Positions 1 through 33,780 of a DNA stretch of 33,780 bases are shown in pieces (the first letter of the stretch is position 1; each line of letters begins with the position of its first letter). Source of the DNA: Syntrophaceae bacterium (GTDB lineage Bacteria > Desulfobacterota > Syntrophia > Syntrophales > Smithellaceae); contig WRPE01000042.1 of NCBI GenBank assembly GCA_009773315.1, positions 1 to 33,780 of the forward strand. The letters are read 5' to 3'. Under the pieces are notes generated by a model. The model was not told the DNA's origin and searched no databases. It saw only the letters and a list, made by a program, of their open reading frames with translations. The position numbers and the translations under genes were made by a program.

Positions 1-36
1 ATGAAATCAACAACAGAAAAAATGGGAGGTGTTTTT

Positions 37-1248
37 ATGAGAAAAAAGATTGTTTACGGTTTATGTTTTCTATCCATGGTCTTAATGCTGGCACTGCCTT
101 TTTATGCAGCGGCTGCGAACACCATTAAGCTTGGCGTGACGGAACCCCTTTCGGGAACATTCAAGGATATCGGCGAACGCTATCTCGATGGTGTGTTGTA
201 CGCCGTTCAAGTCATTAATGAAAGCGGCGGATTGCTCGGGAAGAAAGTTGAAGTTGTCCCGATCGATTCGGAATTGAAACCGGATGTCGCGACCCGCAAA
301 GCGCTAAGCCTGATCCTGAAAGATGACGTGAAATTCTTCTGCGGCGGCACAGGAAGCTCCGTGGGAGCGGCCATGGCCCAGCTGGCGGAAAAACAGAATG
401 TCATCATGTTCACCTATGGCATGGATGCCGCCAGCATGACCGGCGCAAAATGTAATAAGAATTTCTTCCGGCCCGGCGGAAGCACTGACGGACGCTCTTT
501 CGCTCTCGCGCAGCTGATCGCGAAAATGGGCTACAAGAGAATCGCTATCATCGTCCAGGATTATTCCTTTGGGCAGGAAGCACTGGCCGCTTTCAAAAAG
601 GAGATGGCCAAGATCAGCCCCTCCACAATAATCGTAGCAGAGCTCTATCACCCCGCCGGCACAAAGGATTACGCCCCCTATATCAGTCAGATCATTGCGG
701 CCAAACCGGATGCCATCTTCACGCCCAACTGGGGCAATGACCTCACGTTGCTTCTCAAACAGGGACGTCCCATGGGAATGAAACAGAAAGTGTTTTCTTA
801 CTACATCAATGACGAAGTCACCATCCAGGCGTTGGGCGATGACAGTATCATGATCGGCAACATGGGCGCGGAAATCTACACCCTTTCCATTCCCACAAAG
901 AAGAATGAAGAATTTGTAGCCAAATTCCACAAGGACAAGGGATATTACCCGACCTGGCTGCGAGGCAAGGCATACATGGGCACCATGTTCTGGGCCGAAG
1001 CAGTTAAAAAAGCCGGGACAACGGATGTAGCCGCTGTCATCAAGGCCTGGGAAGGCCTCACCTATGATGGTCCGGCCGGCCTTTGGACCATGCGCGCCTG
1101 CGATCATCAGGCACAGGTGCCCTATTGGTACACTGAAATCGTGGCAGAGAACAAATATTTCAAGCATGCTTTCGAGGCGCCAAGGGGCATGGTCGCCGCA
1201 AAGTCTGTGGAAGTGCCGTGTGCAGAAACAGGCTGCAAAATGCAGTAA
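37..1248 (+). CDS. ABC transporter solute-binding protein (LivK/amide-binding type)
   Basis: Periplasmic receptor of an ABC importer, type 1 periplasmic-binding fold as in branched-chain amino-acid and amide binders. The protein is 403 residues. It opens with a basic n-region (MRKK), a hydrophobic core and an AAA-type cleavage region, i.e. a Sec signal peptide ending near residue 27. The mature part starts with the family pattern IKLGVTEPLSG and has the DG-x-YA-x-Q segment after it. The ATG at 37 is preferred over the in-frame ATG at base 1 because GGGAGGT lies at 24-30, six bases upstream, and because it puts the signal peptide at the N-terminus. The C-terminus carries a C-x4-C pair. Permease and ATPase genes are not in the window and would have to lie to the left or elsewhere. 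The ligand cannot be told from sequence; a carboxylate, amide or amino acid is the family expectation. Confidence 0.85.
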   Translation: MRKKIVYGLCFLSMVLMLALPFYAAAANTIKLGVTEPLSGTFKDIGERYLDGVLYAVQVINESGGLLGKKVEVVPIDSELKPDVATRKALSLILKDDVKFFCGGTGSSVGAAMAQLAEKQNVIMFTYGMDAASMTGAKCNKNFFRPGGSTDGRSFALAQLIAKMGYKRIAIIVQDYSFGQEALAAFKKEMAKISPSTIIVAELYHPAGTKDYAPYISQIIAAKPDAIFTPNWGNDLTLLLKQGRPMGMKQKVFSYYINDEVTIQALGDDSIMIGNMGAEIYTLSIPTKKNEEFVAKFHKDKGYYPTWLRGKAYMGTMFWAEAVKKAGTTDVAAVIKAWEGLTYDGPAGLWTMRACDHQAQVPYWYTEIVAENKYFKHAFEAPRGMVAAKSVEVPCAETGCKMQ

Positions 1249-1277
1249 TATCAAAACCGTTTTGCCTTCGGATAGTT

Positions 1278-1315
1278 GATGCATCCCGGAATGCTTTATA
1301 ATTCCGGGATGCATC
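1278..1315. terminator. Perfect 15-bp inverted repeat between solute-binding protein and SDR
   Basis: Bases 1278-1292 and 1301-1315 are exact reverse complements separated by an 8-base loop. It starts 29 bases after the stop codon of the solute-binding protein. There is no U-run directly after the stem, only a loose T-rich stretch further on, so it could be a terminator, an mRNA-stabilising hairpin or a processing site. It suggests the short-chain dehydrogenase downstream is not simply cotranscribed. Confidence 0.55.
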
Positions 1316-1394
1316 GGTAATTTTGATGTTTTAGAGTAACAATTACCTTTTCCCATAAAAATGATAGATGGCGGAACGCAGACCAGGAGGATGC

Positions 1395-2156
1395 ATGAGA
1401 CTTAAAGATAAAGTGGCAATTGTTACGGGTGCCAGCAAGGGCATTGGCAAGGCCATTGCTATAGCGTATGCAAAAGAAGGAGCTACCGTCGTTTTGGCAA
1501 GCCGCTCTATTGATCTTTTGGAACGTATCGCAAAAGATATCAAGGCGGACGGCGGAGAGGCCATGGCCCTGCCTCTGGATGTGCGAAATCCGGAAAGCGT
1601 TAATGACGTGATTGAAGAAACCGTGAAGAAATACGGCCATCTCGACATTTTGGTCAACAATGCCGGGGTATCCATGGCCCACCCTTCGGAAAGTCTTTCC
1701 GCAAAAGATTGGAAAAATGCCCTGGAAACTGATCTTTATGGTGTTTTTTACGGATGCCAGGCCGCAGCGCGGGTCATGATTCCCCATGGCGGCGGCTGCA
1801 TCATCAACGTCACTTCCATGTACGGTATCGTGGCGGCACCCGAACGTCTGGCCTATTGCGCCAGTAAGGCGGCGGCAAACATGCTGACAAAAGTACTGGC
1901 TGCGGAATGGGCGTCCAAAAAGATTCGTGTGAACGCCATTGCTCCCGGCTATACGCGTACGGAATTGGTGGAAGGCGTCATTGAAAAAGGCATGATTTCC
2001 CTGGCGGCAATTGAAAAGCGGACTCCCATGGGAAAAATCGGAGAAGTGGGGGATATGGTCGGTATCGCCGTATACATGGCGAGCGATGAGTCTTCATTTA
2101 TGACGGGAAGTGTCGTTAATATTGATGGCGGCTGGGTAGCTTATGGGTATTTATAG
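1395..2156 (+). CDS. Short-chain dehydrogenase/reductase (SDR, FabG-like)
   Basis: NAD(P)-dependent oxidoreductase of the classical SDR family, 253 residues, the usual length. Visible motifs in order: cofactor-binding TGASKGIG near residue 12, NNAG near residue 90, catalytic Ser in INVTS, catalytic Y-x3-K in YCASK near residue 155, and the C-terminal NIDGGW segment. The ATG at 1395 is chosen over the upstream in-frame ATG at 1368 because AGGAGG lies at 1385-1390 and the domain starts directly ([11 protein letters not shown]). The substrate is unknown; members of this group reduce 3-oxoacyl thioesters or oxidise alcohols and hydroxyacyl-CoAs. The beta-oxidation fusion gene 1 kb downstream makes an acyl-CoA related role possible but this is only context. 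Its last 16 bases overlap the end of the convergent gene on the minus strand. Confidence 0.9.
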
Positions 2157-2923
2157 TTCAATTCAAACGCAGGTTCTGAAACTAACGACTGAAGCAATGC
2201 CATCGCGCCTTTTTCCTGTGAGGGTTCGCCGCTGATCGCCAGCCAGACACTGCCTTCCGCGCCGGCTACGCCGCCTGCTGCAACCAGTTGCGCTTTTGCC
2301 CCCGTCAGCAAGGTAATGGCCTCGAGCTCCGTTATGACTTCACCGGGGACAGGCAGCAGTCTTGGACCATGCGCGCCCGGCTCATTGATTTTTGCCGCAA
2401 GTTCATCCAGATTGCCGAAAACGCGTTTTTCCAGACCAACTGGAATGATCAGTCGCACGCGCCGGCCGTAATACGCAGGAAGTGAAACACCAATGGTTCC
2501 CGCCTGCGGATGGCCGATCAAAATCGCCGCCCGCCTTGTCTCTAGATCAACAGCATTAGCGCCTTTTAAAATTACGTCGCCTTCCTTCAAATCAGAAACA
2601 ATATCAAAAATGGTTTTGCCTTTTTGCCAGACGCCGTCTTTAATCACCACGTCTCCGGGAAAACCGCTTTCATCGGGAAGCCGTCCGTCTTCCTTTTTCG
2701 GCCGGGCCGGCGGCAAAACAATGCCGCGAAAAAAACGACCCCGCTGGAAAACCGCGGGCTGTCCGATGGCTGCGAGCAGTTCTTCTGCCACATAACCATT
2801 CGTCGTTCCGGCAATGACCACAACGGTTCCAGCTTTCAGCGCGGTGAGTACTGCGGGATGTTTGGCCATAGCCTTGCCGATCAGCCGCTTTCCGGCAGCC
2901 GGCGTCAGTGACAATTGTTTCAT
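2141..2923 (-). CDS. Conserved protein of unknown function (260 aa)
   Basis: I do not recognise a named family. The protein is soluble, without signal peptide or membrane segment. It is Gly/Ala/Val rich with alternating beta-strand-like and helical stretches: [17 protein letters not shown] near residues 33-49, a Pro-rich loop (VLPPARP), [12 protein letters not shown] near 115-126, [11 protein letters not shown] near 135-145 and [12 protein letters not shown] near 157-168. The GANAVD and Gly-rich loops recall nucleotide- or CoA-binding Rossmann/ISOCOT-type folds, but that is an impression, not a match. The start ATG at 2923 has an AGAGGA ribosome site about nine bases upstream. The gene is convergent with and overlaps the SDR by 16 bases. 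Real coding is supported by length, absence of a competing ORF on the other strand and normal codon use. Confidence 0.75.
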
Positions 2924-2939
2924 GGATGATGTCCTCTCT

Positions 2940-3056
2940 TTATTCTTTATCAGGCATGGTATTTTTATCCGGCAAGTAGTCTTCCCTTACCGGGGAAAAC
3001 ACCTCCACAGCGACGGAGTCTTCGATGATTTCCGCACGGTGCTCAACACCTGCAGC
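2940..3056 (-). pseudogene. Cupin-like C-terminal fragment (gene remnant)
   Basis: The last 38 codons of a minus-strand reading frame ending at 2940 encode a stretch with the typical end of small cupin proteins: GVEHRAEIIEDSVAVEVF followed by SPVREDYL. In intact cupins this corresponds to the strand carrying the last metal-binding His and the conserved FSPxRED tail. Upstream in this frame the sequence loses all cupin character and then runs antisense through the start of the next gene at 3211, and no ribosome site is visible, so only a C-terminal piece appears to survive. It could alternatively be a very short free-standing protein. Assigned from motif resemblance only. Confidence 0.4.
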
Positions 3057-3210
3057 CTTTTTTTCAAAGTATCTTATTTCCTTAAACTTATCAAGACTGT
3101 ATTGTGAAAAATCCGCTTGAATAAAGGCTATTGCATCTTGACAAATGGCCGGCAACGTGCCATCCCTTTTCAAAAAATTGTACAAAATTAAAGATAAAGG
3201 AGCTTGACTT

Positions 3211-5295
3211 ATGGCAGAAATCGTCGCGTTTTCCAAAGAAGGCAACATTGGTTTGATTACCGTTAATAACCCCCCGGTCAACGCCCTGTCGCAGGCCGTT
3301 CGCGACGGCATTAAGGCGAGTATTGAAAAGGGCATTGCCGATAAAGACGTTGCGGCCATGATTATCATTTGTGATGGCCGCACCTTTATTGCGGGTGCGG
3401 ACATCCGCGAATTCGGGAAGCCGCCCATGGAACCTCATTTACCGGACGTCTGCCATTTTATCGAAGATTCCCCCAAACCGGTCATCGCGGCAATTCATGG
3501 AACAGCGCTGGGCGGTGGCCTGGAAATTCCGCTCAGTTGCCATTTCCGAATCGCGCTTTCAAGCGCGAAAGTGGGACTTCCGGAAGTCAAACTGGGGCTA
3601 TTACCCGGTGCCGGCGGCACGCAGCGTTTGCCGCGCGTGGCAGGCGTCCAGGCGGCTCTCGAAATGATCACCTCCGGTACGCCGGTTGCCGCGGCCAAAG
3701 CCAAAGCCATGGGCATTCTCGATGAAATCGTCGATGGCGATCTGAAAGCGGCGGCCTTGCTATTTGCCAAAAAGGTTGTCGACGAGAAACGGGCGATCCG
3801 TAAAGTAAGCTCGCTTGAGGCAAAAGCTGATTCTCCCACCGTTTTCGATGATTTTGCCAAAAGCATTTCCCGCAAGTCGCGCGGCTTTATCGCGCCATTC
3901 AAGTGCATTGAAGCCGTTAAGGCCGCTACGGAATTACCTTTCCCGGAAGGCATGAAGCGCGAGCGCGCCATATTTACGGAATTACAGGCATCCGATCAAT
4001 CCAAGGCCCAGCGTCACGTCTTTTTTGCCGAGCGCGAAGTCGTCCGCATTCCGGGACTGCCCGATGACCAGCCGACTCGTGAAATCAAATCCGTCGGTAT
4101 TCTGGGCGCGGGTACGATGGGCGGCGGCATCGCCATGTGCTTTGCCAATGCCGGGATTCCGGTGATGCTGCTCGACGTCAAGCAAGAATTTATCGACAAA
4201 GGCATGGTCGTAATCAAAAAGAATTACGCCAACACCGTGGCCAAAGGTTCTCTCAAGCAGGAGGTTATGGACAAACGCTTATCGCTCATTCAACCGACGC
4301 TGGCTTATGAAGATTTAAAAAATGTCGATCTCGTGATCGAGGCAGTCTTTGAAGATATGGCGATTAAAAAAGAAGTGTTCACCAAACTTGACGCCGTGTG
4401 TAAACCGGGCGCGATTCTCGCGTCGAACACATCTTATCTGAACGTCGACGACATTGCGGCCATTACCAAGAGACCGCAGGATGTCATGGGCATGCATTTC
4501 TTCAGCCCCGCCAACGTCATGCGGCTTCTGGAGAATGTGCGCGGCGCGAAAACCTCACCGGATGTTTACGCCACGGCCATGAAAGTGGGCAAAACCATCG
4601 GCAAAGTACCCGTGCTGGTGGGCGTCTGCGACGGTTTTGTCGGCAACCGGATGCTCGCCAAAAGGACTCGCGAATGCGGATTCATGCTGGAAGAAGGCGC
4701 ACTACCCTGGCAGATCGATAAAGTCATTTACAATTTCGGTTTCCCGATGGGACCTTACGCAATGGGCGACATGGCGGGTCTCGATGTCGGCTGGCGCAAC
4801 CGCAAGGCCAAGTACGATTCGCTCACGCCGCGTGAAAAAGCGAATACGATTCTCGACAAGATCTGTGAGATGGGACGATTCGGTCAGAAGACCGGATCCG
4901 GTTTCTATAAATATGACGAAAAGCGAAACGCGACACCGGACCCCATGATTGAAGAACTCATCATCAAGCATTCGCAGGATGCCGGCATTAAACGGCGCGT
5001 CATTACCGATCAGGAAATCATTGAACGCGCGATTTACGCCATGATCAACGAAGGCGCAAAGATTCTGGAAGAAGGCATCGCCGCAAGACCATTGGATATT
5101 GATGTTGTGTGGCTCTATGGTTACGGATTTCCGATCTACCTGGGCGGGCCGATGTTCTATGCCGATACGGTCGGAGTGAAGAAAGTGTATGACGCCATTC
5201 TGAAATACAAAGATATGGTCGGTGCCGAATACTGGACGCCTTCGCCGCTTCTGGAAAAACTGGCAAAAGAAGGAAAAGGATTTTATTCTAAATAA
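3211..5295 (+). CDS. Bifunctional enoyl-CoA hydratase / 3-hydroxyacyl-CoA dehydrogenase
   Basis: Fusion enzyme of beta-oxidation: hydrates trans-2-enoyl-CoA and oxidises the 3-hydroxyacyl-CoA with NAD. It is 694 residues, the size of FadJ/FadB alpha subunits and the peroxisomal bifunctional enzyme. The N-terminal crotonase domain (about 1-190) has the oxyanion-hole segments FIAGADIREF and ALGGGLE and both catalytic glutamates, E105 and E125, with the usual 20-residue spacing. The dehydrogenase part starts near 293 with the dinucleotide-binding GILGAGTMGGG, has the catalytic His-Glu pair H429 and E441 with the usual 12-residue spacing, and a duplicated C-terminal dimerisation domain. AAAGGAG lies just upstream of the ATG. 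No thiolase gene is adjacent, so it is a single transcription unit here, closed by the terminator at 5301. In a syntroph it would act in fatty-acid or crotonate turnover, possibly in either direction (inference). Confidence 0.93.
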   Translation: MAEIVAFSKEGNIGLITVNNPPVNALSQAVRDGIKASIEKGIADKDVAAMIIICDGRTFIAGADIREFGKPPMEPHLPDVCHFIEDSPKPVIAAIHGTALGGGLEIPLSCHFRIALSSAKVGLPEVKLGLLPGAGGTQRLPRVAGVQAALEMITSGTPVAAAKAKAMGILDEIVDGDLKAAALLFAKKVVDEKRAIRKVSSLEAKADSPTVFDDFAKSISRKSRGFIAPFKCIEAVKAATELPFPEGMKRERAIFTELQASDQSKAQRHVFFAEREVVRIPGLPDDQPTREIKSVGILGAGTMGGGIAMCFANAGIPVMLLDVKQEFIDKGMVVIKKNYANTVAKGSLKQEVMDKRLSLIQPTLAYEDLKNVDLVIEAVFEDMAIKKEVFTKLDAVCKPGAILASNTSYLNVDDIAAITKRPQDVMGMHFFSPANVMRLLENVRGAKTSPDVYATAMKVGKTIGKVPVLVGVCDGFVGNRMLAKRTRECGFMLEEGALPWQIDKVIYNFGFPMGPYAMGDMAGLDVGWRNRKAKYDSLTPREKANTILDKICEMGRFGQKTGSGFYKYDEKRNATPDPMIEELIIKHSQDAGIKRRVITDQEIIERAIYAMINEGAKILEEGIAARPLDIDVVWLYGYGFPIYLGGPMFYADTVGVKKVYDAILKYKDMVGAEYWTPSPLLEKLAKEGKGFYSK

Positions 5296-5300
5296 TCTTA

Positions 5301-5346
5301 AAAAACCCCGGTGGACATTTTCCACTGTCCGCCGGGGTTTTTCTTT
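5301..5346. terminator. Strong bidirectional rho-independent terminator
   Basis: A GC-rich stem (CCCCGGTGGACA paired with TGTCCGCCGGGG, one G-T pair) is flanked by an A-run on the left and a T-run on the right. It can therefore terminate the fusion gene ending at 5295 and also transcription coming from the minus-strand RNase D-like gene. A separate perfect 16-bp palindrome (TCCCGCTTAAGCGGGA) follows at 5350-5365. Confidence 0.85.
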
Positions 5347-5401
5347 TAATCCCGCTTAAGCGGGACGAACGTTAATTCTCCGCAGCGAGTCACCTCATCA
5401 G

Positions 5402-6268
5402 TCAGGTCAATGGAGGGTTCCCTCTTCCCAATTGGAGAATTTTTTCAATATCATTTCCATAGCGTCTGTATTTTTCAGGCGATAAAATATCTTGGAGACT
5501 GTCCCTTTTTTGCACCAGTTCGGCCAGCGTGTCATCCGGCAGAAACATGAACACCGCACAGTTGGCTTCTTTGGCCTGCTCAAAGCGCCAGAGATAGAGC
5601 TTTTTGATCAGTTCTTTTTGCTCGCGTGCCAGCGCATAATATCCTTTTATTTTCGAGTAGCCGCGCCTGTCGAATGTTCTTTCCTGCCAGCTGGCGGTGG
5701 CAATTCTTGCAAAAGCTTCCGTAGCCGAGCTCTCCAGCCCTTTTTCACGTAAGTCGGCTTGTTGCTTTTCATAAAGCGCGGGCAACAGGGTCACATCCTG
5801 AACGGCATATTCCAATTGCTCATTCGTCAGCGGGCGATGATCCCAGCGTGAACGTTGCATCTTTTTGCTTTTCTTCAGATCCATGCCAAGGAATTCCTTA
5901 ATCATTTTATCCAGAGAGAGCTGCCTGAAGCCCAGCAGCATCGCCGCCCGGTGCGTATCAAAAATGTTTTGAAATTCAAATCCATAGTCTCTTTTAAGCA
6001 GGCGGATATCGTTATCCGCCGCATGGAGAATTTTTACAACGGATTTGCTTTTAAAGGGTCTGGCCAAAAATGATAAATCCAGATCAGCCGTTGCATCAAC
6101 AACATAGGTAGTTGTCGGGGCGTAAATTTGGATCAAACAGAGTTTTTCCCTAAAATACCGGAATGAATCATATTCCGTATCAATGCCTAATATCGAAGCC
6201 TGACGCAAATGTTCGGCGGCGCGCCGAGCAGCTTCGGGTGTGTTTACCAGTAGCCAATTTGTATTCAT
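5402..6268 (-). CDS. rnd: RNase D-like 3'-5' exonuclease (DEDDy family)
   Basis: Exoribonuclease expected to trim 3' ends of tRNA precursors and other small RNAs. The DEDDy signature is intact: DTE in LGIDTEYDSF (ExoI), the AADNDIRLL segment (ExoII), and Y-x3-D in YAVQDV (ExoIII). The linker KKMQRSRWDHRPLTNEQLEYA is typical of RNase D. The C-terminal ~90 residues are helical and could be one HRDC-like domain, but the protein (288 aa from the ATG) is shorter than E. coli RNase D (about 375 aa), which has two HRDC domains. The ATG at 6268 is used; an in-frame TTG lies nine bases upstream at 6277 and neither has a clear ribosome site. Single gene, convergent with the fusion gene across the shared terminator and divergent from the lipoprotein gene. 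Confidence 0.85.
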   Translation of the reverse strand: MNTNWLLVNTPEAARRAAEHLRQASILGIDTEYDSFRYFREKLCLIQIYAPTTTYVVDATADLDLSFLARPFKSKSVVKILHAADNDIRLLKRDYGFEFQNIFDTHRAAMLLGFRQLSLDKMIKEFLGMDLKKSKKMQRSRWDHRPLTNEQLEYAVQDVTLLPALYEKQQADLREKGLESSATEAFARIATASWQERTFDRRGYSKIKGYYALAREQKELIKKLYLWRFEQAKEANCAVFMFLPDDTLAELVQKRDSLQDILSPEKYRRYGNDIEKILQLGRGNPPLT

Positions 6269-6358
6269 AGAGAGCAACTTAACCGAAACGGAAATTTAAT
6301 GCCATAAAAATGATGCATCTTTATGAAAGAAACAATATCCAATAGTAGCCTACTGGTT

Positions 6359-6374
6359 TAGTTTTATTAAACTA
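6359..6374. promoter_or_regulatory. Inverted repeat TAGTTT-N4-AAACTA upstream of the lipoprotein gene
   Basis: A perfect 6+6 dyad with a 4-base spacer lies in the AT-rich 147-bp divergent spacer between the RNase D-like gene and the lipoprotein hydrolase. A smaller dyad (AGTAG-C-CTACT) lies about ten bases to its left. Promoter-like hexamers (TTTACA followed by TACGTT) are found just downstream, so an operator role for the hydrolase gene is possible. No regulator gene is adjacent. Confidence 0.3.
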
Positions 6375-6448
6375 TTCTGCTTTACAAAATAATCTGATAT
6401 GCTACGTTTAACAAGATGATTGAAAAGAGGGGACCGTCATTACTTATC

Positions 6449-7246
6449 ATGAGAAAACAGTGGTTATTTCTGGTCATAGTCATATTTTTAGGAGGCTGTA
6501 ACATGCAAAATAAATTTCTTTATTTTCCCAATGACGAATGGCCATCCGCGCAAATGCTGGTGGCAGAGAATCTGGCATTGTGGCAGGCGACAGGTTCTGA
6601 TTACCGGGGCTTGATCGCTGCGGATAACACGCACATGCCTAATGGAACTATCGTTCTCTTTCACGGTAACGGCGGGACAGCTCTTGATAGAGGATTTTAT
6701 CTGAAGCCTCTTAGGGATCTGGGTTTCCGGGTAATTCTTGCCGAATATCCGAAATACGGAGGCCGTCCGGGAAAAGTAGGCGAAAAGCCGTTTGTCGCCG
6801 ACGCTCTGGAAACGGTTCGCCTCGCCTACAAACAATATAAAGAACCGCTTTATCTTTTGGGAGAATCGCTGGGCTGTGGCGTTGCCGCCTCTGTCGCCAA
6901 GCAAACAACTGCACCTATTGCCGGGATCATCCTCATCACGCCATGGGATACACTGGCTTTGGTCGCCAAATCTCTGTTTCCCTTCCTGCCGGTGGCCATG
7001 CTGCTGACCGACAAGTATGACAGTATCGGCAATCTGCAATCTTTTCAGAGGAACATTGCCGTGGTCGGCGCCGAGCGAGACGAGATTCTGCCTATCAAAC
7101 ACGCCTATAACTTATACGAGTCTCTGCCCGAGGGCAAAAAGCGCATATGGATAATCCGGGAGGCCGGTCATAACGACTGGCCGTTTCACGTGGACGGTTC
7201 TTTATGGAGAGAGATGACCGACTTCGTTAAGGTTGATAAACAATGA
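6449..7246 (+). CDS. Alpha/beta-hydrolase lipoprotein
   Basis: Serine hydrolase of the alpha/beta fold, probably anchored to a membrane facing the periplasm. From ATG 6449 the protein is 265 residues and begins MRKQWLFLVIVIFLGGC, a lipoprotein signal with the acylated Cys at residue 17. The family start QNKFLYFP follows directly. HGNGGTA gives the oxyanion region, GESLGCG carries the nucleophile Ser, GAERDEILP the acidic residue and EAGHNDWP the catalytic His, so the triad is complete. Substrate unknown; relatives hydrolyse esters. Start choice is uncertain: an in-frame ATG lies at 6416, and an internal ATG at 6503 has a perfect AGGAGG seven bases upstream, formed by the codons of the lipobox. 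The lipobox argues for 6449. Downstream, the IS copy begins within 40 bases of the stop. Confidence 0.82.
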   Translation: MRKQWLFLVIVIFLGGCNMQNKFLYFPNDEWPSAQMLVAENLALWQATGSDYRGLIAADNTHMPNGTIVLFHGNGGTALDRGFYLKPLRDLGFRVILAEYPKYGGRPGKVGEKPFVADALETVRLAYKQYKEPLYLLGESLGCGVAASVAKQTTAPIAGIILITPWDTLALVAKSLFPFLPVAMLLTDKYDSIGNLQSFQRNIAVVGAERDEILPIKHAYNLYESLPEGKKRIWIIREAGHNDWPFHVDGSLWREMTDFVKVDKQ

Positions 7247-7286
7247 GAACTGCCGGAGACGACATGAATTGATGATGACAACCTAG

Positions 7287-7302
7287 TTCTACTCCGACAT
7301 AT
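7287..7302 (+). repeat. Left terminal inverted repeat of the IS701-type element
   Basis: Sixteen bases (TTCTACTCCGACATAT) exactly complementary to the right end at 8730-8745. The adjacent CTAG is the presumed target duplication. Confidence 0.85.
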
Positions 7303-7314
7303 AATTAATTATGG

Positions 7315-8690
7315 TCAGATCAACATCCTCATCAGGTACAAAGCGATTTGGTGCCGGACATCGGGCAGAGAGGATTTTTGCTTCAGCGCTCTTTGCCTGT
7401 CCCGCCAGCGTTCCGAGGAACGAACGGGGCATTGTCGATCTTTCCATGATTCCAAAGCGTATGGATTCATTGGGAAAGGCTGCTTTGCATCCTTCCTATT
7501 CTCCGATACCACAGGTTCTGCTGTTCGAGTTTTTTTCCTGTATGCGCTGGAGCGTCAGATAACCGAAAGCGAGAATGACCAGCAGCACATGCCGTCGCCA
7601 GCCGGTCCAACTTCTGCCCTCATGGTGATCCAGACCCAGCTCCTCCTTCAATTGCTGGTAGCCCTGCTCGATCCAGAACCGTTCGTGAAAGAGACGAACC
7701 ATCTCCAAAGTCGGCATGTCCTGGGGCATATTGCTGAAGAAGTACCGGAGCTCATATTTACCGTCATCCTTCTTTCTTCTTTCAATGATCAGCCAGACTT
7801 CCTCATGAGCGATTCCTTTCCGATAGCCTTGAGCGGGGAATACCCTTCTGGATACCGCCTCAATCACCAGGGGTTTATCCAGACAATCTCTCCGGATCTC
7901 CAGATGCTCCCAGTCTCCTTCAGCGATACTTCCCCCCAGTTCAGAGACATTGACCGGCAAGGGATTCGTCTCGATAAGCTGCAGGGTTTTTCTCTTTCTT
8001 CCTCTTTTCTTCTCCGGGGGATCGGGTTGAACAAAAACGGGAGACTCCAGAAAAACCTGCGTATCCGCGTAAACGCCGACGACATAGCGCTCTTGCCTGT
8101 CGTCGAGCCCCCGGCGAAAATCCGTTATGTCTCCATACCAACTGTCTGCCACCACCGCCCGGTGCGGCGCCCCGTCGGCCCTCGTCTGATCAATCAGATC
8201 CAGCGCCATCTGCCACTTCGCCCGGTAATGGACATCCGCCGGCATGTAGGTCCTCTTGCGCATGTCGACACATTCCGGATCATCCGGATTATCCCACGAC
8301 TGTGGAATAAAAAGCTCCATCGCGTATGGCCAGGCGAACCCTTGACCCACGTAGGTCAAACTGACCCCAATCTGACAGTTGTCAACCTTCCCAAGAGATC
8401 CGATCGATAACCAGCACACCCTGGGGATCGGCGGTCTCCGCAAGCATCCGTCTCCTGTATTCGCCAAATGCGCCGTCACGGTCCCACTTTACCTCTGTCA
8501 GCAACCTTTGCATCCCCCTTTCCGAGGCGTGAACCTTTTCCGACATCGGCTCGACAGACTTCCTATCCCCATCCATCATCAGCCCGACGACATAACATTG
8601 CGCCAGTTCTCTGGCTTCAGCTCTCTTGATGTAAGGAGCATACAGCGCCATGTAGTCGTCTATCCCGAAAAATACGGTTTCTCTTTCCAT
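7315..8690 (-). pseudogene. IS701-family transposase, inactivated by internal deletion and frameshift
   Basis: DDE-type transposase split over reading frames. The N-terminal piece (8382-8690, start MERETVFFGIDDY) has the family segment GLMMDGDRKSVEPM and reaches VLVID, then stops. The second piece (stop at 7496) resumes in another frame with GSLGKVDNCQIGV and contains VVADSWYGD (second acidic residue) and KEELGLDHHEGRSW (the Glu). Between them the conserved stretch that normally follows VID, containing the KKG and SVGV-type motif next to the first catalytic Asp, is absent: roughly 19-20 codons plus a frame change, near 8390-8402. A third open piece (7315-7512) in another frame ends in SLPDVRHQIALYL, resembling the C-terminus of many IS701 transposases, which suggests a second frameshift near 7500. 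The copy should be unable to transpose itself. Confidence 0.8.
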
Positions 8691-8729
8691 GAAGGCTGCA
8701 TAGCACATCCTTCACAACAATGCAAGATA

Positions 8730-8745
8730 ATATGTCGGAGTAGAA
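8730..8745 (-). repeat. Right terminal inverted repeat of the IS701-type element
   Basis: Exact reverse complement of 7287-7302, followed by CTAG at 8746-8749. The transposase start codon lies about 40 bases inside this end, the usual arrangement for this family. Confidence 0.85.
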
Positions 8746-8883
8746 CTAGGCAATAGACTTTTAATTTCAATCTATTTCGTCTTCATGATCCATAATTCAC
8801 TTGATTAAATACTTTGTAAAGCGTATCGGAAATTCTAGAAGTATTCCTGGAGAGAATGGAGGACAACACCTATCTATCGCCGA

Positions 8884-9894
8884 GTGACCTTATCACGTGT
8901 GTTACAAATCAGCTCGCTTTTGCTTTTATTGTTTGTCATGCTTAGCCTTGCCGCGCTTTGCCTCGGCGCGATCCATATCGCTCCCTCCGATGTGGTCAGG
9001 GCCATCGTCAGCGCGCTTTCCGGTAAAACGCCTGCGTACGAAGAGGAACTGATTTTATTTTCCGTACGTCTGCCGCGAATTTTGTTTGCCGGAATCGTCG
9101 GTGCGTCTTTATCATTGGGCGGCGTGGTTTTTCAGGCGCTTTTGCGCAATCCGCTCGCTGATCCTTACGTACTGGGTATTTCCGGCGGATCAGCGCTGGG
9201 GGCCATCATTGGAATTGTTCTCGGCGCCTCTTCCTTTTATTTGGGCGTGCCGTTTCTGGCTTTCTCGGGCGCTCTGATTACCGTATTTTTGGTTTTTATT
9301 GTAGCGGGCGGCCCCAGAGGTGTGCTGCTGGATAATTCGCTATTGCTGGCCGGCGTGGTGGTTAACTCTTTTTTTTCCGCGGCGATTCTTTTTGCTCTGT
9401 CCATCGTCAACAGCATGGAATTGCATAGCATCAGCTTCTGGTTGATGGGTGATCTTTCCCGCGTAGCATTGAAAGAAATCGCCGTTGCCGCTTTATGCCT
9501 GGTTATCTGCTTTGTAATTCTTTACATGCAGGCACGCAAACTTAATTTAATGGTGCAAGGCGAAGAAACCGCTCTGCAGTTGGGCGTCAACGTCCGGGCA
9601 ACGAAATATGTACTCCTGATTGTGACATCGCTCATTACGTCCGTGGCTGTTTCGCTTGCGGGCATCATCGGTTTTGTCGGCATCATGGTGCCGCACATGA
9701 TGCGTCTGGTGTTCGGCTCTGATCATCGATTGCTGATGCCTGCGACGGCGTTTTTCGGCGCATCTTTTCTGGTTGTGGCCGATACGCTGGCGCGCATTGT
9801 TGTTGCGCCCGCCGAGTTGCCGGTCGGCGTGATTACCGCACTCTGCGGCGCTCCCTATTTTATTTTTCTCATGAGAAGGAAGGGCCGCGATTAA
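8884..9894 (+). CDS. btuC: FecCD/BtuC-type ABC transporter permease, probably for cobalamin
   Basis: Inner-membrane permease of a B12/iron-siderophore type ABC importer. It is 336 residues with about nine to ten hydrophobic segments spanning the whole length. Characteristic stretches are RLPRILFAGIVGASLSLGG near residue 62, RNPLADPYVLGISGG near 89-103 (the FecCD coupling region), SFWLMGDLS near 180 and GIIGFVGIMVPHMMRL near 260-275. The start is GTG at 8884; the nearest Shine-Dalgarno-like GGAGG lies about 20 bases upstream and no in-frame ATG precedes it, so the start is not secure. Its stop overlaps the next ATG by one base (TAATG), indicating translational coupling with the ATPase. Cobalamin as substrate is inferred from the riboswitch and receptor downstream. 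No periplasmic BtuF-type binding protein is present in the window, and the IS element lies just upstream. Confidence 0.85.
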   Translation: MTLSRVLQISSLLLLLFVMLSLAALCLGAIHIAPSDVVRAIVSALSGKTPAYEEELILFSVRLPRILFAGIVGASLSLGGVVFQALLRNPLADPYVLGISGGSALGAIIGIVLGASSFYLGVPFLAFSGALITVFLVFIVAGGPRGVLLDNSLLLAGVVVNSFFSAAILFALSIVNSMELHSISFWLMGDLSRVALKEIAVAALCLVICFVILYMQARKLNLMVQGEETALQLGVNVRATKYVLLIVTSLITSVAVSLAGIIGFVGIMVPHMMRLVFGSDHRLLMPATAFFGASFLVVADTLARIVVAPAELPVGVITALCGAPYFIFLMRRKGRD

Positions 9895-10670
9895 TGTCGA
9901 TCCTTTGCGCGCAAAACATTTCTTTTCGTTACACGAACAAACCTGTCATAAACGATGTGTCGTTTGCTCTTGACGAGGCGCGGATCGTCGCGGTGATCGG
10001 ACCCAATGGCTCCGGCAAAACCACGCTGCTCAAAATTCTCAACGCCACGCTTTTTCCAGATACCGGCCAGATGTTCATCGAAAGTCGGGACACGCGACAT
10101 TGGTCGCGTCAGGAAATCGCCCGAACGGTGGCGATTGTTCCGCAGGAGTCTCCGGCGATTTTTTCATTCTTCGCGGAAGAAATTGTACTGATGGGACGGT
10201 TTCCTCATTTAAGCTCCTGGGCGTTTGAAGACAAGAAAGATTACCGGATCGCCCGTGAAGCGATGGCTAAAACGGACTCGCTGCCGTTTGCCCGCTGCCG
10301 TTTTAATGAACTCTCCGCCGGAGAAAGACAGCGTGTGCTGATTGCCCGCGCTCTGGCGCAGCAACCGAAAATTCTGCTGTTGGATGAAAGCACCGTTTTT
10401 CTGGATTTGAAACATCAGTCGCAGTTTCTGTCCTTGCTTCGCGAGCTTAACCGCGAGCAGCATCTGACGGTTATCTTTGTGACGCATGACGTCAATCTGG
10501 CCGCGCAAAATGCCGACCAGATTCTTTTGCTTTACAGCGGGGAAAAATATGCTATAGGAACTCCCGCGGACGTTCTTACCGCGAAAAACATAAAAGAGGT
10601 TTACGATGTCGATGTGGGGATCGATCAGAATCCCTATAACGGATCGACCCGTGTGACATTATTGACCTGA
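9894..10670 (+). CDS. btuD: ABC transporter ATP-binding protein, probably for cobalamin
   Basis: ATPase partner of the preceding permease, 258 residues. Walker A GPNGSGKTT near residue 36, Q-loop region IVPQESP, ABC signature LSAGERQRVLIARAL near 140, Walker B ILLLDEST and the switch His in FVTHDVNL are all present. The gene begins within the permease stop codon (one-base overlap). It ends five bases before the first helix of the cobalamin riboswitch, so the transporter genes themselves are not downstream of the riboswitch in this locus. Size and motif pattern match BtuD/FhuC/FecE proteins; the B12 assignment rests on context. Confidence 0.87.
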   Translation: MSILCAQNISFRYTNKPVINDVSFALDEARIVAVIGPNGSGKTTLLKILNATLFPDTGQMFIESRDTRHWSRQEIARTVAIVPQESPAIFSFFAEEIVLMGRFPHLSSWAFEDKKDYRIAREAMAKTDSLPFARCRFNELSAGERQRVLIARALAQQPKILLLDESTVFLDLKHQSQFLSLLRELNREQHLTVIFVTHDVNLAAQNADQILLLYSGEKYAIGTPADVLTAKNIKEVYDVDVGIDQNPYNGSTRVTLLT

Positions 10671-10674
10671 TTAG

Positions 10675-10817
10675 ATTGTCCACTGAAGGAAGCCGGTTAA
10701 AGTCCGGCGCTGCCCCGCAACTGTAAGCGGAACGAAATCCACAACAAGCCACTGACGCATGACGTTGGGAAGGCGTGGAAAGTAGGTCGCCGCAAGCCAG
10801 GAGACTTTACGGACAGT
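10675..10817 (+). promoter_or_regulatory. Cobalamin (adenosylcobalamin-type) riboswitch
   Basis: The sequence shows the conserved class elements in order: GCCGGTTAAAGTCCGG hairpin (10687-10702 region), GCTGCCCCGCAACTGTAAGCGG, CCACTGACGC, TTGGGAAGGCGTGG, AGTAGG and the B12 box AAGCCAGGAGAC at 10794-10805. A closing helix P1 can form between 10675-10681 and 10811-10817 (six of seven bases pair). It directly precedes the TonB-dependent receptor gene. By the known mechanism, bound cobalamin lowers expression of the downstream gene. Confidence 0.93.
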
Positions 10818-10824
10818 TTCAATA

Positions 10825-10855
10825 AACTTGATTCCCGAGGGGGGAAGGAGAAGTT
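10825..10855 (+). promoter_or_regulatory. Putative expression platform: Shine-Dalgarno-sequestering hairpin
   Basis: AACTT (10825-10829) pairs with AAGTT (10851-10855) and TTCCC (10832-10836) with GGGAA (10842-10846). The ribosome site AAGGAG at 10845-10850 lies inside this hairpin, eight bases before the ATG at 10858. There is no terminator-like stem with a U-run after the aptamer, so control of translation initiation is the likelier mode. Inferred by hand folding only. Confidence 0.5.
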
Positions 10856-10857
10856 CC

Positions 10858-12921
10858 ATGAAGAAGTTCCTGCTTTTTGTTCTGTGGTTGTCTTTCATTT
10901 CTGCTTTATCAGCACACGCTCAAAACCAAAAAGAAGATGAACCTGTTAAAATGGGAGAGGTCGTGGTCACGGCCACACGCGATGCGCAGGAAGTCCGCAA
11001 AACACCCGCGAATGTCACCGTTATTACCGCCGAAGAAATAAGCCTGTCCGGTGCGACGACCGTTGTTGAGGTCCTCGAAAAGCTCGAAAGCATTCAGTTC
11101 CGGACATACAGCGGCAATGCCTCACAAGCCATGATCGACATGAGAGGGTTCGGCGGCGACAATCCTTACGGCAAAACCCTGGTGATGCTCGACGGTCGGC
11201 GGCTCAACCGGACGGATATGGCCTCGATCAACTGGCTGTCGATGCCGATCCATATGATTGAGCGAATCGAAGTTATCCGGGGGCCGGGCAGCGTGATTTA
11301 CGGCGACGCAGCGATAGGCGGCGTAATCAACGTCATCCCCAAAAAAGGCAAAAGCAAACCTGTCGTGAACGCGTCGGCGCTGGCCGGGAGCTACGGTTTG
11401 CACAACGAGCGGATTGGCGTTATCGGTGCGACGGATAAATGGACATATGCCGTTACCGGTGAAAATAATTTCCTATCCGGGTACCGGGATCGTTCAAAAT
11501 ATTCGGCACAGGGCGGCGGCGTTGATGTGGGCTATGCGGCTCACGATCTGTTCAACGTGTCGCTGGGCGTTTCCGTAAGCAGGGCGGATTATCAGTTGCC
11601 TGGCGCTCTCACCAAAGCCCAGATGCGTGAGGACCGCCGTCAATATCAGCCCGCCATGCCCCTGTATTGGATGAACGCCAATGATGATAACGATGGCCGC
11701 GACAAACACACCAACATTAATCTGGGTGTAAAATCCTTCTGGGGACCCTTCGGACAGATGGAAGTGAACGTCACGTATGGCAGGAAAGATCTGCAAAGCA
11801 ATTGGCCGTCCTGGTATTCCTATCAATATTCAGATACGAAAGCAGATACTTACGGCATTTCGCCGAAATATATCCTGGACAAAGAAATTTTTGGATTTCA
11901 CAACAAGGTCGTCTTTGGCGTGGACTATTATAACGAACCTTACAAAAAAGATATTTTCAACGACCGGGAAAGAACCTATCAATTAAGCGCGGCGAATTTT
12001 ACGCGGGAAAGCCTCGGATACTATATACGGGATGAATTCAGTCTTCTGAAAAGTCTGATTTTGAGCGCCGGTTGCCGATTCGAACAGACGAAGATTAAAG
12101 GGACGAATGTCGATTTCTCCATGCCCTCCAACAGCTTTGACAATGAAAAATATTTCAGCGCCGGATCTTATGAAGCGGGACTTACCTGGCTTTGGGGAAA
12201 AAAATCAAAATCCTTTATCAAATACGCAACCATTTACCGCGTTCCCTTCCTGGATGAAATTGCGTCATTTAACGGGTTTGGCGGGTCGTTTCTCACCACG
12301 CTGGAACAGGAAAAAGGAACCAGTCTGGAAGTGGGCGCGGAATACTATCCCCTGGAAAATCTCAAGCTGGGGATAACCCTGTTCCGTATTGACATGCAGG
12401 ATGAAATCGAATACGTCTATACGTCATTGTATACAGGCTATAATCAAAATGTCGGCAAGACGCGTCACGACGGCGCGGAAATTTCCGCTTCCTACTTTTG
12501 GCAGAAGTATCTCAAAGTTTACGGCAATTTAACCTATCACAAAGCGACTTTTGAAAACGGTATCAATGAAAAGAAAGAAATGCCAATGGTGCCCAATCAC
12601 ATTATTAACGCCGGTCTGGAAATCTACCTGCCCTATAATGTGACGATCAAGCCGGAAATTCGGCACGTGGGCGAAGCGTATTTGTCCGGCGACAACAACA
12701 ACAATGCCGAGAAACTTGAATCATTCACGCTTCTGAATGTCTATGTGCATTATAAACCGACTTTCGGCAGACTGAATCTGACTGTATTTGCGGGTGTTGA
12801 AAATCTCACCGATACAATGTATTCGTCTTTTGGTATCGATTACGCCCAGTATGGGATGGATAATTTCTACTACCCTATGCCGGGGAGAACCTTCAAAACC
12901 GGCATTTCTTTTGAGTTTTAA
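10858..12921 (+). CDS. btuB: TonB-dependent outer-membrane receptor, probably for cobalamin (BtuB-like)
   Basis: Outer-membrane beta-barrel receptor powered by TonB, 687 residues. It begins with a Sec signal peptide (MKKFLLFVLWLSFISALSAHAQ). A TonB-box-like MGEVVVTATR follows, then the plug domain with LDGRRLN and IERIEVIRGPGSVIYG-DAAIGGVINVI near residues 110-160, then a long barrel rich in aromatic alternating strands, ending in the C-terminal Phe signature (ISFEF). The ATG at 10858 is chosen over an in-frame TTG at 10828 because AAGGAG precedes it and the signal peptide starts there. The riboswitch directly upstream makes cobalamin or a related corrinoid the probable ligand. The length is a little above E. 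coli BtuB (about 614 aa), consistent with larger loops. Confidence 0.9.
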   Translation: MKKFLLFVLWLSFISALSAHAQNQKEDEPVKMGEVVVTATRDAQEVRKTPANVTVITAEEISLSGATTVVEVLEKLESIQFRTYSGNASQAMIDMRGFGGDNPYGKTLVMLDGRRLNRTDMASINWLSMPIHMIERIEVIRGPGSVIYGDAAIGGVINVIPKKGKSKPVVNASALAGSYGLHNERIGVIGATDKWTYAVTGENNFLSGYRDRSKYSAQGGGVDVGYAAHDLFNVSLGVSVSRADYQLPGALTKAQMREDRRQYQPAMPLYWMNANDDNDGRDKHTNINLGVKSFWGPFGQMEVNVTYGRKDLQSNWPSWYSYQYSDTKADTYGISPKYILDKEIFGFHNKVVFGVDYYNEPYKKDIFNDRERTYQLSAANFTRESLGYYIRDEFSLLKSLILSAGCRFEQTKIKGTNVDFSMPSNSFDNEKYFSAGSYEAGLTWLWGKKSKSFIKYATIYRVPFLDEIASFNGFGGSFLTTLEQEKGTSLEVGAEYYPLENLKLGITLFRIDMQDEIEYVYTSLYTGYNQNVGKTRHDGAEISASYFWQKYLKVYGNLTYHKATFENGINEKKEMPMVPNHIINAGLEIYLPYNVTIKPEIRHVGEAYLSGDNNNNAEKLESFTLLNVYVHYKPTFGRLNLTVFAGVENLTDTMYSSFGIDYAQYGMDNFYYPMPGRTFKTGISFEF

Positions 12922-12922
12922 A

Positions 12923-12970
12923 ATTCAGGCGTGACAACATCTTTGTGCCATGCCACACCTGAATCGGTTT
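12923..12970 (+). terminator. Hairpin terminator after the TonB receptor
   Basis: ATTCAGGCGTG (12923-12933) pairs with CACACCTGAAT (12954-12964), ten of eleven bases, and is followed by CGGTTTTATT. It starts one base after the receptor stop codon and separates the B12 locus from malate dehydrogenase. Confidence 0.55.
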
Positions 12971-12993
12971 TATTACGGAGTTCATATGATTGA

Positions 12994-13995
<1,002 letters not shown>

Positions 13996-14006
13996 GAGAC
14001 AGCGCG

Positions 14007-14047
14007 GAGATTGCCACGTCTCCCGAGGGTCGTCTCGCAATGACAGA
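14007..14047. repeat. REP-like dispersed element (ATTGC ... GCAAT)
   Basis: In the 80-bp spacer between malate dehydrogenase and the iron-sulphur protein, ATTGC at 14010-14014 pairs with GCAAT at 14037-14041 around further short complementary pieces (ACG/CGT, CTC/GAG), ending in GCAATGACAG. This is the layout of the common dispersed element whose ends read GATTGC and GCAATGAC in many deltaproteobacteria. A half-site (TTGTCATTGCGA) occurs at 33301-33312. Confidence 0.5.
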
Positions 14048-14075
14048 GGAAAGGTGGCACCAGGAGAATAGCGCC

Positions 14076-14849
14076 ATGAAACGCAAGATCATTAGTATCG
14101 ACGAAGAAAAATGTACCGGTTGTGGCTTGTGTGTGCCGGGCTGTCATGAAGAGGCGATAAAAATCATCGACGGGAAGGCAAAACTGGTCAACGATGTTTT
14201 TTGTGACGGGTTGGGCGCATGCCTGGGCGAGTGTCCCGAAGGCGCGCTGGCTATCGAAGAACGCGATGCCGAGCCGTTCGATGAAAAACTGGTTCAGGAT
14301 TCCATTGCCCGCAAAAAGCAGAAAGACACTCCGTCGCAACATAGCAAATCAGCGACTCAAAATCTTAATGTCATGAGCCAAGCAGGCGGTTGTCCCGGCT
14401 CGGCTCACGCCGCATTTGAACGTAAGGCACAGGCTATTCCCGGCAAAGCGCAGGCAGGCGAACAATCATCGGAACTGACCCACTGGCCGATTCAACTGCA
14501 TCTGGTAAATCCCGCCGCTGACTTTTTCCGCGGCAAAGACGTTGTGCTGGCCGCGGACTGCGTGGCTTTTGCTTCCGGCAATTTTCATGTCCGTTTTTTG
14601 AAAGGCAAGAGTCTGGCCATTGCCTGTCCCAAACTCGACACTGGGCAGGATGAATACATCGAAAAAATCCGCCGGCTGGTGGATGAGGCCAAAATCAATA
14701 CGCTGACCGTGATGATGATGCAGGTGCCCTGTTGTAGGGGATTAATGCAAATTGCCCAGGCTGCCTTGCAAAAAGCGACAAGAAAAGTGCCCTTAAAGGC
14801 TGTTGTTATCAGCATTCAAGGTGATGTGCTTTCTGAGGAATGGGTGTAG
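14076..14849 (+). CDS. Ferredoxin-like iron-sulphur protein with C-terminal domain
   Basis: The protein has 257 residues. The N-terminal 70 residues form a bacterial ferredoxin domain: first cluster motif C-T-G-C-G-L-C-V-P-G-C is complete. The second motif reads C-D-G-L-G-A-C-L-G-E-C-P, in which the second cysteine position of a normal CxxCxxCxxxCP is a Gly, so the second centre is either a three-Cys cluster or has another ligand. A linker with GGCPGSA follows, then a C-terminal alpha/beta-like domain (about 140-257) with KSLAIACPKLDT and MMQVPCCRGLM, containing additional cysteines. This architecture recurs in anaerobes as an uncharacterised electron-transfer protein. Start ATG 14076 (AGGAGA upstream) is preferred to ATG 14040, which lies within the repeat element. 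No partner oxidoreductase gene is adjacent. Confidence 0.82.
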   Translation: MKRKIISIDEEKCTGCGLCVPGCHEEAIKIIDGKAKLVNDVFCDGLGACLGECPEGALAIEERDAEPFDEKLVQDSIARKKQKDTPSQHSKSATQNLNVMSQAGGCPGSAHAAFERKAQAIPGKAQAGEQSSELTHWPIQLHLVNPAADFFRGKDVVLAADCVAFASGNFHVRFLKGKSLAIACPKLDTGQDEYIEKIRRLVDEAKINTLTVMMMQVPCCRGLMQIAQAALQKATRKVPLKAVVISIQGDVLSEEWV

Positions 14850-14935
14850 ATTAAAGGTCAAATGACGTGTGTATTTGTATGATGTCTCGCATGCCTATGG
14901 AAAACGCAGCCGGTAGGTATAGCGGCGGCGCTTTT

Positions 14936-15778
14936 CTACTGGCTGGTTTTCCTTCGAGAGAGCGTCAGTAAAACACCGCCCAGTCCAAAGGTAATGGCAA
15001 AAACTTTTATCAGCGTCCCAATATAGAAGGGTATCCAGCCTAGAAGCCATAGCAAACCCAAGCCCACCAATGTGTCTTTAACCATTGATTTCTTATGTCC
15101 TTGAAATAATTTGGTGATGATGAAATTACCCAAGAGTGAACTAAACGCGATGAAACCAATAATAGCTGCCAGAAGGAGAGCTGTAAACGCCAGCGGCATT
15201 AAAAAAATACCGATAATGGATATGGCCAGCAGCATAAAAAAGGGTACAATCATCAGCGTTGCCAGAAAACCCCATAAAAAAGATTTTATCTTGTTTGTCT
15301 GAATGGCAGCGGCAATAACGGCCAATGACCGGGGAATCAGCAATGCCATGATCAGCGCGATAATCAGGATAATGGCGAAAAAACACAGAGAAATAACATT
15401 TAAGATTAATGACCAGCCTTCCGATTCACCCCGCAGGGCGGAGGCAATGGATGATGACAGAGTGGATGAATTTATTTCCGTGATATCGCCGAAAACCATA
15501 GAACCACTACCCGTGGCTACAACACCACCTATGACGATCACTTTGCCCCGAACAACGGCTTTATTGGTCAATACAACGGAACCGGCAACGGCCAGAACAT
15601 TTTGCTCAACAAGCCCGTTCACCGTGATCTGTCCGCCAACAGCAATAACGTTATCCACTTTCTGCTCTTCCGTTATGGTGATATCACGGCCTAGTTTAAA
15701 AATATTTTTTGCTTCTACGGGTAGTGACAAAAACATTATAAATATTATGGCGATGATGGCAGTTAGTTTAAATCTCAT
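14936..15778 (-). CDS. Bactofilin-like polymer-forming membrane protein
   Basis: A 280-residue envelope protein with three visible parts. There is an N-terminal signal peptide (MRFKLTAIIAIIFIMFLSLPVEA). Residues about 30-105 form a beta-helix-like region of short repeating strands (DNVIAVGGQITVNG, QNVLAVAGSVVLTN, GKVIVIGGVVATGSG) as in bactofilins. The C-terminal half has four to five hydrophobic helices beginning near residue 124, with a conserved-looking LIPRSLAVIAAAI segment. The same architecture is common in unnamed bacterial membrane proteins. It begins only three bases after the stop codon of the DedA-family gene, so the two form an operon. Role unknown; a structural or membrane-organising function is plausible from the fold. 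Confidence 0.75.
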   Translation of the reverse strand: MRFKLTAIIAIIFIMFLSLPVEAKNIFKLGRDITITEEQKVDNVIAVGGQITVNGLVEQNVLAVAGSVVLTNKAVVRGKVIVIGGVVATGSGSMVFGDITEINSSTLSSSIASALRGESEGWSLILNVISLCFFAIILIIALIMALLIPRSLAVIAAAIQTNKIKSFLWGFLATLMIVPFFMLLAISIIGIFLMPLAFTALLLAAIIGFIAFSSLLGNFIITKLFQGHKKSMVKDTLVGLGLLWLLGWIPFYIGTLIKVFAITFGLGGVLLTLSRRKTSQ

Positions 15779-15781
15779 TAA

Positions 15782-16453
15782 TCAACCTTCCCCTGTTGCC
15801 TTTCGTCGGGCAATGAATTTTTGACGGGCATATGCAATAAAACCCGGCATGACGGAAATAATAACGATGACAATGATCACGACTGTAAAATTGCTTTTAA
15901 CTGTTGGTATATTACCGAAAAAATATCCGCCCAGTAGAAAAATGCCAATCCACGCGATACCGCCGGTGATATTAAATAATATGAATTTAAAATAACTCAT
16001 GGCGCCGACACCGGCCACGAAAGGAGCAAAGGTGCGGATAAACGGCATAAAACGGGCAATAATAATGGTTTTGCCACCGTGCTTTTCATAAAACTCATGC
16101 GTTTTCAGAAGATATTTCTTTTTAAAAAAACGGCTGTCTTCGTAACTAAACACTTTCGGGCCGATATAATGGCCGATCGCATAGTTGACACTGTCCCCGG
16201 CGATCGCGGCAACGCAAAGTAAAATCAATAGCGCTTCAATATGCAGCGCCCCCAGTGCGGCCAGTGCGGCCAGCGCGCCCAGAGCAAAAAGCAGCGAATC
16301 CCCCGGGAGAACCGGCGTTACAACCAGGCCTGTTTCGCAAAAAATAACAATAAATACAATAATATAAACCCATACACCAAAACCCTCCACAATCGCCGGC
16401 AGGTACTGATCGAGGTGGATAAAAAAATCTATAAAATATAGGATTATATCCAT
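15782..16453 (-). CDS. DedA-family membrane protein
   Basis: Integral membrane protein, 223 residues, of the DedA/VTT family; studied members act in lipid-carrier (undecaprenyl phosphate) or phospholipid translocation. Family signatures: PVLPGDSLLFALGALAA near residue 50, GDSVNYAIGHYIGPKVF near 85-100, and the hallmark RFMPFIRTFAPFVAGVGAMSY near 136-156, followed by ITGGIAWIGIFLLGGYFFG. About five to six hydrophobic segments are visible. First gene of a two-gene operon with the bactofilin-like protein. The ATG at 16453 has only a weak ribosome site. The 125-bp spacer to the divergent dehydratase gene contains no clear operator. Confidence 0.9.
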   Translation of the reverse strand: MDIILYFIDFFIHLDQYLPAIVEGFGVWVYIIVFIVIFCETGLVVTPVLPGDSLLFALGALAALAALGALHIEALLILLCVAAIAGDSVNYAIGHYIGPKVFSYEDSRFFKKKYLLKTHEFYEKHGGKTIIIARFMPFIRTFAPFVAGVGAMSYFKFILFNITGGIAWIGIFLLGGYFFGNIPTVKSNFTVVIIVIVIISVMPGFIAYARQKFIARRKATGEG

Positions 16454-16578
16454 AAATATGTTATACTCACTTCCGGAAGAAGAAGAATATTAAAAATTAC
16501 GCATGGTATCCTATATAAGGTTAATAGCAAGAGTGTCAATCTGAAAAAGATTATCTATAAGAAAGGGAGAATACCGCC

Positions 16579-18084
16579 ATGAGAACAAAAAAAGATTACA
16601 TCAAAGGGCTTACCAAGATGAAGCGTAATTTGTACTTCGACGGCCAGCTTATCGACCGCGACGACGAATTGCAGATGAGGTGCCTTAACACCATCGGCAC
16701 CACTTACGACGAAGCGGAAAAACCGGAAAATCAGGATTTGCTTACTGCCATTTCCCATTTAACCGGCGAACGCATCAACCGCTTTACCCATATCCATCAA
16801 AACAAAGAAGATCTGCACAAGAAGCAGGATATGACGCGCATGCTCTGCCAAAAAGTAGGCGGTTGTATCCAGCGTTGTATGGGCATCGACGCGGCTAACT
16901 CCATCTACAATGTCTCTTTTGAAGCGGATAAGATGAACAATGGGGCCACTCAATATCACGAGAACTTCAAGAAATGGCTCACCCGCTTCCAGACGGAAGA
17001 TCTCATCGGCTGCTGTGCACAGACGGACGTGAAGGGAGACCGGATGCTTCGCCCGGCCGAACAACCCAACCCCGGTTCCTACGTATACATCAAGGAGCGC
17101 CTAAAGGACGGCATCGTCGTCGAAGGGTGCAAGGTGCACATTTCGGAGGCCTCCGTGGCGGACGAAGTCCTGGTTGTGCCCACCCGCGCCATGCGTCCCG
17201 AGGATAAGGACTACGCAGTGGCCTTTGCCATTCCCGGCGACTGGGACGGTCTCAAACAGGTCGTGACCATCCATTCCCTGCGGGAACGGGAACATTACCA
17301 GCGCGGTTTTATGCCAGGATCTACGGACTCTTATATGATTTTTGAAAATTGTTTTATTCCCTGGGAGCGGGTCTTTCTGGCTGGTGAATGGCAGCACGGC
17401 GGAGTCAATGCCCTTCTTTTTGCACTATTTCACCGGCATTCCTATTCCGGTTGCAAACCCGCTATCGGTGACGTTATCCTTGGCACGGCAGCTCTGGCTG
17501 CCGAAGCAAACAATATCCACAAGGAATCGCATGTCAGGGAAAAACTGGCGGAAATCATCATGGTGACGGAACTGGGCTACGCCGCTGGTTATACGGCATC
17601 CGATCTGGGCGGACCCCAGGTCTTCATGCCCGGTAAGGGCTTCGTGCCCTATGGCCCCGGTTCTTTCGTTCCCCATTCGATCTACTGCAATGTCGGCCGC
17701 TGCCTGTCCGGCGAGGCGGTCTTTCGAGAATCGGAAATCCTCTGTGATATCTCCGGCGGCGTCACGGCTACCTTCCCCCACGAGAAAGATTTTATGAATC
17801 CCGTGACAGGCGATTCGCTGCTCAAATACACCAAACGCAATCCTAATATGTCCGCTGAAGATCAGGCACAGTTCTGGCGTTATCTCGGCGATATTTTGTG
17901 CTCGGCGACAGGCGGTATCCGGAACATCGGCGCTTACAACGGCGGCGGTTCGCCGATTATGGAACAGATTGCCATTACCACGCAATATGACATCGAATCA
18001 CGTAAGAAGCTTGTCAAATACATGGCCGGCATGAGTGGCGGCGATCGCGAAGCACTCAGCAAAAACCTTACTAAAGCAAAATAA
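16579..18084 (+). CDS. abfD: 4-hydroxybutyryl-CoA dehydratase / vinylacetyl-CoA isomerase
   Basis: Radical-type flavin and [4Fe-4S] enzyme that dehydrates 4-hydroxybutyryl-CoA to crotonyl-CoA and isomerises vinylacetyl-CoA. It has 501 residues; the clostridial enzyme has about 490. The unusual cluster ligands are conserved: C-I-Q-R-C at C96/C100 and H-R-H-S-Y-S-G-C giving H285 and C292, seven apart as in the characterised enzyme (His292/Cys299 there). The acyl-CoA-dehydrogenase-like core is visible (DVKGDRMLRP, FENCFIPWERVFLAGEW, CSATGGIRNIGAYNGGGSP). GAAAGGGAG precedes the ATG. It stands alone with no 4-hydroxybutyrate CoA-transferase or dehydrogenase beside it, so in this organism it may serve succinate-to-crotonyl-CoA conversion, or a related hydroxyacyl-CoA; the exact substrate is inferred. 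Confidence 0.9.
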   Translation: MRTKKDYIKGLTKMKRNLYFDGQLIDRDDELQMRCLNTIGTTYDEAEKPENQDLLTAISHLTGERINRFTHIHQNKEDLHKKQDMTRMLCQKVGGCIQRCMGIDAANSIYNVSFEADKMNNGATQYHENFKKWLTRFQTEDLIGCCAQTDVKGDRMLRPAEQPNPGSYVYIKERLKDGIVVEGCKVHISEASVADEVLVVPTRAMRPEDKDYAVAFAIPGDWDGLKQVVTIHSLREREHYQRGFMPGSTDSYMIFENCFIPWERVFLAGEWQHGGVNALLFALFHRHSYSGCKPAIGDVILGTAALAAEANNIHKESHVREKLAEIIMVTELGYAAGYTASDLGGPQVFMPGKGFVPYGPGSFVPHSIYCNVGRCLSGEAVFRESEILCDISGGVTATFPHEKDFMNPVTGDSLLKYTKRNPNMSAEDQAQFWRYLGDILCSATGGIRNIGAYNGGGSPIMEQIAITTQYDIESRKKLVKYMAGMSGGDREALSKNLTKAK

Positions 18085-18156
18085 TTCCATCCACACCGGG
18101 TGCGGCAGTCACGATTGCCGCGCCCGCATTAGAAATAGCAATCTATAAAAGGTCGC

Positions 18157-20782
<2,626 letters not shown>

Positions 20783-20799
<17 letters not shown>

Positions 20800-21277
20800 T
20801 GAACTCTTCCTCCGCTGCCTTCCCAATTTTGTTTAAAATCAAGCCCGGCGGGAAACCTCGCCCCATCAGGCTTTGAAATATTCTCTGTTTTTCCTTGATA
20901 TCAAAAGCAGCCGATTTCTTTTTGGCTGCCCTTTTTTTGACCAAAACCGCTATCGCTTCTTCTTCTGATATTTCTAGCCGGGCAGCAGTAACAGCATCAT
21001 TAATTAATTGCGCCCACACACCTTTTTCCTGCAAGCTGGCAATAATTTTTCGATTGCCCCAAAGCTTATTGACAGCCAGATTGCGCGCCCATTGAACCGC
21101 AAAAGACGCGTCATTGAGATACTTCAAATCGTGGAGTTTTTCCAGCGCTTCTTTAATGACAACTGCGGGAAAACCTTTTTCCCGCAGCTTTTTTCCCAGC
21201 TCTTTTTCCGAATGCGGCCTGAGCGACAAAAGGCGATACGATTTTTGAAGGGCTGCCGCCAGATCTAAAACTTTCAC
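20783..21277 (-). CDS. recX: RecX regulatory protein
   Basis: Modulator of RecA filaments, 164 residues, made of RecX three-helix repeats: LLSLRPHSEKELGKKLREKGF, then the LKYLNDASFAVQWARN segment typical of the family, then ALINDAVTAA and LMGRGFPPGLILNKI in the last repeat. The start is placed at GTG 21277, one base after the recA stop, because AGGAAG from the last recA codons lies seven bases upstream and the protein then begins directly with the RecX fold. The longer ATG start at 21334 would overlap recA by 56 bases and add residues without family character. Together with recA it forms the usual recA-recX pair. Confidence 0.92.
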
Positions 21278-21278
21278 A

Positions 21279-22295
21279 CTATTCTTCCTGGTCTTTGGGC
21301 ACAACACCCAGCTTGGCGCGGACTTCGCCATCAATCTGCGCCATAATATTATGATTTTCTTTTAAGAATATCCTCGAATTATCGCGGCCTTGTCCTATTC
21401 TGTCACCCTTGTAGGAATACCAGGCGCCGCTTTTTTCAACGATGCCGTTTTCTGCCGCCAGATCCAGCACATCGCCTTCCCTGGAGATACCTTCGCCAAA
21501 AATGATATCAAATTCCGCTTCCCGGAAAGGCGGGGCCAGCTTGTTTTTTACCACTTTAACTTTGGTTCGGAAACCGACCACATCCTGGCCGTTCTTGATG
21601 GAGGTCATTTTACGGATATCGAGGCGTTGCGATGAGTAGAATTTCAGAGCGTTGCCACCCGTGGTTGTTTCGGGATTGCCGAAGAAGACGCCGATTTTCA
21701 TGCGCAGTTGATTAATAAAGATCACGGTGGTTTTGGATTTGCTGATGCTGCCGGTGAGTTTGCGCAAGGCCTGTGACATGAGGCGTGCCTGTAACCCCAT
21801 CTGCGCGTCGCCCATTTCGCCCTCGAGTTCCGCTTTGGGAACCAGCGCCGCCACGGAATCCACAACCAGAACATCCAGCGCGCCGCTGCGCACCAGCGTT
21901 TCGGCAATTTCCAGAGCCTGTTCGCCCGTGTCCGGCTGGGAAATCAGGAGCTCGTCGGTGTTCACACCAATATTTTTGGCATAAGTGACATCCAGAGCGT
22001 GCTCGGCATCGATATAAGCCGCGATCCCATTCTTTTTTTGCGCTTCGGCCACAATATGCAACGCCAGCGTTGTTTTTCCGCCGGATTCCGGCCCATATAT
22101 TTCGATCACCCGGCCGCGCGGAACACCGAAGGTTCCCAGCGCTATATCCAAGCTCAGCGACCCGGTGGATATCGCTGGAACATCGGCTACACGCTCCGAG
22201 CTGCCCAGCTTCATAATAGATCCCTTGCCGAACTGTCTTTCAATCTGCGTGATTGCCAAATCCACGGCTTTTGATCTGTCCATATCTGCACACAT
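21279..22295 (-). CDS. recA: Recombinase RecA
   Basis: DNA-dependent ATPase of homologous recombination and LexA autocleavage coprotease. It has 338 residues, near the standard length. Walker [10 protein letters not shown] at about 68-76, Walker B region [16 protein letters not shown]1 region [24 protein letters not shown], and L2 region [28 protein letters not shown] are all present and canonical. AAGGAGGT lies seven bases before the ATG at 22295. The 93-bp leader to thpR is AT-rich with no GAAC-N4-GTTC box, so any SOS control would come from further upstream or from a differently shaped LexA site. Confidence 0.98.
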
Positions 22296-22388
22296 AAGAT
22301 GACCTCCTTCACACTGTAATTTTTAAAATTTGTTATATTTCTTCTTTCAACTTTTGTTTGCCGAAATATGATATTTTTGCCTTCGTGA

Positions 22389-22973
22389 TCACCCTTTGAA
22401 CGGAAACAACGCCAATTTTGTATAAACCGCTCCCTGTGGCGTCAGGTTACTCTGAAATAAGACCAATTCCTTGCTGGTAAATTCCCCAGTGGTAAAGGCG
22501 CTGTATTTAGCTAGGGCTCCGCTGATTCCCGTCAAACCATGTGGATCCTTGATTCTGCCCAGAGTCAGATGCGCCCGAAAAGGCCGGTCTTCTTTGGGGA
22601 AACCGATACCCGCAAAATCACTATCCAGTTGTTTCTGAAGGATGGAGAGCTTTTCCACATCACCCGTAATGCCGCACCAGAGAACCCGCGGCTTGCGGGC
22701 ATCCGGAAATACACCCAGTTTTTCAATTTTCAGATTCACAGGCGATCTCAACGCTACACTGTTTTGCACCGCAGAAGATATGTTTTTTACATCTTCCGGT
22801 GAAATATCGCCGAAAAATTTCAACGTCAGATGCTGCCCCTCGGACCTTGTCCAACTGATCCGGCCGCTGATCTCCCGCTTCAATTTTTCCTGAAGGCGGG
22901 ACATGGCCTGTAAAACATCTTTCGACGTCTCCATGGCCAGAAAAGCCCGAATGTCTTTTGTTGAGTCGGGCAT
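22389..22973 (-). CDS. thpR: RNA 2',3'-cyclic phosphodiesterase (2H family)
   Basis: Member of the 2H phosphoesterase / 2'-5' RNA ligase-like family, 194 residues. Both HxTx catalytic motifs are present: HLTLKFFGD in the first half and HLTLGRIKD in the second. Surrounding segments DIRAFLAMETS at the start and the conserved VLWCGITGD are typical. Known members hydrolyse 2',3'-cyclic phosphates of RNA; the physiological role is unclear. It begins three bases after the cinA stop, so it is cotranscribed with pgpA and cinA. The cinA-thpR-recA order occurs in other bacteria. Confidence 0.93.
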   Translation of the reverse strand: MPDSTKDIRAFLAMETSKDVLQAMSRLQEKLKREISGRISWTRSEGQHLTLKFFGDISPEDVKNISSAVQNSVALRSPVNLKIEKLGVFPDARKPRVLWCGITGDVEKLSILQKQLDSDFAGIGFPKEDRPFRAHLTLGRIKDPHGLTGISGALAKYSAFTTGEFTSKELVLFQSNLTPQGAVYTKLALFPFKG

Positions 22974-22976
22974 AAA

Positions 22977-24224
22977 CTATTTTATCTCCTGCAAATAGTT
23001 TTTCAGCATCATGAGCGCCGCCTCGGTAGAAACCTGCTTGTTTCTTTTGCGATCCCAGCGGAATGTGTGATGACGGCAAACGTTCTGGTTCACGTCGGCA
23101 AGTGCCACATAAACCGTACCGACAGGCTTTTCTTTGGTGCCCCCGGTGGGACCCGCAATGCCGGTGGAAGACAACCCCAACGAGGTTCCGGCAAGCTTGC
23201 GAACGCCTTCCGCCATCAGGCGCGCCGTTTCCTCGCTGACGGCTCCGTGCTTCTCAATGATTTCAGCGGGAACGCCCAGCATACTGATTTTGGCTGCGTT
23301 CGAGTAGGTCGTAAGCCCGCGTTCAAAATAGATGGAACTGCCTGATACATCCGTAAGGCGATTGGCAATCAAGCCCCCCGTGCAGGATTCCGCTACGGCA
23401 ATGGTCATTTTCTTTTCCGTTAACGCTGTGGCAATGATTTCTTCCAGCGTTTGCTCGCCGTATGAAAAAATATAATCGTGCAGGCGCGCCGTCACTTCAT
23501 CCTGCGCTTTTTGCAGATTTTTTTGCGCTTGATCCTGAGAGGCGGAACGTGCAATCAGCACCAGATGATTTTCGGGGAAAATGGGATAAAAGCCGACGCT
23601 TACTCCCAGTGCCGCGAAATCCACTGCCGCCAGACGTTCATCCACCGCACCTTCGCCAAGACCAAATGTTTTGATGGTCTGCTTGACTGTGTGCTCGTCG
23701 GGTTGCGGAAAGTATCGGCGCAAGACGGGAATAACGCCGTCGGGCACCATCCTTTGTGTTTCGTACGGAACACCGGGGATGATAAAAACCAGCTTATCTG
23801 CAACCGGCAGAACAAATCCCGCAGCAGTACCTACTGGATTGGCGATCACTTCCGCTCCCTGCGGGAAGACAGCCTGTTTGGCGTTATTCTCCACCCAGCG
23901 CAAATTGTACCTGATGAATTTGTCTTTGATGCCCTGCAAAACAACCTCATCGGTGTATAAGGACAGGCCAAATGCCTGAGCAATTGCGGCAGTGGTAATA
24001 TCGTCAGCTGTCGGCCCCAGGCCGCCGGTGCAGATCACTACGTCGGCAAAGGTCAGCAAATAATGCAAGCGGCTTTTGATGGCGGTAAAATCATCGCCGA
24101 CCGACATCATAATCTCTACTTGCCAGCCATGTAAATTGAGTTCCCGTGCGATAAACGACGAATTGGTATCGGCGGTCCGCCCGTTCATTAATTCATTTCC
24201 AATAGTCAAGATGCCGATTTTCAT
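22977..24224 (-). CDS. cinA: CinA-like protein (NMN deamidase / molybdopterin-binding domain)
   Basis: Two-domain protein of 415 residues, the standard CinA length. The N-terminal MoaB/MogA-like domain (about 1-170) has ILTIGNELMNGRTADTNSSFIAREL and CTGGLGPTADD. The C-terminal CinA domain (about 255-410) has VAESCTGGLIANRLTDVSGSSIYFERG and STGIAGPTGGTKEKPVGTVYVA, the pattern of nicotinamide-mononucleotide amidohydrolases. Known members recycle pyridine nucleotides (NMN deamidase and, in some, ADP-ribose pyrophosphatase activity); the name comes from competence-damage induction in pneumococcus, where cinA is cotranscribed with recA. The start overlaps the pgpA stop by four bases (ATGA), so translation is coupled. 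Confidence 0.95.
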   Translation of the reverse strand: MKIGILTIGNELMNGRTADTNSSFIARELNLHGWQVEIMMSVGDDFTAIKSRLHYLLTFADVVICTGGLGPTADDITTAAIAQAFGLSLYTDEVVLQGIKDKFIRYNLRWVENNAKQAVFPQGAEVIANPVGTAAGFVLPVADKLVFIIPGVPYETQRMVPDGVIPVLRRYFPQPDEHTVKQTIKTFGLGEGAVDERLAAVDFAALGVSVGFYPIFPENHLVLIARSASQDQAQKNLQKAQDEVTARLHDYIFSYGEQTLEEIIATALTEKKMTIAVAESCTGGLIANRLTDVSGSSIYFERGLTTYSNAAKISMLGVPAEIIEKHGAVSEETARLMAEGVRKLAGTSLGLSSTGIAGPTGGTKEKPVGTVYVALADVNQNVCRHHTFRWDRKRNKQVSTEAALMMLKNYLQEIK

Positions 24225-24688
24225 AAAACACCTGCCAGCGTCAATAAAAACAAAATTAATCCGGCGTAAACGCCCGCACCAAGATCATCGGCCACCACGC
24301 CCCAGCCGCCGTGAAACTTCTGAAAATGCTCCAATGGGAAAGGCTTCCAGATATCAAAAATCCGGAACAGAACAAACGCCAGGCACAAATGCAGGCCGGT
24401 AATCGCCACCGGCAGCATCGCCACCTGTAAGCCCGCGATTTCATCGATCACAATCCGTTGATCGTCGGTTTTTCCGTAAAGCGTCTCCGCTTGCCCCGCA
24501 ACATAAATGGAGAGAACCGATATTGCAATCACAAAGAGCAGGCGAAAAACCCAGGGCATGGGATAACAAAGCAGGCAGATCAAAACGCCAATCAATGTGC
24601 CTGCTGTTCCCGGCGCAACAGGCGACAGACCAGCGCCGAAACCCGTCGCCAGTATTTTGATGAATTGATCTTTCCCAGCGGTCGTCAC
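24221..24688 (-). CDS. pgpA: Phosphatidylglycerophosphatase A
   Basis: Inner-membrane phosphatase that makes phosphatidylglycerol from its phosphate, 155 residues. Signatures: FGAGLSPVAPGTAGTLIGV at the N-terminus, RIVIDEIAGLQVAM in the middle and VADDLGAGVYAGL at the end; three to four hydrophobic helices. First gene of the minus-strand run that continues with cinA. A promoter is suggested by TTGACA on the minus strand (plus positions 24760-24765) 17 bases before a TAGGTT hexamer, with a 17-bp palindrome covering the latter. Confidence 0.93.
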   Translation of the reverse strand: MTTAGKDQFIKILATGFGAGLSPVAPGTAGTLIGVLICLLCYPMPWVFRLLFVIAISVLSIYVAGQAETLYGKTDDQRIVIDEIAGLQVAMLPVAITGLHLCLAFVLFRIFDIWKPFPLEHFQKFHGGWGVVADDLGAGVYAGLILFLLTLAGVL

Positions 24689-24725
24689 AGGAGTCCTTTC
24701 ATAATGTTATTTATTATCAATAAGT

Positions 24726-24742
24726 TAGGTTTTGAAAACCTA
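24726..24742. promoter_or_regulatory. 17-bp palindrome in the pgpA promoter region
   Basis: TAGGTTTT-G-AAAACCTA is a perfect palindrome around one central base, 38 bp upstream of pgpA. It overlaps the presumed -10 region of a promoter whose -35 would be TTGACA (minus strand, 24760-24765). A repressor site is the simplest reading; it could also form a small hairpin in the mRNA leader. Confidence 0.4.
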
Positions 24743-24811
24743 GCTTCTTTTTTACCGAGTGTCAAACTATTTTAGTTTAACTTCACCCATTCCAGACTAA
24801 ATTTGCCAGGC

Positions 24812-24840
24812 TTGTCGATAGAACGTTCGTTCTATATCAT
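24812..24840 (+). promoter_or_regulatory. Promoter-like sequence with operator dyad in its spacer
   Basis: TTGTCG (24812-24817) and TATCAT (24835-24840) are separated by exactly 17 bases. The dyad ATAGAAC-GTTC-GTTCTAT occupies 24818-24835, i.e. the whole spacer. The core GAAC-N4-GTTC is the form of Gram-positive-type LexA boxes and of some TetR-family operators. The promoter would read toward mobB; the dyad is also 130 bp upstream of pgpA-cinA on the other strand. Confidence 0.5.
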
Positions 24841-24947
24841 ACAGTTTTCGGGGATGTCAAGCAATCTTAATGGGTGGGCAGTTAAAAATTTGGCATGGTC
24901 ACTATAATATGGTATGTAGCTGCCAAATAAAGGAATTTAAGAGAAAA

Positions 24948-25442
24948 ATGACCATACCTATCGTATCCATTGTCGGTAAATCCAATACCGGGAAAACAAC
25001 GCTCCTGGAAAAACTTATCGCCGAGCTGGTCGGCAGGGGCTGGCGTGTTGCTACGATCAAGCATAACAAGCATGGTTTTAACATTGACCACGAAGGAAAA
25101 GACAGTTATCGTCATAAGAAAGCGGGCGCGCATATCACCGTTGTTTCATCGCCGAATCAGCTGGCATTCATCCAAGACGTGGATCATGATCATTCATTCG
25201 AGGAAATTCGGGATAAATTTATTACCGATGCGGATATCATTCTCACCGAGGGGCTCAAGGTAAATGACTATCCGAAAATTGAAGTGTTCCGCGCGGAACT
25301 CAAACGGGAATTGATCAGCGCCAAAGATGGTAACCTGTTGGCTGTGGCCTCGGATGTGCAACTGGACGTGGATGTCCCCTGCCTGGATATCAATGAACCA
25401 AAGGCAATCGCTGACTTTATCGAAAATAAATTCTTAAAGTAA
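24948..25442 (+). CDS. mobB: Molybdopterin-guanine dinucleotide biosynthesis protein MobB
   Basis: GTP-binding adaptor of molybdenum/tungsten cofactor maturation, 164 residues. Walker A VGKSNTGKTTL near residues 9-19, then VATIKHNKHGFNIDHEGKDSYRHKKAGA, which is the MobB hallmark (His-rich, following switch region), and ILTEGLKVNDYPKIEVFR. The ATG at 24948 is chosen because it starts with the family N-terminus TIPIVSIVGKSNTGKTT; the longer frame from 24870 adds unrelated residues. No mobA or moa gene is near. Molybdo- or tungsto-enzymes such as formate dehydrogenases are expected in this kind of organism (inference). Confidence 0.93.
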   Translation: MTIPIVSIVGKSNTGKTTLLEKLIAELVGRGWRVATIKHNKHGFNIDHEGKDSYRHKKAGAHITVVSSPNQLAFIQDVDHDHSFEEIRDKFITDADIILTEGLKVNDYPKIEVFRAELKRELISAKDGNLLAVASDVQLDVDVPCLDINEPKAIADFIENKFLK

Positions 25443-25465
25443 AATTTCGTGCCTTGAATCCATTG

Positions 25466-25909
25466 CTACTTTACTCTCGTCCAGTAATGACTTTCGCAAA
25501 GAAACATTAAACAGGCCGTGACTTGTAACTTGTCCGGGGTAATCTGGACCAAAGAGCATTTGTATTCGGAGCCCTCTTCAACTTCATATATTCTTCCGTC
25601 GACATACCGGCCGGCTTCTTTTTTAAGGCCCCAGAGAATCAACATCCCCATCAGCGGTTTATCTTTTCTGTCTTTTTTACATGTTGTGCACAACGTATTC
25701 TCGGGGACTGTGGTCAGTTTTACAATTTTGCCGTAGTAAATCCCGTCCTTTTCAAATATTTCGACATTTGATCTTTCCTTGCCCTTGTCCTTGCCTTTGA
25801 GAATCGGCAAAGACCATACGCCGATAATGGATTTATCGGCCGCATAACCCGTAAAAGAAAATGTTATAACGAAAATGAATGTCATCAAAAAAAGTATCGC
25901 TTTTTTCAT
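25466..25909 (-). CDS. DUF2147-family exported protein
   Basis: Exported protein of 147 residues with a clear signal peptide (MKKAILFLMTFIFVITFSFTGYAA). The mature part follows the DUF2147 pattern: IIGVWSLP at the start, VEIFEKDGIYYGKIVKL, a C-T-T-C pair, PLMGMLILWGLKK, GRIYEVEEGSEYKCSL and a C-terminal aromatic/basic end (HYWTRVK). Family function is unknown; the fold is lipocalin-like. Two further Cys near the C-terminus could form disulphides in the periplasm. Convergent with mobB, 23 bases apart. Single gene; the region upstream contains the first heptad repeat element. Confidence 0.85.
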   Translation of the reverse strand: MKKAILFLMTFIFVITFSFTGYAADKSIIGVWSLPILKGKDKGKERSNVEIFEKDGIYYGKIVKLTTVPENTLCTTCKKDRKDKPLMGMLILWGLKKEAGRYVDGRIYEVEEGSEYKCSLVQITPDKLQVTACLMFLCESHYWTRVK

Positions 25910-25992
25910 ATTTGCCCTCCTGCCGTAATCCTGTGAATGACATCAACCTCCTGCAAGCATATGAGCAATATCCTTTGAGCGCAAGGGGGAAA

Positions 25993-26159
25993 AGGCTGAA
26001 GACTAAAGGCTGAAGGCCAGAATGGAAAGTGCTTTGCACACTATTCACCGGCGCAGGCCGCCAGCCAAAATCATAAAACACCGAGGGCCTACAAAACAGA
26101 CCTTCAGTCTTCAGTCTTCAGTCTTCAGTCTCGTGTGACCTCGCGCCACCTCGTGTGAC
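25993..26159. repeat. Heptad inverted-arm element, copy A
   Basis: Left arm of 7-nt units (AGGCTGA AGACTAA AGGCTGA AGGCC, 25993-26018); right arm of four perfect tandem CTTCAGT units at 26102-26129, largely complementary to the left arm when G-T pairs are allowed. A small hairpin GTGC-TTT-GCAC lies between. Just to the right, CTCGTGTGAC occurs twice (26130-26139 and 26150-26159, 20-bp period). Together with copies B and C it defines a local repeat family; this 284-bp spacer holds no gene. Confidence 0.6.
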
Positions 26160-26193
26160 TTTCAGGTCATCAGGTGGTTAGGTTAGCAGGGGA

Positions 26194-26571
26194 TCAGCCT
26201 AAGTCCCTGAATTTGATCGGATCGGTCGCGTAAAGGACGGCGCGCTCGACACCCTCCTCGCGGAAATGATGGGTTTTTAGATAATCGGGATTATTGGCCA
26301 TCGCAAGGAACGCTTTGCGTGATGGGTATTGCACCAGCATGAGCAAATCCCACGTTTCTTCGCCATTGAGCAACTCGTCGGGTTTCCCCAGATACAAGAC
26401 TTTTCCCCCAACGCCTTCGACAAATCCTCCCGCTTCTCTGGTGTACCGCGCGTAAGAGGCTTGACCTTCCACGCCTCTGAACTTCAGCAGATTAAGCATG
26501 ACCACCGGCCCATCATGGGGATTCTTGGCCAATTTGCGGAATTCTTCGGGGTTGGATTTAATTTCAGTCAT
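26194..26571 (-). CDS. DUF1330-family protein
   Basis: Small cytoplasmic protein, 125 residues, of the DUF1330 group of dimeric alpha/beta-barrel (ferredoxin-like) proteins. Recognised by VVMLNLLKFRG, YARYTREAGGFVEGVGGKVLYLG and the segment WDLLMLVQYPSRKAFLAMANNPDYLKTHHFREEG, in which an aromatic and a SR-x-AF motif are usual. No catalytic residues are established for the family. AAGGAGAAAC lies just upstream of the ATG at 26571. It stands 40 bases downstream of the PFK-2/FBPase-2-like gene on the same strand and may be cotranscribed with it. Confidence 0.85.
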   Translation of the reverse strand: MTEIKSNPEEFRKLAKNPHDGPVVMLNLLKFRGVEGQASYARYTREAGGFVEGVGGKVLYLGKPDELLNGEETWDLLMLVQYPSRKAFLAMANNPDYLKTHHFREEGVERAVLYATDPIKFRDLG

Positions 26572-26610
26572 TTTAGTTTCTCCTTCTTTGAAAATATTTC
26601 ATGTAGGTGA

Positions 26611-27828
26611 TCAATCATATCTTTTCAGTTCAAAAAGTTTTTTATTTTGCGTGGACACGATGTGGTAGAAACGGTCCTGCGGGATATAAATATAAGGAAC
26701 ATCAACGTCGCGCCGGTAAAGAAAATGTGACAGGATCAAACGATTAACAGCCTGATGGCCGACAATCATAATATTTTCCGCGCGCCGGTTGAGAAAGAAT
26801 GATTTTTTAATTCCCGCCTCGATTCTCGATTTCATCGCCGCGTAACTTTCACCCTCGGGATACACATAAGCGTATTTATGGGCTTCGCGCTCACGAAAGA
26901 CCTGCGGCATCTTTTTTTCAATCTCGGCATAGGTCATGCCCTCGCAGACGCCGGCATTGATTTCATCAAACTCTTTGAGCGCGATAATCCGACAATCGCT
27001 TTGTTTTTCTGCGATAGCTTCCGCCGTTCTTTTAGTTCTCAGCTTGCTGCTGGTAAAGATGTAAGATATTTCCTTTTTGACAAAAAATTGCCCCAGGGCT
27101 TCGGCCTGTTCCCTTCCTTTGGAAGTCAAGCCGGAATCGCCGCCAATGCGGTCCTCCAGGTTATACTCCGTTTGGGCATGCCGGATCAGAAAAAGATTTT
27201 TAACTTCGTCTGTGACCAGATAATCGCGCAGGCGTGCGTAAAGGGGAATCGAATCGGTATGCTTTTCTTCGATAATCTTATTTTGCAGTGAATCCAGGCG
27301 TACATAATTCCGCTCAACTTTAAGCGGCGCATAAATCATCTTGTAGTAGTTTATGCGTTTGAGAAACTCCGTTTCAGCCTGCAACCGGTCCATGCGAGCA
27401 AATTCGGGAAGCTTCGTTTTTTCCAGAATACTCCAGGACAAAATATCCTCATCATCATTGATACACTCGATATAAAGCAGAGGATGGTCGTCGAGATATT
27501 GCTCCATCATTTCCCGGCGGTTTCGCCCCGCATTCGTCGCATCCAAAATAGCCACCTGTCCGGAATTGCGCAGGTAGGCTCTGCCCCTTTCCATATTCAT
27601 GCGGGCGAATTTTTTTCTCAGCGCCACGGCCGCCGGATTATTCGGGGAATAAAACTCGGCGCAGGATGTTTCCTTAAGCGGCCTGTAAATCCGGCGCAGA
27701 TTGCCGTTGTTAAATATCCGGGTATGAATATTATCTTTATGGAAAGCCTCCCTCAGGCGCACGGCCAGCGTGGATTTGCCACGGGCAGGCAGCCCCATCA
27801 GGACAATATATAGTTTATCATCGTTCAT
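26611..27828 (-). CDS. 6-phosphofructo-2-kinase/fructose-2,6-bisphosphatase-like bifunctional protein
   Basis: The 405-residue protein has the domain order of the eukaryotic PFKFB enzyme. Kinase half (1-205): Walker A GLPARGKST at 12-20, RIFNNGNLRR (compare the FNVG-x-YRR segment), FYSPNNPAA, AILDATNAGRNRR at 93-105, ECINDD, and FLKRINYYKMIYAPL. Phosphatase half (211-405): RHAQTEYNL with the phospho-accepting His at 217, RIGGDSGLTSKG, EINAGVCEGMTYAEI at 289-303, YPEGESY at 323-329 and VGHQAVNR with His 358. All catalytic residues of both halves appear intact. In eukaryotes it makes and breaks fructose 2,6-bisphosphate, a regulator of PFK-1 and FBPase. Such a regulator is not established in bacteria, so the substrate here could differ. 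Same strand as the DUF1330 gene downstream; the glycolytic genes pyk, gap, pgk and tpiA lie 1-6 kb away. Confidence 0.88.
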   Translation of the reverse strand: MNDDKLYIVLMGLPARGKSTLAVRLREAFHKDNIHTRIFNNGNLRRIYRPLKETSCAEFYSPNNPAAVALRKKFARMNMERGRAYLRNSGQVAILDATNAGRNRREMMEQYLDDHPLLYIECINDDEDILSWSILEKTKLPEFARMDRLQAETEFLKRINYYKMIYAPLKVERNYVRLDSLQNKIIEEKHTDSIPLYARLRDYLVTDEVKNLFLIRHAQTEYNLEDRIGGDSGLTSKGREQAEALGQFFVKKEISYIFTSSKLRTKRTAEAIAEKQSDCRIIALKEFDEINAGVCEGMTYAEIEKKMPQVFREREAHKYAYVYPEGESYAAMKSRIEAGIKKSFFLNRRAENIMIVGHQAVNRLILSHFLYRRDVDVPYIYIPQDRFYHIVSTQNKKLFELKRYD

Positions 27829-27861
27829 AAACTTTTGACCACACTCTTGCCGTCCAAGCTC

Positions 27862-27891
27862 CGTAGAGACGTTGCATGCAACATCTCCACG
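27862..27891. repeat. 30-bp near-perfect palindrome at the end of the flavoprotein gene
   Basis: CGTAGAGAC-GTTGCATGCAAC-ATCTCCACG: 26 of 30 positions are self-complementary (two A-C mismatch pairs). It abuts the TAA of the iron-sulphur flavoprotein-like gene and lies 34 bp before the start of the PFK-2-like gene. It looks like a dispersed palindromic repeat that may serve as terminator or mRNA 3' stabiliser. Confidence 0.55.
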
Positions 27892-28461
27892 TTATCTGAC
27901 CATTTTACGACCGATGTCAAAAGCCTGCTCCAGAAGCTCCTGGTTTCCGGTTGCGGGCTTCTCTGCGCTGTCTGTATGAACAATTTTCCCCACAACATCC
28001 ATACCCAGACCGCTGCCAGTCATACCGGTCAGATACATAATGGATTTCTGATATTGCACGGGATCGGGCGCACCCTGAGAAATCGCCAGTGCGTAAGTTT
28101 TGCCCGGAGGCACCATGGATTTGTAGCCGCCCTGCGGCAAATTGGCATAAAGAGAATAAATGCGATCCACAAACAGTTTCATCTGGCCGGACAAACGGTA
28201 CATATAAATGGGGCAACCGAGGACCATTCCCGTACAGGTTTTGATCGCTTCCAGGTAAGGGCTCAACTCATCTTTCGCGCTGCAAAACCCTGGATTTTTC
28301 CGGCAACCCAGGCAACCCAGGCAGCCTTTGAAGTTAATGTCATGAAGCCGCACCTCGGTGGTCTGGGTGCCGCGCGATCGCGCACCCTCCAGCATGGAGG
28401 CAACGATGGCGGATGTGTTTCCCTGTGAACGTGGACTTCCATTGAACGCTAAAATTTGCAT
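27892..28461 (-). CDS. Iron-sulphur flavoprotein-like / NADPH-dependent FMN reductase family protein
   Basis: Flavodoxin-fold protein of 189 residues. The N-terminal FMN-phosphate loop GSPRSQGNT follows the first strand (residues 8-16). A compact cysteine motif C-x2-C-x2-C-x6-C (C47, C50, C53, C60) matches the [4Fe-4S]-binding arrangement of archaeal/anaerobe iron-sulphur flavoproteins (Isf). GCPIYMYRLSGQMKLFVDRIYSL near 100-122 is typical of the NAD(P)H-dependent oxidoreductase family. Such proteins transfer electrons from ferredoxin or reduce oxygen, peroxide or quinones in anaerobes. AGGAG precedes the ATG at 28461. The specific electron partner is unknown. Flanked by the palindrome at its 3' end and by the heptad element copy B at its 5' end. 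Confidence 0.85.
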   Translation of the reverse strand: MQILAFNGSPRSQGNTSAIVASMLEGARSRGTQTTEVRLHDINFKGCLGCLGCRKNPGFCSAKDELSPYLEAIKTCTGMVLGCPIYMYRLSGQMKLFVDRIYSLYANLPQGGYKSMVPPGKTYALAISQGAPDPVQYQKSIMYLTGMTGSGLGMDVVGKIVHTDSAEKPATGNQELLEQAFDIGRKMVR

Positions 28462-28482
28462 AAAAAACTCCTTTAGGGGTTT

Positions 28483-28616
28483 AGGCTGTAGACTGAAGAC
28501 TGAAGGCCATTTTGTGGGCGCTTCGCGCCCATCACTCTATCCTAATAATACTTCAGACTATTGGCCTATCGTCTTTTTTACCTTCAGCCTTCAGCCTTCG
28601 GTCTTCAGCCTTTAGC
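28483..28616. repeat. Heptad inverted-arm element, copy B
   Basis: Left arm AGGCTGT AGACTGA AGACTGA AGGCC (28483-28508); central perfect hairpin TGGGCGC-TTC-GCGCCCA (28515-28531); right arm CTTCAGC CTTCAGC CTTCGGT CTTCAGC CTTTAGC (28582-28616), which runs straight into the pyk stop codon. The arms are complementary apart from G-T pairs and a few mismatches, so the whole could fold into one long hairpin between pyk and the flavoprotein gene. Confidence 0.65.
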
Positions 28617-30023
28617 CTATTTCAACCTTTTCACTCTCAACATATTCGTCGTTCCCGACACCCAGATCGGATGGCCGACGGTGATGACAATCAAATCTCC
28701 CGGCTTTGCTTCACCGGACGCCAAGGCAGCCTGAGAGGCTTTTTCAATCATATCATCCGTATCATGCAGATCGTTGACCAGGCGGGGCAGACAACCCCAG
28801 CTTAAGGCAAGACGCCGTATGGTGTTTTTATTGGGTGATAAGGCAACAATCGTCTGGCTGGGGCGAAAGCGGGAGATGTAGCGGGCTGTTCTGCCGGACT
28901 GGGTATGGGCAACAATAGCCTTTGCCTCCAGATGACGGGCCAGAACACAGGAGGCGTGAGCAACCGATTCGGAAATATCATTCCTGGGGATCATAGCCAG
29001 AAATTCTTCAAACGGAAAACCGCTCTCAGCGGCGGAGACCAGACGGCTCATATACAAAACAGCCTCCACCGGATAGTCGCCGGATGCTGTTTCTTCGGAG
29101 AGCATGACAGCATCGGTGCCGTCGAGCACGGCGTTTGCGACGTCGGCGGCTTCGGCACGGGTAGGCCGCGGCGAAGAAACCATCGAACGCAGCATCTGTG
29201 TCGCGGTGATGACCGGCTTACCTGCGGCGTTGGCTTTTGCAATCAACTTCTTTTGAATCAGCGGAACATCTTCCAGTGGTATTTCCACACCCAGATCACC
29301 GCGCGCAACCATGATGCCGTCCGAAATACCCATGATGGCGTCAATGTTATCAACGGCTTCATGTTTTTCTATTTTGGCGATCACCGGGGTATCTTTGCCC
29401 TTTGCGGCAATAATATCTTTGACCCTTTTGATGTCGTCCGCAATTTTAACGAAAGATAAGGCGATAAAATCAACCCCATTTTCCAGGCCGAACAGCAGAT
29501 CATTGCAGTCTTTTTCAGTGAGGGATGCCGTGCGGATTGTGCCAGTCGGCAGGTTAATTCCCTTATGCGACGTCAGAAGGCCACCGGTGACTACTTTGCA
29601 GATAATATCGATATCATTCGCCTCTTCAACGACTAGCTCCATCAAGCCGTCGGCCAAAAGCAGCCTGTCTCCGGTTTTCACTTCCTTCGGCAAATCCTTA
29701 TACGTGAGCGACACTGCCTCTATGCCGCCTTCGATCGGGCGGCTGGTTAAAATAAATTGATGGCCCGACGTCAGTACAATGCCGGGCGCAGGAATTGTGC
29801 CGATTCGGATTTTCGGTCCGGCCAGATCCAGCAGAATCGCCACCGGCCGGTCAAGTTTTGCGGACAGCTCGCGAATCGTTTTGATCTTTTGCAGATGACC
29901 TTCGTGCGAACCATGCGAGAAATTCAGCCGCGCCACATTCATACCGTTCAAGATCAAGGCTTGAAGAACGTCTGCCTTTTCGGAAGACGGTCCGATGGTG
30001 CAGACAATTTTTGTTTTTTTCAT
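28617..30023 (-). CDS. pyk: Pyruvate kinase
   Basis: Converts phosphoenolpyruvate and ADP to pyruvate and ATP. It has 468 residues, standard length. N-terminal KTKIVCTIGPSS and GMNVARLNFSHGSHEGH (substrate-binding), ILLDLAGPKIRIG, the active-site signature VIAKIEKHEAVDNIDAIMGISDGIMVARGDLGVEIP, and ITATQMLRSMVSSPRPTRAEAADVANAVLDGTDAVMLSEETA are all canonical. The C-terminal allosteric domain is complete. AAGGAG lies five bases before the ATG at 30023. It is divergent from the gap-pgk-tpiA operon across a 304-bp spacer that holds heptad element copy C. Confidence 0.97.
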   Translation of the reverse strand: MKKTKIVCTIGPSSEKADVLQALILNGMNVARLNFSHGSHEGHLQKIKTIRELSAKLDRPVAILLDLAGPKIRIGTIPAPGIVLTSGHQFILTSRPIEGGIEAVSLTYKDLPKEVKTGDRLLLADGLMELVVEEANDIDIICKVVTGGLLTSHKGINLPTGTIRTASLTEKDCNDLLFGLENGVDFIALSFVKIADDIKRVKDIIAAKGKDTPVIAKIEKHEAVDNIDAIMGISDGIMVARGDLGVEIPLEDVPLIQKKLIAKANAAGKPVITATQMLRSMVSSPRPTRAEAADVANAVLDGTDAVMLSEETASGDYPVEAVLYMSRLVSAAESGFPFEEFLAMIPRNDISESVAHASCVLARHLEAKAIVAHTQSGRTARYISRFRPSQTIVALSPNKNTIRRLALSWGCLPRLVNDLHDTDDMIEKASQAALASGEAKPGDLIVITVGHPIWVSGTTNMLRVKRLK

Positions 30024-30034
30024 AAGCTCCTTTT

Positions 30035-30142
30035 GCGCTTCGCGCAGGCTATAGGTTCATAGGCTGTAGGCTATAGGTTTTTCTGTGGGGGCGCGCTGCG
30101 CCCCGCTTTATTCCATCGCCTATGGCCCATCGCCCCTAGCCT
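30035..30142. repeat. Heptad inverted-arm element, copy C
   Basis: A GCGCTTCGCGC hairpin (30035-30045) is followed by a left arm AGGCTAT AGGTTCAT AGGCTGT AGGCTAT AGG (30046-30077), a central perfect hairpin GGGGCGC-GCT-GCGCCCC (30088-30104) and a right arm (30114-30142) made of related units ending CCCTAGCCT. The arm units differ in sequence from copies A and B but keep the 7-nt period and inverted layout. It lies just upstream of pyk. The rest of the 304-bp pyk/gap spacer holds the gap promoter region. Confidence 0.6.
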
Positions 30143-30238
30143 TTCTTTTTTCTCTAACAGATTCACAGGGGAACTTCAAGGAATTCGACCGGGAAACGGG
30201 TAACAGTAGGAACACTCTATCTGCCCTAAACTATTGTC

Positions 30239-30300
30239 GTTAAAGAGAAATGGGTGTTAAAGAGAAATGGGTTGACATCCCATGGACTTTTGTCTAATCT
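30239..30300 (+). promoter_or_regulatory. gap: Putative gap promoter with 16-bp tandem direct repeat
   Basis: GTTAAAGAGAAATGGG occurs twice (30239-30254 and 30256-30271, period 17). A perfect -35 hexamer TTGACA follows at once (30272-30277). Seventeen bases later TAATCT (30295-30300) is a weak -10. The arrangement, tandem sites immediately upstream of -35, suggests an activator site or a recent duplication. Confidence 0.45.
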
Positions 30301-30327
30301 TTCGTCTATAATTTTAAGGAGGAGAAT

Positions 30328-31326
30328 ATGGCTGTAAAGATTGCAATTAACGGATTCGGAAGGATCGGCCGACTGGTTTTTCGCGCCGGTTATAAAAACA
30401 AGGATGTGGAATTCGTGGCAGTCAATGATCTGGCCGACGCTAAAACACTGGCTCACCTGCTTAAATATGATTCAATTCACGGCACACTCAATGCCGAAGT
30501 AAAATCCACACCCAATGCCATCATTGTTGACGGCAAGGAAATGAAGGCTTTTTCCGCAAGAGACCCGGAAACACTGCCCTGGAAATACCTGGGGGTAGAT
30601 GTTGTTCTGGAGAGCACGGGAAGATTCACCGATAAAGATGGAGCCGAAAAACATCTGAAAGCCGGCGCCAGAAAAGTGGTGATCTCCGCACCCGCCAAAG
30701 GGGCGGACGTGACGGTTGTTTTCGGCGTCAATCCTCAAGACTATGACAAATCGAAACATCACATTATCTCCATGGGCTCCTGCACCACCAACTGCCTGGC
30801 GCCGATCGTCAGAATTCTGCATGAGGAATTCGGCGTGGAATACGGTCTGATGACGACGATTCATTCCTACACCAACGATCAGGTGGTACTCGACGAGCCG
30901 CACAAGGATTTGCGCAGGGCGCGCGCCTCCGCGCTTTCCATGATTCCCACAACCACCGGCGCGGCCCGCGCCATTGCAGAAGTCATTCCGGATATGAAGG
31001 GCAAGCTTGACGGCCTGGCGATCCGCGTGCCCACACCCAATGTTTCACTGGTCGATTTTGTGGCGACACTATCGCGCGAAACGAGCAAGCAGGAAGTCAA
31101 TGAAAAACTCAAAGAGTATTCGCAAAAAGCGATGAAGGGCATTTTGTTTTGCTCGGAAGAAGAGCTGGTGTCCCGCGACTTTAGCGGCAATCCGCATTCT
31201 TCGATTGTGGATATGCCCAATACAACCGTTATCGGCGGCAAAATGGTGAAAATACTTTCATGGTATGACAACGAATGGGGCTTTTCCAATCGCATGCTCG
31301 AACTGTTGTCCTTCATCATGAAATGA
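30328..31326 (+). CDS. gap: Glyceraldehyde-3-phosphate dehydrogenase, type I
   Basis: Interconverts glyceraldehyde 3-phosphate and 1,3-bisphosphoglycerate with NAD(P). It has 332 residues, standard. N-terminal INGFGRIGRLVFRA binds the nucleotide; the acidic N-D pair at 33-34 after the second strand favours NAD. The catalytic signature SCTTNCLAP has the active Cys at 152, and the catalytic His lies in TTIHSYTNDQ. AAGGAGGAG precedes the ATG. First gene of gap-pgk-tpiA; 20 bases separate it from pgk. Confidence 0.97.
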   Translation: MAVKIAINGFGRIGRLVFRAGYKNKDVEFVAVNDLADAKTLAHLLKYDSIHGTLNAEVKSTPNAIIVDGKEMKAFSARDPETLPWKYLGVDVVLESTGRFTDKDGAEKHLKAGARKVVISAPAKGADVTVVFGVNPQDYDKSKHHIISMGSCTTNCLAPIVRILHEEFGVEYGLMTTIHSYTNDQVVLDEPHKDLRRARASALSMIPTTTGAARAIAEVIPDMKGKLDGLAIRVPTPNVSLVDFVATLSRETSKQEVNEKLKEYSQKAMKGILFCSEEELVSRDFSGNPHSSIVDMPNTTVIGGKMVKILSWYDNEWGFSNRMLELLSFIMK

Positions 31327-31352
31327 TAAATACGTGAAAAGAGGTTATGGAC

Positions 31353-32528
31353 ATGAATTACTTAGATCAGATCGATGTGAGCGGAAAGAAGGTATTGGTG
31401 CGTGTGGATTTTAACGTGCCGATGGACAAGTCAGGCAGAGTAACAGACGATACACGTGTCAAAGCGAGTTTAGCCACCATCAATTATATCCGGGAAAAGG
31501 GCGCCAGAGTGATTGTCACGTCCCATCTCGGACGGCCCAAAGGGAAAAGAGTTGAAGAGTTTTCATTGAAGCCGGTCGCGCCGATTCTTGCCGGTCTGTT
31601 GAAGATTGATGTTCCCTTCATCGATGATTGCATTGGCGAAAAAGCTCTGCAGGGCGTGGCCAATATGAAAGCAGGCGACGTGATTCTATTGGAAAATCTG
31701 CGTTTCCATCCGGGTGAAGACAAAAACGATGACGCGTTTGCCCTGGAACTCGCCAAACTTTGCGACGTTTATATCAACGACGCGTTTGCCGTATCGCATC
31801 GCGCGGCGGCATCCAATACCGCCATCACCAAGATTGTGCCCGTGTGCGCCGCAGGGTTCCTGCTGAAAAATGAAATAGAGTATTTTAATAAGGCCATGGG
31901 CAATCCTGCGCGGCCGCTCGTCGCCATTATCGGCGGAGCCAAAGTGTCCGACAAGATCAAAGTTTTGGAAAATCTCATTGATAAAGTGGATCGCCTTATC
32001 GTCGGCGGCGGCATGGCCTTCACCTTCCTGAAAGCCCAGGACCTGAATGTCGGCAAATCCCTATGTGAAGCGGAAATGCTGGACCTGGCCCGTAAAATCA
32101 TGGAGAAAGCGAAACAAAAGAACGTTCAGTTTTTATTGCCGGTCGATGTGGTGATCGCCAAGGCGCCCGTGGCGGACGCTGAAACAAAAGTTGTCGCCGT
32201 CAAAGACATTCCCGATGAATGGATGGGTCTGGATATCGGCCCTGCAACCATCGTGGCGTTTTCCGACGCTGTAAAAACGGCCAAGACGATTGTCTGGAAT
32301 GGGCCGCTGGGCATGTTTGAACTCGCCCCTTTTTCTTCAGGAACATTTAAACTGGTGGATGCAGTCGTGGCTTCCGGCGCGCTGACGATTGTCGGCGGCG
32401 GCGATACCGATACCGCCATTCACAAAACCGGTAAGAGCGATAAGATATCTTATATCTCAACCGGCGGCGGCGCGTTTCTGGAACTTTTGGAAGGCAAGAC
32501 CCTGCCGGCAGTGGCCGCGCTCGGCTAA
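31353..32528 (+). CDS. pgk: Phosphoglycerate kinase
   Basis: Transfers phosphate between 1,3-bisphosphoglycerate and ADP. It has 391 residues, a normal length. Signature [23 protein letters not shown] near the N-terminus, [38 protein letters not shown], and in the C-domain [22 protein letters not shown] and [11 protein letters not shown] are all present. Two ATGs are possible, 31347 and 31353. GAGG at 31341-31344 is only two bases from the first but eight from the second, so 31353 (MNYLDQIDV) is preferred. Middle gene of the operon. Confidence 0.96.
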
Positions 32529-32542
32529 AACGGAGGAAACAA

Positions 32543-33289
32543 ATGAGAAAGTGGATTGTAGCCGGCAACTGGAAAATGCACAACACCATCAGTGAATCCG
32601 TGGCGCTGGCTTACGCGATTAAAGAAGGAACAACCGGTTTGAAAAACGGTGAAGTCATTGTGGCTCCGCCGTTTACCGCTTTGCATAGCGTCGGCGAGGC
32701 CATCAAGGGCTCCACTGTGGCACTTGCCGCGCAAAACATGTATTATGAAGACAAAGGAGCGTTCACCGGCGAGGTTTCTCCGTCAATGCTCGCAGATGCC
32801 GGATGCAAATACGTCATCATCGGACACTCTGAGCGTCGCAAATACTTTAACGAAAGCGATGAAAATGTTAATTTAAAAGTCATGAAAGCGTTGGCAACCG
32901 GCTTGAAGCCGATTGTTTGTGTCGGCGAAACGGATGGCGAAAGAAACAAAGGCGTTACGCAGAGTGTCGTGAACCGCCAAGTCCGCAAAGCGCTGGCCGG
33001 TGTCAATAAGATTGATCATATTGTTATCGCCTATGAACCGGTCTGGGCGATTGGAACGGGTAAGGTGGCCACCTCCGCTCAGGCCGAGGACGTTCACGAT
33101 TTCATTCGCCGTCTTCTCGTTGAAATATATGGCTGTATGGCCGATGACGTTCGTATTCTCTACGGCGGCAGTGTGACGAAAGATAATATCAGCGAGTTGA
33201 TCGCGATGGAAGATATCGACGGCGCACTGGTTGGCGGCGCTTCGTTAAAGCCGGACGACTTTTTAGGCATCATCAATAAAATGCCGTAA
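32543..33289 (+). CDS. tpiA: Triosephosphate isomerase
   Basis: Interconverts dihydroxyacetone phosphate and glyceraldehyde 3-phosphate. It has 248 residues, standard. [11 protein letters not shown] contains the active-site Asn and Lys; IIGHSERRK the catalytic His; [12 protein letters not shown] the catalytic Glu; [11 protein letters not shown] and [15 protein letters not shown] the phosphate-binding C-terminal loops. ACGGAGGAA lies upstream of the ATG, 14 bases after pgk. Last gene of the operon; the often adjacent secG is not found, the next gene being a flavodoxin-like gene beyond a large hairpin. Confidence 0.97.
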
Positions 33290-33300
33290 GAAATCTCCCC

Positions 33301-33345
33301 TTGTCATTGCGAACAGTAATAACCAGTTCATCGAACCGGTTGTTA
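33301..33345. repeat. REP-like half-site and inverted repeat downstream of tpiA
   Basis: TTGTCATTGCGA at 33301-33312 matches one end of the element seen at 14007-14047. It is followed by AACCAGTTC-ATC-GAACCGGTT (33321-33341), an inverted repeat with one mismatch. Confidence 0.35.
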
Positions 33346-33377
33346 CCGAAAGAAACTGGATAATACAGGCACAACTC

Positions 33378-33431
33378 TTAGAACAAGGGGTCTTGCCACC
33401 CTTCAGCGGCGGTTGCAACCCCTTGTTCTAA
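33378..33431. terminator. Long hairpin with 14-bp perfect stem downstream of tpiA
   Basis: Bases 33378-33391 (TTAGAACAAGGGGT) and 33418-33431 (ACCCCTTGTTCTAA) are exact reverse complements around a 26-base GC-rich loop that can pair further (CC-x-CC with GG-x-GG). It sits between tpiA and the flavodoxin-like gene and is followed by AAATTGTTT. Likely ends the gap-pgk-tpiA transcript; a dispersed-repeat origin is also possible. Confidence 0.55.
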
Positions 33432-33457
33432 AAATTGTTTCCTACTTTCTAAATCAT

Positions 33458-33780
33458 ATGACAAAAATATTAATCGTTTACCATTCCCAGACCGGCCACA
33501 CAGAGCAAATGGCGCAGGCCATCGCCGAAGGCGCAAAGGCCATCGAAGACGTAACGGTCATCCTGAAAAAAGCCGGCGACGCGACACTCGATGACCTTCT
33601 AACCTGCAACGGTCTGGCTATCGGCACGCCGGAAAACTTCGGCTACATGTCCGGCATGATCAAGGATTTTTTCGACCGGACCTACGCTGAGGCACAGGAC
33701 AAAGTTTTCCGCAAACCCTATGTCGTTTTCATCAGTGCGGGCAACGACGGCTCAGGCGCGCTCAAAGCCATCGAGCGCAT
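33458..33780 (+). CDS. Flavodoxin-family protein, cut by the window end
   Basis: The first 107 codons of a flavodoxin-fold protein. VYHSQTGHTEQMA (residues 7-19) is the FMN phosphate-binding loop of flavodoxin/WrbA-like proteins. GLAIGTPENFGYMSGMIKDFFDRTY corresponds to the loop and helix around the isoalloxazine ring in NAD(P)H-dependent oxidoreductases. VVFISAGNDGSGALKAIE begins the next strand and loop. The ATG at 33458 has only a weak ribosome site. The C-terminus is outside the window, so length and subfamily are open. Third flavin/iron-sulphur electron-transfer protein in the window. Confidence 0.85.
   Translation, partial: MTKILIVYHSQTGHTEQMAQAIAEGAKAIEDVTVILKKAGDATLDDLLTCNGLAIGTPENFGYMSGMIKDFFDRTYAEAQDKVFRKPYVVFISAGNDGSGALKAIER

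Follow-up and report, generated by a model that had tools for sequence, protein, structure and literature searches.

Fructose 2,6-bisphosphate (F26BP) is usually described as a eukaryotic signalling device; in plants it acts on the pyrophosphate-dependent phosphofructokinase (PPi-PFK). Bacterial homologues of the enzyme that interconverts it with fructose 6-phosphate (PFK-2/FBPase-2, termed PFKFB in animals) are likely to have been annotated automatically in databases. The metabolite is reported to inhibit the class I FBPase of mammals and Leishmania competitively, with Ki values of 0.2–1.9 uM (PMC5639204), and to activate trypanosomatid pyruvate kinase (PMC4448766). With reference to an evolutionary survey of 2006, a 2026 preprint says of PFK regulation by F26BP that it 'appears to be a eukaryote-specific mechanism' (PMC12873801). 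The passages of glycolysis reviews that we consulted name no bacterial PFK-2, and a literature search on prokaryotic PFK-2 gave no bacterial enzyme among the matches listed, with most subscription journals outside its coverage, so that an earlier description is possible. For archaea, a predicted 'pfkfb3' ORF of Methanobrevibacter ruminantium M1 is named 6-phosphofructo-2-kinase/fructose-2,6-bisphosphate 2-phosphatase, as a bioinformatic annotation (PMC7772410).

A bacterial PFK-2/FBPase-2

The window (the whole stretch of 33,780 nucleotides that we analysed, from a Syntrophaceae bacterium of the GTDB family Smithellaceae) is part of contig C6, in a genome of 2.98 Mb and 86 contigs. Its reverse strand holds a frame with an ATG start and zero internal stops, encoding a protein of two domains:

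26611..27828, reverse strand: PFK-2/FBPase-2-like bifunctional protein, 405 aa (ORF, Pfam, PDB match, 83-protein alignment)
27310..27828, reverse strand: N-terminal 6-phosphofructo-2-kinase-like domain, residues about 1–173 (Pfam, alignment to PFKFB3)
26614..27198, reverse strand: C-terminal fructose-2,6-bisphosphatase-like histidine phosphatase domain, residues about 211–405 (Pfam, model fit)

The Pfam profiles 6PF2K (residues 2–173, E = 3e–34) and His_Phos_1 (residues 212–376, E = 2.6e–39) both scored over their curated cut-offs. In a phmmer search of PDB the best solved relative was PFKFB2, aligned to residues 5–389 (385 residues, 7.6e–64), followed by more PFK-2/FBPase-2 chains; all 12 PDB sequences at 1e–50 or better were PFK-2/FBPase-2, and, excised FBPase-2 domains excepted, non-PFK-2 phosphatases matched at 2.7e–13 or weaker and in the C-terminal half. 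NCBIfam gave 17 matching models, every one a phosphatase and every one under its cut-off; the best, alpha-ribazole phosphatase CobC, was rejected as an identification (96.9 bits vs. a cut-off of 162.9).

The AlphaFold model of the protein (mean pLDDT 88.6, built from 31 sequences) had PFKFB chains as all of its best 26 Foldseek matches, over 414–420 columns, and VIA-align gave Z values of 30.4–32.9 for 25 PFKFB entries. The rat FBPase-2 domain alone (1fbt_A) fitted the model with an rmsd of 1.7 A over 187 residues (Z 26.8). Each half of this single-chain prediction fits the crystals separately, while the whole-chain rmsd is 15–17 A; the model thus sets the two halves in a different relative position than the PFKFB crystals do, whether genuinely or through an error of prediction. 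Structure prediction, one of the checks proposed in the original prediction, thus returned PFKFB folds for both halves. The Pfam domains, the PDB match and the fold together bear out its claim of an N-terminal kinase and a C-terminal His phosphatase in PFKFB order, and the signature segments that it quoted are present in the 405-aa translation. By architecture, sequence and fold, the window gene is a PFK-2/FBPase-2.

We aligned the window protein with 82 non-identical proteins from 92 loci (n = 83), which are 32 to 93% identical to it, together with stretches of PFKFB2 and PFKFB3. Ligand contacts reported for the fructose 6-phosphate pocket of PFKFB3 are R74, R75, R98, D124, T126, R132, R189 and Y193, with R132 sitting at the 6-phosphate (PMC3177832). 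The corresponding kinase residues of the window protein, by alignment to PFKFB3, are R45, R46, R71, D96, T98, R104, R158 and Y162, together with K137. Equivalents of PFKFB3 R74, R75, R98, D124, R132, K168 (which we take to be a further residue of this pocket), R189 and Y193 were kept in all 83 bacterial proteins; the T126 column was mixed (T in 58, S in 19, A in five and N in one). The equivalents of R74, R75, R98, R132, K168, R189 and Y193 make up seven of the 19 invariant columns in the first 180 residues, and the odds of all seven falling in invariant columns are about 5e–8, assuming column independence.

The phosphatase site was kept to the same extent. Residues R216, H217, N223, R264, E289, R314, K318 and H358 of the window protein align with R252, H253, N259, R302, E322, R347, K351 and H387, and all eight are invariant in the 83 proteins; in the rat enzyme these positions presumably include the His nucleophile, an Arg, the acid Glu, the second His, and Arg/Lys for the 6-phosphate. 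Position 302 is S in PFKFB3 but R in PFKFB2 and in every bacterial protein. The residue after RH, glycine in PFKFB, is G in 57 proteins, T in 19 and A in seven including the window protein, and the next is E in 58 and Q in 25, again including the window protein. Altogether 53 of the 405 columns were invariant, and 47 of these 53 are identical in PFKFB2 and PFKFB3. The claim that all catalytic residues are present is therefore upheld by the alignment for the phosphatase active site and the pocket, and the loss of fructose-6-phosphate-binding residues, named beforehand as the outcome that would count against the prediction, was not seen, with seven pocket and eight phosphatase residues invariant in 83 proteins. 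From this conservation, the enzyme likely makes F26BP.

Distribution and ancestry in Desulfobacterota

We surveyed 395 sampled Desulfobacterota genomes and 14 control genomes with the 6PF2K profile at E ≤ 1e–10. Carriers numbered 58 of the 395 genomes, in 30 of 245 genera and spanning ten family codes, and no control genome matched at that limit; at a looser limit of 1e–3, three of the 14 controls matched, under the family cut-off. The open frame was 405 aa or longer in 57 carriers, and the exception (G368, 326 aa) reaches a contig end. A scan of named contigs, made with patterns from a single protein and detecting close relatives only, added cultured carriers, including Desulfobulbus alkaliphilus, D. 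elongatus, D. rhabdoformis and three Desulfogranum species; the nearest relative in that scan belonged to a Smithellaceae MAG (93% identity to the window protein). At least one close relative appears to lack the gene, since a 99% complete genome of the window's genus (G067) had no 6PF2K match at 1e–10, and the same search found the gene in none of the eight genomes sampled from other families of this order. On one MAG contig (L036:7380-8231) a relative aligns only from residue 173, possibly because the gene is broken or misassembled, and was left out of counts. The window genome itself has a further, weak match to the 6PF2K profile (G000:C60:17820-18224; 20 bits, under the cut-off, with two in-frame stops).

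A viral or plasmid origin was rejected on searches of phage, plasmid and viral-contig sequences. The kinase half had no match in 50,697 phage records. Plasmid matches were found in 84 records, none covering >80% of the protein, and the 20 of these that were listed all start at residue 165 or later and so cover the phosphatase part. Twelve stretches of viral contigs matched the search patterns, none encoding a relative.

In the gene tree, which is unrooted and includes two eukaryotic rows only, the 82 main bacterial proteins formed one group, while L070, a long branch, stood apart with the two PFKFB rows (SH-aLRT 100). This second, divergent bacterial PFK-2/FBPase-2 (L070:8022-9221, genome G359, family code f63) shares architecture, pocket and active-site residues with the window protein but is nearer to PFKFB (38% identity, vs. 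32% to the window protein; 4.5e–76 to PFKFB3), and is possibly a separate transfer. Within the main group, the proteins of the window's family code (f1) and near kin were nested inside those of f37, with support of 100 for the joint clade (26 rows) and 92 for an inner node excluding two f37 rows. In the rpoB tree, f1 clusters instead with f2 and f6 of its own order (support 100), and f37 forms a clade of its own (100). Lateral transfer from an f37-like donor is the simplest reading of this disagreement between trees, and Smithellaceae probably acquired the gene laterally.

Gene neighbours and co-occurrence with class I FBPase

The window gene stands in a same-strand series of pyk, FMN reductase, PFK-2/FBPase-2 and DUF1330 genes, with gaps of 155, 63 and 39 bp, respectively:

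28617..30023, reverse strand: pyruvate kinase gene, upstream (Pfam)
27892..28461, reverse strand: NADPH-dependent FMN reductase-like gene, between pyk and the PFK-2/FBPase-2 gene (Pfam, ORF list)
26194..26571, reverse strand: DUF1330 protein, 39 bp downstream (Pfam, ORF list)

The pyk and PFK-2/FBPase-2 genes are possibly one transcription unit, and the gap, pgk and tpiA genes of the window lie on the opposite strand. A scan for promoters and terminators gave 9 and 10 sites vs. 4.6 and 5.1 in shuffles and was set aside, and no Rfam family reached its gathering score in 25400-30400 of the window. At 27892..28461 the neighbourhood table shows an overlapping opposite-strand frame, and the FMN reductase was taken from the ORF list and Pfam; an ORF matching it in place and size was listed in the related loci L003 and L004 and none in L005, L006 or L123, its presence in the first two and absence from the lists of L006 and L123 suggesting a recent insertion or loss.

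Because ORF-based listing of neighbours can overlook a gene that lies beneath a longer frame on the other strand, as happened with the FBPase gene of L075, we searched again for the named enzymes at the DNA level, at 84 loci with flanks of up to 8.5 kb per side (6 kb or more upstream in 57 of the 84). A same-strand upstream pyk was found at five loci (the window, L003, L004, L006 and L123), and gap, pgk and tpi each at five (the window, L003, L004, L005 and L123), all within one genus-level clade of six; the flanks searched at the other 78 loci held no homologue of the window's pyk, gap, pgk or tpiA. By the ORF-based listing, the commonest neighbour family occurred at 17 of the 84 loci and none was universal, and we rejected a conserved operon as general evidence of function. 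The proximity to glycolysis genes, which the original prediction took to favour a role in carbon-flux control, is thus true of the window, but as support for that role it is weak, the linkage being confined to a single genus-level clade.

A class I FBPase gene lay 3.4–5.5 kb upstream (between midpoints) on the same strand at 11 of the 84 loci in the DNA-level search (L010, L075, L085, L086, L088, L089, L091, L103, L111, L117 and L122). These have family codes f38 or f54 or are the related L010, in a clade other than the window's, and this confinement probably reflects one inherited arrangement, which also has Bax1-I and radical-SAM family genes among its neighbours. At other loci the annotated neighbours were unrelated, for example dehydroquinate synthase with ATP-sulfurylase, tyrosyl-tRNA synthetase, or acyl-CoA dehydrogenase. 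The genomic-context argument rests on two local arrangements.

For co-occurrence in whole genomes, the 58 carriers were compared with 80 sampled non-carriers using the profiles PF00316, PF03320 and PF00365. Class I FBPase (PF00316) was present in all 58 carriers vs. 33 of the 80 non-carriers, and in 56 of 56 vs. 32 of 66 when genomes were restricted to those ≥90% complete and ≤5% contaminated. There was no such excess for GlpX (PF03320; 13 of 58 vs. 16 of 80), and PFK (PF00365) was found in 57 of 58 vs. 71 of 80. Since these genomes are related, three corrections for kinship were tried. At the family level, class I FBPase occurred in 10 of 10 carrier families vs. 21 of 43 without a sampled carrier (Fisher P = 0.0023). 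An rpoB tree covering 127 of the 138 genomes, in which the PFK-2/FBPase-2 gene requires 10 changes, was used to count independent pairs. For class I FBPase there were 3.6 in favour, 0 against and 5.4 showing no difference, which is not significant (median P = 0.125), and for GlpX 0.5 in favour and 1.8 against. Finally, the gene was simulated on the midpoint-rooted rpoB tree under a fitted two-state model, retaining the 2565 of 30000 runs that had 40–72 carriers; the median number of carriers lacking class I FBPase was 14, and none of the 2565 runs had zero. After correction for kinship the co-occurrence is suggestive. It also suggests a carbon-flux role better than does the proximity of pyk, gap, pgk and tpiA, and it could arise from a shared gluconeogenic lifestyle.

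The window genome has a single class I FBPase (L039:1105-2043), a divergent one that retains rabbit R243, Y244, Y264 and K274 but has no equivalents of N212, Y215 and R140. Of the FBPases checked in 30 other carriers, all have N212, R243, Y244, Y264 and K274, 13 have Y215 and 23 have R140. The E-value of the FBPase match was about 1e–35 in all seven f1 carriers vs. 1e–60 or better in the other 51. Given the divergence of the window-genome enzyme, FBPase as a target is best supported outside Smithellaceae.

A putative F26BP circuit and its alternatives

Our main reading, to which we give a probability of about 0.62, is that the bacterial PFK-2/FBPase-2 sets the level of F26BP, which restrains gluconeogenesis through class I FBPase. 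The kinase half would use ATP to phosphorylate C2 of fructose 6-phosphate, and the histidine-phosphatase half would take off the C2 phosphate, the level of F26BP being set by the ratio of the two activities; F26BP would then compete at the active site of class I FBPase, restraining gluconeogenesis, and may also act on the pyrophosphate-type PFK of the window genome. Government of FBPase by F26BP is plausible. For the broader proposal, that F26BP serves a bacterial phylum as a second messenger, with PFK-2/FBPase-2 keeping class I FBPase restrained while at least ten families of Desulfobacterota grow syntrophically or by sulfate reduction, we see the chances as even.

F26BP might instead be made but act chiefly on pyruvate kinase, as it does in trypanosomatids, or on PPi-PFK, as it does in plants, rather than on FBPase; we consider this doubtful. 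Pyruvate kinase is suggested by the pyk gene just upstream, on the same strand, at five of the six loci of the genus-level clade, but the DNA-level search placed none at the other 79 of 84 loci. PPi-PFK is suggested by the sole PFK match in the window genome, whose GGED and PKTIDGD motifs we take to be of the pyrophosphate type. Among carriers, however, the types are mixed: 44 of 50 PFK loci matched the motif search, and the position that, on our assumption, separates PPi from ATP types was D in 26, G in 17 and N in one, so that no single PFK target fits all, and PFK type was rejected as the common target. Presence of PFK, moreover, separates carriers from non-carriers poorly by the counts above, and a 95% complete genome of the window's family (G250), which carries both PFK-2/FBPase-2 and class I FBPase, had no PFK match at 1e–20.

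Other alternatives concern the chemistry. An enzyme of this fold could interconvert another sugar phosphate and bisphosphate, such as those of sedoheptulose or another ketose, as a signal or in repair. The T126 column, which varies in 25 of the 83 proteins, and phosphatase positions 254, 255 and 388, which in part of the set are unlike PFKFB2/PFKFB3, would fit such a substrate, but the invariance of the fructose-6-phosphate pocket and phosphatase residues argues against it and the co-occurrence with class I FBPase fits F26BP, making another sugar unlikely. Less probable still is that the two activities are joined by ancestry and have no signalling role, the protein being a phosphatase-dominant scavenger of sugar phosphates. 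Histidine phosphatases are often promiscuous, and the best NCBIfam match was to CobC, below cut-off; against this, the kinase site is kept as strictly as the phosphatase site across the 83 proteins.

The 58 carrier genomes among the 395, together with cultured carriers in Desulfobulbus and Desulfogranum, open the statement that this regulation is eukaryote-specific to a direct test. Should the enzyme function as its residues indicate, bacteria possess a textbook control circuit, and the question of where the eukaryotic enzyme arose is reopened, with bacterial candidates. If F26BP is indeed a second messenger here, the signal either was not a eukaryotic invention or crossed domains more than once (the main clade and L070).

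Among known systems, the M. ruminantium ORF is likewise prokaryotic, but is likened to the window protein by name only, in an assignment made by prediction (PMC7772410). The single-domain bacterial histidine phosphatases CobC, PhoE, PspA and GpmB share the C-terminal fold and sequence family and, unlike the window protein, are without the kinase half. Animal PFKFB agrees with it in domain order, in a near full-length alignment at ~35% identity, in the fructose-6-phosphate pocket and in the phosphatase active site. The window protein differs from the animal enzyme in its bacterial host, its length of 405 aa with a short N-terminus and little past the phosphatase domain, its Walker A motif (GKS rather than GKT) and its phosphatase motif (RHAQ rather than RHGE). 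The family is a known one, found here in a domain of life where it was not expected.
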